The notes below the pieces were generated by a model, which saw only the letters and a program-made list of their open reading frames with translations, searched no databases and was not told the DNA's origin. The position numbers and the translations under genes are program-made. A stretch of DNA of 64,000 nt, taken from positions 372,001 to 436,000 of the forward strand of contig NZ_JACOFT010000002.1 of the NCBI RefSeq assembly GCF_014699135.1, given 5' to 3'. Of the stretch, positions 1 to 64,000 are shown piece by piece. The first letter of the stretch is position 1. Each line of letters starts with the position of its first letter. The stretch comes from Cognatundibacterium aquatile. Its GTDB lineage: Bacteria > Pseudomonadota > Gammaproteobacteria > Burkholderiales > Burkholderiaceae_D.

Positions 1-607
1 CGCGACGACGAATTCTTTCCCATTGACGATTGCGTGGCAGAGGGATAGTCGCGACAGCGTACTGACACCGACCATCGGACGTTATCAGCGCGCCAACCTG
101 GAAGTTGCTGCGATCGGTAATTTTAAATATTATCGCGCCATTTATAACGCTCAGTATTTCAAACCGATTTATCGCTCTGTGACACTGGCACTGAATGGTG
201 AATTTGACTACGGCCACGGCTTGGGCGGAAACCCTTATCCGGTATTTAAAAACTTCTATGCTGGCGGTATTGGTTCGGTTCGTGGTTATGAGCCTTCATC
301 TTTAGGTACTAAAGATTTCAACGGCAATTCCACTGGTGGTGCCAGTCGTGTGCTTGGTAATGTAGAATTACAGATTCCATTCCCTGGTGCGGATAAGTCC
401 CTGCGTTGGTTCACGTTCATCGACGGTGGTCAGGTATTTGATGAAGGTCAAAAAATGCGCACGAGTGATTTGCGCTTCGGTGCGGGTATCGGTATAAGCT
501 GGATATCTCCGGTGGGTCCTTTGAAACTGAGTTTCGGTCGTGCTTTAAATGCGAAACCTGATGATAAGAAACAAGCCTTCCAGTTCCAGATGGGTACAGG
601 TTTCTAA
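1..607 (+). CDS. bamA: BamA C-terminal part, outer-membrane protein assembly factor (5' end outside window)
   Basis: This is the C-terminal ~200 residues of the Omp85 barrel that folds and inserts outer-membrane proteins. The open frame runs in from before base 2, so the apparent start inside the window is not real. The surface-antigen barrel motif GIGSVRGYEPSSLG (around 270-310) carries the VRGY/F tetrad of the lid loop, later strands contain FIDGGQVF and RFGAGIGISWISPVGPL, and the protein ends in phenylalanine (GTGF), the usual Omp C-terminal signature. It is followed after 36 bp by skp and then the lipid A genes, the standard proteobacterial order. Identification is secure; only the barrel part is visible. 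Confidence 0.93.
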   Translation, partial: ATTNSFPLTIAWQRDSRDSVLTPTIGRYQRANLEVAAIGNFKYYRAIYNAQYFKPIYRSVTLALNGEFDYGHGLGGNPYPVFKNFYAGGIGSVRGYEPSSLGTKDFNGNSTGGASRVLGNVELQIPFPGADKSLRWFTFIDGGQVFDEGQKMRTSDLRFGAGIGISWISPVGPLKLSFGRALNAKPDDKKQAFQFQMGTGF

Positions 608-643
608 TTTAGATTTACATAAGTTTGTGTTACGGAGATTATT

Positions 644-1162
644 TTGAGTCAACATATTACCCCGTCCAAATTGTTCCAACGCTTGATGATTTGTGCGGCT
701 TGCTTCGTCGGCGTTGCTCAAGTTCATGCGCAGGATTCCAGGGTCGCCATTTTTGATTCGCAGCGGGTGATACGTGAATCTGCACCGGCTAAGGCGGCGG
801 AAGCCAAGATAGAGCAAGAGTTTTCCAAGCGCGGTAAAGATCTGCAAGATCTGGCGACGAAAATTAAGGCAATGGCGGACAGGCTGGATAAAGACTCTGC
901 AGTGTTATCAGAGTCCGAAAGAATCAAACGTCAACGTGAGCTGACCGATCTGGATCAGGACTTCAAACGTAAACAGCGTATTTTTAATGAAGATCTGAAT
1001 CAGCGTAAGAACGAGGAAATCGCCTCTTTAGTTGATCGTGCCTACAAAGTCGTCAAACAAATCGCTGAAACTGAAAAATACGACATCGTTTTACAAGACG
1101 CTGTTTTTTATAATCCCCGCGTTGACATAACCGATAAGGTTCTCAAAGCGCTCGCCAAATAA
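644..1162 (+). CDS. skp: Skp/OmpH periplasmic chaperone
   Basis: Skp is a trimeric periplasmic holdase that carries unfolded outer-membrane proteins to the BAM complex. The 172-residue product has a cleavable signal peptide (hydrophobic MICAACFVGVAQVHA, cleavage probably after VHA, residue ~29), then the short core strand motif RVAIFDSQRVI and a long charged coiled-coil arm (residues ~50-140), typical of OmpH. The start is TTG at 644: GGAG at 634-637 lies six bases upstream and no ATG in frame preserves the whole signal peptide. It sits directly downstream of bamA and three bases before lpxD, so one transcript is likely. Confidence 0.92.
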   Translation: MSQHITPSKLFQRLMICAACFVGVAQVHAQDSRVAIFDSQRVIRESAPAKAAEAKIEQEFSKRGKDLQDLATKIKAMADRLDKDSAVLSESERIKRQRELTDLDQDFKRKQRIFNEDLNQRKNEEIASLVDRAYKVVKQIAETEKYDIVLQDAVFYNPRVDITDKVLKALAK

Positions 1163-1165
1163 GTT

Positions 1166-2227
1166 ATGACCACTACGAGCACTCGGCTGGGGGAATTGGT
1201 CGATCGCTTCGGTGGTCAATTAATTGGTTCTCCAGATATTGTTGTCGTCGGTATCGCTCCATTGAGTGACGCTGGCGATACTCATATCACCTTTCTTTCC
1301 AATTCCAAATTAAGGCAGCAAGCCGCAGCGACCAACGCAGCCGCTTTGATTGTGACTGAAGCAGATCATGCGCAGATCGCAGCAGAATATAAGGGGGCGT
1401 GCATTATTACCGCTAACCCTTACGTCTATTTTGCACGCGCAGCACAGTATTTTGCTTCGTTGGCAGCGATTCCACCAATGTTGGGAATACATCCTAGCGC
1501 CTGGGTCAGCCCACATGCTGTTATTTCGCCCACCGCCAGTATCGGCCCGCATGTCAGTATCGACGCTGAGGCAATTATTGGTGACGCTGTTGTGATAGAG
1601 GCCGGTACCAGTATAGGCCGTGGCGTCACCATCGGTGATGGTTCCTTAATTCATGCCAATGTCAGTATTTATGATTATTGCGTCATAGGTCAACGCGCGA
1701 TTATCCATTCCGGTGCGGTGATAGGTGCCGATGGTTTTGGTTTTGCGAATGAGCGTGGTGCCTGGATCAAAATTCCACAAACCGGTCGGGTATTGATTGG
1801 TGATGACGTCGAAATCGGTGCCAACACCAGTATTGATCGCGGCGCGCTGGCTGATACCGTCATAGAAAATGGCGTCAAACTGGATAATCAGATTCAGATC
1901 GGTCACAACTGCCACATCGGCGAACACACTGCGATGGCGGGTTGTGTCGGCGTTGCCGGCAGCGCAAAAATTGGTAAGCATTGTACCTTTGGTGGTGCAG
2001 CGATGGTGCTGGGACATTTAACGATTGTCGATAACGTCCATATTTCTTCCGGCAGCATGGTATCCCGCTCAATTTTGGAGCCAGGTCAATATACTGGTTT
2101 CTATCCATTGGCAAAGAATGCAGACTGGGAAAAAACGGCGGCGATTGTCCGCAATCTTTCCGGTATGCGTGAAAAAATTCGCCAACTTGAAAAAACAATT
2201 AAAACATTGACTGAGAAATCATCATGA
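1166..2227 (+). CDS. lpxD: LpxD, UDP-3-O-(3-hydroxyacyl)glucosamine N-acyltransferase
   Basis: LpxD adds the second hydroxyacyl chain, from acyl-ACP, to UDP-3-O-acyl-glucosamine in cytoplasmic lipid A synthesis. The 353-residue protein has the N-terminal uridine-binding domain ([23 protein letters not shown]) and then a long left-handed beta-helix of hexapeptide repeats from about residue 105. The catalytic His of the family lies in [13 protein letters not shown]. The C-terminal helix ([12 protein letters not shown]) is also typical. It follows skp by 3 bp and overlaps fabZ by 4 bp (ATGA), which suggests translational coupling. Confidence 0.96.
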
Positions 2228-2685
2228 ACACACTGAACATTAACGAAATCAAAGAATATCTGCCGCATCGCTATCCAATGTTATTGGTCGATCGCGTATT
2301 GGATTGGGAGTTGGGCAAGAGCATTACTGCGATCAAAAATGTGACGGCGAATGAGGAATTTTTCAACGGTCACTTCCCGAATAAGCCAGTCATGCCTGGC
2401 GTGCTGATGATAGAAGCCCTCGCACAAACGGCTGCGATACTGTCATTTCTGACGATGGGTCAGAAGCCCGACGAAAAAACCATTGTGTATTTCCTCGGTA
2501 TTGACGGCGCGCGTTTTAAACGTCCGGTTGAACCAGGTGACCAGTTGAAGATGGAAGTGGAAATTCTGAAAGTGGCACGCGGTATCTGGAAATATAAAGC
2601 CAAAGGTACGGTTGATGGTCAGCTGGCACTCGAAGGCGAGCTAATGTGCACCATGCGTACGACTGACGACGCAACGGAGAAATAA
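2224..2685 (+). CDS. fabZ: FabZ, 3-hydroxyacyl-ACP dehydratase
   Basis: FabZ dehydrates 3-hydroxyacyl-ACP in fatty-acid elongation and so competes with LpxA/LpxD for the same hydroxyacyl-ACP pool; this is the usual explanation for its place in the lipid A operon. The 153-residue hot-dog protein shows the catalytic His in [13 protein letters not shown] and the catalytic Glu in [11 protein letters not shown], plus the substrate-tunnel segment [13 protein letters not shown]. It overlaps lpxD by 4 bp and lpxA by 1 bp. Length and motifs are standard. Confidence 0.97.
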
Positions 2686-3473
2686 TGGCTATCCATCCAA
2701 CGGCGCTGGTTAATCCCAAGGCAAACCTTGACAGCACGGTTGAGGTTGGCGCATACGCTATTATCGGTCCGCATGTCAGCATTGATGCGGGGACAAAAAT
2801 CGCTGCACATGTGGTGATCGATGGACATACGACCATTGGCAAAGATAATCACTTTCACTCGTTTTCGTCTATCGGTGGCCCGCCACAAGACAAGAAATAT
2901 GCAGGCGAAGTGACTTATCTTGAGATCGGTGACCGCAATCTGATTCGTGAATTCTGCACATTCAATTGCGGAACGGTGCAGGATAGAGGTATTACCAAAG
3001 TTGGCAGCGATAACTGGTTCCTCGCTTATGTACATATCGCGCATGACTGCACAGTCGGCAATCACACCATTTTTTCGAATAACGCCGCACTGGCAGGTCA
3101 CGTTGAAATCGGTGACTGGGTCATCATGAGCGGCTTTTCTGCAGTTCATCAGTTCTGCAAGATCGGGCCGCACGCGTTCGTCGGTATGAATACCAGCCTA
3201 ACGCAAGATGTGCCACCGTTTGTTTTGTTGTCCGGCAATCCGGCGCAAGCGCATGGCGTTAATCTCGAAGGGCTGAAGCGGCGGGGTTTCAGTCGAGATC
3301 AGTTGAATGCGATCCGGCAATCATACAAGCTGATTTACAAATCCGGGCTGACGCTGGAAGAATCTAAAGCGGCACTGGATGAGCAAATGTTGAGCCTTAG
3401 TGCAGACGCAGCGGCGCAGGTAAAACTGATGCGCGATTTCCTCGACGCGTCAACGCGCGGCATCGTGCGCTAA
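2685..3473 (+). CDS. lpxA: LpxA, UDP-N-acetylglucosamine acyltransferase
   Basis: LpxA catalyses the first step of lipid A synthesis, transfer of a 3-hydroxyacyl chain from ACP to the 3-OH of UDP-GlcNAc. The 262-residue protein has a parallel beta-helix built of hexapeptide repeats (for example [18 protein letters not shown]), the loop FCTFNCGTVQD, the catalytic His in NNAALAGHVEIGD, and the C-terminal alpha-helical domain after residue ~190 (GLKRRGFSRDQLNAIRQ). The start ATG overlaps the fabZ stop (TAATG). Normal family length; no anomalies. Confidence 0.97.
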   Translation: MAIHPTALVNPKANLDSTVEVGAYAIIGPHVSIDAGTKIAAHVVIDGHTTIGKDNHFHSFSSIGGPPQDKKYAGEVTYLEIGDRNLIREFCTFNCGTVQDRGITKVGSDNWFLAYVHIAHDCTVGNHTIFSNNAALAGHVEIGDWVIMSGFSAVHQFCKIGPHAFVGMNTSLTQDVPPFVLLSGNPAQAHGVNLEGLKRRGFSRDQLNAIRQSYKLIYKSGLTLEESKAALDEQMLSLSADAAAQVKLMRDFLDASTRGIVR

Positions 3474-3482
3474 GGAACACTC

Positions 3483-4646
3483 GTGTCACTCTCAGCATCA
3501 TCACGTCCTATCATCTCTATGGTCGCAGGGGAAACCTCCGGTGACATGCTGGCTGCCCGCTTATTATCTGGTTTGCGCCCGCGTTTACCTGACTCACTGA
3601 TGCATGGAATCGGTGGGTCGCGCATGGCGGAGCAGGGCTTTGTCAATGACTGGACTATGGATAAGCTGTCTGTACGCGGTTTGTTTGAAGTGCTGATGCA
3701 CTACCGTGAAATCAGCGGCATACGTAAAAATCTGAAGCAGCAGTTACTCGCAGAAAAACCGGATGTGTTCATCGGTGTGGATGCGCCCGACTTTAATCTG
3801 GATCTTGAAATACAGTTAAAGCAGGCAGGCATTCCTACGATTCATTACATCGGTCCATCGATCTGGGCATGGCGTGGTGGGCGCATTAAGAAAATTGCCG
3901 AAGCGGTATCTCACATGCTGGTGATTTTTCCGTTTGAAGAACAGATTTATCGCGATGCAGGCATTCCTGTGACTTACGTGGGACATCCGCTGGCACAGGT
4001 CATTCCTATGGACATCGACACTGCCGCTGCGCGAGAAGAGCTCGGTCTGGATCCTCGATTTAAGGTCGTCGCCATTCTGCCAGGTAGCCGTATTTCCGAA
4101 ATTAAATATAACACCGAAGCATTTATCGGTGCCGCAAAAATACTGATACAGCGCGATCCAAATTTACAGATCGTGGTGCCGATGGCGGGTAATAAACAGC
4201 GTAGTTACTACATCAAGCTGGTGGTCGCCGCGCGCCTGGAAGGTGTGCCGATTTTACTGATTGATGGCCGCTCGCATACGGCGATTGCAGCTGCGGATGC
4301 GGTACTGGTCGCCTCGGGCACAGCGTCTTTGGAAGTTGCGCTGTTCAAGAAGCCGATGGTGATCGCCTACAAAATGATGGAAGCATCGTGGCAGATACTC
4401 AAACACATGGGCTACCAGCCCTGGGTCGGTTTGCCGAATATACTTGAAAAAGAATTTGTGGTTCCTGAGTTCCTGCAATCTGCCGCTACGCCCGAAGCGA
4501 TGGCAGATGCGATCTGGCTGCAACTCAATGACGACAATATGCAAAAGAATCTGAAAGACAGATTCACAGCGATGCATCACAGCTTATTGCGCGATACCGC
4601 CAATATCTCGGCGCAAGCAGTGTTAGATGTGATTGCTCGCCGCTAA
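3483..4646 (+). CDS. lpxB: LpxB, lipid A disaccharide synthase
   Basis: LpxB is a membrane-associated GT-B glycosyltransferase that joins lipid X and UDP-2,3-diacylglucosamine into the tetraacyl disaccharide of lipid A. The 387-residue product has the N-terminal motif MVAGETSGDMLAARLL, GVDAPDFNLDLE, the conserved HYIGPSIWAWR segment, and the C-terminal nucleotide-binding part with LPGSRISEI and the VASGTASLEVALFKKP motif. It starts 9 bp after lpxA and ends the lipid A gene run. In many proteobacteria rnhB follows lpxB; here tatD comes next, 58 bp downstream. Confidence 0.96.
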   Translation: MSLSASSRPIISMVAGETSGDMLAARLLSGLRPRLPDSLMHGIGGSRMAEQGFVNDWTMDKLSVRGLFEVLMHYREISGIRKNLKQQLLAEKPDVFIGVDAPDFNLDLEIQLKQAGIPTIHYIGPSIWAWRGGRIKKIAEAVSHMLVIFPFEEQIYRDAGIPVTYVGHPLAQVIPMDIDTAAAREELGLDPRFKVVAILPGSRISEIKYNTEAFIGAAKILIQRDPNLQIVVPMAGNKQRSYYIKLVVAARLEGVPILLIDGRSHTAIAAADAVLVASGTASLEVALFKKPMVIAYKMMEASWQILKHMGYQPWVGLPNILEKEFVVPEFLQSAATPEAMADAIWLQLNDDNMQKNLKDRFTAMHHSLLRDTANISAQAVLDVIARR

Positions 4647-4704
4647 AAGCTGCATATCTGTTGCCGATATCGCCTGATCAGGCATTTACCTTAGACTGTT
4701 AATT

Positions 4705-5484
4705 ATGTACGTCGATTCTCATTGCCATATCAATTTTCCTGAACTCGCTGCGCGTATGCCGGAAATCATGCAAAAAATGGCGGATAACGGCGTCACCCAT
4801 GCCCTCTGCGTGTCTGTGGATCTACCCGATTTCCCGCAAGTGCTGGCCTTGGCTGAGCAATATCCGCATATTTACGCTTCGGTCGGCGTGCATCCTGATT
4901 ATGAAGATACGCCAGAGCCGAGCGCGGAGCAGTTGGTCGAATTGGCGCAACACCCACGCATCATCGCCATCGGAGAAACCGGGCTGGATTATTTCCGTCT
5001 GAAAGGTGATCTCGAATGGCAGCGCGAACGTTTTCGTCAGCACATCCGCGCCTCGCGACTGAGTCGCAAGCCTTTGATTATTCATACCAGAGCCGCCGCA
5101 GAAGATACGATACGTATTTTGCGCGAAGAGGGTGCAGGAACCGCAGATGGCGGCGTCGCCGGCGTGATGCATTGCTTCACCGAATCGCTGGAAGTCGCAT
5201 TGGCGGCGATAGAAATGGGATTTTATATTTCTTTCTCCGGTATTCTGACTTTTAAAAGTGCCAAAGATTTACAAGCGGTGGCCAAAGCCTTGCCGCTGGA
5301 GCGCATACTGATAGAAACCGATTCACCCTATCTGGCGCCGATGCCGCATCGTGGCAAAATGAATGAACCCGGTTTTGTGCGTCACGTCGGCGAATTCCTC
5401 GCGGATATCAAAGGCGTTTCCGTGACAGAAGTACAGGAAACCACCACGAAAAATTTCTTCAAGCTGTTTCAGTTCGCTCATTGA
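4705..5484 (+). CDS. tatD: TatD-family metal-dependent hydrolase / DNase
   Basis: This is a 259-residue TIM-barrel amidohydrolase of the TatD/YcfH family; members are cytoplasmic metal-dependent nucleases. The metal ligands are visible in order: DSHCHIN at the N-terminus, GETGLDY (Glu), the IIHTRAAAEDT His, the MHCFTE His and the ETDSPYLAP Asp. In Burkholderiales the same kind of gene is often found after pilZ in the mltG-tmk-holB-pilZ cluster; here that cluster is at 51-54 kb and lacks it. The start ATG at 4705 keeps the complete first metal motif. Its substrate cannot be told from sequence, and ycfH-type would be an equally fair label. Confidence 0.9.
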   Translation: MYVDSHCHINFPELAARMPEIMQKMADNGVTHALCVSVDLPDFPQVLALAEQYPHIYASVGVHPDYEDTPEPSAEQLVELAQHPRIIAIGETGLDYFRLKGDLEWQRERFRQHIRASRLSRKPLIIHTRAAAEDTIRILREEGAGTADGGVAGVMHCFTESLEVALAAIEMGFYISFSGILTFKSAKDLQAVAKALPLERILIETDSPYLAPMPHRGKMNEPGFVRHVGEFLADIKGVSVTEVQETTTKNFFKLFQFAH

Positions 5485-5492
5485 GGTTCGCC

Positions 5493-6143
5493 ATGCGCTT
5501 AACGCCTGCTGCTTTACTGCTTGCTCTTGCCTGTCTGATGCCGGTCGCAGCAAATGCCGATGCTTATGCTGATTTTGTTTTCGCAGTCAAATTCAATGAC
5601 GCGCCTGCAGTGCAGGAATTTTTACAACGCGGCATGGATGTCAACTCGGTAGAAGAATATCGCGGCGAATCGATGCTCATGACGGCACTCAGAAATAAGT
5701 CCATGCGCGTTGTTGATTTATTGCTGCAAGTGCCGGATCTGAACATCAATGCCCGCGCAAAAAATGGCGATACCGCGTTGATGGTTGCCAGCTTTCTCGG
5801 AAATGCTGATGCGGTCAGAAAAATTATTGCCCGTGGTGCCGAGGTCAATCAGCCGGGCTGGACGGCGCTGCATTATGCTGCCGCAAATGGCAGTGTCGAA
5901 GCGATCGCCTTATTGCTCGAACATCACGCCTACATCGATACCGAATCACCGAATAAAACGACGCCACTGATGATGGCAACCCGTTTCGGTAAACTTGATG
6001 CCGCCAGACTGTTGATAGGTGAGGGGGCTGATCTCACGCTGAAAAATGATCTCGGTATGACTGCGCTTGATTTTGCGAAAGAAAGCCAGCATGGCGATTT
6101 GACGGAACTTTTACAGCAATCGCTCGCGGCTCAGAAAAAGTAA
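5493..6143 (+). CDS. Exported ankyrin-repeat protein
   Basis: The product (216 residues from ATG 5493) has a signal peptide (LTPAALLLALACLMPVAANA) followed by about four ankyrin repeats: one around VEEYRGESMLMTALRNKSM, then NGDTALMVASFLGNADAVRKI, GWTALHYAAANGSVEAIALL and TPLMMATRFGKLDAARLL, with a final LGMTALDFAKESQ. Ankyrin arrays bind other proteins, so a periplasmic scaffold or inhibitor role is possible, but no partner is evident. I prefer ATG 5493 over the TTG at 5481 because GAGG at 5483-5486 sits six bases before it. The gene directly follows the tatD stop and is probably co-transcribed with it. Confidence 0.86.
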   Translation: MRLTPAALLLALACLMPVAANADAYADFVFAVKFNDAPAVQEFLQRGMDVNSVEEYRGESMLMTALRNKSMRVVDLLLQVPDLNINARAKNGDTALMVASFLGNADAVRKIIARGAEVNQPGWTALHYAAANGSVEAIALLLEHHAYIDTESPNKTTPLMMATRFGKLDAARLLIGEGADLTLKNDLGMTALDFAKESQHGDLTELLQQSLAAQKK

Positions 6144-6159
6144 ATCTACATCGCTGATT

Positions 6160-6587
6160 TTTGTTTCTTATTGTTCTGATTGCAGTGCAGCATATTGTTT
6201 ATTCACGAAGCTCTGTGTTAAAGTTCGGACTTCTTAATTTTGGAGTTAATTCTGTGGACAGTTATAGTTGTCGATCCCCGATCGAGCTTAACCTGGCAAT
6301 GTAAGCACAGATACTCTGCTGCTACCTTGCCATCTGGCGGGTAGTAGTTTCTTCAGCGGTTTTCTTCCGTATTTCGCTGCACTCCTACTTACCCAATTTG
6401 TTTTTTTCTGTCTTCCGTTGTGGTCGCGTGGTTTCGCTTACCACCGCTGCGGAGTAGAATGCATCTGTCTATGCTGCTGGCACGATTGTCAGCAACAGGG
6501 GAGGTAGTTTGTTGCGCATCACCTTATTTTGTCAGGCTTATCTGACATCTTCTTTTTTTGCGTATGTCCTGATCTCCGGAGGTACGC
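6160..6587 (+). promoter_or_regulatory. Long structured leader upstream of the ABC transporter, possible cis-regulatory RNA
   Basis: No convincing protein is encoded in this ~440-bp gap. A strong hairpin lies at 6319-6347: CTGCTACC pairs with GGTAGTAG (one G-U) and an inner GCCA/TGGC helix continues the stem. A second simple hairpin is at 6492-6515 (GCAACA / TGTTGC) with a purine-rich loop. A good ribosome-binding site, CCGGAGG, precedes the downstream ATG at 6588. I did not find the signature strings of the guanidine, manganese (yybP-ykoY), TPP, cobalamin or fluoride riboswitches. The regulatory role is therefore an inference from length and folding potential only. Confidence 0.4.
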
Positions 6588-8321
6588 ATGTTTGAATTAT
6601 TCCGACTCCGTTCACGCGAAGATGCGTTGGATAGTAGCGGCCCGAATCGCTGGGATTGGGCTTTATTACCGCTGATTCTTGCCCTGTTAAGCATATTTGC
6701 GTTTGCAGCAATGCAGATGAGTCGGCCGTTCTCGGTTGGTGAAGCCTTGCAGGTATCGCTTGATCCGTTTTATTTGCCCTATTATCTGCTGCGCACGATC
6801 TTGCGCATGTTCACCGCACTCGCTTTCTCGCTGTTATTCAGCCTGATTTTTGCCGCGATTGCGGTCAAATACATCACTGCCGAAAAGGTCATGATTCCGG
6901 CGCTCGATATTCTGCAATCAGTACCAATTCTGGGTTTTCAGGCGATCGCCATTGCGCCGTTTATTGCGCTGTTTCCCGGCAATTTACTCGGTGTTGAATG
7001 TGCGGCGATCTTCGCGATCTTTACCTCGCAGGCCTGGAATATGGCATTCAGCCTGTATCAATCCATGCGCAATGTGCCGGCAGAATTACAAGAAGCTGCT
7101 CACATTTTCCGGTTGTCGAGCTGGCAGCGTTTCTGGCGGCTGGAGTTGCCGTTTGCGATGCCAGGCTTGCTGTGGAATATGATGATGTCCATGTCAGGCG
7201 GCTGGTTTTTTCTGGTGGCAGCAGAAGCAATTTCTGTCGCCGGACAGGATATTAAATTACCCGGTATCGGCTCTTATATCGCAGTCGCCATCGAAGCCAA
7301 AGACGGCCATGCCATTGCCTGGGCCATCGCAGCTATGCTGAGCGGCATACTGCTGTACGACCAATTGTTCTTCCGCCCCTTACTCGCTTGGGCAGACAAG
7401 TTTCGTTTTGAAGAATCGCAAGGCGATACCGCGCAACAATCCTGGCTGCTGGACTGGATGCGCAACAGCCGCTGGGTACGTACCTGGACCGAGCAATTCT
7501 GGTCTTTGATGAGCCATGCGCTGTCGTGGTTCAGCGTCAGCTACGATGGCACATCAACCCGCGCCGCCAAGAAAACGATCAGCCCGCTGTGGTCACGTGT
7601 TTTTGATGGTGTGCTGATTGTCGTCACCATGCTGGCGATTTACCGGCTGGTGACGTTCATACACAGTGATGTCGGTTGGAGCGAAGTGGCGCACGTCGCT
7701 GGTCTGGGTGTAATTACGCTGATCCGCGTTATGTTGTTGATTGCGTTGGCATCGTTGGTGTGGGTGCCGATTGCGGTCTGGATAGGTTTGCGCCCGCAGT
7801 ATTCGCAAAAAGTGCAGGCGGTGGCGCAGTTTCTGGCGGCGTTCCCGGTCAACCTGATGTTTCCGCTGGTGGTGCTGGCGATGGTGTCACTCAATCTGAC
7901 GCCGAATATCTGGCTCAGCCCTTTAATGGTTTTCGGTACCCAGTGGTACATTTTGTTTAACGTTGTTGCCGGTGCGGCGACGATACCAAATGAATTGCGT
8001 CTGGCGGCAGATAATCTGGGCCTCAAAGGCTGGCTGAAATGGAAGCGCGTTTATCTGCCCGCGATTTTTCCGAGTTACATCACCGGCGCAATCACCGCCA
8101 GCGGTGGCTCATGGAATGCCAGTATCGTTGCGGAATATGTCACCTGGGGTAAAACCACGCTGATTGCCGACGGGCTGGGCAGTTACATCAAACAAATGAC
8201 CGAAGCAGGGGATTTTCACCGCATCGCCCTCGGTATCGGTGTGATGTGTATTTTTGTGATGCTGCTGAACCGGTTTTTCTGGCGCAAATTGTATTTGCTG
8301 GCCGAAGACCATATACGCTGA
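6588..8321 (+). CDS. Fused double permease of a nitrate/taurine-type ABC importer
   Basis: The 577-residue membrane protein contains two BPD-transporter permease domains in tandem, about residues 75-290 and 355-570, each with several membrane spans. Each half carries a cytoplasmic EAA-like coupling loop: ELQEAAHIFRLSSWQRFWRL and, in the second half, LRLAADNLGLKGWLKWKRV, both followed by LP. It is related to the SsuC/TauC class but is a fusion rather than a half permease. The next gene encodes the matching ATPase and no periplasmic binding protein is nearby, so the substrate is unknown. RBS CCGGAGG precedes ATG 6588. Confidence 0.88.
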   Translation: MFELFRLRSREDALDSSGPNRWDWALLPLILALLSIFAFAAMQMSRPFSVGEALQVSLDPFYLPYYLLRTILRMFTALAFSLLFSLIFAAIAVKYITAEKVMIPALDILQSVPILGFQAIAIAPFIALFPGNLLGVECAAIFAIFTSQAWNMAFSLYQSMRNVPAELQEAAHIFRLSSWQRFWRLELPFAMPGLLWNMMMSMSGGWFFLVAAEAISVAGQDIKLPGIGSYIAVAIEAKDGHAIAWAIAAMLSGILLYDQLFFRPLLAWADKFRFEESQGDTAQQSWLLDWMRNSRWVRTWTEQFWSLMSHALSWFSVSYDGTSTRAAKKTISPLWSRVFDGVLIVVTMLAIYRLVTFIHSDVGWSEVAHVAGLGVITLIRVMLLIALASLVWVPIAVWIGLRPQYSQKVQAVAQFLAAFPVNLMFPLVVLAMVSLNLTPNIWLSPLMVFGTQWYILFNVVAGAATIPNELRLAADNLGLKGWLKWKRVYLPAIFPSYITGAITASGGSWNASIVAEYVTWGKTTLIADGLGSYIKQMTEAGDFHRIALGIGVMCIFVMLLNRFFWRKLYLLAEDHIR

Positions 8322-8381
8322 TTTGCATAGCACGCCTCACAAACTGCTCATCCTGCACCTACGCATAACGACCATGAAACG

Positions 8382-8406
8382 CAGCGGCAATAAACAAACG
8401 CCGCTG
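8382..8406 (+). other. Intercistronic hairpin before the ABC ATPase gene
   Basis: CAGCGGC at 8382-8388 pairs perfectly with GCCGCTG at 8400-8406 across an 11-base loop. It ends just before the AGGAG ribosome-binding site of the ATPase gene and has no T-run, so it is unlikely to be a terminator. It may stabilise the message or tune translation; this is inference. Confidence 0.45.
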
Positions 8407-8420
8407 TCAGGAGAATACAC

Positions 8421-9731
8421 ATGACACAAGCTTTACTGATAGACCTGAATCAAGTCGCCAAATCCTTCAAAGCCACCGATGGCAAATCGCGCCTGATTCT
8501 GGACAAGGTTGATTTTCAACTCAAAGACGGTGAAATCGTCGCCTTGCTCGGTAAATCAGGCTCAGGCAAATCAACATTGCTGCGCATCATGGCAGGGCTG
8601 ATTCCTGCCGACAAAGGCAAAGTCGCCTATCGTGACAAAGACATTTACGGCCCGGTTGCCGGTATCGCGATGGTGTTTCAATCGTTCGCCTTATTCCCGT
8701 GGCTGACCGTGCAGCAAAACGTTGAACTCGGCTTAGAAGCGCAGGGCGTGCCTGCGGCCGAGCGCGAACGCCGTGCCGATGCGGTGTTAGAGCTAATCGG
8801 CCTGGCCGGTTTCGGCGGCGCGCTGCCACGCGAACTTTCTGGCGGCATGAAACAACGCGTCGGTATTGCCCGCGCGCTGGTGACGAACCCCGACATCTTG
8901 CTGATGGACGAAGCCTTTTCTGCGCTCGATGTGCTGACCGGCGAAACCCTGCGTAATGACATGCTGAAACTCTGGCAGGATAAAAAAATCTCGACCAAAG
9001 GCATACTCATCGTCTCGCATAACATCGAAGAAGCCGTGATGATGGCCGACCGCATTATCGTTCTCTCCAGCGACCCCGGCACTATCCGCTGCGAAGTCAA
9101 GATCGATCTGCCGCGCCCGCGCGATGTCGATGCCGTCGAAGTGCGCGCCCTGATTGATGAAGTCTATGGCCTGATGACGATGCGCCACGCCCACGAAGCT
9201 ACTGCCGAAACATCCAACGCGCGCCATCTGGGCTATCGCTTGCCCGATACTAACGTCAGCCGCATCGAAGGCGTGCTCGATATGCTGGCCGACGTGCCGT
9301 TCAACGGTCGCGCCGATTTGCCGCAACTGGCCGAAGAATCCGAATTATCCGATGAAGAATTGTTCCCGACTTACGAAGCACTGAGCTTGCTGGGCTTTGC
9401 TGTGCTCGACAAAGGCGACATCATCCTCACGCCGATGGGGCAAAAATATTACGAGGCCGAAAAGAATCACAAACAGGAACTCTTCGGCCAGCAACTGCTG
9501 ACCCACGTGCCACTGGCCGCCCACATCCGTCGCAACCTCGAAGCCGAAGTCAGCGCCAGTCTGCCGGAACAACCACTGCTGGAATTGCTGGAAGAATTCC
9601 TCAAAGCCGACGAAGCCAAACGCGTGCTGGAAGTCGCCATCGAATGGGGCCGTTACGGCGAGGTTTATGAATATGACTATCACACGGGACGTCTGACTTT
9701 ACCGGAAGATACGGAGCAGAAACCTTTGTAA
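8421..9731 (+). CDS. ABC transporter ATPase of the nitrate/taurine class with C-terminal AAA-associated domain
   Basis: The first ~240 residues form a complete ABC ATPase: Walker A GKSGSGKST, Q-loop VFQSFALFPW, signature LSGGMKQR, Walker B ILLMDEAFSALD and the switch His in IVSHNIEEAV. The C-terminal ~190 residues (from about ARHLGYRLPDTNVSRIEGVL) are an acidic helical extension that fits the AAA-associated C-terminal domain found in a subset of NitT/TauT-type ATPases; its function is not established. It should energise the double permease encoded 99 bp upstream. A small ORF overlaps its stop codon (TAATG at 9729). Confidence 0.9.
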   Translation: MTQALLIDLNQVAKSFKATDGKSRLILDKVDFQLKDGEIVALLGKSGSGKSTLLRIMAGLIPADKGKVAYRDKDIYGPVAGIAMVFQSFALFPWLTVQQNVELGLEAQGVPAAERERRADAVLELIGLAGFGGALPRELSGGMKQRVGIARALVTNPDILLMDEAFSALDVLTGETLRNDMLKLWQDKKISTKGILIVSHNIEEAVMMADRIIVLSSDPGTIRCEVKIDLPRPRDVDAVEVRALIDEVYGLMTMRHAHEATAETSNARHLGYRLPDTNVSRIEGVLDMLADVPFNGRADLPQLAEESELSDEELFPTYEALSLLGFAVLDKGDIILTPMGQKYYEAEKNHKQELFGQQLLTHVPLAAHIRRNLEAEVSASLPEQPLLELLEEFLKADEAKRVLEVAIEWGRYGEVYEYDYHTGRLTLPEDTEQKPL

Positions 9732-9865
9732 TGTGGAGCGCAACTTGCCAGCGTCCCATGTTGCTTGTTTCGTTTTTGGTTGCTCTCAACATGGGGGCAG
9801 CGGAATCCGGAGCTGGAATATCAGAAGAAAGCCAAAGTGCAGATATAGGTGATCTGCTTTACTGA
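9731..9865 (+). CDS. Small ORF translationally coupled to the ABC ATPase, 44 residues, membrane-anchored or secreted
   Basis: An ATG overlaps the ATPase stop codon (TAATG, 9729-9733) and opens a 44-codon frame ending in TGA at 9863-9865. The predicted peptide has a short polar start, a hydrophobic stretch PMLLVSFLVALNMGAA and an acidic tail, so it resembles a signal peptide or a single-span small membrane protein. The overlapping stop/start is typical of coupled genes. I recognise no family, and a chance ORF is possible; conservation of the start-stop overlap in relatives would decide. Confidence 0.4.
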   Translation: MWSATCQRPMLLVSFLVALNMGAAESGAGISEESQSADIGDLLY

Positions 9866-9878
9866 GGGACTACGTTGA

Positions 9879-10643
9879 CTATTCGGGCAGAGGTGAAATA
9901 ATTAATGTTGTGAAGATTGCATCGCTGCAATCGGAGCGAACTACAATATCTCCGCTCAGCTTTGCTTTACCGTCAAATACATTTCTCATAAGTAATTCTT
10001 TTTTTTCAGGATTCGATTTGTAGATTGTGCGAATTGATTTTTCGTATAACGTCGCATACAAAGTAGCCATCAAATCAAGATGTTCGGCAATGGCTTCTTG
10101 TAAATTAACCGTTTCTTGTTGTAGCGTTTTGTTGTTGTAATAGCTGCATGCCATACCACCAAGAGTAAATCGAACGGGGACAAAGCTCTCGGTTACATCT
10201 TCATGCTTATTTTCGTAGTCAACGGCATGGGCGCCAATTTTGTGCCGAATTGTTCGGATCAAGAGACTGTTGATCCTCTCTTCGGCTGACTTGGGGCTAT
10301 CAGTATTTGAGATTTTAAACAAACTGATTACAGCTTGCTGTTGAAGATAAGTAGCGTTTAGCGCGCCATAAAGTCTTATGTATTTTTCTCCCATGTCTCC
10401 GTATTTTGTTGGGCCATCGATTCCAAATCTCAGAAAATTTTCTATTCCTAAAAGAGAATCGTCGATAACATCCATTGAAGCGCAAAGGATGCCCCAGTCA
10501 TCCGCACTGTTGAGCCTTAGCGATCTTTTTATATAGCCATCGAAGCTCTCTCGCTCTGAGTCGGCTTTCCCCGCTTTTTCATTGACCAATTCACGGTACT
10601 TATCATTGAAAAATTGAACTGCATCGATTTTGGCGTTAGGCAT
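9879..10643 (-). CDS. Unknown protein with a HEPN-like RHKIGAH motif
   Basis: The 254-residue product is mostly helical and matches no family I recognise outright. Residues 133-139, RHKIGAH, fit the RX4-6H motif of HEPN ribonuclease-like domains, with a polar residue after the Arg as usual, placed in a helix (LLIRTIRHKIGAH). HEPN proteins often act as toxins or in phage defence and RNA cleavage; that role is inference here. The gene is visibly more A+T-rich than its neighbours and stands alone, antisense to the ABC genes, which suggests acquisition. GGAGACCTCG precedes its ATG at 10643, a good ribosome-binding site. No antitoxin-like partner is adjacent. Confidence 0.62.
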   Translation of the reverse strand: MPNAKIDAVQFFNDKYRELVNEKAGKADSERESFDGYIKRSLRLNSADDWGILCASMDVIDDSLLGIENFLRFGIDGPTKYGDMGEKYIRLYGALNATYLQQQAVISLFKISNTDSPKSAEERINSLLIRTIRHKIGAHAVDYENKHEDVTESFVPVRFTLGGMACSYYNNKTLQQETVNLQEAIAEHLDLMATLYATLYEKSIRTIYKSNPEKKELLMRNVFDGKAKLSGDIVVRSDCSDAIFTTLIISPLPE

Positions 10644-10976
10644 CGAGGTCTCCGTGAGACATAACTTTTATTTAACTCAAAGAAAATGAAGTTTAACTCG
10701 GAGCGTTAAAAAAAGACAATTTTCTTCAGTCGCCTTTAAATCCGCATGACCAGCGCAAAATATCCTGATGGATAAGTTTCACTAGCGGCGCTTGTTTGGA
10801 CACATCAATTGCCGCTGAAAAACGTTCGTTTTGATAAAAACAGGGGAGTATGTGCCATTTCCGCCTTATTCTCAGCGTATTCATTGGGCGATTAAATATA
10901 CTCCCCCCAGTATTATTTGGCGTTCTGTGGCGTAAAATCAGGGCTTGTGGGATGTTTTTTTGAGAAAGGATGCGCG
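10644..10976. other. Gene-free stretch holding the first 71-bp repeat
   Basis: This ~330-bp intergenic region lies between the HEPN-like gene (divergent) and the YkvA-type gene. The left part is A+T-rich and should contain the promoter of the HEPN-like gene. The right part contains the 71-bp dispersed repeat at 10843-10913. I see no other gene in it. Confidence 0.6.
10843..10913 (+). repeat. 71-bp dispersed repeat, copy A
   Basis: The element begins GGGGAGTAT and ends with the palindromic unit ATACT-CCCCCC-AGTAT. Two further copies of exactly the same length occur at 40095-40165 (same orientation) and 55785-55855 (inverted). Shared internal landmarks are GCCA or GCA near position 12, CCGC near 20, a TC-rich/GC step near 30 and a G-run with AAA before the final palindrome. 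In this copy the left GGGGAGTAT can pair with ATACTCCCC at the right end. It carries no coding capacity and lies between genes. Confidence 0.85.
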
Positions 10977-11324
10977 ATGACGACGCCGGAAAATACCGCT
11001 TATTCGGACAGCAGTTTCTGGGAAAAGCTCAAAGGCTTTGCGTTGAAGGCGGGGCGTGAGGTGATAGAAAAGGCGCTGTATCTGTACTATGCGGCGCAGC
11101 GTCCGGAAACACCGGCGTGGGCGAAGACGGTGATTTATGGTGCGCTGGCCTATTTCATTTCACCGCTGGATGCGATTCCCGATGCGATTCCGCTGGCAGG
11201 TTTCAGCGATGATCTGGGTGCGCTGGCGGCGGCTGTGGCGATGGTGTCGCTGTACATCACAGCGGATGTAAAGGCACAGGCCAAACAAAAATTGCAGGAT
11301 TGGTTCGGGAAAGAGGTATCCTGA
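10977..11324 (+). CDS. YkvA-family (DUF1232) membrane protein
   Basis: The 115-residue product carries the DUF1232/YkvA core: a predicted membrane hairpin with the characteristic YFISPLDAIPDAIPLAGFSDDLG segment spread across residues ~58-80 followed by a hydrophobic Ala-rich span. Members are small inner-membrane proteins of unknown function. I choose ATG 10977 because AAAGGA (10965-10970) is six bases upstream; the upstream in-frame TTG at 10917 would place the N-terminus next to the 71-bp repeat. The gene stands alone before the dehydrogenase gene. Confidence 0.82.
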   Translation: MTTPENTAYSDSSFWEKLKGFALKAGREVIEKALYLYYAAQRPETPAWAKTVIYGALAYFISPLDAIPDAIPLAGFSDDLGALAAAVAMVSLYITADVKAQAKQKLQDWFGKEVS

Positions 11325-11400
11325 ACCTGAAGCAAGTCAGATCGTCTTCAACTCATCCGCATTCCTTCCTGGTTCAACGCATTTCTTCCCGAAAGTATGT

Positions 11401-12342
11401 ATGAAAATTGGCATTGTCGGTACCGGCAACGTTGGCAGCACGGCTGCCTATTCACTGGTGTTACAGGGCATAGGCAGCGAACTGGTGCTGGTCGATCATT
11501 TCCCTGCGTTGGCAGAGGCGCATGTGATGGATATTCTGCATGCGACGCCGTTTTCGTATCCGGTGAATGTGCATGGCGGCACGTTTGCCGATCTGGCTGG
11601 CTGCGCGCTGGTGATTGTGGCGGCGGGGGTGAATCAGCAACCCGGCGAAACGCGGCTTGCGCTATTGCAGCGAAACGCAGAAATTTTCGCTGGCATTATT
11701 CCGCCAATAGTGCGGGCGGCGCAGGACGCGATTATTCTGATTGCGACGAATCCGCTCGATATCATGACGCAGATCGCCACCAAACTTGCGGTGCGGGAAG
11801 GGATGCCAGCGTCCCGTGTGCTTGGCACCGGCACCATGCTCGATACCGGGCGTTTCCGCACTTTGCTGGGCCAGCGCTATGACGTCGCGCCGAGTTCGGT
11901 GCATGCGTATGTGCTGGGTGAACATGGCGATTCTGAGGTGTTGAACTGGTCGGGTGCGAGTGTGGCGGGCGTGCCACTCGAGCAATTTGCGCTCGCCAGC
12001 GGCCAGCCGCTGAGCGCAGAGATCATGCAGCAGGTGGATCAGGATGTGCGGCGTGCCGCCTATAAAATCATCGCTGGTAAAGGCTCGACCTATTACGGCA
12101 TCGGTGCGGCGATTGCGGCACTCAGTCGCTGCATCTTGTTTGATGAACGCAGTGTGTTCACGGTGAGTTCTGTGATGGCTGAGGTTGAAGGTGTGACGGA
12201 TGTGGCCTTGTCGCTGCCGCACATCATCGGGCGCAAAGGCATAGAAATGACGATATTCCCGACCCTTAGCGTGGAAGAACATGCGGCATTAAGCCAAAGC
12301 GCCACCGTCATCAAAACGCATTTGCAGTCGATACAGTATTAA
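11401..12342 (+). CDS. ldh: NAD-dependent L-lactate dehydrogenase
   Basis: The 313-residue protein is a full-length LDH/MDH-type dehydrogenase interconverting lactate and pyruvate with NAD(H). It shows the Rossmann motif GIVGTGNVGS, the acidic NAD-ribose residue in LVLVDHF, substrate loop GVNQQPGETR, NPLD, the substrate-binding Arg region LDTGRFR and the catalytic His in GEHGDSE. A Gln stands where malate dehydrogenases have the Arg of PRKPG, which favours lactate over oxaloacetate. It appears monocistronic, convergent with dnaE2. Lactate specificity is inferred from that single loop position. Confidence 0.87.
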   Translation: MKIGIVGTGNVGSTAAYSLVLQGIGSELVLVDHFPALAEAHVMDILHATPFSYPVNVHGGTFADLAGCALVIVAAGVNQQPGETRLALLQRNAEIFAGIIPPIVRAAQDAIILIATNPLDIMTQIATKLAVREGMPASRVLGTGTMLDTGRFRTLLGQRYDVAPSSVHAYVLGEHGDSEVLNWSGASVAGVPLEQFALASGQPLSAEIMQQVDQDVRRAAYKIIAGKGSTYYGIGAAIAALSRCILFDERSVFTVSSVMAEVEGVTDVALSLPHIIGRKGIEMTIFPTLSVEEHAALSQSATVIKTHLQSIQY

Positions 12343-12477
12343 GGCTGTATTGAGCTTAATACAGGCTTTAGATTGAAGCTACTCTGAGCGTGACTGAATC
12401 CGCATGCGGCTTGCCGGGTAAAAAAGGCTGCGCAGGTGCATGATGATTGAGAGATAGCGGTATCTGACATACACATC

Positions 12478-15400
12478 TCAACAAAAATCGCGGCTGCTGA
12501 CGGCCAGCTCGCCCAGCAGATGCGACATATCCACCAGCCGCTTGGCGACCAGATGGCAGACTTCATTCTGGCGTTGCCATATTCCATAGACACCCAATAA
12601 GCGCGCGCCCAATACCTCGCGCCTTTGCTGCTCCAGCAGCGACGGCCAGATAATCACATTCACCGGGCCGGTTTCATCTTCTATCGTCAAAAACAAAACG
12701 CCATTGGCGGTTCCCGGGCGTTGTCTGACGGTGACGATGCCGCAGGCGCGGGCAAACTGATCTTGCTGAAAAGTGTTGAGTGTTTCTGCCGGCAGAAACC
12801 GTTTCGCCAGCAATTGCGTGCGCAGCAAGGCCAGCGGATGGCGTTGCAAAGTCAACCCCATGCTGTGGTAATCGCTGAAAATTTCTTGTGCTTCTGAAGG
12901 CGCGCGCAGTTGTGGTGCGGTTTCCTGCAGCGTGGTCGGGCGCAGTAAATCTTTATCCGGCATAGAGCCAACTGCCTGCCACAAAGCCTGACGCCGGTGA
13001 CCGGCGAGCGAGACGAGGGCGTTGCCTGCGGCCAGCACCTGCAAATCGTGGCGGCTCAGTTCTGCGCGCCGCGCCAGATCGGTGACATCGGTAAACGCCT
13101 GTTGCTGACGCGCTTGCTGTATGCGCAGCGCTGCCGCTGCCGACATGCCATTCAGCAAGGACAGCCCCAGACGCACCAGAGGTTGTGGCGTCTGGGTGTA
13201 GCGGTTGAAATGCATGTCCGGCTCGAGCGAGGTATCCCAGTTGCTGTGCATGACATCGACGGCGCGCACCTGCACATCGTGGCGGCGTGCGTCTTGCAGT
13301 AACTGTGACGGCGAGTAAAAACCCATCGGTTGCGAATTCAGCAGCGAACATAAAAAAATCGCGGGTTCATGGCGTTTAATCCAGCTGCTGACATAGGCCA
13401 GAATGGCAAAGCTGGCGGAATGACTTTCAGGAAAACCGTATTCGCCAAACCCTTTCATCTGCTCGAAGATGCCTTCGGCGAAGGTCTTGCTGTAACCATT
13501 GCCAACCATCGCATTGACGATGCGGTCATGGTAAGACTCCAGCCCGCCTTTGCGTTTCCAGGCTGCCATCGCGCGCCGCAAGCCATCGGCTTCGCCTGCG
13601 CTGAAGTCGGCAGCGAGCATGGCGATCTGCATCACTTGTTCCTGAAAAATAGGAACACCGAGCGTGCGTCCCAGCGCTTTCTGCATTGCCGGATCATGAT
13701 ACGTTTCTACCTTTTCGAGCCCCTGACGTCGCCGCAGATACGGGTGCACCATGCCGCCTTGTATCGGCCCCGGACGCACAATCGCGACTTGCACCACCAG
13801 ATCGTAAAATTCGCGCGGGCGCAGGCGCGGCAACATGCTCATCTGCGCCCGTGATTCAATCTGGAACACACCGACGGTATCGGCTTTGCAGATCATGTCA
13901 TAGGTGGCGACGTCTTCGCGCGGAATGTCCTGCATCGTGGATGGCTTGCCGGGGAAAGCCGCCATCATGTCGAGTGCCCGCTTTAATGCCGATAACATGC
14001 CGAGCGCCAGCACATCGACTTTCAGCAAACCCAGCGATTCAAGATCGTCTTTATCCCACTGAATCACACAGCGGTCTTTCATGGCAGCGTTTTCTATCGG
14101 CACCAGCCGCGATAATTTACCCCGTGCAATTACGAAGCCGCCGCTGTGTTGTGACAGATGGCGCGGAAACCCTAATAAACGCGTTGCCAATGCAGCCCAT
14201 TGCTGCGCCAGCATGGAATGCGTATCGAGACCGCATTCTTCAAAGCGATTCAGTAAATCCTGTTTGCTGTCGAACCAGCGGTGGGATTTTGCGACGGCAT
14301 CAATAATCGCCAGATCAACGCCCAGCGCCTTGCCGACTTCGCGTAGCGCACCGCGCGGGCGATAGGTATGCACCGCGGCCGCCAGCGCAGCACGATTGCG
14401 GCCATATTTGTTGTAGATATATTGCATTACCTCTTCACGTCGCTGATGTTCAAAATCGACGTCGATGTCTGGCGGTTCGCCACGTTCTTTGGAAATGAAG
14501 CGTTCAAACAGCAGGGTGTTCACTTCGGGATTCACCTCTGTGATGTGCAGGCAATAGCAAACGACGGAATTCGCAGCAGAACCGCGCCCCTGACAAAGAA
14601 TATCCTGGCTGCGGGCAAATTTGACGATATCGTGCACCGTCAGAAAATAAGGCTCGTACGCAAGATCATTAATCAGGTGTAGCTCATGTTCTATCGTTGC
14701 CGCGATGCGATCCGGTATGCCTTTTGGATAACGCAGATGCGCACCAGCCATGACTTCCTGTCTCAGATAGAGCGCGGGTGTCATGCCGGCGGGCACCAGT
14801 TCATCTGGGTATTCATAGCGCAATTCATCCAGAGAGAAATGGCATAAGCTGGCAATGCGCAGCGTTTCAGCCAGCGTTTGCGGCGGATAAATACTGGCCA
14901 GCCGCAGCCGTGAGCGCAGATGTTGTTCTGCATTCGGCGCCAGTGCATAGCCGCAATCAGCAACAGCTTTACCCAGACGTATCGCTGTCATCGTGTCCTG
15001 TAAAGGCTTGCGCGAGCGTACATGCATGGTGACATGGCCTATCGCGACGACCGGTAACGCATATTCAGCGGCGATATGGCTGACATGCTGCAATTGATAA
15101 GCATCAGATAATTGCAGCAGCAGATTGAGCCCCATCCAGCTGCGTTGCGGAAAGACCTGCGCACACCAGGCCGCCTGTTGTGCCAGAACGGCGGGGCGCA
15201 GAGGATATTCCGGTACCAATATCAGCAAACAATCCGGCATGTTGGCAAGGTGTTCATAACTGGCTGGCGGATGGCTGAAATCGGTGGTGTTGAGCAAATA
15301 GCTGCCTTTCATGCAGCGGCTGCGTGCCAGTGTGATGAGCTCAGACAGATTGCCATAGCCTTCACGGTTGCAGGCCAGAATAATCAGCGTCGGCCCCGGC

Positions 15401-15681
15401 ATACCATTCTCTGTTTCAGTCAGTTTGAAATAAGCGCCGACCATCAGCGGCAGCGCATGTTTTTTTGCTTCCTCATGCGCGCGTACGATGCCCGCGAGAG
15501 AACATTCATCCGTTATCGCGATGCCCTGATAGCCGAGATTCACCGCGCGTTTGACTAACTCTTCGGCATGCGATGCCCCTTCCAGAAAACTGAAATTCGA
15601 GAGGCAGAATAATTCTGCGTATCCGGGCAATTGATGGCCAGCAGGCGCAGCGACGTTGGACTCTTGATCATCACTGCGCAT
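12478..15681 (-). CDS. dnaE2: DnaE2 (ImuC), error-prone DNA polymerase III alpha-like subunit
   Basis: The 1067-residue C-family polymerase works in SOS mutagenesis with ImuA and ImuB. It has an N-terminal PHP domain (LFCLSNFSFLEGASHAEEL, ITDECSLAG), the palm with catalytic Asps in PPDIDVDFEHQRREEV and LKVDVLALGM, the fingers motif FQIESRAQMSMLPRL, and a C-terminal OB fold (GIVTVRQRPGTANGVLFL). It is shorter than replicative DnaE, as expected for DnaE2. Its ATG overlaps the imuB stop by one base (TGATG). Transcription should come from the LexA-controlled promoter before imuA. Confidence 0.95.
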   Translation of the reverse strand: MRSDDQESNVAAPAGHQLPGYAELFCLSNFSFLEGASHAEELVKRAVNLGYQGIAITDECSLAGIVRAHEEAKKHALPLMVGAYFKLTETENGMPGPTLIILACNREGYGNLSELITLARSRCMKGSYLLNTTDFSHPPASYEHLANMPDCLLILVPEYPLRPAVLAQQAAWCAQVFPQRSWMGLNLLLQLSDAYQLQHVSHIAAEYALPVVAIGHVTMHVRSRKPLQDTMTAIRLGKAVADCGYALAPNAEQHLRSRLRLASIYPPQTLAETLRIASLCHFSLDELRYEYPDELVPAGMTPALYLRQEVMAGAHLRYPKGIPDRIAATIEHELHLINDLAYEPYFLTVHDIVKFARSQDILCQGRGSAANSVVCYCLHITEVNPEVNTLLFERFISKERGEPPDIDVDFEHQRREEVMQYIYNKYGRNRAALAAAVHTYRPRGALREVGKALGVDLAIIDAVAKSHRWFDSKQDLLNRFEECGLDTHSMLAQQWAALATRLLGFPRHLSQHSGGFVIARGKLSRLVPIENAAMKDRCVIQWDKDDLESLGLLKVDVLALGMLSALKRALDMMAAFPGKPSTMQDIPREDVATYDMICKADTVGVFQIESRAQMSMLPRLRPREFYDLVVQVAIVRPGPIQGGMVHPYLRRRQGLEKVETYHDPAMQKALGRTLGVPIFQEQVMQIAMLAADFSAGEADGLRRAMAAWKRKGGLESYHDRIVNAMVGNGYSKTFAEGIFEQMKGFGEYGFPESHSASFAILAYVSSWIKRHEPAIFLCSLLNSQPMGFYSPSQLLQDARRHDVQVRAVDVMHSNWDTSLEPDMHFNRYTQTPQPLVRLGLSLLNGMSAAAALRIQQARQQQAFTDVTDLARRAELSRHDLQVLAAGNALVSLAGHRRQALWQAVGSMPDKDLLRPTTLQETAPQLRAPSEAQEIFSDYHSMGLTLQRHPLALLRTQLLAKRFLPAETLNTFQQDQFARACGIVTVRQRPGTANGVLFLTIEDETGPVNVIIWPSLLEQQRREVLGARLLGVYGIWQRQNEVCHLVAKRLVDMSHLLGELAVSSRDFC

Positions 15682-17297
15682 CAGCCAAAGACCCCATGCA
15701 AAAACCAGCGCGGCGCATTGCTTTCAGGATCGCTGGAACGTTCGCGGTAGATCCAGTAACGGACATGATCTGCGCTGGTGGCGACAAAATAATCGCGGGC
15801 CTGGGTTTGTGTCGTCCACCAGCCCGCTTCTATACGTTCTGCAGGTGAAACTATCGTCAGAATTGACCGGTAATACGGGCGATGTTGCCGCAGCGTCAGA
15901 GGCAGTGGCTGCGGCAATAACCATGCGGGTCTGTGGAGCAGGGCGGCAGCAGGCACATCTGCACCTGCCGGGCGTTTTTGCATGACTGATATCCATTGAT
16001 TCGCAATTTCAGGCCGGTGATCGGCCAGTGGCGCGGCTTGCAAGACATGATCCTCGCCCAGCCGGGCCACCAGCAAGGCCAGCAAACGCTGATGGTCTTC
16101 TGGCTTTCCTCCCGGCTCTGGAAACAAAGATTCGCTTTGCACATCAAGCGCAACCGTCTCTGGCGCCTCCAGCACCAGCGCTATCACCGCAGATGGCAGG
16201 CTGAGTTGCGCTAACTTTTCTTTCAACAGGGGTAGCAAATGTTCGTCTTGCCAGCAAGCCTCTGCCATGGCGATATGCAGTATGCTTGGTGCGACTGCCT
16301 GACGACCGCGCTCATGCTGCAACTGCAGGCGGATTTGCTTCACAGCGAGGCGATGCGCGCTGAGCCAGCCCGTTAATTGCCTGAGCAAACTATGGCAATA
16401 CGTCAGCATCATATCGCTGCGCTCCAGCCTGTCAGGTAATTCCAACCGGGCATGGAATTGCGGCGCTGCCACGATCCAGGTAAATAAAGTGCTTTGCCTG
16501 CCATAGACCTGATCCAGCTCATCCAGCAAGGCTTTACCAAAACGGCGTTGCACGCCAGCGCGTGGCAATTGTTGCAGATGAAAAAGCGCGTGACATGCTA
16601 GCCCTTGTAATAATTCCAGGCAGGGACGGGCATGTGTCAGCAGACTGACTGGCAGCATATTCAGTCGGGCGGGCAAACGCTGCGCATGCAAACACTGCGC
16701 GCCGGATTGGTGCTGGCGCGCAGCGTCACGGGCTAAGATGCAGGCGGCTTTGGCAAAGGGGGCGCAGGCAATGGTGGTATGCAAACCCAGTATTTCCATG
16801 GTTTGCCGTACATGCTGACGCAATGCACGCAAGCCACCGAAGAGACGCAAACTGGCACCGACATCGAGCACGATGGTGGCTTCTTCTGCGATGGCTACCT
16901 GCGGCGTATATCGCAACAAGGCGATGGCGGCAGCCTCTAAGGCATTTTTTTGTCTGACTAAATCCCGCTGAAACAACTTTGCCGTTGGTAGCAACATGAG
17001 AACGCCACCACGCCGCATACCTGCGCGTACGCCAGCCTGTTGCGCTGCCTCAGACATCGCTGCCACACGGTTTTGTTGCAAGACGACGCTGCCGTGATCT
17101 TCTTTGCGCCGCTGCCAGCACGGTAAAAATACATCCAGCTCAAGCAAAGGGAAATGTACGGCCAGCCAGAGCTGCATTGGCGCAGCCGACGTACTGGCCG
17201 TTGCGGATTTGCGCGATCTGTCTGACGACATTTCTGTATTTGCATCTGCATCTACATTGATTTTTCGTTCATGTCGCGGAGGGAAGTGCGCCGTCAT
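15681..17297 (-). CDS. imuB: ImuB, Y-family-like mutagenesis accessory protein
   Basis: ImuB resembles a Y-family polymerase that has lost its catalytic acidic residues and acts as a hub linking ImuA, DnaE2 and the beta clamp. The 538-residue product starts its recognisable domain at about residue 41 (MQLWLAVHFPLLELDVF), followed by the little-finger region and a basic C-terminal part. The annotated ATG at 17297 has only a weak AAGG-type site; ATG 17177, beginning MQLWLAV, is an alternative start that removes a low-complexity N-terminal tail. It sits 42 bp after imuA and is coupled to dnaE2. Confidence 0.9.
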   Translation of the reverse strand: MTAHFPPRHERKINVDADANTEMSSDRSRKSATASTSAAPMQLWLAVHFPLLELDVFLPCWQRRKEDHGSVVLQQNRVAAMSEAAQQAGVRAGMRRGGVLMLLPTAKLFQRDLVRQKNALEAAAIALLRYTPQVAIAEEATIVLDVGASLRLFGGLRALRQHVRQTMEILGLHTTIACAPFAKAACILARDAARQHQSGAQCLHAQRLPARLNMLPVSLLTHARPCLELLQGLACHALFHLQQLPRAGVQRRFGKALLDELDQVYGRQSTLFTWIVAAPQFHARLELPDRLERSDMMLTYCHSLLRQLTGWLSAHRLAVKQIRLQLQHERGRQAVAPSILHIAMAEACWQDEHLLPLLKEKLAQLSLPSAVIALVLEAPETVALDVQSESLFPEPGGKPEDHQRLLALLVARLGEDHVLQAAPLADHRPEIANQWISVMQKRPAGADVPAAALLHRPAWLLPQPLPLTLRQHRPYYRSILTIVSPAERIEAGWWTTQTQARDYFVATSADHVRYWIYRERSSDPESNAPRWFLHGVFG

Positions 17298-17339
17298 GTT
17301 TCAGCCTTTTTCAAGCTTTCTTAACCTTTTTTGCATCAC

Positions 17340-18116
17340 TCAGCTGGCATGCTTAGGTTGCACATGATCGCGAAAAACAGCGGAAACTTTGTGCGGGACG
17401 GATGTCGCTCTGGTTGGCATGGAAGATGATATTTCCGGCGCACGCGGGCTGATGTAGGGATTGAGATGCGGATTGAGATACGGATGATCAGGTAAATACA
17501 AAGGCAGCGGCGCCTCGCGCAAAGCCCCGCGTCGTTTCAGTAAATGTACTTGCAGACCAAATGCTGTCGGCCGCACGCTGACACGTAAAGGCGCAGGCGA
17601 TGCGGAGGTCGCAGCACGCAGTGGTCGTATCAGGCAAAACAAAGTCTCTGATGCTTGTGCTGCCAGATGCAGCCGCCGTAATGCCTCGTTGCGTATCTGT
17701 GACTGCCAGAATAGCAATGTGCCGCAACTGCCATGCCGCAATATTTGCTCTGCGGCCCACAAACTGTCTGCATGTTTATCGCAAGCCACCCACAGCAATT
17801 GCGATGAAGGCATTTGCTGACTCAATAAAGCCGTGGCTTGTGGCGTGTAGGGCGGGGCCAGTAAAGCAAGCGGGCGCGACCCCATTTTTTTGATCGCTGG
17901 CAATAACAACCGCAACTCTGCTGTGCCTTCTTGTTCGGTCAGTATTTCCGTCAGTTGCCCTAATGGCCAGCCGCTATCCGGCAACTCCCGGTTCAGCGCT
18001 ATATAACCGCTTGCCACTGTTTTTGCGGCACCGTGCGCGAGTTGCGAGGCGCGCCAGAGTGTGGGGTGCAGGTCTTGCAGGCCATTCAAAAAAGGGATTT
18101 GCGTATTGTTATTCAT
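17340..18116 (-). CDS. imuA: ImuA, SOS-inducible RecA/SulA-like mutagenesis factor
   Basis: The 258-residue product is the first gene of an imuA-imuB-dnaE2 cassette. Recognisable features are the N-terminal WRASQLAHG segment, SGWPLGQLTEILTEQEGTAELRLLLPAI (here split across residues ~48-75) and the later RRGALREAPLPLYLP region typical of beta- and gammaproteobacterial ImuA. It is a RecA-fold relative without a full Walker A loop. A canonical LexA box ends 18 bp before its start codon, so it is expected to be induced by DNA damage. Confidence 0.9.
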   Translation of the reverse strand: MNNNTQIPFLNGLQDLHPTLWRASQLAHGAAKTVASGYIALNRELPDSGWPLGQLTEILTEQEGTAELRLLLPAIKKMGSRPLALLAPPYTPQATALLSQQMPSSQLLWVACDKHADSLWAAEQILRHGSCGTLLFWQSQIRNEALRRLHLAAQASETLFCLIRPLRAATSASPAPLRVSVRPTAFGLQVHLLKRRGALREAPLPLYLPDHPYLNPHLNPYISPRAPEISSSMPTRATSVPHKVSAVFRDHVQPKHAS

Positions 18117-18133
18117 GCCAAAATAAATTTATA

Positions 18134-18149
18134 CTGATTATTAGTACAG
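18134..18149 (-). promoter_or_regulatory. LexA box controlling imuA-imuB-dnaE2
   Basis: CTG-N10-CAG occurs as CTGATTATTAGTACAG, flanked by TATA-like bases (ATACTG...CAGTAT). It matches the LexA consensus of beta- and gammaproteobacteria and lies 18 bp upstream of the imuA ATG. Confidence 0.88.
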
Positions 18150-18284
18150 TATAAATCAGACTATCTGAACTGCAATAGTTTTTCAGATGTATCCGTAATA
18201 TTGCTGGAAAGTGAAGCCAGATAATGCTTTGCGGGGATATGCAGATTTTTCAGTAGTGGAAAGTTTGCGACACTTTCAAATATA

Positions 18285-18300
18285 CTGATTGCATATACAG
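18285..18300 (+). promoter_or_regulatory. Second LexA box, facing a small unknown gene
   Basis: CTGATTGCATATACAG is again CTG-N10-CAG with TATA and TAT flanks. A possible sigma70 promoter overlaps it: TTGCAT at 18289-18294 and TAAAGT at 18311-18316 with a 16-base spacer, reading right. The first well-supported start codon downstream is ATG 18508. A short frame, ATG 18307 to TGA, 24 codons, lies between. Confidence 0.75.
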
Positions 18301-18507
18301 TATTTTATGTTAAAGTACTTTCTATGGACAAACGATGAGTCAGTGATGAATGAAAGCCTCGCTGAACGATGCACTCGATGATGTCCTTCACGATCTTTTT
18401 TGTATCAGGGAAGTTCGCATTTTTCTGTAGTGACCGGAAATGCTCTGTGTTTCAAGTGTCAGAGAAAAAGTATGAACTGCCTTTATAACCAACCCGGAGA
18501 TTCATTT

Positions 18508-18735
18508 ATGGCATACCTCGACCAGTCTTTTGATACGCGCTTCAGTCTGCAAATGTCGCCAACTTCTTTTTTACTGCGCTTAGGCCGTCGCGAGATATTT
18601 GTCTGCCGCGATTACAGACAACGTGCGTATTACGTCAATCCCGTATTGGATTGCTCCACAGGCATACAGGCCGGGCATCTGGAAATTTTGTTCTGCAAGA
18701 AATGGCTGATTATTTTATCCAAGGCAAACTGGTAA
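18508..18735 (+). CDS. Small protein of unknown function, possibly SOS-controlled
   Basis: The 75-residue product has GGAG (18496-18499) eight bases before ATG 18508. It is hydrophobic/aromatic and basic, with FLLRLGRREIFVCRD and YYVNPVLDC segments and three Cys, and no clear membrane span or known domain. I recognise no family. It lies 208 bp downstream of a LexA box on the same strand, so it may belong to the DNA-damage response; the long leader leaves this open. Confidence 0.6.
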   Translation: MAYLDQSFDTRFSLQMSPTSFLLRLGRREIFVCRDYRQRAYYVNPVLDCSTGIQAGHLEILFCKKWLIILSKANW

Positions 18736-18879
18736 GCGCTGAGGATTCGTGCCTTATGCTTCGCAATATGCACGCCTGATTTTGCTATTTTTGTTATTGC
18801 TTGCGCATGCCGTAGGGCAGCAGTATCAGCAAGCGCAACAGTCTGAACAGTAGCCTTGCAGGTAAGGCTGGGGAAATGA

Positions 18880-19497
18880 TCAGGGTCGCAGTATCAGAGT
18901 GCCGATATAGCCAGCGGGCAACGTCAGTGCATAGCTGCAGCAGTCTTTTAAAACTGATGCCATCTGTTGCTGAACGTGTTCGTCGTACTCCGTCATGGCA
19001 ATGCCAGCACATTTAAAACGTGCTTCCATCATCGTCCAGCACTGCGCAAACAGCGCTGCGCATTCATCGTCTTGCGCCTGTTGTAGTGCTGCGATTTGCT
19101 GAGAGCTGAAATAGATACCGGCAACATTCTGCCAGTCATCGATGGGTTTGATTGCCATCAGATCGATACCCGGCAGTTGTTTCTGACTGATGGCGGCTAC
19201 CGATAAACCAGGCTCATGGCTGACGGAAATAAAAATTTCTTGTGTGGCGATGATGCATTGCAATCTGCTACCAGCGATACGGATCAGTCGTATCTGTTCC
19301 GCTGTACAAGAAAATGCCTGCATCAATAATTCAGTGATGGCGAGATGCAGTTGTTGCCTGGCGACTTCGCGCTGAAGGTTTTGCGAGAAAGACAGGCTGA
19401 TCACCACATTGGACTGTTGACTGAAATAGTCCAGAGCAGACAGACATTGTTCTTCCCAGTCAAATACCGCAAAAGCTGGCAAGCTTAGACCTTGCAT
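18880..19497 (-). CDS. Sfp-type 4'-phosphopantetheinyl transferase, divergent
   Basis: The 205-residue protein (from ATG 19497) looks like a Sfp-superfamily enzyme, which attaches phosphopantetheine from CoA to carrier-protein serines. It has SVSHEPGLSVAAIS, the metal-binding PGID and the CWTMMEARFK motif corresponding to Wx(x)KExxxK. Two usual residues differ: the acidic residue two positions after the GID Asp is Met, and the motif Lys is Met, while the Asp and the Glu remain. It follows the Pls-like synthetase by 17 bp and is the obvious candidate to prime its carrier domain. A start at 19551 would overlap the synthetase end and is less likely. Confidence 0.72.
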   Translation of the reverse strand: MQGLSLPAFAVFDWEEQCLSALDYFSQQSNVVISLSFSQNLQREVARQQLHLAITELLMQAFSCTAEQIRLIRIAGSRLQCIIATQEIFISVSHEPGLSVAAISQKQLPGIDLMAIKPIDDWQNVAGIYFSSQQIAALQQAQDDECAALFAQCWTMMEARFKCAGIAMTEYDEHVQQQMASVLKDCCSYALTLPAGYIGTLILRP

Positions 19498-19514
19498 GTC
19501 CGTCTCATTCGTAC

Positions 19515-22500
19515 TTATTTTCCCGTCATCGCAGCTGGGCAACCGCGCCAATGCGAATTGGCAGGAATGAATTCCCCTTTCATCACCAGCGTCAGCGCTC
19601 CCAGGCTTGCACCGTTACCGACAACGGCGCTGTACAACACGGCACTGCGCGGCCCCATGTAAACGCGTTCACCGATGTTGACGTGATCAATTTTCATGAC
19701 GCGATCTTCAAACAAATGAGTTTGCGGGCAGGCGAGGGCATTGATTTCGCTGTGCTCGCCAATGCTGACGCAATCAAATTCAGTAATATCCGTGGTATCC
19801 ATATATACACCGCGCCCAATTTTGCAGCCGAGCAGATTGAATGCCAGCGGTAACCACGGTGTACCACGCAGATAACGCATGAAATTCGGCACAGCAATCC
19901 CTTCGTATAAATTGGTAATGCCTTCCGATAACCAGACAAATGGTGTCCACATGGGTACGCTGGCTTTCTTGTAGCGGAAAATCAGCAGCCATTTCAGTAC
20001 CAGTACAAAGACAAAGCTGCCTATCCCATACAGCAGACCTGCCGCGACCAGGTAGTACAGCACTTCAGCCCAACGGTCTTCTCCCGCCAGCGGCATCAGA
20101 TCAAGAACGACGGTGTAGCCGACGGCAATGACCATCGCATGGGGCGCAATAATCCGGAAAGTTTCGACCAGCGTGCGTCCTATGCGTCGCATCACTGAAG
20201 GTTTGAACGTTAGACTTTCAGGGAAACCTTTGACCTCTTCGCGTGCCGGCAAATTGATCGGTGGTGAACCCAGCCAGGTATCGCCATTTTTCATTTGCGC
20301 ATTGTCTGGTGCGCAGGTATGCACGCCTATCAGCACATTTTCGGGCAATACTGTTCCATCCGGGATGTAGGCACCGTTGCCGACAAAACTACGCCGCGAA
20401 ATGATAGTTGGATGCATGGTCATCCAGCCACGATCTATCTGCTCATCGCCGAGTAATACGGCGTCGGCGATGAAGGTTTCATCGCCCAGTGTCAGCATGT
20501 CCGGCACCACGCCCAATGCCGTCGAAATTTCAGCGCCTTTGCCGACTTTGGCACCCAGCATCCGGTACCAGAATGGCGCATACACTGTCGCATACACGCC
20601 ATGCAGCACATTCAGACTCGATTCCTGAATTTGATTGACCAGCCACTTGCCGCAATAGATGTTGCCATGTACAGCATAACTACCGGGTGTTAACTTCGGC
20701 AAAATGCTCCAGCGTATGCCAGCAGAAAGCAGGGCTGTGCAAACGATCAGAACAGCTGTCGCCGGAAACGCGAGTATGAAATATTTGGCCAGTTGCAAAG
20801 GAACAGAATTGGTTTGCAACCAGGGGAAATTGTCTGCATTGTCAAACCAGTCTATCGTCACAAAGCTGGGGAAGACCGGCATAAAAAACAGCGCGCTGAT
20901 AAACAGCGAGCCTACGACGAAGAATGTATTTTCGCCGATTGCGCGCAGCTTACTGTAAGCTGGCCTCGCCGGATAAGCATTGGCATCAAATGCGCCGACA
21001 TCTTTTGCCGGTGATCCTTTCCAGATACGATCCCGTGGAATAGTCTGACCTTCCGCCAATGCTGATTGGCCTTCCAGATGCGCGCCTTCTTCCAAAACGA
21101 CATTTCCTTCGAGCACACAATACGAACCGACGTAGGCATCTTTGGCGATGTTGATGCTGCCGATCAAGAGCTGACCATGCTGTACCCGCACATTTTCCAG
21201 ATTCGTTGCATTACCTATGCTGGCACCGTCACCGATGGACAGCAAATCCGGCGCGCGCAAGGTAATGGAACCTATCATGACATCGCGGCCTATCTTCGCG
21301 CCGAGTGCACGTAACCACCACGAATACAATGCAGAACCGCTCAGCATATAGACTGGTGCGGCATCGACCAGCCGGTCTGCCAACCACCAACGGAAATACG
21401 TCACGCCCCACAGCGGATAACGTCCGGCTTTCAGTCGTCCGGCGATCAGCCACTTTCCGAGAATCGCAATCGCGAATTCTGCTACCGTCAATAACAAAAA
21501 CACGCCAACCGACAACAATACTGCGCGGGTAATCGAATCGCCGGGGTCGCCGGTAAAAAAATGGTAAGCAAAAAATGGCGTCAGCCATTGCACCATGCGC
21601 ATCGCCACCAGCCACGGCACCGTGGCTGCCTGCGCCGCGCCGCAGATCCAGCGTTTCCAGGCAGGTGCCGGGTTCCAGGTTTCCTGAGTATCAGCGAGGG
21701 TCGCATCCTGCAGCAGGCCAGCCGCCTCCAATACCTCAGAAATACCTTGCACACTACGTTTCTGATAGATGTCGGCAATCTTAAAATACGCAAACCGGGG
21801 ATGTTTTCGTAATACAGAAACCAGTTTTGCCGCCATCAGAGAATGGCCGCCAAGATCATTGAAAAAATCGGCGTTGCGCCGTATCGTCTGCCCAGGAAAT
21901 AAGCTTGCCAGCGCGCTGAACAACACTTCCTCGGTTGCGGACTCCGCGACGTCTGATTCGCCGGATGCGGCTACGGCTTGTAAGACACATCGTTTTAACT
22001 CGTTGCGATCGATTTTTCCCGAGGTCAGGCGCGGAACTTCATTCATAAATTCAAAGCGCGACGGCACCATATACGGTGGCAGAAGCGCGCTGAGTATGCC
22101 CCGTAAGCCTGCACCAAATTCAGCGTTGGATTGCGTCGCCATCGATGCAACCGTATTTTCTGCATGACTGTCTTCGCGGACGATGAAAGCGACGATCTGG
22201 TCTATACCCTGATCCTGACGCAAGACCACGGCCACGGTGCCGACTCCGGTTTGCTGGGCAAGAACGGTTTCAATTTCACCCAACTCAACCCGGAAACCAC
22301 GAATCTTCACCTGATCATCGGCACGTCCCAGACAGACCACGCTGCCATCCGGCTGTATGCAGGCAAGATCGCCGGTTCTGTACAAACGTGCTTCGTTTGC
22401 TTGTCTGGCCCACGGATTCAGCAGAAATTTTTCTGCCGTTAAATCGGGACGCCCGAGATAACCGGTTGCAACGCCCGGTCCCGAAATGCAAAGTTCGCCC

Positions 22501-23582
22501 GTTTCACCCCACGGCAATAGGCGCAAACCATGTTCAATATCGGTCGCAATCACCATCAGCGAATAATTCGGTAAGGGTTTGCCTATCGTCACGGCTTGTT
22601 GTGGCTGCAACGGCGCAAGACTGGCCGATACCGTTGCTTCTGTCGGGCCATAGGTATTAAACATCTGCCGCCCCGGCTTGCTCCAGCGATTGACCAGTGC
22701 TTCCGGGCACATTTCGCCACCAAGATTAATCAGACGCAGGCTGGCAACATCCTGCGAAAATAAAGCGAGCAGGGTGGGCACGGCATGTAATACGGTAATG
22801 TTATTTTCTGCAAGCGCGACAGGCAAAAGATCAGGGTCGGCAGTGATGGCTTTCGGTGCTATCCATAAGGTTGCACCAACCAGGTAACTGATCCAGATTT
22901 CTTCGAATGACATATCGAAGGCTACTGAAAAACCCTGATAGACGCGATCAGTCGATTGGATCCCTAACACCTGATTTTCACTGCGTAAAAAATGGCAGAT
23001 GCTGGACTGACTGACCAAGATGCCTTTGGGTTTTCCCGTTGAGCCTGATGTGTAGATCACATAGGCAGGATAATCTGGTTCACTGGCGCGACGTCGCAAC
23101 CATGTTTCTGGCTGATGTGCCGCCGCAGTTTCTGCGATCCAGACCTGATGACGCGATGAATGCAACTGCGCTTCAAACTCGGCACAACTCAGAATACCAA
23201 CGGCGTTCGCGTCTGCCAGACAAACGGCAATACGGTCAACGGGTGTGTCAGCATCAAAAGGCAACCAGGCTGCGCCTGTTTTCGCAATACCCGCCTGCAT
23301 CACCAGCAGATCAATGCCACGCGGCAACCACAAGCCCACGATTTGCCCGGGGCCGACTCCGGATGCAATCAGAAATGAAGCTACACGGTCGGCAGCCAGA
23401 TTTAACTCACCATACGTTATTGAACGATCTTCAAAAATCAGTGCCGTTTTGTCTGGATAAAGAGAGGCGCTAGCCTCCAGAATGTCAGCAAGAATTTCTT
23501 TACGAATCAGATCGGGTTGAGACTGTCCATACAAAATTCCGCTATCGGATGAGCTTACAAGGGTGCTGCTAGACGAAGGCAT
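19515..23582 (-). CDS. Pls/PosA-like membrane non-ribosomal peptide synthetase (A-T-TM/beta-helix)
   Basis: The 1355-residue protein has an adenylation domain (residues ~30-530: YTSGSTGKPKG, YGPTEATVS, YRTGD, GKIDRNELK), a carrier domain with LGGHSL (Ser581) and a C-terminal half with six predicted membrane spans (~651-680, 686-714, 886-905, 930-955, 1133-1163, 1174-1202). The spans bracket three hexapeptide left-handed beta-helix segments (~760-860, 1008-1110, 1250-1350). This order and length match epsilon-poly-lysine synthetase (Pls) of Streptomyces, whose three tandem C domains elongate an isopeptide chain at the membrane. There is no thioesterase or standard condensation domain. Asp223 in FDMSFEEIW is the alpha-amino-group ligand, so an amino acid is activated. 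The product is unknown. Confidence 0.85.
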   Translation of the reverse strand: MPSSSSTLVSSSDSGILYGQSQPDLIRKEILADILEASASLYPDKTALIFEDRSITYGELNLAADRVASFLIASGVGPGQIVGLWLPRGIDLLVMQAGIAKTGAAWLPFDADTPVDRIAVCLADANAVGILSCAEFEAQLHSSRHQVWIAETAAAHQPETWLRRRASEPDYPAYVIYTSGSTGKPKGILVSQSSICHFLRSENQVLGIQSTDRVYQGFSVAFDMSFEEIWISYLVGATLWIAPKAITADPDLLPVALAENNITVLHAVPTLLALFSQDVASLRLINLGGEMCPEALVNRWSKPGRQMFNTYGPTEATVSASLAPLQPQQAVTIGKPLPNYSLMVIATDIEHGLRLLPWGETGELCISGPGVATGYLGRPDLTAEKFLLNPWARQANEARLYRTGDLACIQPDGSVVCLGRADDQVKIRGFRVELGEIETVLAQQTGVGTVAVVLRQDQGIDQIVAFIVREDSHAENTVASMATQSNAEFGAGLRGILSALLPPYMVPSRFEFMNEVPRLTSGKIDRNELKRCVLQAVAASGESDVAESATEEVLFSALASLFPGQTIRRNADFFNDLGGHSLMAAKLVSVLRKHPRFAYFKIADIYQKRSVQGISEVLEAAGLLQDATLADTQETWNPAPAWKRWICGAAQAATVPWLVAMRMVQWLTPFFAYHFFTGDPGDSITRAVLLSVGVFLLLTVAEFAIAILGKWLIAGRLKAGRYPLWGVTYFRWWLADRLVDAAPVYMLSGSALYSWWLRALGAKIGRDVMIGSITLRAPDLLSIGDGASIGNATNLENVRVQHGQLLIGSINIAKDAYVGSYCVLEGNVVLEEGAHLEGQSALAEGQTIPRDRIWKGSPAKDVGAFDANAYPARPAYSKLRAIGENTFFVVGSLFISALFFMPVFPSFVTIDWFDNADNFPWLQTNSVPLQLAKYFILAFPATAVLIVCTALLSAGIRWSILPKLTPGSYAVHGNIYCGKWLVNQIQESSLNVLHGVYATVYAPFWYRMLGAKVGKGAEISTALGVVPDMLTLGDETFIADAVLLGDEQIDRGWMTMHPTIISRRSFVGNGAYIPDGTVLPENVLIGVHTCAPDNAQMKNGDTWLGSPPINLPAREEVKGFPESLTFKPSVMRRIGRTLVETFRIIAPHAMVIAVGYTVVLDLMPLAGEDRWAEVLYYLVAAGLLYGIGSFVFVLVLKWLLIFRYKKASVPMWTPFVWLSEGITNLYEGIAVPNFMRYLRGTPWLPLAFNLLGCKIGRGVYMDTTDITEFDCVSIGEHSEINALACPQTHLFEDRVMKIDHVNIGERVYMGPRSAVLYSAVVGNGASLGALTLVMKGEFIPANSHWRGCPAAMTGK

Positions 23583-24004
23583 AAGTATTCAGAAGTGGTG
23601 ACGACGATTGTTTAATTGTTTTAATTATTACTGGCAGCGTTGATAGTTGATCTGGATCAGAAAGCGGGAATAACGCGCAATGTCGATAGAGTGAGAGTTT
23701 ATCATTTCGGGAAAGTAAATAATGTCGAAATAGCGCACTTAGCAACATCTGTTTCTATTTATTGCGCATGATCATATTGCGTATGATTAAAAACCGGACT
23801 CGATCTTGTCCGTTCTTGGAATAACCAAAAAAAGACGATGCTGCAGGAAAGCGATTGACCATACTGAAGTCTGTCAGCTATGGTTTGCATTAGATTATTT
23901 GATATATAAGATCAATTACATAAGATCAATAAAATCTACGAGGATTTCTCAGTTAGCGCCGTTAGCAATCGTGTTTAGAACGACTGATCGTCATTTTTTT
24001 GCCC
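23583..24004. other. Intergenic region between two divergent genes, A+T-rich with short direct repeats
   Basis: No gene is evident. It should hold the promoters of the Pls-like synthetase (left) and the CHASE-GGDEF-EAL gene (right). Two pairs of direct repeats are seen: ATTGCGCATGATCA at 23761-23774 with ATTGCGTATGATTA at 23776-23789, and ATAAGATCAAT at 23906-23916 and 23920-23930. Confidence 0.5.
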
Positions 24005-26932
24005 ATGTTAAAAAAAGAAAACCTCCCCAGCAGTTTCCTGTTCATTCCATGGGTCATTCTGATTTTTGGATTGGCGCTTACTTATGCACTGCAGGATACG
24101 CCCCGTGAGGCGAATCGTCAGGCGCTGCACGATGAGTTCGAATACAGATCAAATGAGATCATTGACAATATCAACCGACGATTACAGAACTATGAACAGG
24201 TTCTGGAAGGTGTGGCAGGTCTGTTTACTGCCTCCCATAAAGTCACTCAGGCTGAATTCAGCCGTTACGTAGAGACGCTGAAGTTTGAAGATAAATTTCC
24301 GGGCATTCAGGGCGTGGGTTTTGCCCGTTTTGTTAAGTCGAAAGAAAAAGCAGAGCACATCGCCGTCATGCGCGCGACCGGATCAAAAGAATACGATATC
24401 CGGCCATCAGGTGAACGCGAGATATACGCTCCGATTACTTATCTGCAGCCGCCCAACTGGCGCAATCAACGCGCAATCGGCTATGACATGTACTCGGAAA
24501 CCGTTCGTCGTGCTGCGCTGAATAAGGCAACAGAGGAAAATACAGCCATCATTTCAGGTAGGGTAAAACTTGTACAGGAGACTGACCAGGACGTGCAGGC
24601 GGGCTTTCTCATGTATATGCCCATTTACCGCTTGCATAGCAAGCATGCCAACATCGAAGAGCGGCACGAGAATATTGAAGGTTGGGTGTATGCGCCGTTT
24701 CGCATGAATGATCTGATGACAGGGATACTCGGTCATCGTTTCGACGAGAGCAGCTCGCCTTTTCATCTGCTCATCTATGACGGCAATTCAATTGACAAAA
24801 GTCAGTTGATGTTCGAGTCAAAACAAATCACAGAGAACAATAATTCTGCTTTTCGTACGACGAAGGTGTTGAATCTATTCGGGCACGAGTGGAGTATCGT
24901 CATTAGTTCATTGCCAACGTTCGATGCCAGATTGAAAAGTGACAGGGCAAATATTATTGCTGCGACCGGCAGTATCGCCAGCATACTCTTAGCGATCGTG
25001 GTGTGGCTGTTGGTCACTGGACGCTCCCGCGCATTGGCAATCGCACGTAGTATGACGAGTGAATTAAGACAAAGCGAAGCGGAGCAAAAGAAACTCAATC
25101 GAGCACTAAGACTCATCAGCGACTGTAATATCGCGCTGTCACGTAGTGAAAACGAACATCATCTGTTGTCCGAAATTTGCCGCTTGTGCGTAGATAATGG
25201 TGGTTATCTGATGGCTTGGGTTGGCTATGCAGAAGAGGATCAGGCGAAAACAGTGCGCCCAGTTGCGCAAGCTGGCTATGAAAGCGGCTATCTGGAAACG
25301 ATTAATATTTCGTGGGGTAACAATCAACAGGGACAAGGCCCGACTGGTACCGCAATCCGGACAGGTACGCCACATATTATTCAGAATATCCTGACGAATG
25401 CCAGTATGGCGCCGTGGCGCAAAGCTGCGTTAGAACGCGGCTATCAGTCCAGCGTTTCCTTACCGCTGATCTGTGATGCAAAAATTCTCGGTGCTTTGAA
25501 TATTTACTCTTGTGAAGCAGATGCCTTTGATCCGGCAGAAGTGCAGCTACTGGAAGAACTGGTTGACGACATAGCTTATTGCATTGTCAGCTTACGCACG
25601 CGTGCAGAAAATGCAGAAACCAGAGAGAAACTGGAATTCCTGACGAATTTCGATCCCTTGACCAATCTGCCAAACCGCTTGTTGTTACGCGATCGCTTTG
25701 ATCGTGCAGTCATTGTCGCCAACAATGAAAACATGACGGTCAACATGCTCTATCTCGATCTTGATCACTTTAAACAAATCAATGACAGTCTGGGCTACGG
25801 CATCGGCGACCAGATACTGCTAGAAGTGGCAAACCGTTTGCAGCATAGCATTCCGGCGACAGCCACGATGAGCCGTCTGAGTGGTGACGAATTCGTGATT
25901 CTGCTTACGGGAAAATATGATGTTCCGGGAATTGCAGAGGTTGGCAATACGATCTGCGAGGCATTTTCCACACCATTCACCATCAATAACGATGTCGTGA
26001 ATCTGTCCTGCTCAATTGGGATAGGACTGTATCCTATCGATGGCGATGATTTTGACACCTTATTAAAACACTCTCACACTGCTTTAAATAGTGCAAAAGA
26101 AGCAGGGCGCAATACTTACCGCTTCTTTACACGGGATATGAATGCAGGTCTGGTTGAGCAAATCCGTTTAACCGGAGGCTTATCCAGCGCGGTACGCAAT
26201 AATGAGTTCGTGCTTCACTATCAACCTCAGATTGATATCAAAAGCGGAAAAATCATCGCTGCGGAGGCGCTGATACGATGGCAACATCCGATGGATGGAC
26301 TGATTGCACCCGGTAAATTCATCGGGCTTGCCGAGCGCAGTGGTCATATTATTCAGATCGGTGAATGGGTCATCAACGAAGCGTGTCGCCATGCGCGGGC
26401 GTGGCAGGATAAATATCCTGTGCCACCAGTGGTAGCAGTCAACCTCTCGGCCTTGCAATTCAAACGCGGTGATGTCCTTAAAATCGTCAGTAATGCACTT
26501 GCTGTTTCCGGCTTGCGACCAGAACTTCTGGAACTGGAACTGACCGAATCAATTCTGCTGCAGGACGTCGAAACAACTATCAAGTCTTTACACGGTTTGA
26601 AAGAATTAGGCATCAAACTGTCGATTGACGATTTCGGAACCGGATATTCCAGTTTATCCTATCTGAAGCGACTCTCTGTCGATAAGCTTAAGATAGATCA
26701 GTCATTTGTCCGGGATATGCTGAGTGATTCTGATGGAGCATCTATCGTCAAGGCCATCATTCAATTAGGCCATACCCTACAGTTATCGGTCATTGCGGAA
26801 GGCGTTGAAACCGCCGAGCAACTAGCCTTTCTGGAGGCGTCAGCTTGTGACGAGGCGCAAGGATACTTATTCAGCCGTCCCGTGCCTGTTGAACAGTTTG
26901 TGCAATTAATCGCGCAGGATGAGCGTAGATAA
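24005..26932 (+). CDS. CHASE-GAF-GGDEF-EAL membrane regulator of cyclic di-GMP
   Basis: The 975-residue protein (ATG 24005; a TTG two codons earlier is also in frame) has an N-terminal membrane span, a periplasmic CHASE sensor domain (~65-290, with GIQGVGFARFV and AIGYDMYSE), a second span (~315-335), a GAF domain (~375-530), a GGDEF domain with SGDEF (~625) and an EAL domain. EAL motifs appear intact: EALIRWQHP, ELTES, IDDFGTGYSSL and IAEGVE. SGDEF is compatible with cyclase activity and the EAL set with phosphodiesterase activity, so the net direction is undetermined. CHASE ligands are small extracellular molecules. No strong ribosome-binding site is visible. Confidence 0.9.
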   Translation: MLKKENLPSSFLFIPWVILIFGLALTYALQDTPREANRQALHDEFEYRSNEIIDNINRRLQNYEQVLEGVAGLFTASHKVTQAEFSRYVETLKFEDKFPGIQGVGFARFVKSKEKAEHIAVMRATGSKEYDIRPSGEREIYAPITYLQPPNWRNQRAIGYDMYSETVRRAALNKATEENTAIISGRVKLVQETDQDVQAGFLMYMPIYRLHSKHANIEERHENIEGWVYAPFRMNDLMTGILGHRFDESSSPFHLLIYDGNSIDKSQLMFESKQITENNNSAFRTTKVLNLFGHEWSIVISSLPTFDARLKSDRANIIAATGSIASILLAIVVWLLVTGRSRALAIARSMTSELRQSEAEQKKLNRALRLISDCNIALSRSENEHHLLSEICRLCVDNGGYLMAWVGYAEEDQAKTVRPVAQAGYESGYLETINISWGNNQQGQGPTGTAIRTGTPHIIQNILTNASMAPWRKAALERGYQSSVSLPLICDAKILGALNIYSCEADAFDPAEVQLLEELVDDIAYCIVSLRTRAENAETREKLEFLTNFDPLTNLPNRLLLRDRFDRAVIVANNENMTVNMLYLDLDHFKQINDSLGYGIGDQILLEVANRLQHSIPATATMSRLSGDEFVILLTGKYDVPGIAEVGNTICEAFSTPFTINNDVVNLSCSIGIGLYPIDGDDFDTLLKHSHTALNSAKEAGRNTYRFFTRDMNAGLVEQIRLTGGLSSAVRNNEFVLHYQPQIDIKSGKIIAAEALIRWQHPMDGLIAPGKFIGLAERSGHIIQIGEWVINEACRHARAWQDKYPVPPVVAVNLSALQFKRGDVLKIVSNALAVSGLRPELLELELTESILLQDVETTIKSLHGLKELGIKLSIDDFGTGYSSLSYLKRLSVDKLKIDQSFVRDMLSDSDGASIVKAIIQLGHTLQLSVIAEGVETAEQLAFLEASACDEAQGYLFSRPVPVEQFVQLIAQDERR

Positions 26933-26999
26933 CGCGTAAAACTCGGTGGGTAAAAGTAGCAAGCATATAAAGACAAACCAAAGGAATGACAGAGACACG

Positions 27000-28205
27000 A
27001 TGAAAAAGAGCGCTTTTATTTGTGATGCAGTGCGTACCCCGTTTGGCCGTTACGGTGGAGCCTTATCCGGGGTCAGAACAGATGATCTGGCGGCCTTACC
27101 CATTAAAGCGCTGATTAGTCGCCATCCGTCACTGGATTGGAGCAGGGTAGATGATGTGATTTATGGCTGTGCAAATCAGGCTGGTGAAGACAATCGGAAT
27201 GTCGCCCGTATGGCAAGCCTGTTAGCGGGGCTGCCTGTGGAAGTGCCCGGTAGTACGATTAACCGTTTATGCGGTTCCAGTATGGATGCACTGGGAGTGG
27301 CTGCGAATGCGTTAAAAAGCGATAGTTGCGATCTGATGATTGCTGGTGGCGTAGAAAGCATGTCGCGCGCACCCTTTGTCATGGGCAAGGCGGACAGCGC
27401 CTTTTCACGTGCAGCAAAAATAGAAGATACGACCATCGGCTGGCGCTTTATCAATCCTTTAATGAAGTCCTTGCATGGAATTGATTCCATGCCGGAAACA
27501 GCAGAAAACGTCGCTGCGGAGTTTGGCATTTCCCGCGCCGATCAGGATCTGTTTGCGCTATCGAGTCAGCTACGCGCAGCTCGCGGCGAAAAAGAAGGTG
27601 CATTTCAAGATGAAATTATTCCAGTCGCATTGCCGCAGCGTAAAGGCGAACCAGTCGTTTTCAGTCAGGATGAGCATCCTCGAGTGACTAGTCTCGAAGT
27701 GCTGGCAAAACTGACAGGCGTAGTGCGTGCAGATGGCTCCATAACTGCGGGGAATGCTTCGGGTGTAAATGACGGTGCATGCGCACTGTTGTTGGCTTCG
27801 GATGCCGGTATTGCGCAATTTGGCCTGACACCTAAGGCACGCATCATCGCAGTAGCTACCGCCGGTGTCGCGCCGCGGATCATGGGTTTTGGCCCGGCAC
27901 CGGCAATTCGTAAAGTGCTGGCGAAAGCGAATTTAACGCTGAATCAAATGGATGTGATTGAACTCAATGAAGCCTTTGCAGCACAGGCGTTAGCGGTGAT
28001 GCGTGATCTCGGTTTGCCGGATGATGCCGCGCACGTCAATCCTAACGGCGGCGCCATCGCACTGGGACACCCATTGGGAGCATCTGGTGCACGCCTGGTA
28101 ACAACGGCGATGTACCAATTACATCGCACCAATGGACGCTATGCCTTGTGCAGCATGTGCATCGGCGTCGGGCAAGGGATTGCCATGATCATAGAACGCG
28201 TATGA
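27000..28205 (+). CDS. pcaF: 3-oxoadipyl-CoA / acetyl-CoA thiolase
   Basis: The 401-residue thiolase shows the acyl-accepting Cys in [12 protein letters not shown], the His in [16 protein letters not shown] and the second Cys in [10 protein letters not shown]. The N-terminus [19 protein letters not shown] and the segments [21 protein letters not shown] and [16 protein letters not shown] closely resemble beta-ketoadipyl-CoA thiolase (PcaF), which cleaves 3-oxoadipyl-CoA to succinyl-CoA and acetyl-CoA in aromatic degradation. No other pca or paa genes are adjacent, so a general acetyl-CoA acetyltransferase role remains possible. ATG 27000 gives the normal N-terminus; the upstream GTG adds 18 unlikely residues. 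Confidence 0.86.
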
Positions 28206-28210
28206 AATTA

Positions 28211-28247
28211 ATGAACACCTTTCTGCATTCGCAGCGAGGTGTTTTTC
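28211..28247 (+). terminator. Rho-independent terminator of the thiolase gene
   Basis: AACACCT (28214-28220) pairs with AGGTGTT (28237-28243) around an inner CTGC-ATTC-GCAG hairpin, followed by TTTTTC. It begins six bases after the thiolase stop. Confidence 0.8.
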
Positions 28248-28342
28248 ATTGATTAACGTTAAACCTCTATTTAACATAATATAAATTATGCGAAATTTAG
28301 AAGGTATTTAAAAAGGGTTCAAATGATGCTGAATTAGCGCTC

Positions 28343-28386
28343 GGAACTAATTATCGAACATTTTGGGAACTAATTAACGAACATTT
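28343..28386 (+). repeat. Tandem 23-bp-period repeat (two copies)
   Basis: GGAACTAATTATCGAACAT at 28343 is repeated as GGAACTAATTAACGAACAT at 28366, one mismatch in the shared 21 bases. Such short terminal repeats are seen at the ends of IS21-like elements, but no transposase is nearby and I cannot name an element. Confidence 0.7.
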
Positions 28387-28583
28387 GCATTTTGCAGAGA
28401 TGTATGAAAATTAGTTCCTCTATGAAAATCTGTCAAACTCTCGAAATTTACCGACATCAGACTGTCACTAAAATGTGCAGAAATTTTTGTTATACCTAAA
28501 ATCGTAAAATTACACTTATTCGATATGCAATTTTTTTAATATTAATTGCCACTATTCAGAATTTTAAAGTGATGGATACTAAG

Positions 28584-28620
28584 TCGTGACCGGTCTTGCG
28601 TTATCCAAAATCGGTCACGA
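28584..28620. repeat. Perfect 9-bp inverted repeat
   Basis: TCGTGACCG at 28584-28592 is mirrored by CGGTCACGA at 28612-28620 across 19 bases. A related ACCGG-containing string follows at about 28641. It has no T-run, so an operator or element end is more likely than a terminator; neither can be proven here. Confidence 0.5.
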
Positions 28621-28737
28621 TTGTTCAGAATTACTGGTCAAGAGACCGGACCGTCCGAATTATTTAATATAAAAGATTCATGCTGATTGGATGAAAATGT
28701 TTCATTCAGTCTGAAGTTTCGCTATTTAGAGTTTTCA

Positions 28738-30288
28738 TTAGCACGGCGATGCGGCAACCTGATTAAATGCTATCTTCAACTCCTCAACACCTCCATCCTC
28801 GGCTGCATTATTGCTTCGCCAGGCAATAATGCCATCAGGGCGAATCAACACTGCACCTTGCTGCCTGACGCCGAATATCGCTGCAAATGTATCCGGTTCT
28901 GAAAAGCAAATTTCATGATTGATGTGAACAAATTTCAGCTTCATCGCATCGGCTGCCATTTGCCAAGCTGGCTCAACTGCGAACAATACAAATTCTCTAC
29001 CGAGCAAATCCAGACTGGATATCACATCACCTGCCGCTGTTGCAACCCAGACATGCGGAGCTCGCGTGCCAGGTTGTCCCTGCCAATCTGTAGGCGATGC
29101 AGCGGGAGGAAGCTCTAGTCCGGCGCCAAGCACGGCGGAGGATCGGACAATCTGACCCAGTTCCATGGCTTCGTTACTAAACAAGGGATCGGCTTTGAAA
29201 TCAGAATTCACCCATTTCACATAATCCGGCCGGGAAAAGGTTTGTTGATGCCGCAGCCATCCGATAGGACGTCTTTCGTCATCGTAGGTATCGAGCAGCG
29301 TCGCATTTGAACTGCTCTCCAGTACTCGCTGAAGTTTCCACGCAAGATTCCACACATCGTCAATCCCGGTGTTGGCACCGAAGCCGCCGCGGGTTGGAGG
29401 AAGCTGGTGGGCTGCATCCCCGGCGAGAAATACACGCCCTTTCCTGTAATGCCTGGCGATGCGTCCAGCCATTTCCCAGCGACCTGTGGTTATGATGTCA
29501 AAAGCCATATCGCGCCCTAAAGCTCTACGGATAGCGATGCGCAATTCATCATCGCTACGCTCGATATCATCGATGAACATTAACAACCAGCGGCTATCGT
29601 TGTAAGTTGTCAGAAAAGCCCGTAAATTCTTTTGCTCGATCTCGAACTGCTGAACGCCACTAGCGAGATACTGATCCGCCTCCTGGCACTTGAACAGTAC
29701 ACTGCGGACTGTCCGGATATTTCCCACACCTTCCCGTGCAATGCCAAGACGTTCGCGAATGGGACTGTCGGCGCCATCTGTTGCTATCATGTAATCGGCT
29801 GAGATTGCATAATCTCGACCAACATTTCGATCCCGTAACTGCGCCACAATACTATCGCCACGATCCTCGAAATGTAGCAACTCAGTGCTGTAGCGAAGAT
29901 CTGCACCGAACTCGAGCGCTGCCATGCGCAGGATAGGTTCAAGTTTGTCCTGCGCAATGGCCGCTCCCGTATTGGGTGATAGTCCAGTATTGTGCGTGTC
30001 GGCTTCGCCGGGCGTCCAAGCCTGTTCACCTTGCCATTCGCCAGCAAGACTTGATGCCTTAACGCGGCGTAAGCGGAAATTTTGAGGTGTTTGGGGGATA
30101 CGGTCGGCAATACCAACCGTGCGGTAGTGCTCCAGCGTGGTTTCGGTATAACCCATGGCACGCGGATGAGTGGAGCTGCCGGAGTGCTTTTCTACTAAGA
30201 TATGAGGTATTCCGCGCCAAGCGAGAAAGACAGATGCAGATAAACCAACAAGGCTACCACCAACGATGAGAACAGGAGTATGTGACAT
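28738..30288 (-). CDS. FAD-dependent aromatic-ring monooxygenase (PheA/TfdB/RdmE class)
   Basis: The 516-residue protein is a class A flavoprotein hydroxylase using NAD(P)H and O2. It has the FAD dinucleotide motif LIVGGSLVGLSASVFLA, the DG motif MIATDGADSPIRERLG and the GD motif FLAGDAAHQLPPTRGGFGAN, and a C-terminal thioredoxin-like region (LLGREFVLFAVEP, VLIRPDGIIAWR) typical of phenol hydroxylase-type and polyketide hydroxylase-type members. The substrate is unknown; phenolic compounds are usual. It stands alone between A+T-rich gaps, with no regulator or pathway partner next to it. Confidence 0.85.
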   Translation of the reverse strand: MSHTPVLIVGGSLVGLSASVFLAWRGIPHILVEKHSGSSTHPRAMGYTETTLEHYRTVGIADRIPQTPQNFRLRRVKASSLAGEWQGEQAWTPGEADTHNTGLSPNTGAAIAQDKLEPILRMAALEFGADLRYSTELLHFEDRGDSIVAQLRDRNVGRDYAISADYMIATDGADSPIRERLGIAREGVGNIRTVRSVLFKCQEADQYLASGVQQFEIEQKNLRAFLTTYNDSRWLLMFIDDIERSDDELRIAIRRALGRDMAFDIITTGRWEMAGRIARHYRKGRVFLAGDAAHQLPPTRGGFGANTGIDDVWNLAWKLQRVLESSSNATLLDTYDDERRPIGWLRHQQTFSRPDYVKWVNSDFKADPLFSNEAMELGQIVRSSAVLGAGLELPPAASPTDWQGQPGTRAPHVWVATAAGDVISSLDLLGREFVLFAVEPAWQMAADAMKLKFVHINHEICFSEPDTFAAIFGVRQQGAVLIRPDGIIAWRSNNAAEDGGVEELKIAFNQVAASPC

Positions 30289-30885
30289 GATTCGTCCTTA
30301 ATATTTGGCCATTGAATTAGCCATAAACAGAATTAGGACGTGTGCTTACCGTGAAGAAAACTTTGGAGGGAAAACGGGATTTACCGTTTCGTTTGTCGAT
30401 CAAAGGCTCCACGAGAAATCGGCGCACGTCCGCTCTCGCCGTGGTCATCCGAAACAATTTCAGATGCATTTGGCGTCCCATGGTTGGACGCTGACCGGGG
30501 CTCACCACGCCGGTCCACCTTTTTCGACAGAGGAGATTTTATCACACACAAAAACATGTCGATAAGGGCAATACCCCAGGCGTTGCCTAGTTCGAAAATC
30601 GCGTATTTCAGAAAATCTCGACTACCTGTCTAAGTGAGCCCAAAGATCAGAGTTATTAAATTAATGAATAATCGATATCTGTAAATTTGATTTTGAATAT
30701 TTGCTGCAATGCGGTAAAGTCATTCCTGTCTCCTCCAACACCGTCAAGGTTTGGATTTTAGCCCGCTCACAGCGGGCTATTTTTTTATCCGTCACTCATT
30801 TTTTTGAGAAGGAACTGACCGTCAATGATTTTTTGGGCGCCGCCTTAAAACAAGAAATCATACCGATGCATCACATTAGTGCTGT
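30289..30885. other. ~600-bp gap with an orphan terminator
   Basis: No protein gene is convincing; the short frames at 30305-30565 (+) and 30317-30508 (-) overlap each other and resemble nothing known. The promoter of the monooxygenase must lie at the left edge. A strong terminator reading right at 30760-30786 has no gene in front of it, so a short untranslated RNA ending there is possible. Confidence 0.5.
30760..30786 (+). terminator. Strong rho-independent terminator without an upstream gene
   Basis: AGCCCGCT (30760-30767), loop CAC, AGCGGGCT (30771-30778) followed by ATTTTTTT. The T-run is only on the plus strand, so it ends a rightward transcript; the antiporter gene to the right is on the other strand. 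Confidence 0.82.
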
Positions 30886-32529
30886 TTAGTGCTGTTTTTG
30901 TTTAGTCAGTGCGGTTTCTATCAGATCAATTTCATGCACCAACTGACGATGTAAGACGTCGTCCAGTTGCCTGTTTAACCGCAATTGATACAGTTGATCG
31001 CGCTCGGCACGTAAAGCTTCGATGCGCATCTGCCGTTCGACATCTAATTCCCGAATATGGTGTGACGAGCCATTCTGCCGCAACCCATGTGCCAAGCGGC
31101 GTCGATATAACTCAATTACGTGCATTGCAGCTTCCATTTGCACCAGGCTCTCAGGCTGATCATTGGGGATGCCACGATACAAATCTTCAACCCGGCGGAT
31201 TGCAGCAGATGCCGCAGCATTACGTGCGACCGTTTCCTTATTAATCTGCGCCACCGGCTCGGAGAACTCAAAGCCGGCAGCCAGGATAGGCAATGCAATG
31301 CTGGCGACAATCAGCGATAGCAAAATAACGCCCATTGCGAGAAAAATCACCAGATCACGAGCCGGGAAATCGGTGCCATCTAACATAGTCAAGGGTAAAG
31401 TGAGAATACCCGCCAGGGTAATTGCCCCACGCACACCTGCAAACGCGGTTACCAGCAATAACCGTGGAAAAGACTTTTTATCTGCGACATTTCCCTTTTT
31501 GCCAAATAAAGTCAGTTTGAGCGAAGCCCAAACCCAGATTAAACGCAAAGTCGTCAGTGCAAAAGTAATGCAAACAATATACGCGGATAAATGTGCAAGG
31601 CTGGCGATACCGGTATCAATCGCAATTTCTTCTATGCTTTCGAGTATTCGCGGCAACTGCAAACCCAACAGCATAAACATGATGCCATTCAATATCATCT
31701 GCACCGTATCCCATACAGTGCGCCGTTGCATGCGGGTTGCCGCTAAAGTGTGCCCGGTCAGATCAGAGTAATGCATGGTAACTCCGGCGGTTACCGCAGC
31801 CAGAATTCCTGATGTATTCAGATGTTCGGCTGTCAGGTAAGCAGCGAACGGGATCAGCAAGCTGATCATAATCTGTACGCCCGGTTCTTCTCCGGTTTGT
31901 CGTATCAGCCAACGATTTGCCAGATTAATGGTGTAGGTCAGCACAATTCCTATCAAAGCACCGCCACCAGCCACCAGCATGAAAGTCCAGGATGCTTTAG
32001 CGAGGGAGAAATTCCCGGTTAACGCTGCCAACACAGCAAAACGAAAACAGACAAGACCAGACGCATCATTTAACAGCGACTCGCCTTCAAGAATGTGCAT
32101 CAGCCTCGGTGGAATCGGTGTTTTAGACGCTATTGCAGAAACAGCGACCGGATCAGTTGGCGATAAAATCGCTGCCAAGGCAAATGCTACCGGTAAGGGA
32201 ATCGCAGGAATCAGCCAGTCGATCAGAAATCCCATCCCCACTACGGTGAAAATGACCAGGCCGATGGCAAGCATCAGAATAGGCTTCATGTCCAGAAAAA
32301 AAGCTTCTTTCGGTATGCGCCAGCCATCCAGAAATAACAAAGGAGGAATGAATAACAGAAAAAAGATGGACGGATCTAACGAGACATCAAATGGAGAAAA
32401 AGAGGCAATGATGGCGCCAGTTGCGATCTGGATCAGTGGCAATGGCAGTGCGACCGGAGACAATCTGACAATAAAGCTGCTCACAGTGACAGCAAGCAGC
32501 AGAATCAAAACCATTGTTATTATTTGCAT
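30886..32529 (-). CDS. CPA1-family Na+/H+ antiporter
   Basis: The 547-residue inner-membrane protein has about 12 hydrophobic spans in its first 400 residues, the CPA1 motifs SPTDPVAVSAIA and EGESLLNDASGLVCF (the Asp pair region for ion exchange), FAGVRGAITLAG, and a C-terminal cytosolic helical tail rich in Arg/Glu. It resembles NhaP/YjcE exchangers that expel Na+ (or K+) for protons. It is monocistronic between two gaps. Ion specificity cannot be assigned from sequence. Confidence 0.9.
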   Translation of the reverse strand: MQIITMVLILLLAVTVSSFIVRLSPVALPLPLIQIATGAIIASFSPFDVSLDPSIFFLLFIPPLLFLDGWRIPKEAFFLDMKPILMLAIGLVIFTVVGMGFLIDWLIPAIPLPVAFALAAILSPTDPVAVSAIASKTPIPPRLMHILEGESLLNDASGLVCFRFAVLAALTGNFSLAKASWTFMLVAGGGALIGIVLTYTINLANRWLIRQTGEEPGVQIMISLLIPFAAYLTAEHLNTSGILAAVTAGVTMHYSDLTGHTLAATRMQRRTVWDTVQMILNGIMFMLLGLQLPRILESIEEIAIDTGIASLAHLSAYIVCITFALTTLRLIWVWASLKLTLFGKKGNVADKKSFPRLLLVTAFAGVRGAITLAGILTLPLTMLDGTDFPARDLVIFLAMGVILLSLIVASIALPILAAGFEFSEPVAQINKETVARNAAASAAIRRVEDLYRGIPNDQPESLVQMEAAMHVIELYRRRLAHGLRQNGSSHHIRELDVERQMRIEALRAERDQLYQLRLNRQLDDVLHRQLVHEIDLIETALTKQKQH

Positions 32530-32705
32530 CGTTCAACCGGAAAAATTGCTTTCCAGACCAAGAAAGCATCTCAATTATCATAGCAGAAGAGTTACAGCTA
32601 TTTACCGCTTATCTCGGTAATTCCTATGATTCACGAGAAATCATCAATGTATTACCTTGTTATCGGGTCAGAACGCCGCTATGGCATCAGCGATTTGCAT
32701 TGAGT

Positions 32706-33725
32706 TTATTTCTTTTGACGTAACAGACTATGCATGGCGTTTTCTTTGAATTGATCTGCATCCTCAATATAACCCTGAACAGTCCCGTCGAAACGCCAAC
32801 CACCTTGGCGCTTGATATCCCGGAAGCTTGCACCGGCACGGTAAGCACTGGTAGCCATGCCGCGCCGCAAGCTATGACTGCTGAATTCCGGGACATAATC
32901 CAAACCCGCTGCAGTCGCGCATTCAGTCAGTATTTTATTCACGCTGTTCGCATGCAAAGCCTGTTCGCCGACATGCTTCCACTGATCTATCCGCCTGAAG
33001 ATTGCGCCGCTATAAACACCAGAAATACTGAGCCATCGTTTCAACGCCGTCGCCGGACAACAACTGCTATCGCCATAAGGAATTGCTTTTACGATTCCCT
33101 CCCCCGCCTGATCAGTTTTTGATCGCGGCAGCAACAGGGTAATTCCCTCTGCTTCCCATTTCACATCCTCACATCGCAAACTCACCAATTCAGATCGACG
33201 AAAACCTCCGAAAAAGCCTATTTGCAGCAAAGCACTGTTCCTTATTGCTCTTATATCGCTCTGTTCAGAGAGATAAAGCACAATGCGCTCCAGCTCTTCG
33301 ATAGCTAATGCCCTCGCCTTTTTTTTAGGTTTCGCATGGACTCGCGTAATGCCAGTCAGGATTTTTCGTACGTTAGGATGAATGCAAGGATCAGGAAAAC
33401 CTTGGTGTTTATGCCATTGAGATAACGCCGTAATTCGTAAAGATAGCGTGCGAGGATTAAGTTTCCCGGCATGTTCTGCCATATAACGAACCAGGCTGGC
33501 CTCATCGGTGGGTAACAGTCCGCCCCACTCCAAAAAATGTCTGATGGCCGACCGATACGCTCGGCGGGTGTTCTCAGACGTTGCTGCCGCGAGAAATACA
33601 GCCAGTTGCTTTGCAGAGGTAGTCAAAGATCCATTTTGCGAACCAGGCAGCAACACTGCCCGCGTACTCCTGCCTGGCTCAGAAATGTTATCTGTTAGTT
33701 GGATTGACTCTGGCAGTGAATTCAT
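32706..33725 (-). CDS. Tyrosine site-specific recombinase, TnpS-like
   Basis: The 339-residue product has a SAM-like N-terminal core-binding domain (AVFLAAATSENTRRAYRSAI) and a C-terminal catalytic domain with the active residues: Arg in GFFGGFRRSELVSL, His-x-x-Arg in HSLRRGMATS, Trp in QGGWRF and the Tyr nucleophile in VQGYIEDA. It is transcribed divergently from a KfrA-type coiled-coil gene, with 159 bp between start codons. That arrangement matches tnpS-tnpT, the cointegrate-resolution pair of Tn4651-type Tn3-family transposons. No transposase is present. A chromosomal integron-like or phage integrase is less likely given the partner. Confidence 0.88.
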   Translation of the reverse strand: MNSLPESIQLTDNISEPGRSTRAVLLPGSQNGSLTTSAKQLAVFLAAATSENTRRAYRSAIRHFLEWGGLLPTDEASLVRYMAEHAGKLNPRTLSLRITALSQWHKHQGFPDPCIHPNVRKILTGITRVHAKPKKKARALAIEELERIVLYLSEQSDIRAIRNSALLQIGFFGGFRRSELVSLRCEDVKWEAEGITLLLPRSKTDQAGEGIVKAIPYGDSSCCPATALKRWLSISGVYSGAIFRRIDQWKHVGEQALHANSVNKILTECATAAGLDYVPEFSSHSLRRGMATSAYRAGASFRDIKRQGGWRFDGTVQGYIEDADQFKENAMHSLLRQKK

Positions 33726-33769
33726 ATTTCGTAACAGGCAACAGGGAAAACTGGATTAAATTTAAATAT

Positions 33770-33799
33770 AACATTCGATAATATACATTATCAATACTT
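33770..33799. other. Candidate recombination core site between the recombinase and its partner
   Basis: AACATTCGATA (33770-33780) and the inverted TATCAATACTT (33789-33799) form imperfect 11-bp arms (7 of 11 pairs) around an 8-bp spacer, ATATACAT. Tyrosine recombinases use two inverted arms with a 6-8 bp spacer, and tnpS-tnpT modules carry their res site here. Further ATTACGTA repeats lie at 33845-33860, near the coiled-coil gene. The assignment is inference from position and symmetry. Confidence 0.4.
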
Positions 33800-33884
33800 A
33801 TATTTCTAAGAAATAAAAAGAACTTTTTTAATTTTTATCTTAATATTACGTATTACGTAATTTAATATCTTATTGAGGTGAGTG

Positions 33885-34994
33885 ATGGCAAGAGCAGGCA
33901 TTCTTTATTCTGACGTTGCACGAGCCGCCACTGAACTTGCGGCAAAAGGAGAAGCCGCCACCGTAGATAATGTGCGAAAGATGATGGGTGACACAGGGAG
34001 CAAAAGCACCATTGCCCCCATGCTTAAACGCTGGAAAGAGGAACATCAGGACGAAGCTCAGGCAGCCAAATCTGGCCTGCCTGAATCCATTCTGAATGCA
34101 GTACGTGGAGTTTACGCGCAGCTGCAAAGCGACTGCGAGAACAAGATTATTGCGCTGACCGCAGAGCACGATGCATTGATTCAGGCCGCAAAGACCCAGC
34201 AGGCAACGCTTAGCGACCTCATAGAGTCTCTCACTACAAGCAAAATCACTCTTGAGGCACAACTGGCAGCAACACAGGAAAAGCTGGGGTCAATTGAAGA
34301 GAAATATTCAGCCCTTCAATTAAAATTCACTGGCATGCAAAGTGAAAAAGAAGGATTAACGCTGCGGCTTGACGACAGAAGTCAGGAAGTCAAAGAGTTA
34401 AAACAGAAAAATGAGGCAATGCGTCATCAGTTTGAGCATTTCCAGACCGCAACAGCGAATCAACGCGCCGACGACAGAAGAGCTTACGAAGCTCGCATGA
34501 CACAAATAGAAAGCGAGCTGCAACTTGCCAGAAAAAATAATCAAACTTTAGAAAGCACTCAGACAAAGCAGGAAGCAGAGATTCAGCAGTTACTATTAAT
34601 TAACGCTGAAATTGCCAACAATGCGCAAAAGCGTAAAGAAGATCTGGAAGCCCTTCAGATAAAGCATTATCAGACAGACTTTCTCTTGCAAGAAACGAAG
34701 CAAGAAAATCTCATTCTCAAAAGGGATCTGTCAGTAGCTCAACTGGAATCGCAACGTTTACAGACATCCGCTGCCGTCTCAGCAAAGTTGCAAGACGTGC
34801 TGACTGAGCAACTGAAGCAGTCTGAAATAAAAACAAGACAGGTTGAAGAGGAAAAACAGGCACTGATAATAGAGCTCATCAAAACCAGGGCAAATGATGT
34901 TACGTCTAACGAAAATCTTAATGACAACCCGGCACTTGAAAGCCAAAGCAAGCATCTCATACAAGACATCCCGACAACTAAGCCAGATCGCTGA
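33885..34994 (+). CDS. KfrA-like DNA-binding coiled-coil protein, TnpT-like
   Basis: The 369-residue protein begins with a KfrA-type N-terminal helix-turn-helix domain (residues ~1-55: YSDVARAATELAAKG, TVDNVRKMMGDTGSKSTI, APMLKRWKEEH) and continues as one long Gln/Glu/Lys-rich coiled coil to about residue 345. TnpT of Tn4651-type transposons is such a protein and assists the TnpS recombinase at the res site; plasmid KfrA is the other relative. ATG 33885 follows GAGG (33875-33878). Its divergent partner is the tyrosine recombinase. Function as resolution cofactor is inferred from pairing. Confidence 0.8.
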   Translation: MARAGILYSDVARAATELAAKGEAATVDNVRKMMGDTGSKSTIAPMLKRWKEEHQDEAQAAKSGLPESILNAVRGVYAQLQSDCENKIIALTAEHDALIQAAKTQQATLSDLIESLTTSKITLEAQLAATQEKLGSIEEKYSALQLKFTGMQSEKEGLTLRLDDRSQEVKELKQKNEAMRHQFEHFQTATANQRADDRRAYEARMTQIESELQLARKNNQTLESTQTKQEAEIQQLLLINAEIANNAQKRKEDLEALQIKHYQTDFLLQETKQENLILKRDLSVAQLESQRLQTSAAVSAKLQDVLTEQLKQSEIKTRQVEEEKQALIIELIKTRANDVTSNENLNDNPALESQSKHLIQDIPTTKPDR

Positions 34995-35104
34995 AGCGGC
35001 TAATATTATCTGAAATATTTAATTCAATTTAACCAAGTAAAATCAATCGCTTCACTTTCAATAGCAGGAAGAACGCGGAAGAATGATTGAATAGACTGCG
35101 ATAT

Positions 35105-35125
35105 TGATATATATTCTCATTATCA
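35105..35125 (+). promoter_or_regulatory. Fur box upstream of feoA
   Basis: The 21-base site reads TGATATATAT then TCTCATTATCA and matches 16 of 21 positions of the Fur 19-21-mer consensus, with the right half intact. It ends 36 bp before the feoA start, where a repressor would block transcription under iron sufficiency. Confidence 0.75.
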
Positions 35126-35161
35126 TTTAGAGTTACTTCACATCAATTACCGTCTGGTGCC

Positions 35162-35452
35162 ATGAGCAGTTTGCCTGTATCCCCCTCCCCGATCACCCTG
35201 AATCATCTTCGCGTCGGCGATGCCGCCATCGTGACTGATCTGTTCCAGCCAGCCCAAAGCAATCTGATTCAGGCAACAGATATCATCCGACGCTTGAAGG
35301 AATTGGGATTTATTCATGGGGAGAAGATCAAAATATTGCACAAAGGTTACTTTGGCGGCGAACCCATTGCGGTCCGGGTCGGAGAGTCGACGTTTGCCCT
35401 CCGGAATTTTGAGGCAGCCTTGATAGGCGTCAGCAAAACGGAGGCAGCGTAA
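35162..35452 (+). CDS. feoA: FeoA, ferrous iron transport accessory protein
   Basis: The 96-residue product is an SH3-like small cytoplasmic protein that works with FeoB. Recognisable segments are LNHLRVGDAAIV, IIRRLKELGFIHGEKIKIL and the closing ALRNFEAALIGV typical of FeoA. It follows a Fur box and its stop overlaps the feoB ATG (TAATG). Confidence 0.92.
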   Translation: MSSLPVSPSPITLNHLRVGDAAIVTDLFQPAQSNLIQATDIIRRLKELGFIHGEKIKILHKGYFGGEPIAVRVGESTFALRNFEAALIGVSKTEAA

Positions 35453-37341
35453 TGACTGACCATCTTAAGCCACAGCGCATTGCATTAGTCGGCAACCCCA
35501 ACTGCGGTAAAACTGCCTTATTTAACCGACTGACTGGCGCAAGACAAAAAGTCGCCAATTACGCCGGAGTAACAATAGAACGCAAGGAAGGACACTTCAC
35601 GGCACCAAATGGCCGTCACTGGAGTGTGCTTGACCTTCCAGGCACATATAGTCTGAATGCGATCACACCCGACGAGAAAATCACAGAAGAAGTCGTCAAA
35701 GGTCAGCGCACTAACGAAGCTTTGCCTGATGCCATTCTTTGCGTCGTGGATGCAACCAATCTCAAGCGGGGTCTGCGACTTGCCTTTGAACTTAAAGACC
35801 TCGGTTTACCACTGATTCTCGCTGTCAACATGATGGATCTGGCAAAAAAACGCCAGATTAATATAGATATCAATGCATTGGCATCGGCACTGAGTATTCC
35901 TGTTGTTGAGACGATTGCCGTTGAAACTGAAGGTGTTGACGCCTTGCTTCGTCAATTGGAAATACTCGCGCAATCATTAGATGGTACTGATAATGTTCCG
36001 CCCGTAGCGGCTGCATTAACACGATCACCAGAAGAAATTCAACGTGCCGTGAATGCATTAATTGCCGCATGCGTACAGCAAGTAAAAGATGCAGGCAAAG
36101 AAGATGTCCCACTCAGTTACTGCATAGACCGATGGATATTGCATCCGGTATTCGGCCCGCTGATTTTTGCCAGTCTCATGTTTTTGGTATTTCAGGCTGT
36201 GTTTGCCTGGGCGCAGTTACCGATGGAATTGATTAAGTCATCCATTGAAGGTTTGGGCAGTCTGGTTGAATCAGCCCTGCCAGCAGGCATGTTGCAAGAA
36301 TTGCTAGTCAAAGGTGTCATCGGCGGTGCCGGCAGCGTTCTGGTTTTCCTGCCACAGATTGTCATTCTGTTTTTCTTCATTCTCGTGATGGAAGACTCTG
36401 GCTATCTTCCCCGGGCAGCATTTTTGCTCGATAGAATTATGGGGAAAGTAGGCTTATCCGGTCGCGCGTTTATTCCTTTGTTGTCCAGTTTTGCTTGCGC
36501 CATTCCTGGCATCATGGCGACCCGCACAATTCAAAACCCGCGAGATCGTTTGGTTACCATCATGATCGCCCCTCTGATGACGTGTTCTGCACGACTGCCA
36601 GTCTACGCTCTGATTATTGCGGCTTTTATTCCTGAAAAAACAGTACTCGGCATTCTGAGTCTGCAAGGTTTAGTCTTGTTTGCCTTATATATTGCCGGCA
36701 TTGTTTCTGCGATGCTGGTCGCTCTGTTTTTTAAATATCAATGGGGTAAAGCCGAGCTGCATTCACTCATGTTGGAGTTACCCGATTATCGCTTGCCGAA
36801 CACGCGCAATTTATTATTAGGTTTGTGGGAACGGGTAAAAATCTTTACCACCCGCGTGGGCACCATCATTCTGGCGTTAATGATTCTGCTGTGGTTTCTC
36901 AGTAGCTTCCCTGGCGCACCTGAAAATGCAACGCAACCGCCGATTTATTACAGCATCGCCGGTCATCTCGGGCGCCTGCTTGAATTCGTTTTTGCCCCGA
37001 TAGGATTTAACTGGCAGATTTGTATTGCACTGGTTCCAGGACTTGCCGCTCGTGAAGTCGCCGTTGCCGCACTTGGCACTGTCTATGCCCTGTCGCAATC
37101 CGGCGACGAGCTTAGCAGCATGCTGGAGCCGCTTATTGCGCAATCCTGGAGTCTGCCGACCGCCTTATCTTTATTGGCTTGGTATGTCTTCGCGCCGCAA
37201 TGTATCGCAACCTTGAGTGTGGTAAAGCGTGAAACGAATACCCTGCGATATCCTGTATTGATGGCAGCGTATTTATTTGGCCTTGCCTATATTGCGTCTT
37301 TTATTACGTATCGATTGGCGCTATTCTTTACCGGGGCTTAA
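35452..37341 (+). CDS. feoB: FeoB, GTP-dependent ferrous iron transporter
   Basis: The 629-residue inner-membrane protein imports Fe2+. The N-terminal G domain has G1 GNPNCGKTALFN, G2 region NYAGVTIERK, G3 DLPGTYSL and G4 NMMD. The membrane part contains two Gate domains, the first with the conserved FACAIPGIMATRTI and the second with ALVPGLAAREVAVAALGTVYA. It is shorter than the ~770-residue E. coli protein but similar to other betaproteobacterial FeoBs with a compact GDI linker. It is coupled to feoA and followed after 2 bp by a small Cys-rich gene. Confidence 0.95.
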   Translation: MTDHLKPQRIALVGNPNCGKTALFNRLTGARQKVANYAGVTIERKEGHFTAPNGRHWSVLDLPGTYSLNAITPDEKITEEVVKGQRTNEALPDAILCVVDATNLKRGLRLAFELKDLGLPLILAVNMMDLAKKRQINIDINALASALSIPVVETIAVETEGVDALLRQLEILAQSLDGTDNVPPVAAALTRSPEEIQRAVNALIAACVQQVKDAGKEDVPLSYCIDRWILHPVFGPLIFASLMFLVFQAVFAWAQLPMELIKSSIEGLGSLVESALPAGMLQELLVKGVIGGAGSVLVFLPQIVILFFFILVMEDSGYLPRAAFLLDRIMGKVGLSGRAFIPLLSSFACAIPGIMATRTIQNPRDRLVTIMIAPLMTCSARLPVYALIIAAFIPEKTVLGILSLQGLVLFALYIAGIVSAMLVALFFKYQWGKAELHSLMLELPDYRLPNTRNLLLGLWERVKIFTTRVGTIILALMILLWFLSSFPGAPENATQPPIYYSIAGHLGRLLEFVFAPIGFNWQICIALVPGLAAREVAVAALGTVYALSQSGDELSSMLEPLIAQSWSLPTALSLLAWYVFAPQCIATLSVVKRETNTLRYPVLMAAYLFGLAYIASFITYRLALFFTGA

Positions 37342-37343
37342 TC

Positions 37344-37604
37344 ATGTTACAAATGGCAATCACTTTTCTGATTTTATTCGCAGCGTTGATCTATCTCCTG
37401 CTGAAATGGATGCCAGCGTCTGTCAGAAAAAAAATACACGTCAAGCTGAGCGGTCGCCATCCCAAGCTCGCCAGTCACTTTGAAGGCGCAGCAAAAAGCT
37501 GCGCTAGTTCTTGCTCTTCATCGTGTCATAGTTGCGATGAAACATCGCGCCCCACACAATTGAGCCAACACTCTAAACCTGTCATTCCTATCCATAAAAT
37601 CTGA
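37344..37604 (+). CDS. Small FeoB-linked membrane protein with Cys-rich tail
   Basis: The 86-residue product has one N-terminal membrane span (MAITFLILFAALIYLLLKW), a basic stretch and a cytoplasmic-type tail with four Cys in CASSCSSSCHSC. It starts 2 bp after feoB, so it belongs to the iron operon. Position and Cys cluster suggest a FeoC substitute or FeoB-associated Cys-rich protein; the spacing could bind iron or respond to redox. I cannot place it in a named family with certainty. Confidence 0.72.
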   Translation: MLQMAITFLILFAALIYLLLKWMPASVRKKIHVKLSGRHPKLASHFEGAAKSCASSCSSSCHSCDETSRPTQLSQHSKPVIPIHKI

Positions 37605-37722
37605 CATTGTCAGGTGTTTTATCCGTTACACCCTTCAATACCTGTAGCATCGACGGCAAGTGTGTTGTATTCTTTTGCTGAGTTCCAGATACTGATTCTG
37701 GTGTAACAATGATTTGGGGCCG

Positions 37723-38319
37723 ATGCTCAATATGTTGAACAGCATTTACGATAAGACAGAAAAAGGGCGCGAGGAAATCGCTACCCGCAAACATCACTTG
37801 GCTAACCGTCTTCGCACATTGCTGGTGATGGTGGACGGAAAACAAAGCGCCACAGATTTATTGAAAAAAGTATCCGCATTAGGGTTTGATGAAAATAATG
37901 TACAGGAACTTTTAGATCAGGAATTTATCACCGTTGTCAGCAAAGCCGGGGAAGCGCCCGTCGCTGTTGCGCCTGAAATTAATCTCGTCAGCGACTTACC
38001 TCCACCCGTCGCTGTTGCGGTTGAAGATATGAGCGAATCTGAACAATTTCGCGAGGTGTATACCTTCTTCAACGAAACAATTAAAAGTGTTCTTGGATTA
38101 CGCGGGTTCACCTTACAGATGAAGGTCGAGCGTGCAGGTACATTGGATGATTTCAAGAAGTTACGGCAGCCTTATCTGGAAGCGGTGCTGAAATCAAAAG
38201 GAAGGGAAATGGCGCGCAGCTTGCGGGACAGACTCGATTACCTGCTATACAAAGGTGAACAAGTGCAGCAGAGCGATACATTATTACGTGATAGTGCAAT
38301 CAACTTTAGTAACAAGTAA
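37723..38319 (+). CDS. Hypothetical protein, cytoplasmic, about 198 residues
   Basis: I do not recognise a family. The first ~75 residues are charged and helical (DKTEKGREEIATRKHHLANRL spans the start, then MVDGKQSATDLLKKVSALGF, which looks like a winged-helix-like or PilZ-independent helical module), followed by a Pro/Val/Ala-rich linker (~85-110) and a second helical part with EVYTFFNETIKSVLGLRGF and a basic C-terminus. No signal peptide or membrane span. ATG 37723 is preferred over the TTG at 37714. A strong terminator follows at 38333, so the gene is probably transcribed alone. Confidence 0.7.
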   Translation: MLNMLNSIYDKTEKGREEIATRKHHLANRLRTLLVMVDGKQSATDLLKKVSALGFDENNVQELLDQEFITVVSKAGEAPVAVAPEINLVSDLPPPVAVAVEDMSESEQFREVYTFFNETIKSVLGLRGFTLQMKVERAGTLDDFKKLRQPYLEAVLKSKGREMARSLRDRLDYLLYKGEQVQQSDTLLRDSAINFSNK

Positions 38320-38332
38320 TCAGTACATAAAA

Positions 38333-38357
38333 AAGCCGGGATAGCCCGGCTTTTTTT
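38333..38357. terminator. Bidirectional rho-independent terminator
   Basis: AAGCCGGG (38333-38340), loop ATAG, CCCGGCTTTTTTT (38345-38357), preceded by an A-run. It lies between the convergent hypothetical gene (+) and the ABC-F gene (-), and can serve both. Confidence 0.88.
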
Positions 38358-38385
38358 ATTGCACAACGTGCGCTGCCGCAGTAGT

Positions 38386-39987
38386 TTATTCAATCCCCTG
38401 ACTGCTCAGATATTCCTCGTAGGTACCTTGGAAATCAATGATTTCATTTTCTTTGATCTCAAGTACGCGGGTTGCCAGCGACGACACAAATTCACGGTCA
38501 TGCGAGACGAAAATCAGGGTTCCCGCATATTTTTCCAATGCGATATTCAATGACTCGATCGATTCCATATCCATGTGATTCGTCGGCTCATCCATTAACA
38601 ACACATTGTGACGACCCAACATCAGCTTGCCGTACATCATTCGTCCTTTTTCACCACCGGACAGCACTTTCACTGATTTCTTCACATCGTCGCCGCCAAA
38701 CAAAAGGCGTCCAAGGATAGAGCGCACGGCCTGATCATCATCGCCCTCTTGCGTCCATTGACCAATCCAGTCCGTCAGATTTTTATCTGATGCGAACTCT
38801 TCGGTAGGATCTTGCGGCATATAACCGACGTTCGCATTTTCGGCCCATTTAACAGTGCCGCGATCAGCGTGCAAACCAGCAATATCGTCGCCACCAATGC
38901 AGCGCAATAAAGTCGTTTTACCGATACCATTGGCACCGATAATCGCTACCCGCTCACCCGCCTCGATCATCAGATCGACATTCTTAAACAGCGTGCGATC
39001 GTAAGCCTTCGTCAGACCTTGCACTTCTACTGCCAGACGATGCAACTTCTTCTCGCCATCAAAACGCACGAAAGGATTCTGGCGGCTCGATGGTTTAAAT
39101 TCTTCGATTTTAATTTTATCGATTTGCTTGGCGCGGGAAGTTGCCTGACGTGCCTTCGATTTATTGGCAGAGAAGCGACGCACGAAATCTTGCAACTCAG
39201 CGACTTTTTCCTTGGCCTTCGCATTGTTTGCCATTTGCTGCGCACGTGCCTGCGATGATGCAAGCATGTAGTCGTCGTAATTGCCAGGATAGATTTTCAG
39301 CGTTCCATAGTCCATATCCGCCATGTGGGTACAGACCTGATTCAGGAAATGGCGATCATGCGAAATAATGATCATGGTTGAATTGCGCTGATTCAGAATG
39401 TCTTCCAGCCAGCGGATGGTATTGATATCCAGATTATTGGTCGGTTCATCGAGCAACAAAATATCAGGGTTAGAAAACAAGGCTTGCGCGAGCAAAACAC
39501 GCAACTTCCAGCCCGGTGCGATTGCGCTCATTAAGCCCTGATGCTGATCAGTCGGGATACCAACACCCAACAGCAACTCACCTGCACGTGCTTCCGCGGT
39601 GTAACCATCGTATTCGGCAAATTTGGCTTCCAGATCGGCCGCCTTCATGTAGTCTTCGTCGGTTGCTTCAGGGTTTGCATAGATCGCATCGCGCTCAGAC
39701 ATTGCGGCCCACATTTCTGTATGCCCCATCATCACGACATCCAGAACACGCATTTCTTCAAACGCAAACTGATCCTGACGTAATTTACCCAGACGTTCAT
39801 TCTGATCCAGCATGACTGTGCCGGAAGACTGCTCCAGATCGCCACCGAGGATTTTCATGAACGTCGATTTGCCACAACCGTTGGCACCAATAAGACCGTA
39901 ACGATTGCCCTCGCCAAATTTGACTGAGATATTTTCAAACAGCGGCTTAGGGCCAAACTGCATGGTGATATTTGCGGTAGATAGCAC
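38386..39987 (-). CDS. ybiT: ABC-F family ATPase, YbiT-like
   Basis: The 533-residue cytoplasmic protein has two ABC ATPase domains and no membrane spans. Walker A motifs are GANGCGKST and GANGIGKTT, Walker B motifs [12 protein letters not shown] and [12 protein letters not shown]; the first signature is the variant [14 protein letters not shown] that is typical of E. coli YbiT, and the second is [14 protein letters not shown]. The linker between domains ([18 protein letters not shown]) is the P-site tRNA-interaction motif region. ABC-F proteins act on ribosomes during translation. It is a stand-alone gene. Confidence 0.9.
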
Positions 39988-40094
39988 GGAAAAACCTTTT
40001 GCAAAATGATATGAATTAACCTTGCATTATAACATTGCTGAACAGAAGGATTTTCACTACGGCCTTGAAGTCTTTTTTCTTATTCAGGCTTTTG

Positions 40095-40165
40095 GGGGAG
40101 TATCCGCATAAAACCGCTTAATCTCCGCAGAAACAATGGGGGTTAAAACATACTGGGGGGAGTAT
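40095..40165 (+). repeat. 71-bp dispersed repeat, copy B
   Basis: Begins GGGGAGTAT (one extra G precedes) and ends ATACT-GGGGGG-AGTAT. Same length and orientation as the copy at 10843-10913, and shares CCGCTTAATCTCCGCA-like internal bases with the third copy. It lies between the ABC-F promoter region and the terminator of the beta-oxidation gene. Confidence 0.85.
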
Positions 40166-40202
40166 ATTTCGCCCTTTTTTGAGCATTTTTGTCTGCTAAA
40201 AC

Positions 40203-40230
40203 AAAAAGCACGATCAACATCGTGCTTTTT
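40203..40230 (-). terminator. Terminator of the beta-oxidation gene
   Basis: AAAAAGCACGAT (40203-40214), loop CAAC, ATCGTGCTTTTT (40219-40230). Read leftward the hairpin is followed by a T-rich tract, as expected for the gene ending at 40282. Confidence 0.8.
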
Positions 40231-40237
40231 GTTCAGG

Positions 40238-40267
40238 ATTTCAAACTGAAATACTTCAGTTTGAAAT
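40238..40267. repeat. Perfect 13-bp inverted repeat next to the terminator
   Basis: ATTTCAAACTGAA (40238-40250), loop ATAC, TTCAGTTTGAAAT (40255-40267). It lies between the stop codon at 40282 and the terminator hairpin and would form a second 3' hairpin, perhaps protecting the message end. Confidence 0.65.
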
Positions 40268-40281
40268 CAACGGCGGCAGAC

Positions 40282-42360
40282 TTAATTGAACGTCTTCCCT
40301 TCCTCTGCCAGTTTTGCCAGCAATGGCGCTGGTTTCCACGCATCACCGTGGCGACCTTTGGCATATTTTTCCATAGCCCGCACCACATTCGGCAAGCCGA
40401 CTGTATCCGCGTAGAACATAGGGCCGCCGGTGTGTAATGGGAAACCATAACCGGTCAGATACACCATATCGATGTCAGAAGCCCGTGTTGCGATGCCTTC
40501 TTCAAGAATGTACGCCGCCTCATTCACCAGCGAATAAATCAGGCGCTCAACGATTTCCTGATCGGAAATTTTGCGACGCTCTATGCCCAGATCGGCAGAA
40601 TGTTTGACGATCATGTCATTCACCACGGCAGATGGATAAGCCTTGCGATCGCCCGGTTTGTAGTCATACCAACCGGCGCCGGTTTTCTGACCGAAGCGGC
40701 CCAACTCACACAACAAATCTGCTGTTTTTGAATAGGTGATGTGTGGTTTTTCCACGTAACGACGCTTGCGGATATACCAGCCGATGTCGTTCCCCGCTAA
40801 GTCACCCATGCGGAAAGGTCCCATCGCAAAACCGAGTTTTTCAACGGCTTTATCGACTTGTTCCGGCGTGCAACCTTCTTCCAGTAAGAATCCTGCCTGA
40901 CGGCTGTATTGCTCGATCATGCGATTACCGATGAAGCCGTCGCACACACCAGAAACCACGCCTGTTTTCTTGATTTTTTTAGAAATCGCCAGTACGGTTG
41001 CCAGCACATCTTTCGCCGTTTTTTTACCGCGCACGATTTCCAATAACTTCATGACATTGGCCGGGCTGAAGAAATGCGTGCCCACCACGTCTTGCGGACG
41101 TTTGGTGAAGTCAGCAATTTTATCGACATCAAGCGTTGATGTGTTGGACGCCAGAATCGCACCCGGCTTCATAACTTCATCGAGCTTTTTGAATACTTGC
41201 TCTTTAACGCCCATATCTTCAAAAACGGCCTCGATGACCATGTCCGCCTGAGCGATCGCTTCATAGGACAAAGTGCCAGTAATTAAAGCGACGCGTTGCT
41301 CAAATTTCTCTTGCGTCAGCTTGCCTTTTTTCAGCGTGTTTTCGTAATTTTTGCGTATCGTTGCCAAACCTTTGTCCAGCGCTTCCTGTTTCATTTCGAG
41401 AATCTGTACAGGAATGCCGGCATTGGCAAAGTTCATCGCAATACCGCCACCCATGGTGCCGGCACCGATCACTGCGACCGATTTCACCGGACGAGTCGGT
41501 GTGTCATCCGGCACATCCGGCAACTTGCTGGCTGCACGTTCACCGAAGAACGCGTGACGCAGCGCTTTAGATTCCGTTGTTTGTACCAGTTCCAGGAACA
41601 AATCGCGCTCAAATTTAATACCGTCATCGAACTTTTTCGTTACCGCAGCGGCCACGGCTTCGACGCATTTCAATGGCGCAGGGAATGGGCCTGACATTGC
41701 GCGTACGGTATTGCGGGAAAATTGCAGGAAGGCTTCGTAGTTTGGGTAATCGATTTTGATGTCGCGTACTTTAGGCAGCGGACGCACATCCGCCACTTTG
41801 TGCGCAAATGCGGTTGCTGCTGCCATCAGATCGCCTTCAGCAAGTTCATTGAACAGCGCTGTTTTCGCGAGTTTTTCTGAAGCGATCGGCGTTCCCGAAA
41901 CAATCATATTCAACGCCAGTTCCAGCCCGACGACGCGTGGCAAACGTTGTGTACCGCCTGCGCCAGGTAAAATGCCCAGCTTCACTTCTGGCAACGCAAT
42001 CTGTGCGCCAGGGCTGGCGACACGATAGTGGCAACCCAAAGCCAATTCCAAACCGCCGCCCATGGCGACGCTGTGTATTGCTGCGATCACTGGTTTATCA
42101 GACGATTCAATCACGCTGATCACCGTATGCAAGCTGGGCTCAGCAAATGCTTTGGGAGAATTAAATTCTTTGATGTCTGCGCCGCCGGAAAATGCTTTGC
42201 CTGCACCTGTGATGATGATGGCTTTGACCGCATCGTTATTCTGCGCCTGCTTCATGCCTTCGACGATCGCGTGGCGGGTCGCATGTCCCAGACCATTGAC
42301 CGGTGGATTATTCAGGGTAATAACGGCAATGCTGCCGTCAACTTTGTATTCTGCGCTCAT
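40282..42360 (-). CDS. Fused enoyl-CoA hydratase / 3-hydroxyacyl-CoA dehydrogenase
   Basis: The 692-residue enzyme performs two successive beta-oxidation steps. The N-terminal crotonase domain (1-190) has AIHSVAMGGGLELALGCHYRV and LGILPGAGGTQRLPRVVG; the NAD-binding dehydrogenase part starts at VAVIGAGTMGGGIAMNFANAG and includes the catalytic His region VGTHFFSPANVMKLLEIV, followed by two C-terminal 3HCDH domains. Length and order fit FadJ/FadB-type or the short-chain-specific forms common in Burkholderiales. ATG 42360 has AGGAAGAG just upstream; the longer frame to 42447 is not needed. An operator-like motif shared with two other units lies at 42469-42479. Confidence 0.92.
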   Translation of the reverse strand: MSAEYKVDGSIAVITLNNPPVNGLGHATRHAIVEGMKQAQNNDAVKAIIITGAGKAFSGGADIKEFNSPKAFAEPSLHTVISVIESSDKPVIAAIHSVAMGGGLELALGCHYRVASPGAQIALPEVKLGILPGAGGTQRLPRVVGLELALNMIVSGTPIASEKLAKTALFNELAEGDLMAAATAFAHKVADVRPLPKVRDIKIDYPNYEAFLQFSRNTVRAMSGPFPAPLKCVEAVAAAVTKKFDDGIKFERDLFLELVQTTESKALRHAFFGERAASKLPDVPDDTPTRPVKSVAVIGAGTMGGGIAMNFANAGIPVQILEMKQEALDKGLATIRKNYENTLKKGKLTQEKFEQRVALITGTLSYEAIAQADMVIEAVFEDMGVKEQVFKKLDEVMKPGAILASNTSTLDVDKIADFTKRPQDVVGTHFFSPANVMKLLEIVRGKKTAKDVLATVLAISKKIKKTGVVSGVCDGFIGNRMIEQYSRQAGFLLEEGCTPEQVDKAVEKLGFAMGPFRMGDLAGNDIGWYIRKRRYVEKPHITYSKTADLLCELGRFGQKTGAGWYDYKPGDRKAYPSAVVNDMIVKHSADLGIERRKISDQEIVERLIYSLVNEAAYILEEGIATRASDIDMVYLTGYGFPLHTGGPMFYADTVGLPNVVRAMEKYAKGRHGDAWKPAPLLAKLAEEGKTFN

Positions 42361-42468
42361 GTCTCTTCCTAAGGTTGAAATACGAATGGAATTGGTTTTT
42401 CTAAATGAATCAAATCTGGTGGGCGAATTCAAACGAAACACACACAAACTTGACTATAACTTAAAAAT

Positions 42469-42479
42469 AGTACGGTCGT
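42469..42479 (-). promoter_or_regulatory. Operator-like site 1, shared motif ACGAYCGTACT
   Basis: Read leftward the site is ACGACCGTACT followed by ATTTTT. The same 11-mer, with one base changed at most, recurs at 46258-46268 and 49415-49425. It lies about 110 bp before the beta-oxidation gene start. The GTACG/CGTAC symmetry fits a TetR-type dimer; the regulator is not in this window. Confidence 0.6.
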
Positions 42480-42522
42480 GTTATTTTTATTGATTTTCTT
42501 TTTTCGCCATTCAACAGACCGA

Positions 42523-43230
42523 TTACACCTCCAGCCATTCTTGTCTGATTTTGTCGTTGGCAAGCAAATCTTCGGGCGTACCTTCAAACACGATACTGCC
42601 ATGTCCCATGACATAGACCCGCTGCGAAATCTGTAGTGCAATCGCTAATTTTTGCTCGACCAGCAACACCGAAACTCCCCGGTTTTTCAGCTCTTTCAAA
42701 TACTCAGCCACCAGTTCAACGATCTTCGGCGCCAGACCTTCAGTTGGTTCATCAATCATGATCAGATCAGGATCCCCCATCAGCGTCCGGCACAAGGTCA
42801 GCATTTGTTGTTCGCCACCAGACATCACACCAGCCAGGGTATTGCGCCTTTCGCGCAAGCGGGGAAACATCTGGTACATATCTTCCATTTCCCAGCGCGG
42901 TTTCGTCTTGGTGTTCGATTTTTCGCCTAGCAGTAAATTCTGCTCTACCGTCAGCGTCGGGAAAATATCGCGATTTTCCGGCACGTAGCCCAGGCCTTTG
43001 TGCGCGATCTGAAAGGCTTTCAGACCTATCATCTGCTCGCCTTTGAATAAGACAGATCCGGTTGCATGAACTTGTCCCATCGTTGCTTTGACCGTGGTTG
43101 ACCGCCCTACTCCGTTACGTCCGAGCAAACTGACGATCTCGCTATCATTGACATGCAGATCGACGCCGTGCAGTACATGGCTTTTACCATAGAACGCATT
43201 TAAATCTTTAATTTCAAGCAGCGCACTCAT
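42523..43230 (-). CDS. livF: LivF-type ABC ATPase of a branched-chain-class importer
   Basis: The 235-residue ATPase is the second ATPase of the HAAT importer encoded with it. It has Walker A GRNGVGRSTT, in which the nearly invariant Lys is Arg (residue 43, codon CGG), signature MSGGEQQMLTL, Walker B LIMIDEPTEGL and the LivF-typical C-terminus. An Arg at this place is seen in some LivF-like proteins, so it may be tolerated. It overlaps livG by 4 bp and is the last gene of livHMGF. Confidence 0.9.
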   Translation of the reverse strand: MSALLEIKDLNAFYGKSHVLHGVDLHVNDSEIVSLLGRNGVGRSTTVKATMGQVHATGSVLFKGEQMIGLKAFQIAHKGLGYVPENRDIFPTLTVEQNLLLGEKSNTKTKPRWEMEDMYQMFPRLRERRNTLAGVMSGGEQQMLTLCRTLMGDPDLIMIDEPTEGLAPKIVELVAEYLKELKNRGVSVLLVEQKLAIALQISQRVYVMGHGSIVFEGTPEDLLANDKIRQEWLEV

Positions 43231-43994
43231 GCGTGTTCCTCCGTCGGTGCGTGACCACCAAGATAAGCGTCTTTGACTTTTTGATTATTGCGTATATTTT
43301 GTGGCGTATCGCAGGCAATCACCTCGCCATAGACGACCACCGCAATTTTATCGGCCAGCCCGAAAACGACGCTCATATCATGCTCGACCATCAATAAAGT
43401 TTTACCCTCCGTGACCTTGCGTATCAGTTCAACCGCCGCATCAGATTCAGAGCGGCTCATGCCTGCAGTTGGCTCATCCAGCAAAATCACGTCTGCACCA
43501 CCAGCAATCGTAATACCGATCTCCAGCGCCCGTTGTTCTGCATAAGTAAGCAAGCCAGCAGTGACATCACGCCGCCGTTTTAAGCCTATCTGTTCCAGCA
43601 CATGTTCTGCACGTTCCTGAGCATCTTTCAGGCCGTTCAGCCTTTGCCAGAACGAATATTTATAGCCCAGCGACCACAAAACTGCACAGCGTAAATTTTC
43701 AAAGACAGTGAGTCGGTGGAAAATATTCGTAATCTGAAAACTACGCGACAAACCACTGCGATTAATCTCGTATGGCTTCAGATTCCGGATGCTGTTGCCG
43801 TTCAGGAGAATGTCACCCGAACTGATACCGAATCGTCCTGAAATCAGATTAAATAAGGTTGATTTTCCGGCACCGTTAGGGCCGATAATGGCAAATCGTT
43901 CCCCTTTCGGCACCTGCAGATTGGCACCACGGATAATCTCAGCGCTGCCGAAACTTTTCCGAACGTCTTTTAATTCCAGCGAAAAACCACTCAT
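43227..43994 (-). CDS. livG: LivG-type ABC ATPase of a branched-chain-class importer
   Basis: The 255-residue ATPase has a normal Walker A (GPNGAGKST), signature LLTYAEQRALEIG (the LivG variant), Walker B VILLDEPTAGMS and the switch His in MVEHDMSVVF. ATG 43994 overlaps the livM stop by 4 bp; the longer frame to 44045 lies wholly inside livM and is not the start. The operon supplies two ATPases, two permeases and an upstream binding protein. Confidence 0.92.
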   Translation of the reverse strand: MSGFSLELKDVRKSFGSAEIIRGANLQVPKGERFAIIGPNGAGKSTLFNLISGRFGISSGDILLNGNSIRNLKPYEINRSGLSRSFQITNIFHRLTVFENLRCAVLWSLGYKYSFWQRLNGLKDAQERAEHVLEQIGLKRRRDVTAGLLTYAEQRALEIGITIAGGADVILLDEPTAGMSRSESDAAVELIRKVTEGKTLLMVEHDMSVVFGLADKIAVVVYGEVIACDTPQNIRNNQKVKDAYLGGHAPTEEHA

Positions 43995-45277
43995 ACCTGC
44001 GCCCTCCGCATAGCTTCTTCTATTTCGGTATTCACCTCGCCCCATACTTTTTGGAAAGGTGCTTTAAACAGGACAAACCCGGCAACACCTGTCGCCAGCG
44101 TCAGTAAAGCAATGGCCCACGAGCCGCCACCAACAGAATTGAATGTCATACCAAAAATGGAAATCACAGGATTTTGTGTTGATTCGAGAGAAAGTTGATA
44201 CAGCATCTCTATGGCCAGCACCAGACCGACGATACCGATCAAGGATGAAACCAACAGTTTCCACAAGACTGGCCAGACGCGGCCAAATTTTGAAAACTTC
44301 ACCAGACGCAAATTCATCATCAGGATGCTGGCAATACCACCGGGCGCGTACATCACGATCAATATGAAAAATACCCCCAGATACAATTGCCATGCTTTTG
44401 TGAAGTCCGACAGCATCACCGTTAAAAACACACCGAGAATAGCTCCGATCAATGGGCCGAAGAAAAAGCCTATGCCGCCGATGAAGGTGAACAGCAATAC
44501 CGCACCGGAACGAATGGCACTGACGTTTTCAGCCGTCACAATTTCAAAATTGATCGCAGACAAACCACCAGAGATACCGGCAAAAAATGCTGACAGAATC
44601 AGGGTCAGATAGCGTACCCATTGTGTGTCGTAACCGACGAACTCAGCACGTTCAGGATTGTCGCGGACAGCATTAATCATGCGCCCCAGCGGGGTCTGCG
44701 TAAAAGCAAACATCGCTACTGCACTGACGAACAACCAGAATGCGATCAGATAATAGACCTGAATTTGCGGCCCGTAAGTGATGCCCATGAAGGCCTGTCC
44801 GATAACCCGGTTGGTCGATATTCCGCCCTCACCTCCGAAAAACTTAGGGAACATCAGCGAACATGCAAAGACCAGTTCCACCATCCCCAACGTGATCATG
44901 GAAAAAGTAGTGCCGGATTTTTTGGTCGTCACGTAGCCAAATAAAATTCCGAATCCCATTCCTGCAATCCCCCCTACCAGCGGAATCATGGAGACGGGAA
45001 TCGGCAGACTGCCTTCTGCGATCATATTCATCGCATGGACTGCAAAAAATGCCCCCAGACCGGAATACACTGCATGACCAAATGACAGCATACCGCCCTG
45101 TCCCAACAGCATATTGAAAGACAATCCGAAAATCATCAGCGTCCCCATCTGCGACAGCAGAGATAAGGCAGCACCTTCATGAAAAATCAGCGGAGCGACG
45201 ACCAGAATCAATGCAAAGCTACTCCAGGTCAGCCAGCGGCCCAGATTCAAGGGCTTATATTTTAAAGTTGTAGTCAT
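43991..45277 (-). CDS. livM: LivM-type permease
   Basis: The 428-residue inner-membrane permease has about ten spans, the HAAT motif GQGGMLSFGHAVYSGLGAFFA, and the coupling segment TPLGRMINAVRDNPERAEFVGYD (split here from TQ). It carries a ~100-residue C-terminal extension with two more hydrophobic segments. It lies 2 bp after livH and overlaps livG. Confidence 0.91.
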   Translation of the reverse strand: MTTTLKYKPLNLGRWLTWSSFALILVVAPLIFHEGAALSLLSQMGTLMIFGLSFNMLLGQGGMLSFGHAVYSGLGAFFAVHAMNMIAEGSLPIPVSMIPLVGGIAGMGFGILFGYVTTKKSGTTFSMITLGMVELVFACSLMFPKFFGGEGGISTNRVIGQAFMGITYGPQIQVYYLIAFWLFVSAVAMFAFTQTPLGRMINAVRDNPERAEFVGYDTQWVRYLTLILSAFFAGISGGLSAINFEIVTAENVSAIRSGAVLLFTFIGGIGFFFGPLIGAILGVFLTVMLSDFTKAWQLYLGVFFILIVMYAPGGIASILMMNLRLVKFSKFGRVWPVLWKLLVSSLIGIVGLVLAIEMLYQLSLESTQNPVISIFGMTFNSVGGGSWAIALLTLATGVAGFVLFKAPFQKVWGEVNTEIEEAMRRAQV

Positions 45278-45279
45278 TT

Positions 45280-46227
45280 TTATCCCTCACGTGTGCCAAG
45301 CAAACCGCGCGGCCTGAAGATCAGAATCAACACCAGTAACAGATACGGCATCACTGGAGCGATCTGCGCAATCGTCAGACTCAGCAAAGAATACAGAGGA
45401 GAACTTGCGCTGATCAGCACACCAAACTTAGCCAGTACGGTGGCAAACGAATGGTCAAGTGCAACAGCAAATGTCTGCAACACACCGATCAGTAAAGATG
45501 CGACAAACGCCCCCGCCAGCGATCCCATTCCGCCCACGACGACGACAACGAAAATAATGCTGCCGAGCGTCGCGGCCATGCCGGGTTCGGTAACGAATGC
45601 GTTACCACCGACAACGCCGGCCAGACCTGCGAGCGCACAACCACCACCAAATACCAGCATGAAAACGCGCGGCACATTATGTCCCAGCGCCTCTACCGCA
45701 TCAGGATGTGTCAATGCCGCCTGAATCACGAGACCAATCCGGGTTCTGGTGAGTAGCAGATAAATAAACAGCAGCATGAGCAAGGCGACCAGCATCATGA
45801 AGCCGCGATAAATCGGGAAAGTTGTGGTGTAGAGAGTAAACAGCGGCCCATCCAGTGAGGCCGGAATCGCATAAGGAACAACGGATCGCCCCCAGATCAG
45901 TTGCACGACTTCCACGATCACATACGACAATCCGAACGTAAACAGCAGTTCCGGAATGTGCCCGTATTTATGGACAGAGCGCAAACCGTAACGCTCAACC
46001 AAGGCGCCGAGAACGCCGACCAGCAAAGGCGCGATAAAAAAAGCCGTCCAGAATCCAAATTTGGAGCTCAGCATGTAGGCAAAATAGGCACCCAGCATAT
46101 AAAAACTGGCATGCGCAAAATTGAGCACACCCATCATGCTGAAAATCAGTGTCAGGCCAGATGACAGCATGAACAACAGCAGTCCATAACTGATCCCATT
46201 CAACAAAGTAATAAGGGTAAATTCCAC
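45280..46227 (-). CDS. livH: LivH-type permease
   Basis: The 315-residue permease shows the LivH signatures LNGISYGLLLFMLSSGLTLI, GVLNFAHASFYMLGAYFAY and the cytoplasmic loop TRIGLVIQAALTHPDAVEALG. It is the first gene of the livHMGF unit. A separate operator-like site lies 31 bp before its start and a terminator separates it from the binding-protein gene upstream, so it appears to have its own promoter. Confidence 0.92.
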   Translation of the reverse strand: MEFTLITLLNGISYGLLLFMLSSGLTLIFSMMGVLNFAHASFYMLGAYFAYMLSSKFGFWTAFFIAPLLVGVLGALVERYGLRSVHKYGHIPELLFTFGLSYVIVEVVQLIWGRSVVPYAIPASLDGPLFTLYTTTFPIYRGFMMLVALLMLLFIYLLLTRTRIGLVIQAALTHPDAVEALGHNVPRVFMLVFGGGCALAGLAGVVGGNAFVTEPGMAATLGSIIFVVVVVGGMGSLAGAFVASLLIGVLQTFAVALDHSFATVLAKFGVLISASSPLYSLLSLTIAQIAPVMPYLLLVLILIFRPRGLLGTREG

Positions 46228-46257
46228 AGCAACATCCCTTTCAGCGACATCTTATGA

Positions 46258-46268
46258 ACGATCGTACT
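46258..46268 (-). promoter_or_regulatory. Operator-like site 2, shared motif ACGAYCGTACT
   Basis: Reads ACGATCGTACT followed by ATTTTG on the plus strand, 31 bp from the livH start codon. It matches sites 1 and 3 at 10 of 11 positions. Confidence 0.6.
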
Positions 46269-46281
46269 ATTTTGTGACAAA

Positions 46282-46314
46282 AAAAGAGAGTCAATTGTGG
46301 CATGACTCTCTTTT
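46282..46314 (-). terminator. Terminator between the binding-protein gene and livH
   Basis: AAAAGAGAGTCA (46282-46293) pairs with TGACTCTCTTTT (46303-46314) across a 9-base loop; read leftward it ends in a T-run. It begins 13 bp after the binding-protein stop and should limit read-through into livH. Confidence 0.8.
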
Positions 46315-46326
46315 CAGATTAAAAAA

Positions 46327-47562
46327 TTAACCTGGTCGCTTCATTTGACAAGACGAAGGCTGGGAAGCTACAAACGCATCAATTTTCTGATTTGTTTTCC
46401 AGCCCAGTCCTGTATTTTCCTGATCGAACTTCACATCTTTACCATTGGTTTTTACCCAGGTCGCAATGTACAGAGGTTGCTGCAACTGATGGTCAACCTT
46501 ACGCATCACCGCTTCACCATTGAGGCTCTTAAAGGTCGCACCTTCAAGTGCAGCAGCAATTTTCGCCGGCTCAGCACTCTTTGCTTGTTTTACCGCTTGC
46601 GACATTGCCTGAATGATGGAATACGTCGCCATGGAATAGTAGTCGTCTTTATATTTGGCTTTAAATCCCTCGACGATATCTTTACCGGCGTAGGTCTCAT
46701 TATTCACATTCCAGTAGCCCACATATTTCACGTGATCGATACCGGCCGCCCCCATTGCAGTCGGCACGCCTGTGGTCGAACCGTAGTAGGTATAAAAGTT
46801 CGCTTTCAGATCGGCGTCTTTGGCTGCCTTAATCAGCAAGGCCAGATCGGCGCCCCAGTTTCCTGTGATGACGGTATCCGCGCCGGAAGCTTTGATTTTG
46901 GCAATGTAAGGGGAAAAATCTTTGACCTGTCCGATAGGATGAAGATCATCACCGACGATTTGTACGTCAGAGCGTTTGCGTGCGAGATACTCTTTCGCAG
47001 CCCGCGTTACCTGATGACCGAAAGAATAATTCTGACCGATGATATAGACCTTCTTCACAGTCTTATCTGCTGCCATATAAGTCGTCAGTGCTTCCATCTT
47101 CATGTCGGAATTGGCATCGAAACGGAAATGCCAATAGCTACATTTACTGTTCGTCATATCAGGATCGACGGCGGCATGATTCAGGTAAATGATTTCCTTA
47201 CCCGGATTGCGCTCATTGTATTTATTGACTGCATCCAGTAATGCCAGACCGACGCCAGAACCATTACCTTGCGTGATATAACGGAAACCTTTATCGATCG
47301 CTGTTTTCAGTACATTCAGTGACTCTTGTGGGCTGCCTTTATTGTCAAAGCCAACGACTTCAAAAGTATTATTGCCTGCCCATTTTTCAGCGTTTGCCTT
47401 ATCGGCGATATATTGGAAGGAATTCAGAATGTTCTGGCCAACCGGTGCAAATGGGCCGGATAAAGGATCGATGTAGGCTATTTTAATATTCTCTGCCATC
47501 GATACTGGTGAAGTTAAAGCGAATGCAATTGCGACGAAAGATGCGCGTAATGGGAATTTCAT
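46327..47562 (-). CDS. Periplasmic binding protein of the branched-chain-class importer
   Basis: The 411-residue product has a signal peptide (FVAIAFALTSPVSMA) and a type I periplasmic binding fold of the HAAT family: IKIAYIDPLSGPFAPVGQN, VVGFDNKGSPQESLN, YITQGNGSGVGLALLDAVNKY and IYLNHAAVDPDMTNSKCSYWHFR segments. Related proteins bind branched-chain amino acids, amides or small aromatic/aliphatic acids. Association with an acyl-CoA ligase and a beta-oxidation enzyme through a shared operator suggests a carboxylic acid rather than an amino acid, which is inference. Confidence 0.88.
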   Translation of the reverse strand: MKFPLRASFVAIAFALTSPVSMAENIKIAYIDPLSGPFAPVGQNILNSFQYIADKANAEKWAGNNTFEVVGFDNKGSPQESLNVLKTAIDKGFRYITQGNGSGVGLALLDAVNKYNERNPGKEIIYLNHAAVDPDMTNSKCSYWHFRFDANSDMKMEALTTYMAADKTVKKVYIIGQNYSFGHQVTRAAKEYLARKRSDVQIVGDDLHPIGQVKDFSPYIAKIKASGADTVITGNWGADLALLIKAAKDADLKANFYTYYGSTTGVPTAMGAAGIDHVKYVGYWNVNNETYAGKDIVEGFKAKYKDDYYSMATYSIIQAMSQAVKQAKSAEPAKIAAALEGATFKSLNGEAVMRKVDHQLQQPLYIATWVKTNGKDVKFDQENTGLGWKTNQKIDAFVASQPSSCQMKRPG

Positions 47563-47679
47563 TTGTCTCTCTCCGTTTTTTAGGAATGGAAATTTTTTAC
47601 CCTGCTGACTTGTCTTGCGCTGGCTGCCTCATTGGAATGTTTTATGTAAGAGGCAGCCAAAGTAATGCAATCTGAACTT

Positions 47680-49332
47680 TTAAGCTGTCGGTAGTTTGTG
47701 CTCCTTAAATTGTTCTCTCAGTTTGTTTTTCAAAATTTTACCGGTTGCACCCAATGGCAATGCATCGATAAATGCGACGTCATCCGGCAGCCACCATTTC
47801 GCGACCTTACCTTCAAAGAATTGTAAGAGTTCTTCTTTCGTTACTTCTGCCCCTGCCTTTTTTACCACCAGCAGTAAAGGACGTTCATCCCATTTAGGAT
47901 GAAAAATACCGATACACGCCGCCTGCATCACCGCCGGATGAGAAACTGCAACGTTTTCCAGATCTATCGTACCTATCCATTCGCCACCGGATTTGATCAC
48001 GTCTTTGCTGCGGTCGGTAATCTGCATAAAGCCATCGGCGTCGATCGTCGCCACGTCGCCAGTCGGGAACCAGCCATCCTCCAGCACTTCGCCACCTTCA
48101 TTTTTATAATACGAATTAATGATCCACGGGCCTTTGACCAACAGATTGCCGTACGTCTTACCGTCCCAAGGCAACTCTTTGCCATCATCGCCGACGATTT
48201 TCATATCAACGCCGTACAACACATGTCCTTGTTTGGTCAGCACAGCTTCTTTTTCCGGCTCACTCAGATCCATATGTTTGGTCAGCAAGGAACAAGCCGT
48301 TCCTAGCGGGGACATTTCCGTCATTCCCCAGGCGTGCACGACCTCGACGTGATAGGTGTGGCGGAACGTGTGCATCATCGCCGGAGGACAGGCTGAGCCA
48401 CCAATAACAGTGCGTCTGAACGTAGAGAACGTCAGTTTATTTTGCTCCACGTAGTTCAGCAAACCTAACCATACCGTCGGAACACCGGCAGAAAAAGTCA
48501 CTTTTTCCTGCTCAAATAATTCATACAAGGATTTACCGTCAAGGTGCGGACCGGGGAAAACCAGTTTCGCACCGGTTAATGGTGCTGAATACGGCAAGCC
48601 CCACGCATTCACATGAAACATCGGAACCACAGGAACGATAGAGTCCCTTGCAGATACATTCAGTCCATCCGGCATTGCCGATGCATACGAATGCAAAATA
48701 GTAGAACGATGTGAATACAAAGCACCTTTAGGATGGCCTGTTGTACCCGATGTGTAGCACAGGCTGGAAGCCGAATTTTCGTCAAATAATGGCCAGACAA
48801 AATCATCTGTATTCGCGTCAATCAATTCTTCATAGCACAACAGATTCGGAACCCCGTTGTCTTCGGGAATGTGTTCACGCCCGCACATCATGATGAAACC
48901 TTTTACCGTAGGACAATGCGGCGCAATCGCTTTGATTATCGGTAAAAACGTGATGTCAAACATCAGATACTGATCTTCGGCATGATTCACGATGTAAGTG
49001 ATTTGCTCGGGATGCAGACGTGGATTGATGGTATGCAGCACTGCTCCGGAGCCGGATACGGCGTAATACGCTTCGAGATGGCGATAACCATTCCATGCCA
49101 GCGTCGCTATTCTGTCACCTATTTTGACGCCAAAATTCGATAAAGCATTCGCCAGCTTTTTCGAGCGGCGATGGCACTCAGTATAGTTGTAGCGATGAAT
49201 ATCACCTTCAACGCGGCGAGAGACGATCTCGCTTTGTCCAAAATACCGATCCGCATGCTCAATAAGGCTTGAGATAAGCAAAGGCTTTTGCATCATTTGG
49301 CCCATGACCGGACTCTTAGGGTACGCTGACAT
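47680..49332 (-). CDS. Acyl-CoA ligase (AMP-forming), medium/short-chain fatty acid type
   Basis: The 550-residue adenylate-forming enzyme activates a carboxylic acid with ATP and CoA. Motifs are [16 protein letters not shown] (A3), [11 protein letters not shown] (A5), [26 protein letters not shown] and the C-terminal catalytic Lys in [14 protein letters not shown]. It resembles long- and medium-chain acyl-CoA ligases of the DmdB/AlkK group. It probably feeds the beta-oxidation enzyme at 40 kb. An operator-like site lies ~83 bp upstream of its start. Confidence 0.9.
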
Positions 49333-49414
49333 TTGTTCTCCTCTGATGAACTACTAAGTTGTTTACTTCGTTTTTAACTGCATTTTCTAAATTTTATTCT
49401 TAGCTGATTTTTGT

Positions 49415-49425
49415 ACGACCGTACT
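49415..49425 (-). promoter_or_regulatory. Operator-like site 3, shared motif ACGAYCGTACT
   Basis: ACGACCGTACT lies inside a perfect inverted repeat GTACG-AC-CGTAC (49413-49424), about 83 bp before the acyl-CoA ligase start. It is the most symmetric of the three sites. Confidence 0.65.
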
Positions 49426-49570
49426 AATCCGTCAATCACTATTTTTTTTGCATAGCAACATATGCTCTTAGAGAATTTCCTCTATTTATTACAAACTCTT
49501 TTCTGGCAACGCATTCCCGCATATTGCGCTGCGCAAAAACGGAAAAAATAAGCTGCTCCTGATAATGAAA

Positions 49571-49607
49571 AAAAGGGTAGCAGACACGCAATGTCTGCTA
49601 CCCTTTT
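49571..49607 (-). terminator. Terminator of the rlmJ gene
   Basis: AAAAGGGTAGCAGACA (49571-49586), loop CGCAA, TGTCTGCTACCCTTTT (49592-49607): a 16-bp perfect stem with A- and T-runs on both sides. Confidence 0.88.
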
Positions 49608-49673
49608 TATTAAACAAGCAAGAATAATTACTGCTATGCAAATAACTACCGTCAAGTTTTCATTATTTCTGTG

Positions 49674-50603
49674 TTATCCGCGTTGAGGGCGCAATGCTTT
49701 TGCGCTCATGCCCGTCAACGGTGCGCCACTTTCCAGTTCAAAACGGGCATCTTTATCACGTCCTAATGCTGCAACCAGATACGGCATCGTTTCTTTCAAG
49801 GTTGCCATCAAGGTCCAGGGCGGGTTCAGAATAAACATACCGCTGCTATGCAAGCCAAATCCGTCAGGCGATGGCCCACTGATAGATAAAGTCACATTCA
49901 GCCATTCTTTTGACGCCAGTCGCTTCAATTTTTCCGGCAGTTGTCGCGACTCCTGACGTTGTAATGCCGGATACCATACGGCATAAGTTCCTGTCGGAAA
50001 GCGTTTCAATGCATCTTCCAGAGCTACTTTAACGCGACGATAATCGTCTTTCACCTCATACGGTGGATCAATCAGCACTAATCCACGACGTGATGGTGGC
50101 GGTAATAATGCCTTCATGCTTTCAAAGCCATCGCCATCGGAAATGATGACCCGCTTACCACGTACCGTTGGGCGTCGCCCCTGTTCGGCGGCGTGCGCAT
50201 CGAGCTTACGGAAGTTCTCACTGAGTATCTTGATTTCACTCGGATGTAACTCGAATAAGCGCAGCCGGTCTTGCTCACGCATGACCTTATCGGCGCAGTA
50301 TGGTGACCCCGGGTAATAACGCATTTTGCCACTGGGATTCAGATCTTTGATGAGCGCCATATATTCTGCCAGCGCTGGCGGCAGATCCTTTTTATCCCAC
50401 AAAGGAGCAATACCAGTCTCATATTCAGCATTTTTCATGGCATAACCACTGTCCAGTGCATACAAGCCTGCGCCGGAATGGGTATCGATATATGTATATG
50501 CTGCGTCTTTCTGATTCATGTATTGCAGCAACTGAATTAAGACCAGGTGCTTAAGTACGTCGGCATGATTGCCAGCATGAAAGCCGTGACGATAACTGAG
50601 CAT
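49674..50603 (-). CDS. rlmJ: RlmJ, 23S rRNA adenine-N6 methyltransferase (A2030)
   Basis: The 309-residue protein begins MLSYRHGFHAGNHADVLKH, the typical RlmJ/YhiR N-terminus, and has a SAM-binding region (YIDTHSGAGLY) and the catalytic DPPY motif in LIDPPYEVKDDY. It methylates A2030 of 23S rRNA. Other conserved stretches are YPGSPYCADKVMREQDRL and FILNPPWTL. It ends at a strong terminator. Confidence 0.92.
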   Translation of the reverse strand: MLSYRHGFHAGNHADVLKHLVLIQLLQYMNQKDAAYTYIDTHSGAGLYALDSGYAMKNAEYETGIAPLWDKKDLPPALAEYMALIKDLNPSGKMRYYPGSPYCADKVMREQDRLRLFELHPSEIKILSENFRKLDAHAAEQGRRPTVRGKRVIISDGDGFESMKALLPPPSRRGLVLIDPPYEVKDDYRRVKVALEDALKRFPTGTYAVWYPALQRQESRQLPEKLKRLASKEWLNVTLSISGPSPDGFGLHSSGMFILNPPWTLMATLKETMPYLVAALGRDKDARFELESGAPLTGMSAKALRPQRG

Positions 50604-50681
50604 GAATTGAATTCCTATAAAAAATGAAAGGCAACCTGCCTGCGCAGATTGCCATAATAACCAAGCCGTTGAACAGGGATG

Positions 50682-51185
50682 TCAGGCTACACGCTTGCCG
50701 ACAATAATCAGATCGCGCTCTATCCCATCCAGAGTGGCAACACGTGGCATGTGAGCCCAGGTTCCAAATCCGAAATTCTCAAACAATTTCAGACTAGGCG
50801 TATTGTGGCCAAAAATAAATCCCAACAAGGTATGGACATTGATTGCCGGCGCGTGCCCGATCGCCAGACTTAAAAAGTGCTTTCCCAGACCTTTGCCGCG
50901 CGCATTTTCATGCAGGTAAATCGATAATTCCGCGGTTCCTGCATATGCGGGGCGTCCATAGAAATTGGAAAACGACAACCAACCGGTAATTTGACCATCC
51001 TGTTCACTGACCCATAAAGGCCGACGCTCTGGCGCGTGATCGTAAAACCATTGATGCCGCGATTCCACTGTCACAGGTTCCGTATCGGCTGTCACCTGGC
51101 GGGAGGCGATCGTCGAATTATAAATAGCGACAATCGCTGGCAAATCGTCAAAATTGGCGATTCTGTATGAAAAATGATCCGGCAT
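50682..51185 (-). CDS. GNAT N-acetyltransferase, phosphinothricin-acetyltransferase-like
   Basis: The 167-residue enzyme has the GNAT fold: YRIANFDDLPAIVAIYN at the N-terminus, TAELSIYLHENARGKGLGKHFL with the acetyl-CoA loop (RGKGLG), and HTLLGFIFGHNTPSLKLFENFGF. The pattern (VESRHQWFYDH, WLSFSNFYGRPAY) resembles the Pat/YncA group acting on amino-acid-like substrates such as methionine sulfoximine. The actual substrate is unknown. It follows pilZ by only six bases. Confidence 0.83.
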   Translation of the reverse strand: MPDHFSYRIANFDDLPAIVAIYNSTIASRQVTADTEPVTVESRHQWFYDHAPERRPLWVSEQDGQITGWLSFSNFYGRPAYAGTAELSIYLHENARGKGLGKHFLSLAIGHAPAINVHTLLGFIFGHNTPSLKLFENFGFGTWAHMPRVATLDGIERDLIIVGKRVA

Positions 51186-51191
51186 GATACT

Positions 51192-51575
51192 CTAAATTGT
51201 GTGTGTAGGCCGATTAGAACGTATAGCGGCACCAAGCGCATCTTCTATACGCAAGCGTATTCTTGTTCCACTTTCGTCGCTGGGAAAGTGAACGCCTATA
51301 CCCTGAGACTTATTATTGCCGGCACCGGCCGGTGTCACCCACGCCACCTTACCTGCAATCGGGTATTTTGCAGGATCATCGAGCAAAGTCAGGATCAGGT
51401 ATATTTCATCACCGAGACGGTACGCCTTATTGGTCGGAACAAAAATACCGCCGTTCTTCAGAAACGGCATGTAAGCAGCAAATAACGCGGCTTTTTCCTT
51501 AATCGCCAGAGATAATACTGACGGGCGATTCGGTGCATTGTGCATCGGTTCTAATGCTAAATCTGACATAGACAT
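51192..51575 (-). CDS. pilZ: PilZ-type protein, type IV pilus biogenesis
   Basis: The 127-residue PilZ-domain protein contains LSLAIKEKAALFAAYMPFLKNGGIFVP (split by residue ~40) and GKVAWVTPAGAGNN...GIGVHF, the pattern of the original type IV pilus PilZ. The Arg-rich cyclic di-GMP motif RxxxR is absent, as in Pseudomonas PilZ, so it probably does not bind the nucleotide. Position after holB is the classical one. The start at ATG 51575 avoids the overlap with holB that the frame from 51614 would give. Confidence 0.88.
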   Translation of the reverse strand: MSMSDLALEPMHNAPNRPSVLSLAIKEKAALFAAYMPFLKNGGIFVPTNKAYRLGDEIYLILTLLDDPAKYPIAGKVAWVTPAGAGNNKSQGIGVHFPSDESGTRIRLRIEDALGAAIRSNRPTHTI

Positions 51576-51588
51576 ACTTTCGCTGCGG

Positions 51589-52623
51589 TTATGCGAAGAG
51601 TGCAGAATACTCAAGCAACATATCTTCTAAAAATAATTTCGGCGATAAAGGGTGCGTCGCGATTGCCTGACGTTCGTTACTGCTCTTGATCAAGCTCAGT
51701 AATGCTTCATTGGATATAGCGGAAGCCAACGCCTTTACCTCTTTTTCATAGCGAGGATAATACCGGATTCTCCCGCTTTGTTTGTAAGAAAATATATCGT
51801 AAAGCCAACGCTGCATCCACGCAACCGTCACCGGCATCTCCATTTTTTGCATTTTATCGGCCAACTTCAGGCTGGTATCGACACTGGGGCGCGCTAATTG
51901 TCGTAGGAAATCATCCAGCTCTGTACGCGTATCTGACTCGGCCATCGCCAGTGCAGCTAGCGGCGCACCGCCCTGCTGTGCCAACCAGACATCGGCATCA
52001 CTCACGCCGCGCTGCTTGAGCCACGCGAGCGCAACCGATCGTTCCGGCATCCCCATCGGTAGTTTATGGCAACGCGATAATATCGTCGGCAACAGTTTAT
52101 CAATGCTATTCGAAACCAGAATAAATACGGTATCCACGCCGGGTTCTTCCAGCGATTTTAATAAGGCATTCGCCGCCGGAATATTCAGCGCCTCGGCCGG
52201 ATAGAGCACAATCACGCGCCGCCCTTGTCTGTGCGTGGACAAGTTCATGAAATCCGCCAGCGCCCGGATCTGATTGATCACAATTTCTTTCGATGGCGTT
52301 TTGCTCGCTTTGCTCGTTTTTGCGGCGGGCTCGCTATCAGCGTCAGCCGAAGATGCTTCTTCCTCATCCAGCAATTCTGGGCGGACGCGCCGGTAATCAG
52401 GGTGACTGTATTGGCTGAACCAGCCGCAGGAACCGCAAGCACCACACGCATGTCCGGCAGCATCCGGCTGCTCACACAACAAAGACTTTGCCATGTGCTC
52501 AGCAAAGACCGTTTTTCCTATGCCTTCAGGCCCATGCAACAAAAATGCATGCGGCATGCGACCTTGCAATGATTGCAGATAGTCCCACGCAGATGTTTGC
52601 CAACTGAAAAGCGGATTGGTCAT
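51589..52623 (-). CDS. holB: HolB, DNA polymerase III delta-prime subunit
   Basis: The 344-residue clamp-loader subunit has a P-loop-like segment LLHGPEGIGKTVFAEHMA, a Cys zinc module (CEQPDAAGHACGACGSC), the sensor region LLKSLEEPGVDTVFILVSN and LLPTILSRCHKL with the SRC motif. It belongs to the tau-delta-delta' loader. It follows tmk by one base and precedes pilZ, the conserved order. Confidence 0.94.
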   Translation of the reverse strand: MTNPLFSWQTSAWDYLQSLQGRMPHAFLLHGPEGIGKTVFAEHMAKSLLCEQPDAAGHACGACGSCGWFSQYSHPDYRRVRPELLDEEEASSADADSEPAAKTSKASKTPSKEIVINQIRALADFMNLSTHRQGRRVIVLYPAEALNIPAANALLKSLEEPGVDTVFILVSNSIDKLLPTILSRCHKLPMGMPERSVALAWLKQRGVSDADVWLAQQGGAPLAALAMAESDTRTELDDFLRQLARPSVDTSLKLADKMQKMEMPVTVAWMQRWLYDIFSYKQSGRIRYYPRYEKEVKALASAISNEALLSLIKSSNERQAIATHPLSPKLFLEDMLLEYSALFA

Positions 52624-52624
52624 A

Positions 52625-53311
52625 TCAGGCGTTACCCGTTTTTACTTGATGAATCTGATTTACTTGATTCTGTTCTGTTGCAGACAATAACAGCGCATCA
52701 ATGATGCCGTCGAGTTCATCACGAATAGCAGCGATACTTTGGGCGGAATCAATAATACGGAAACGCTGCGGAAATTCTGCCGCACGGCGCAAATATTCAT
52801 TGCGGGTGTCGGCAAAAAAATCCGCTTTTTCCTGTTCAAACTTATCCAGTTCGCGGGTCGCATCCAGACGTGCGCGCGCCACCGCCAGTGGCACATCAAA
52901 CAACAAGGTCAGATCGGGTTGCAAATCCGGATGCACCCATTGTTCGAGCGCATTCAGCTTATCGAGCGACAAATGACGGCCGCCGCCCTGATACGCAAAA
53001 CTCGCATCGGTGAAACGGTCTGAAATAACCCAGTCGCCGCGTTCCAGCGCAGGCTGGATGACTTGTGCGATGTGTTCGCGTCGTACTGCAAACATCAGCA
53101 GCGCTTCTGTTTCAAGATGCATTTTTTGTTGCAACAATACCTCGCGCAAGGTTTCGCCTAAAGGCGTCCCACCAGGCTCACGTGAGCTGATGACCTCGAC
53201 ACCGCGTGACGACAGTGCCTGTCTGAGTCGCTCGGCGACATACACAATATGCGTCGATTTACCAGCACCATCGATGCCTTCAAACGTTATAAATTTTCCA
53301 GTTGCTTTCAT
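52625..53311 (-). CDS. tmk: Thymidylate kinase
   Basis: The 228-residue enzyme phosphorylates dTMP to dTDP. It has the P-loop [11 protein letters not shown], the DR(F) motif [16 protein letters not shown] and the lid region [16 protein letters not shown] typical of bacterial Tmk. [14 protein letters not shown] contributes the substrate site. It lies 1 bp before holB and ~86 bp after mltG. Confidence 0.96.
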
Positions 53312-53397
53312 TTTTTCTTTTTATTGGTATTTGTAATTACTATCCGCGATGACAGACATTCATTAGCGTCGTTATTTACTGTGCTACTGTCACAGTT

Positions 53398-54384
53398 CTA
53401 GCGTTGATACTTATTCACTGCGCGATTATGTTCACTCAGGTTTTCTGAAAAGTGACTGGTGCCATCACCGCGTGCCACGAAGTATAAAGCATCGCTGCGC
53501 GCCGGATTCAAGGCTGCCGTAATCGATGCCAATCCCGGCAAGGCAATCGGCGTCGGCGGCAAACCGGCACGGGTGTAGGTGTTGTACGGCGTATCTGTGA
53601 GCAAATCACGCTTATAAATCTTCCCCTGATATTTTTCACCCATCCCGTAAATCACCGTTGGATCGGTCTGCAACAACATGCCGGTTTTCAGGCGATTCAC
53701 AAATACCGAAGCAATCTGTGCGCGCTCCGACGGCTGACCGGTTTCCTTTTCGATGATAGATGCCATGATCAGCGCTTCATATTTCGATTGATAAGGCAGA
53801 TTCGCGGCACGCGCTTCCCATGCATCATTCAAACGCTTTAGCTGACTTGCATACGCCTGCTGATAGAGCTGTATATCGCTGCTGCCTTTGGCGAATAAAT
53901 AAGTATCCGGAAAAAACATGCCCTCGCCTGCATTAAATTCAGCACCGATTTTCTTCATCAACTCTGCATCCGTCAGCCCTTTGGTATCGTGTCTCAATGC
54001 CGTGCTCGCATCAATGACCTTGCGCATTTGTGCAAAGGTCCAGCCTTCGATAATCGCGACCGAACCTTGTGAAAAATCACCGTTGACGATTTTATCCAGC
54101 AATTCAACCGGGGTTTTCCCTGGCAACAGTTCGTAAGAACCTGCCTTCAGCTTATTCGCCTTATCCGTCACGCGTGCCAGCATTTCAAATGCAAACGGCG
54201 GCAATGGAATGCCCGCTTCCTGTATCTGTTTCGTCGCGCTGCGAACGCCGCTACCGGGTTTGATCGTAAATTCGACGGATGCCGACGTCATTGCTATCGG
54301 TTGCTCAGTCCAGTAAATAAAGCCTGCAATTGCAGCGGCGCCTGACAATAGACACAACAGAAAAAGAGTTTTGATCAGTCTCAT
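53398..54384 (-). CDS. mltG: MltG, endolytic murein transglycosylase
   Basis: The 328-residue protein has one N-terminal membrane anchor (LIKTLFLLCLLSGAAAIAGF), a LysM-like region, and the YceG catalytic domain with Glu in ALIMASIIEKETGQPSERAQ, then VFVNRLKTGMLLQTDPTVIYG and PYNTYTRAGLPPTPIALPG. MltG cuts nascent glycan strands in the periplasm and is the start of the mltG-tmk-holB-pilZ run. Confidence 0.95.
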   Translation of the reverse strand: MRLIKTLFLLCLLSGAAAIAGFIYWTEQPIAMTSASVEFTIKPGSGVRSATKQIQEAGIPLPPFAFEMLARVTDKANKLKAGSYELLPGKTPVELLDKIVNGDFSQGSVAIIEGWTFAQMRKVIDASTALRHDTKGLTDAELMKKIGAEFNAGEGMFFPDTYLFAKGSSDIQLYQQAYASQLKRLNDAWEARAANLPYQSKYEALIMASIIEKETGQPSERAQIASVFVNRLKTGMLLQTDPTVIYGMGEKYQGKIYKRDLLTDTPYNTYTRAGLPPTPIALPGLASITAALNPARSDALYFVARGDGTSHFSENLSEHNRAVNKYQR

Positions 54385-54648
54385 ACAAGCGCGTGGGTTG
54401 ATAGCGGAACGATGGCGAAAAAAAGATGGCGGAAATCATATGCCAATTAAATCTGAGGCGCGTAGTGTAACGCAAGTCGCTACGCTATTCTCTGATCCTG
54501 CCGTTGTCGGGCAGCAAAAAACGCGCCTGCTGCACCAAGATTTGCTGAGGCTACTATAATTCATCAAAAATACCGTCAGCAGGCAACGCGCACAGACAGC
54601 GCAGATGCCGCCGGTTTTCATTCAGTTCAGCAGAAAGCAAATCTAATC

Positions 54649-55707
54649 ATGTGGCAAGAATTTACAGAGCAACAGCATCTACAGATCAACGATGGCAAAC
54701 TCAGCGGACAAGTATCGGTCTGGAACAAGGCAGCATTTCAAGAGGGCTTCGTGACACTGCTGCCGGATACCGGCCTGATTCGAGCCGACGGTGACGATGC
54801 CGCTAGTTTCTTACACAACCAGCTAAGCAATGACGTAGAACATTTGTCCGCGAGTGAAGTTCGCCGTGCCGCGTATTGCACAGCAAAGGGGCGGATGCTG
54901 GCCAGCTTTGTGTATTGGAAGACCGATGCAGCGATCGTTTTACAACTGTCCAAATCTATACAGGCACCGGTACAAAAACGATTGGGCATGTTTGTTCTGC
55001 GCGCCAAGGTAAAACTCAACGATGTCAGCGAGCAGTATGTCAGTTTCGCACTCGGTGGCGCGCAGGCCGCATCGGTCTTAACAAACTGGTTTGCCGATTT
55101 ACCGGCGACCAACGCGCATGTCAGCAATGAATCCGGGACGCTGATCCGTTGTGCCGATGTGCTGAATGTCGCGCGTTATCAATGGCTGTGCCCTGCAGAC
55201 AAAGCCGCAGCAGCTTGGGTCTCACTCAGCTCACAATTACAGCCGACCAATACGGCCGACTGGAATCTGAGTGAGATTCAGGCAGGCATCGCGCACATAA
55301 ATCAACTTACGCAGGAAAAATTTGTGCCGCAAATGATTAACTTTGAACTGGTGGGCGGTGTGAATTTCAAAAAAGGCTGCTATCCGGGTCAGGAGATCGT
55401 TGCCCGTAGCCAGTACCTGGGCAAACTCAAACGCCGCATGACGCTGGCGCAGATTCCGTCTGGTGGGCTGACCGACGGCATGGATGTTTTTAATGTCAGC
55501 GATGGCGACGATACCAATGCTGGCGAAAACAAACAGCCCTGCGGCGTGATCGTGAATGCCGAACAAATCAATGAGAACAACACTCTGGCCTTAATCGAAA
55601 TGACGCTGGCAGATCAGGAAAGCGGCATGATCCGTTGCGGCAGCATAGACGGCCCGCTGGCACAACTCTTGCCATTACCCTACGAGATTACCGATATCAC
55701 GCGTTAA
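54649..55707 (+). CDS. ygfZ: YgfZ, folate-binding Fe-S cluster repair protein
   Basis: The 352-residue product is a GcvT-fold protein that helps repair or assemble certain Fe-S proteins with tetrahydrofolate. The diagnostic Cys motif KGCYPGQEIVARSQYLGKLKR is present, with DTGLIRADGDDAASFLHNQLSNDV near the N-terminus. It is divergent from mltG, separated by 264 bp with no other gene. Confidence 0.92.
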   Translation: MWQEFTEQQHLQINDGKLSGQVSVWNKAAFQEGFVTLLPDTGLIRADGDDAASFLHNQLSNDVEHLSASEVRRAAYCTAKGRMLASFVYWKTDAAIVLQLSKSIQAPVQKRLGMFVLRAKVKLNDVSEQYVSFALGGAQAASVLTNWFADLPATNAHVSNESGTLIRCADVLNVARYQWLCPADKAAAAWVSLSSQLQPTNTADWNLSEIQAGIAHINQLTQEKFVPQMINFELVGGVNFKKGCYPGQEIVARSQYLGKLKRRMTLAQIPSGGLTDGMDVFNVSDGDDTNAGENKQPCGVIVNAEQINENNTLALIEMTLADQESGMIRCGSIDGPLAQLLPLPYEITDITR

Positions 55708-55784
55708 ATCTACCGTTTATCCAGACCTCGTCCGCACAAAATAAGCGCAAAACAAGCTCAGAAAAGTGATTTCAGGGCAAAAAT

Positions 55785-55855
55785 ATACTCCCCGGAGTAT
55801 TTTTTACAGCCCTTATTCTATGCGGACATTAGCGGTAAATTGGCAGATACTCCCC
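55785..55855 (-). repeat. 71-bp dispersed repeat, copy C (inverted)
   Basis: On the minus strand it begins GGGGAGTAT and ends ATACT-CCGGGG-AGTAT, exactly 71 bp like copies A and B. Internal ACCGCTAATGTCCGCA-like bases match copy B. It sits between ygfZ and the DUF4936 gene, only about 20 bp before the latter's ATG. Confidence 0.85.
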
Positions 55856-55875
55856 CTTTTTCCTTAAAACACACG

Positions 55876-56163
55876 ATGGATTGTTATATTTATTTCAAAG
55901 CCGGAACCGCGCTGGAGGAAAAAGTGATCGCGGCAGAAAAATCCCTGCAACAACTCGTACTGGCGCGATTGGGAATCAGGGGAAAACTGCAACGACGCCC
56001 TGAATCTGCGAATGATCTGCACACCTGGATGGAGGTGTACGCGAATGTGCCCGGTGATTTTTCCGCGCTGCTGGAAAAACTGGTGCAGCAAACGGGCTTA
56101 GCTGAATTGCAGTACAGTGAACGTCGTACTGAATATTTTTTGGATGTAGATGTATGTGCCTGA
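55876..56163 (+). CDS. DUF4936-family small protein
   Basis: The 95-residue product (MDCYIYFKAGTALEEKV start) has the DUF4936 pattern: a ferredoxin-like alpha/beta core with RRPESANDLHTWMEVYANV and a C-terminal RRTEYFLDV. Function is unknown; such genes occur mainly in Burkholderiales next to ygfZ or the NRDE gene. The start at 55876 is chosen because an upstream TTG lies inside the 71-bp repeat. No clear ribosome-binding site. It overlaps the next gene by 10 bp. Confidence 0.78.
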   Translation: MDCYIYFKAGTALEEKVIAAEKSLQQLVLARLGIRGKLQRRPESANDLHTWMEVYANVPGDFSALLEKLVQQTGLAELQYSERRTEYFLDVDVCA

Positions 56164-56897
56164 TCGTTTTTGCATGGAAGTTACTCCCCGCCACGCCGCT
56201 GCTGGTCGCAGCCAATCGCGATGAATTCTATGACCGCCCGGCGGCGCCCGCAGGCTGGTGGCAAGACCATCCGCAGATTTATGCAGGGCGCGATCTGCAA
56301 TCCGGCGGCACCTGGCTGGGAATACAAAGCCCACAAGCCGATGCGCCAGCCAGAAAATTTGCCGCCATCACCAACGTCCGGGCGCCTTCCGAAAAACGTG
56401 ACGATGCACCTTCACGTGGCGGTCTGGTTTCTGATTATCTGCAAAATGACATGTCTGCGCAGGACTACGTCGCCCAATTGCGCGGCAAAGTTGATCACTA
56501 CAATGGCTTTAACCTGCTCGTCGGTGACACGCAAGACCTGATCTGGTTTTCTAACCGCCACACCGATGATCCGCGTAACGGCCTGCCGCTGGCGCCGGGT
56601 ATTTACGGCATTTCCAATGCGGCGCTGGACACCTGCTGGCACAAAGTGATCAAGACCAAAGCAGAATTCTGCAGCCTGCTTTGCCAGCTTGCCCCCGAAG
56701 ACGCCTTCTTTGAAATGCTCGCCAATACCAATCCTGCCCCCGATTGCCGCTTGCCGGATACCGGCGTCTCGTTTGAAATGGAACGCCTGCTCTCCGCGCC
56801 CTGCATCGTCTCACCCAACTACGGCACCCGCGTCTCGACGCTGGTGAAAATGCATCAGGATTACCCGGCAGAATTCCACGAAAAAATTCTGCGTTGA
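56154..56897 (+). CDS. NRDE-family (TANGO2-like) protein
   Basis: The 247-residue protein starts MCLIVFAW and has the eponymous motif VAANRDEFYDRPAAPAGWW, then GGTWLGIQ, SRGGLVSDYLQND and YGISNAALDTCWHKV, all typical of the NRDE/TANGO2 family. In bacteria its role is unclear; a Cys2 N-terminal nucleophile and heme-trafficking have been suggested for family members. It overlaps the DUF4936 gene by 10 bp. Confidence 0.87.
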   Translation: MCLIVFAWKLLPATPLLVAANRDEFYDRPAAPAGWWQDHPQIYAGRDLQSGGTWLGIQSPQADAPARKFAAITNVRAPSEKRDDAPSRGGLVSDYLQNDMSAQDYVAQLRGKVDHYNGFNLLVGDTQDLIWFSNRHTDDPRNGLPLAPGIYGISNAALDTCWHKVIKTKAEFCSLLCQLAPEDAFFEMLANTNPAPDCRLPDTGVSFEMERLLSAPCIVSPNYGTRVSTLVKMHQDYPAEFHEKILR

Positions 56898-56926
56898 CGT
56901 TACCGCAATCGTAAAAAGTAGATGCG

Positions 56927-58174
56927 TCAAACCTTACGCAACGGCGCTCGCCACAACACTAAAGCAGCCAGACATTTCAGCACGCAGGGTAAGACTGTGT
57001 AGGCGAATGACAGCGCCTGCAATCCGCTGCCGGAGCTGATGCCAGGTGTGTAACCCAGATAGTCGAGCAGAGGTAGCGACAAACCTGCGGCGAGTGCGAG
57101 GTTCATTTTATTGGCCCAGTTCCACGCGCCGAAATAGCTCCCCTCATAGTGCTCGCTATGCCCTGCCTGGCGTATCACGCCCGACAGCAAGGCGGGCGGC
57201 AGAGCGAGGTCAGCACCAAGACACAGACCGGATAACACGCAAATCACCGCGAAGGCAGTCAGATCGCCCGCTTGCAGACTGTAAGCCCAGATAAAACTCA
57301 GCACCGATAACAACATCGCCAGCAACCATGCGCGACTCTCGTGGATGCGCTGCGCAATTCTGACCCACAACGGCAGTGACATCGCGGCAGCGACAAAATA
57401 CAGCAGCAACAACACACCGGAATGCGCTGCCAGTTGCAACCGGTCTTTAGCGAAAAATAAAAACAAGGTGGCTGGGATCGCTGCTGCAATACCATTGAGT
57501 ACAAAGACCAGAAATAATGAACGGAAATACTGATTCGAGAACAAATGACGCCAACGCAGGCTACTTTGCTGATCCTGATAACGATTGACCATATCAGGGG
57601 TAAAACGCAACAACAAAAAGGTGGCGATCAGCAAGCTACAGATCAGCACCGCAGACAGCCACGAAATATCAGCGAATTGCGATAACAACGCAGCAGTGAC
57701 GACACCGGCGACGCCGCATAATTCACGTGTCGCAGTCAGGCGCAGACGCTCACCGGGCAATTGGGTCAGCGCGGCGCCCCAGCTTTGAAAGGCGATACTG
57801 GCGAGACTGAATCCGGCATACACCATCAGCAAGGCACAGAAAAACCAGAGCATTGGCGTCACCATCGTCGCCGCTGGCGGATGAAACAACGCATAAAAAC
57901 CGGGAATCAGTAGTGGCAGAGAATAAAGAATAAAGCGTCCGTATCCCTGGTTTGCCGGGCGCTTGTCTATCCAGGCGCCAAGCAACGGATCAAAAAAAGC
58001 ATCGAGCACACGCGAGACCAAGAGTGCAGAGCCAATCAGACTCAGCGACATGCCGAAGCGCTCGGCATAAAACTGTGGCACGTAGACGTAAATCGGCAAA
58101 GCCAGCAAGGCCAGTGGAAAGCCAAACAAGCCATACGCCAGCAATCTGGGGAGCGAAAAAGCTTTCACCTGCAC
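56927..58174 (-). CDS. MFS transporter of the glycoside-pentoside-hexuronide (MelB-like) group
   Basis: The 415-residue protein has about 12 membrane spans and the MFS_2 pattern: LLAYGLFGFPLALLALPIYVYVPQFYAE at the start, RVLDAFFDPLLGAWIDKR (the GPH signature with the Asp pair) and YAGFSLASIAFQSWGAAL. Such carriers take up sugars or related solutes with cations, but the substrate is not predictable. GTG start at 58174 with AAAGAG upstream. It follows hom on the same strand after a terminator. Confidence 0.82.
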   Translation of the reverse strand: MQVKAFSLPRLLAYGLFGFPLALLALPIYVYVPQFYAERFGMSLSLIGSALLVSRVLDAFFDPLLGAWIDKRPANQGYGRFILYSLPLLIPGFYALFHPPAATMVTPMLWFFCALLMVYAGFSLASIAFQSWGAALTQLPGERLRLTATRELCGVAGVVTAALLSQFADISWLSAVLICSLLIATFLLLRFTPDMVNRYQDQQSSLRWRHLFSNQYFRSLFLVFVLNGIAAAIPATLFLFFAKDRLQLAAHSGVLLLLYFVAAAMSLPLWVRIAQRIHESRAWLLAMLLSVLSFIWAYSLQAGDLTAFAVICVLSGLCLGADLALPPALLSGVIRQAGHSEHYEGSYFGAWNWANKMNLALAAGLSLPLLDYLGYTPGISSGSGLQALSFAYTVLPCVLKCLAALVLWRAPLRKV

Positions 58175-58234
58175 GTCTCTTTCTGTTTGAGTTCATCGTC
58201 TATGCGTCCGCATCGGATCAAGGATCAGACCGAC

Positions 58235-58274
58235 GAAAAAAAAGCGCGCTCATTATTTCATGAACACGCTTTTT
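58235..58274 (-). terminator. Terminator downstream of hom
   Basis: AAGCGCGCTCAT (58242-58253) and ATGAACACGCTT (58260-58271) form a 12-bp stem with two mismatches, loop TATTTC, with A-run and T-run on both sides. It lies ~75 bp after the hom stop. Confidence 0.65.
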
Positions 58275-58348
58275 CTGTACGACACTACGACACCTTCGAT
58301 GACATCTATTTCTTAACGACGATCATCAAGAGTCTGCTGCCGGGTAAC

Positions 58349-59659
58349 TTAACTCAACTCTTCCAGACGCAGCTTAATGACAGAACCTGTCACGGTCGCC
58401 AGTGCTTCGATTTTTTCTATCGCGGCGATGATGTTTTTCTCTTTAGTCTGATGCGTCAGGATGATGATGTCGGTGCGGGTTTCACCCTCGCCCGGCTCTT
58501 TCTGCAGCATCGCATCGATAGAAATCGACAGATCAGCCAGAATGCGGGTCACATCTGCCAACACACCGGGCTTGTCTTCGACATGCATGCGCAGATAGTA
58601 GCTGGTGACGATTTCTGACATCGGCAAAATCGGCAGATCGCTGATCGCGGCCGGTTGGAAAGCCAGATGCGGCACGCGATGTTCAGGGTCTGCGGTAGCA
58701 AGACGTGTTATATCGACCAGATCGGCAATCACAGCAGAAGCAGTTGGTTCAGCGCCTGCACCTTTACCATAATACAGCGTCGCACCAACGGCATCGCCTT
58801 GCACCAGCACGGCATTCATCGCCCCTTCCACGTTCGCAATCAGACGTTTTTCAGGAATCAGCGTCGGATGCACGCGCAACTCTATACCTTCCGGCGTACG
58901 TTTGGTAATGCCCAGCAATTTGATGCGATAGCCAAGGTCTTCGGCATAACGGATGTCGCTGGCTTCCAGCTTGGTGATGCCTTCGACATAGGCTTTATCG
59001 AATTGCATAGGAATGCCATACGCAATCGATGCCATGATGGTCGCTTTATGCGCCGCATCCACACCTTCGATATCAAAGGTCGGATCCGCTTCCGCGTAGC
59101 CCAATGCCTGTGCCTGCTTCAGCACAGTATTGAAGTCCAGCCCTTTGTCACGCATTTCCGACAAAATGAAATTGGTGGTGCCATTGATGATGCCAGCGAT
59201 CCATTGAATACGATTGGCCGTCAGGCCTTCACGCAAGGCTTTGATGATAGGAATACCACCGGCGACAGCCGCTTCAAAAGCAACCATCACGCCTTTTTCC
59301 TGTGCCGCTTTAAAAATCTCATTGCCATGCGTTGCCAGCAATGCCTTGTTTGCAGTCACAACGTGCTTGCCATTCGCAATCGCTTTCAACACCAGGTCTT
59401 TGGCGATGCCGTAACCGCCTATCAGCTCAATCACGATATCGATATCCGGATTATTCACGACCAGATTGGCATCGTTGACGACTTCCACTTCACCATTCGT
59501 GAGTTCACGTGCCCGCTCAATGTTCAGATCTGCCACCATCGCAATTTCAATTGAACGGCCAGCGCGACGCGTAATTTCTTCCTGATTACGCTTCAAGACG
59601 TTGAAAGTGCCGGAACCGACAGTGCCTATACCTAACAGACCTACTTTGATGGGTTTCAT
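58349..59659 (-). CDS. hom: Homoserine dehydrogenase
   Basis: The 436-residue enzyme reduces aspartate semialdehyde to homoserine for Thr/Met/Ile synthesis. It has the Rossmann motif VGLLGIGTVGSGT, ELIGGYGIAKDLVL, VTANKALLATHG, AGGIPIIKALREGLTAN with GIINGTTNFILSEM, and a C-terminal ACT domain (LRMHVEDKPGVLADVTRIL) that usually mediates Thr feedback. ATG 59659 lies 25 bp after the aminotransferase; the longer frame to 59719 overlaps that gene and is not the start. Confidence 0.95.
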   Translation of the reverse strand: MKPIKVGLLGIGTVGSGTFNVLKRNQEEITRRAGRSIEIAMVADLNIERARELTNGEVEVVNDANLVVNNPDIDIVIELIGGYGIAKDLVLKAIANGKHVVTANKALLATHGNEIFKAAQEKGVMVAFEAAVAGGIPIIKALREGLTANRIQWIAGIINGTTNFILSEMRDKGLDFNTVLKQAQALGYAEADPTFDIEGVDAAHKATIMASIAYGIPMQFDKAYVEGITKLEASDIRYAEDLGYRIKLLGITKRTPEGIELRVHPTLIPEKRLIANVEGAMNAVLVQGDAVGATLYYGKGAGAEPTASAVIADLVDITRLATADPEHRVPHLAFQPAAISDLPILPMSEIVTSYYLRMHVEDKPGVLADVTRILADLSISIDAMLQKEPGEGETRTDIIILTHQTKEKNIIAAIEKIEALATVTGSVIKLRLEELS

Positions 59660-59684
59660 ATGATTTTTAAACAGTAAATTGGAA

Positions 59685-60914
59685 TTAATTAGTACCGTGA
59701 CGCTTACGATATCCCTCAAGGAAATAATCGATACGTCCGAATGCTTCAGTCAGATCATCCGCGTTTGGCAAGAATACCACCCGGAAGTGGTCAGGTTTGA
59801 TCCAGTTAAAACCTGTTCCCTGCACCAACAATACACGCTGCTCGGTCAGCAGCTCATGTATGAACTCCTGGTCATCCCGGATCGGATAAATCTCGGGGTC
59901 CAGTTTCGGAAACATATACAGCGCTGCTTTTGGCTTCACACAGCTGACTCCGGGGATCGCCGTCAGCAACTTGTGCGCAAGATCGCGCTGGCGCAATAAA
60001 CGACCGCCAGGGCCGACCAGATCTTTAATGCTTTGATAACCACCCAGCGCCGTCTGAATTGCAAACTGTCCCGGCGCATTCGCACACAAGCGCATCGAGG
60101 CCAGCATATTCAGGCCTTCAATATAATCCTTAGCATGACGCTTTTCACCGGAAACCACCATCCAGCCAGCACGGTAGCCGCAAGAACGATAGTTTTTAGA
60201 GAGGCCGTTGAGCGTCAGGAACAACACGTCATCCGCTAACGAAGCAATCGAAACATGCTCGGCTTCGTCGTATAAAGTCTTGTCGTAAATTTCATCGGCA
60301 AACACGATTAACTGATGCTGGCGGGCGACTTCGACGATTTGTTGCAAAATTTCGACCGGATACAAGGCACCGGTAGGATTATTCGGATTGATGACGACGA
60401 TCGCTTTCGTATTCGGTGTAATCTTGCTCTTGATGTCGTCGATATCCGGCATCCAGTCGGCACTTTCATCGCAGACATAATGCACAGGATTGCCGCCGGA
60501 TAAACTCACAGCCGCAGTCCATAGAGGATAATCCGGTGCCGGCACCAGCACTTCATCACCGCTATTGAGCAGAGCATTCATGCCCATCACGATCAGTTCG
60601 GATGCACCATTGCCGATGTAAACATCCTCTATCGTCACGCCGCGAATAAATTTTTCCTGCGTGTAGTGCATGATGGATTTACGCGGCGCGAACATACCTT
60701 TGGAATCGGTATAGCCCGCAGCATTGTGCATATTGCGGATCATATCCTGCACAATTTCATCCGGCGGATCAAAATTAAACACAGCCAGATTGCCAATGTT
60801 GAGCTTGATGATCTTGTGCCCTTCGTCTTCCATCTGCTTGGCTTTTTCCAGCACCGGTCCACGGATGTCATAACAAACGTTCGCTAACTTTTGTGATTTC
60901 TGTATCGGGCGCAC
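59685..60914 (-). CDS. alaA: Alanine-type aminotransferase (AlaA/YfbQ-like)
   Basis: The 409-residue class I PLP enzyme resembles E. coli AlaA, which makes alanine from pyruvate and glutamate. It has NPNNPTGALY, the PLP Lys in GLSKNYRSCGYRAGW, FADEIYDKTLYD and GNGASELIVMGMNALL. The GTG start has AAGGA nine bases upstream. Placement directly before hom, 25 bp apart, is common in betaproteobacteria. Confidence 0.9.
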   Translation of the reverse strand: MRPIQKSQKLANVCYDIRGPVLEKAKQMEDEGHKIIKLNIGNLAVFNFDPPDEIVQDMIRNMHNAAGYTDSKGMFAPRKSIMHYTQEKFIRGVTIEDVYIGNGASELIVMGMNALLNSGDEVLVPAPDYPLWTAAVSLSGGNPVHYVCDESADWMPDIDDIKSKITPNTKAIVVINPNNPTGALYPVEILQQIVEVARQHQLIVFADEIYDKTLYDEAEHVSIASLADDVLFLTLNGLSKNYRSCGYRAGWMVVSGEKRHAKDYIEGLNMLASMRLCANAPGQFAIQTALGGYQSIKDLVGPGGRLLRQRDLAHKLLTAIPGVSCVKPKAALYMFPKLDPEIYPIRDDQEFIHELLTEQRVLLVQGTGFNWIKPDHFRVVFLPNADDLTEAFGRIDYFLEGYRKRHGTN

Positions 60915-61247
60915 TGAAAAATATCCTTAATCGATAAGCATGCAAGCCAGCAAAGTCAAACGACATTCAAACGGCATCTTTTTTTGCTGCATTGCGAAAC
61001 GGAACATTTTTGCACAGTGCGTCCTGTTTGATCAATTCGTTTTCGAAAAAACCATCTCACAACCGTGATTTCATGCAAAGAATTGATGTTTTTCACATCA
61101 ATCCAAGATTAATAACAGTGGAATATTCGAAATTAAATGTGAATTGCCACAGATTGTTAATTATTTATTCCATTTTACAAAAGCGGAGTAGTATCAAAAT
61201 CGGCAAAGATGTGCTAAAGCAACTAAAACTTTTTGATTGGAGACACA
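60915..61247. other. Intergenic region with an inverted repeat before the chemoreceptor gene
   Basis: About 330 bp between divergent genes. It contains the alaA promoter region and an 8-bp perfect inverted repeat, ATTGATGT-TTTTC-ACATCAAT, at 61082-61102. No gene is seen. Confidence 0.55.
61082..61102. promoter_or_regulatory. Inverted repeat, operator candidate for the chemoreceptor gene
   Basis: ATTGATGT (61082-61089) and ACATCAAT (61095-61102) form a perfect 8-bp dyad with a 5-bp spacer, ~145 bp before the chemoreceptor start. The TTGAT/ATCAA outer bases recall an FNR half-site pair, but the spacing (N9 instead of N4) does not fit FNR. Confidence 0.4.
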
Positions 61248-62999
61248 ATGTCACTACTATCAGTTATTCAGAGGCTGAGCATTGCCCGACAGCTACGCAT
61301 CATTATTGTCAGTGCGGTGTTAGGCATTATTGTCTTAACAGGACTGTTTCTTTTTTCCGAAAAAGCCATGCTTCTGCATGAGCGTGAAAGCAATGTCAGG
61401 CAAACGGTAGAAACCGTTGAAAAACTCGTCGCGCATTACTACGATCTGTCCAGCAAAAACAAAATGTCGGAAGCCGATGCCAAACAAGCAGCGAAAGATG
61501 CTGTACGGGCATTGCGGTATGGGGCGGATGAGTATTTCTGGATCAATGACATGAATACTCACATGGTCATGCATCCGATCAAACCAGCGCTTGACGGTGC
61601 AGATTTATCGGAAAATAAAGATCCGACCGGAAAACATCTGTTTGCAGAGATGGTACAAACGGTAAAAGACCATGGAGAAGGATTTGTTTTCTATATGTGG
61701 CCGAAACCCGGCAGCGAGGCACCGGTAGAAAAAGTCTCGTTTGTCAAAGGTTTTAAGCCCTGGGGCTGGGTCATAGGCTCGGGTGTTTATATCGATTCCG
61801 TTAATGCCACATTTTATGAAAGACTGCTTTCGTCCTCGGTCGGAGCTGCAATACTCACTGGCATCTTATTACTTATTTCATTACTGATCGCAAAAGGATT
61901 GTTGTCGCAACTCGGTGGTGAACCAGCTTATGCCGCAGAAATCACCCGACAAATTGCAGAAGGTGATCTGACGGCAGATATACAACTGAAAGCCAACGAC
62001 CAGTCCAGCCTGCTGTACTCGATACAGGCGATGCGTGACAGTATCGCAAAAATTATCGGTGATGTACGTACCGGGACAGAAGCGATTTCCAGCGCGTCTA
62101 CCGAGATCGCCTCAGGAAATATGGATTTATCATCCCGAACCGAATCACAAGCCAGCTCGCTCGAAGAAACTGCGTCATCAATGGAGGAACTGACCAGCAC
62201 CGTCCAGCACAATGCCGATAACGCACGGCAGGCAAATCAACTCGTTCTGAGTGCGTCAGATGTGGCGAAGAAAGGCGGTGTTGTTGTCGCAGAAGTTGTT
62301 TCCACGATGGGCGTCATCAATGCCTCATCACAAAAAATTGTTGACATCATCGGCGTGATTGACAGCATTGCATTCCAGACGAACATTCTGGCGTTAAATG
62401 CTGCCGTCGAGGCAGCACGCGCCGGTGAGCAAGGACGCGGCTTTGCGGTTGTTGCATCGGAAGTTCGTAACCTCGCACAACGCTCCGCAACAGCAGCAAA
62501 AGAAATTAAAGCGCTGATCAATGACTCTGTAGATAGCGTCAATCACGGTAGCCAGCTGGTCGATCAGGCAGGGGAAACGATGAACGATATTCTCGAAAGC
62601 GTACGTAAAGTAACCGATGTTATTGCGGAAATTACTGCAGCGACCACCGAGCAAAGTGCAGGCATATCCCAGGTGAATCTGGCGATCGTTGAAATGGACA
62701 ACGTCACCCAACAAAATGCTGCCTTAGTGGAGCAGGCAGCCGCAGCAGCCGCAGCGATGCAGGAACAGTCGGCGCATTTACTGAGTGCCGTCAGTATCTT
62801 TCAATTAAAAAATGAAACTGCCACGCCAATCAGCAGCAGTACAGCCAGACCGAAACCTAAACTGGTACGCCCCGCCAGCAAGGCAAATCCACCGCGTCAG
62901 ACAGCACGCAACATCGTAAAAACTTCACCGGCAAAGAAAACGCTGACAACGCAGGCACCACCAAAGAAAGGGGATGCCGATCAATGGGAAGAGTTCTGA
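61248..62999 (+). CDS. Methyl-accepting chemotaxis protein with Cache-type sensor and CheR-binding tail
   Basis: The 583-residue receptor has an N-terminal membrane span ([20 protein letters not shown]), a periplasmic single Cache domain (~45-180, with [17 protein letters not shown] and [14 protein letters not shown]), a second span (~190-210), a HAMP domain and a full signalling domain with the conserved tip [20 protein letters not shown]. It ends in WEEF after a flexible basic Pro/Lys linker, resembling the NWETF pentapeptide that tethers CheR/CheB. Cache ligands are small organic acids. ATG 61248 with GGAG upstream. Confidence 0.93.
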
Positions 63000-63065
63000 T
63001 GAATGACTGAGGTCAATGGGATTGCTGAGTTTTTTCTGAGCGGAATCCCGGCGAAGGAAAACAAT

Positions 63066-63112
63066 GAAAAAAAAACAGACCGGTCAACATAGGATGTCCG
63101 GTCTGTTTTTTT
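63066..63112. terminator. Bidirectional terminator between two convergent chemoreceptor genes
   Basis: AAAAACAGACCGG (63071-63083) pairs with CCGGTCTGTTTTT (63098-63110) across a 14-base loop, with A- and T-runs on either side. Confidence 0.85.
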
Positions 63113-63142
63113 AAGTCGATTCAGATAAATTCACGGCATCAT

Positions 63143-64000
63143 TCAGCCGGCGAGTAAAGTAAGCTTCCGGTTCTGCGGAGCGCGCCCGCCAGCCATGCTT
63201 GCCTCCTGCTGATACTGCAGTTTGAATACGCTGACGACCCGCTCCAGTTCTTCGGCCTGATCTTGCAGCGATTTGGCCGCGGCCGCAGCCTGCTCCACCA
63301 GCGCAGCATTCTGCTGAGTCACGCCATCCATCGTAATTAAGGCCTCGTTAATTTGCTCAATTCCGATTTCCTGCTCACGACTGGCGGCCGTAATCTCACT
63401 CATAATGTCCGTTACCCGCCGAACACTGCTGACCACCTCTTGCATGGTATTGCCCGCATCGGCGACCAGTCGGTTACCTTGTTCAACATTACCAACCGAA
63501 TCGGTAATCAGAGTTTTAATTTCCTTGGCGGCTGCGGCAGATCGCTGCGCCAGATTGCGCACTTCCGATGCCACAACTGCGAATCCCCTGCCCTGCTCAC
63601 CTGCGCGCGCCGCTTCGACGGCGGCATTCAGCGCAAGGATATTCGTCTGAAAAGCAATACCGTCAATGACACTAATGATATCGACGATCTTCTGCGATGA
63701 CGCATTGATGAAACCCATGGTATCGACCACGCGGGAAACCACTTCCCCGCCCTTGGTTGCGATGGAGGAGGCAGACGCAGCAAGGGTATTCGCCTGACGC
63801 GCATTATCACTGTTTTGTCTGGTTGTAGAGTTGAGTTCCTCCATAGACGAGGACGTTTCCTCTAACGACCCTGCCTGCGCCTCAGTTCGCGCGGAAAGGT
63901 CTAAATTACCGTTGGCAATTTCCGTCGAGGCTGTAGTAATCGTTTCGGTTCCGTGCCTGACCTTCCGCACAATTTCCTGGAGGTTATGGCTCATTTTTTG
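63143..64000 (-). CDS. Methyl-accepting chemotaxis protein, C-terminal part (5' end outside window)
   Basis: The visible ~285 residues are the cytoplasmic signalling domain of a chemoreceptor. The frame continues beyond base 64000, so the sensor and membrane parts are missing; the Met near 63994 is internal. The conserved tip is [20 protein letters not shown], as in the receptor opposite, and methylation helices ([35 protein letters not shown]) flank it. The C-terminus ends LTLLAG without a CheR-binding pentapeptide. It is convergent with the other receptor gene. Confidence 0.9.

Follow-up and report, generated by a model that had tools for sequence, protein, structure and literature searches.

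The window, by which we mean the whole stretch of 64,000 nucleotides that was analysed, carries on its reverse strand a gene for a PosA-like synthetase and next to it a gene for a Sfp-type 4'-phosphopantetheinyl transferase (PPTase). Their features are listed in Table 1. The single open frame of 1355 residues described in a first-pass annotation of this DNA, made by a model from the letters and their open reading frames, was confirmed. The genome is 3.9 Mb in size, and the nearest named relative at the synthetase locus is Undibacterium rivi (L034), whose best segment is 96% identical. Undibacterium is placed under Oxalobacteraceae in the lineage listing.

Table 1. Features of the synthetase/PPTase locus, in window coordinates.
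Feature	Position	Strand	Basis
PosA-like synthetase (A-T-terminal domain), 1355 aa	19515..23582	(-)	ORF; TIGR02353 839.7 bits; closest PDB chains 8g95-8g98
Adenylation (A) domain, residues ~12-535	21978..23549	(-)	Pfam; pocket DMEHNGTVSK; 303/489 identical to PosA
Carrier (T) domain, residues ~545-625; S581 codon 21840-21842	21708..21950	(-)	PP-binding; LGGHSL; Ser in 145/145 rows
Terminal polymerising domain, three homologous repeats (membrane-helix pair and left-handed beta-helix each)	19518..21665	(-)	TIGR02353; hhalign; model
Third repeat, residues 1131-1355, proposed active site (predicted function)	19518..20192	(-)	Family conservation, unmatched in repeats 1 and 2
Proposed-site residues, third repeat: E1220, E1268, Q1287, H1289, E1292, K1297, Y1317, K1335, E1337
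Sfp-type 4'-phosphopantetheinyl transferase, 205 aa	18880..19497	(-)	ACPS Pfam 34.0 bits vs cut-off 25; fold model; Foldseek

Within the A domain of the synthetase, Pfam recovered AMP-binding (residues 35-376) and AMP-binding_C (436-523). For the T domain, PP-binding scored 20.3 bits in the Pfam search of the protein, just short of its 20.8-bit cut-off, and 25.1 bits, above the cut-off, in the genome search. The serine of its LGGHSL motif is residue 581, which is kept in every one of the 145 aligned rows, window included. Pfam and the conserved S581 thus confirm the adenylation domain and LGGHSL carrier of the first-pass annotation, which had also seen no thioesterase. Indeed, Pfam found neither a thioesterase nor a condensation domain in the synthetase at E 0.1, and the sole matches in a motif scan (HH...DG, GHSLG, GYS.G, G.S.G) were two of the G.S.G type at residues 786 and 1324, both of which fall within beta-helix stretches. 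Residues 650-1350 matched TIGR02353, the Pls/PosA family, over profile positions 2-695 of 695, and with the curated cut-off of 423.1 bits passed, the proposed Pls/PosA-type architecture is borne out. The C-terminal half could also have been an ordinary hexapeptide acetyltransferase, a candidate that we rejected, as hexapeptide matches in the PDB were weak (best E 4.6e-7, 31.6 bits) compared with the full-length match to TIGR02353.

AlphaFold modelled the terminal domain with six long helices arranged as three pairs, plus beta-helices, in agreement with the six membrane spans noted before. Hydropathy alone (threshold 1.5) found five of the six model helices, missed the first and gave extra stretches at 118-136 and 1315-1333. 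Two of five models reached a mean pLDDT of 74-75 and the other three 47-57; the best had a mean pLDDT of 75 and a pTM of 0.80. The worst-modelled part is the third repeat, with a block pLDDT of ~46-63 around the conserved residues. The model, motif counts and repeat homology also agree with the three hexapeptide beta-helix segments of the first-pass annotation. Hexapeptide-motif matches in the three stretches numbered 8, 4 and 4, compared with shuffle means of 0.75, 0.51 and 0.55, and none occurred in three control stretches of the A domain. Since the maxima of 500 shuffles were 4, 4 and 5, the profile evidence is stronger than the motif count for the second and third stretch. According to hhalign, the repeats (C1, C2 and C3) are homologous with probabilities of 99.9% (C1-C2), 99.9% (C1-C3) and 99.5% (C2-C3). 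Comparison of the model with hexapeptide acyltransferases and gamma carbonic anhydrases gave local matches only, with TM-scores (query length) of at most 0.16 among the 50 matches listed, and a solved structure of the whole terminal domain was found neither by PDB sequence search nor among the fold matches listed. An approximate threefold symmetry of this domain had already been predicted (PMC10522769), in a source that reports no structural information on the Pls/PosA terminal domain as of 2023.

The ACPS domain and the predicted Sfp-like fold of the adjacent gene bear out its earlier assignment as Sfp-type, with the start moved to a probable ATG at 19497, 17 bp past the synthetase stop. A start at TTG 19551, inside the synthetase gene, is less likely. 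The PPTase model, built with an alignment of 18 sequences chosen by hand (A1), has a mean pLDDT of 93.9. Its top Foldseek matches were 4mrt (Sfp with CoA and carrier), 2c43 (AASDHPPT) and 1qr0 (Sfp), and the first nine matches, which are all those with E <=0.001, are every one a PPTase. By sequence, the protein had no match in the PDB at E 0.01. Columns invariant in 18 of 18 sequences include R43, R47, S91, D112, W154, E158 and K162, and we take D112, W154, E158 and K162 to have the same catalytic roles as in Sfp. All 18 sequences carry a non-acidic residue (Met in the window; consensus GIDLM) two places past the invariant Asp, a position at which Sfp has Glu; going by this position, the group has a divergent metal-binding motif.

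When frames of at least 100 aa were clustered across 80 named loci, no recurrent exporter, ornithine-supply, peptidase or degrading gene was found beside the pair. The largest PPTase cluster stood at 42, and a conserved exporter, peptidase or precursor gene as partner was rejected, as no non-PPTase cluster occurred in more than 13 of the 80 loci. Downstream of the pair, at 12478-18116 (-), three frames resemble an ImuA-ImuB-DnaE2 mutagenic-repair cassette. These names were assigned by eye; the ImuA-like frame is without a Pfam match, and ImuA-like and ImuB-like homologues lie near the synthetase in 13 named loci each. The PPTase and the ImuA-like gene are separated by a small frame at 18400-18735 (+). 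It may be a genuine, conserved gene, since 5 of the 80 loci encode a similar protein downstream of the synthetase, on the opposite strand. The divergent neighbour at 23999-26932 (+) has CHASE, GAF, GGDEF and EAL domains and is a cyclic-di-GMP protein. Homologues of argG and argD were seen downstream of the synthetase/PPTase pair in five of the named loci (L053, L064, L065, L076 and L077), and NCBIfam identified argG, argF (ornithine carbamoyltransferase) and argD in L053. This is a possible ornithine-metabolism context, which we left out of the evidence.

The closest solved relatives of the synthetase in a PDB search are 8g95-8g98, the A domain of Acinetobacter baumannii PosA. Our PosA reference is the posA locus from strain VB958 of A. 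baumannii (L143); over 412 residues, the A domain encoded there agrees with 8g95 letter for letter. Identical positions number 303 of 489 (62%) in the A domain, 32 of 81 in the T domain and 380 of 699 (54%) in the terminal domain, with 727 of 1321 overall. The ten pocket residues of the window's A domain, DMEHNGTVSK, are those of the published PosA code, and the five substrate-contacting residues named for PosA (D217, M218, E221, T304 and S313) are all kept (PMC10522769). An A domain of the fatty-acid or aryl activation type, against which the first-pass annotation had asked for a check, is not what this pocket of an ornithine-activating enzyme indicates. A poly-lysine synthetase in the strict sense was likewise rejected, because the pocket has Met, not Ala, at the Met218 position (rule from PMC10522769). 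In the PDB search, the A domain matched PosA with 525 bits compared with 260 for 7WEW, the A domain of Pls.

The DMEHNGTVSK code is found in 114 of the 145 aligned rows, in 104 of the 135 clusters that these rows form at 99% identity, and in 79 of the 80 named loci. The alignment includes the window and excludes seven loci that stem from its own genome or are fragments (L001-L003, L114, L115, L141 and L142). Among its rows there is no lysine-type (Ala) pocket, so that the active-site conservation count given below excludes true Pls. Other codes include DLED.G.VVK, DFEALGTVTK and DFECLS.VTK, the last in two sequences that adjoin diaminobutyrate transaminase genes (L144 and L149), a setting that fits poly-Dab enzymes. 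In a 44-row tree (made by a quick method, with some long branches elsewhere, and excluding L148 and L150, which have no A-domain part), PosA and 23 other DMEHNG-pocket rows form one clade with 100% SH-aLRT, and the window lies inside it. Other pocket codes fall outside this clade, as does a row with a near code (L125, DMEHNGTVTK). On the basis of identity, pocket code, clade and the biochemistry of PosA, the window synthetase is, as judged from its sequence, a PosA orthologue in Undibacterium.

The three repeats of the terminal domain differ in what is conserved. A dense invariant set, Q-x-H-x2-E-x4-K...Y...K-x-E, characterizes the third repeat and is unmatched in repeats 1 and 2. Among 46 non-redundant sequences, Q1287, H1289, E1292, K1297, Y1317 and K1335 are present in all 46, and E1220, E1268 and E1337 in 45. 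Across the 145 rows, Q1287 is found in 145 and H1289, E1292, K1297, Y1317 and K1335 in 144, with a gap in the one other row. Most of the positions that align with this set in repeats 1 and 2 are variable. Three are not: 1220 is paired in C1 with an invariant Trp, Q1287 is paired in C2 with a residue that is Gly in 40 of 46, and at position 1241 all three repeats have Thr or Ser. Repeats 1 and 2 have (near-)invariant residues of their own (Q651, W725, Y729, R731 and W733; R1007, D1040 and N1069), which may be involved in carrier or chain binding. In hexapeptide acyltransferases, histidine is the usual base. Given this analogy and the conservation contrast, we predict one polymerising site, placed in the third repeat at H1289. 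As the third repeat is poorly modelled, the site is argued from conservation and not from geometry. The asymmetry between the repeats is not mentioned in the accessible parts of PMC10522769 and PMC8117764.

The synthetase gene is common in the window's family, where 74 of 195 sampled genomes scored above the TIGR02353 cut-off; in a sample of 398 genomes from the whole phylum 26 did so, with the own genome counted in both. Two of the 11 sampled genomes of the window's genus are without the synthetase (G119 and G154), and G119 has a second, more distant ACPS-family protein. A related PPTase lies directly downstream of the synthetase in 82 of 108 loci with enough sequence. Without duplicates (10 of the 30 loci L004-L033 duplicate a named locus at 99% identity) the count is 74 of 99; restricted to named loci, it is 60 of 79. 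Two loci with fewer than 600 bases downstream (L011 and L087) were set apart, each of which has a truncated PPTase-like frame there. Alignment A2 combines the window with 58 named loci; the rest of the 80 were more than 93% identical to a kept one or not placed.

A close-type PPTase, defined as scoring more than 100 bits with model A1 (a limit that we set within the empty score range from 74 to 108 bits), was present in 47 of the 195 genomes. The synthetase is also found in 46 of these 47, and the two genes are adjacent in 46 of 46. Counting two weaker fragments, 48 of the 74 synthetase genomes have the PPTase next to the synthetase (Fisher p 6e-24, uncorrected for relatedness). Among the remaining 26, 22 have another, more distant match and the other four have three ACPS-family proteins each, and priming can therefore come from elsewhere. 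As the linked PPTase is absent from these 26 genomes and from the A. baumannii locus, linkage is not required. The window's genome has one A domain above the NRPS cut-off, two detected PP-binding domains, namely the T domain of the synthetase and a 97-aa frame that is probably the fatty-acid ACP, and two detected ACPS-family proteins, namely a 140-aa AcpS-like frame and the PPTase. With two carriers and two ACPS-family transferases detected in the genome, the synthetase and the PPTase are probably a dedicated pair, and from adjacency and the carrier count we infer that the PPTase transfers phosphopantetheine to the T domain. A literature search, with most subscription papers outside its scope, found among the papers listed no earlier report of a PPTase paired with Pls/PosA synthetases.

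The first-pass annotation had left the product as either an amino-acid polymer or an amino acid attached to another molecule, and had described the products of Gram-negative homologues as mostly unknown. The latter is partly out of date, as PosA of A. baumannii has been characterised: primed with Sfp, it made 7-12-mers of delta-poly-L-ornithine in vitro and preferred L-ornithine over lysine by more than 160-fold (PMC10522769). Of the two outcomes we retain the polymer and narrow it to short delta-poly-L-ornithine, not poly-lysine, as the most likely product of the window synthetase, judging by its likeness to PosA. We consider it very unlikely that this Pls/PosA homologue polymerises lysine, 2,4-diaminobutyrate, 2,3-diaminopropionate or a mixture instead. 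Pocket rules predict and do not prove, and PosA itself weakly activates L-lysine and is about half as active on D-ornithine as on L-ornithine (PMC10522769, Table 1), but all five contact residues are kept, the sequences beside diaminobutyrate transaminase genes carry a different code, and the flanking CHASE/GGDEF/EAL gene and ImuA-like frame are unlike diamino-acid supply genes.

It seems to us very unlikely that, with no free polymer made, just one ornithyl group or a short tag is transferred to a lipid, glycan or other molecule. Such transfer would suit a membrane-bound domain whose beta-helix folds are similar to those of acyltransferases such as the maltose and galactoside acetyltransferases, and what PosA does in vivo is described as unsettled (PMC10522769). 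However, PosA, whose terminal domain is 54% identical, yields free polymer in vitro (PMC10522769), and the third-repeat signature is common to sequences with other pocket codes. The pairing could also be an accident of position, with the PPTase serving other carrier proteins, which we regard as highly improbable. The 26 synthetase genomes without a PPTase at the locus would be in line with this, and so would G064, which has a close-type PPTase and no detected synthetase. Against it stand the unbroken adjacency in genomes that have both genes, the detection of just two carrier domains in the window's genome, and Rhizobium and Shinella plasmids on which an annotated PPTase adjoins a Pls/PosA synthetase, so that the pairing extends beyond the window's family.

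According to our analysis, the locus is very probably an Undibacterium orthologue of posA together with its own priming enzyme. The PPTase would load phosphopantetheine onto S581, and the A domain would convert L-ornithine to the adenylate and then to a thioester on the carrier. In the membrane-bound terminal domain, the side-chain amine of free ornithine or of the growing chain would attack the thioester repeatedly, giving short delta-linked poly-L-ornithine that would be released without a thioesterase. We posit that catalysis may be confined to the third beta-helix repeat, where H1289 would act as general base surrounded by E1292, K1297, K1335 and E1337, and that repeats 1 and 2 may be structural or bind the carrier and the chain. 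As a tentative generalisation, about which we are rather doubtful, the three C segments of all Pls/PosA proteins might together make up a pseudo-trimeric membrane acyltransferase whose only active site lies in the third repeat (here H1289, E1292, K1297, K1335 and E1337), in which a hexapeptide-type enzyme and not a classical condensation domain would make the peptide bonds of a homopolymer, and the synthetase with its own PPTase might travel as a two-gene unit in many Proteobacteria.

For isopeptide-bond formation by the Pls/PosA terminal domain, the conservation contrast between the repeats points to a handful of residues for mutagenesis. The linked PPTase is a candidate native activator, where the published PosA work used Sfp (PMC10522769). 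A genome with one NRPS-type A domain and two detected carriers is furthermore a simple setting for finding the product and its role.

Compared with known systems, the PPTase shares its predicted fold and ACPS Pfam domain with Sfp, AcpT and HetI, the HetI and AcpT matches being weak and below their cut-offs. It differs from Sfp in having 16% identity in the fold alignment and no acid two places past the Asp in 18 of 18 sequences, where Sfp has one. Pls of Streptomyces albulus (A domain, PDB 7WEW) resembles the window synthetase in its A-T-terminal order and in its C segments, of which there are three in tandem, with six membrane helices (PMC10522769, PMC8117764). However, Ala takes the place of PosA's Met218 in the lysine enzymes (PMC10522769), and the actinobacterial operon partner is the peptidase gene pldII (PMC8117764), whereas the partner in the window is a PPTase. 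PosA of A. baumannii (PDB 8G95-8G98) agrees with the window in domain order, pocket code and clade, with 62% identity in the A domain and 54% in the terminal domain. It differs in its T domain, where just 32 of 81 positions are identical, and in its gene context, as posA forms an operon by itself (PMC10522769) and L143 has no annotated PPTase next to it. The locus belongs to a known kind of system, to which it adds a testable active-site proposal and a native PPTase pairing.
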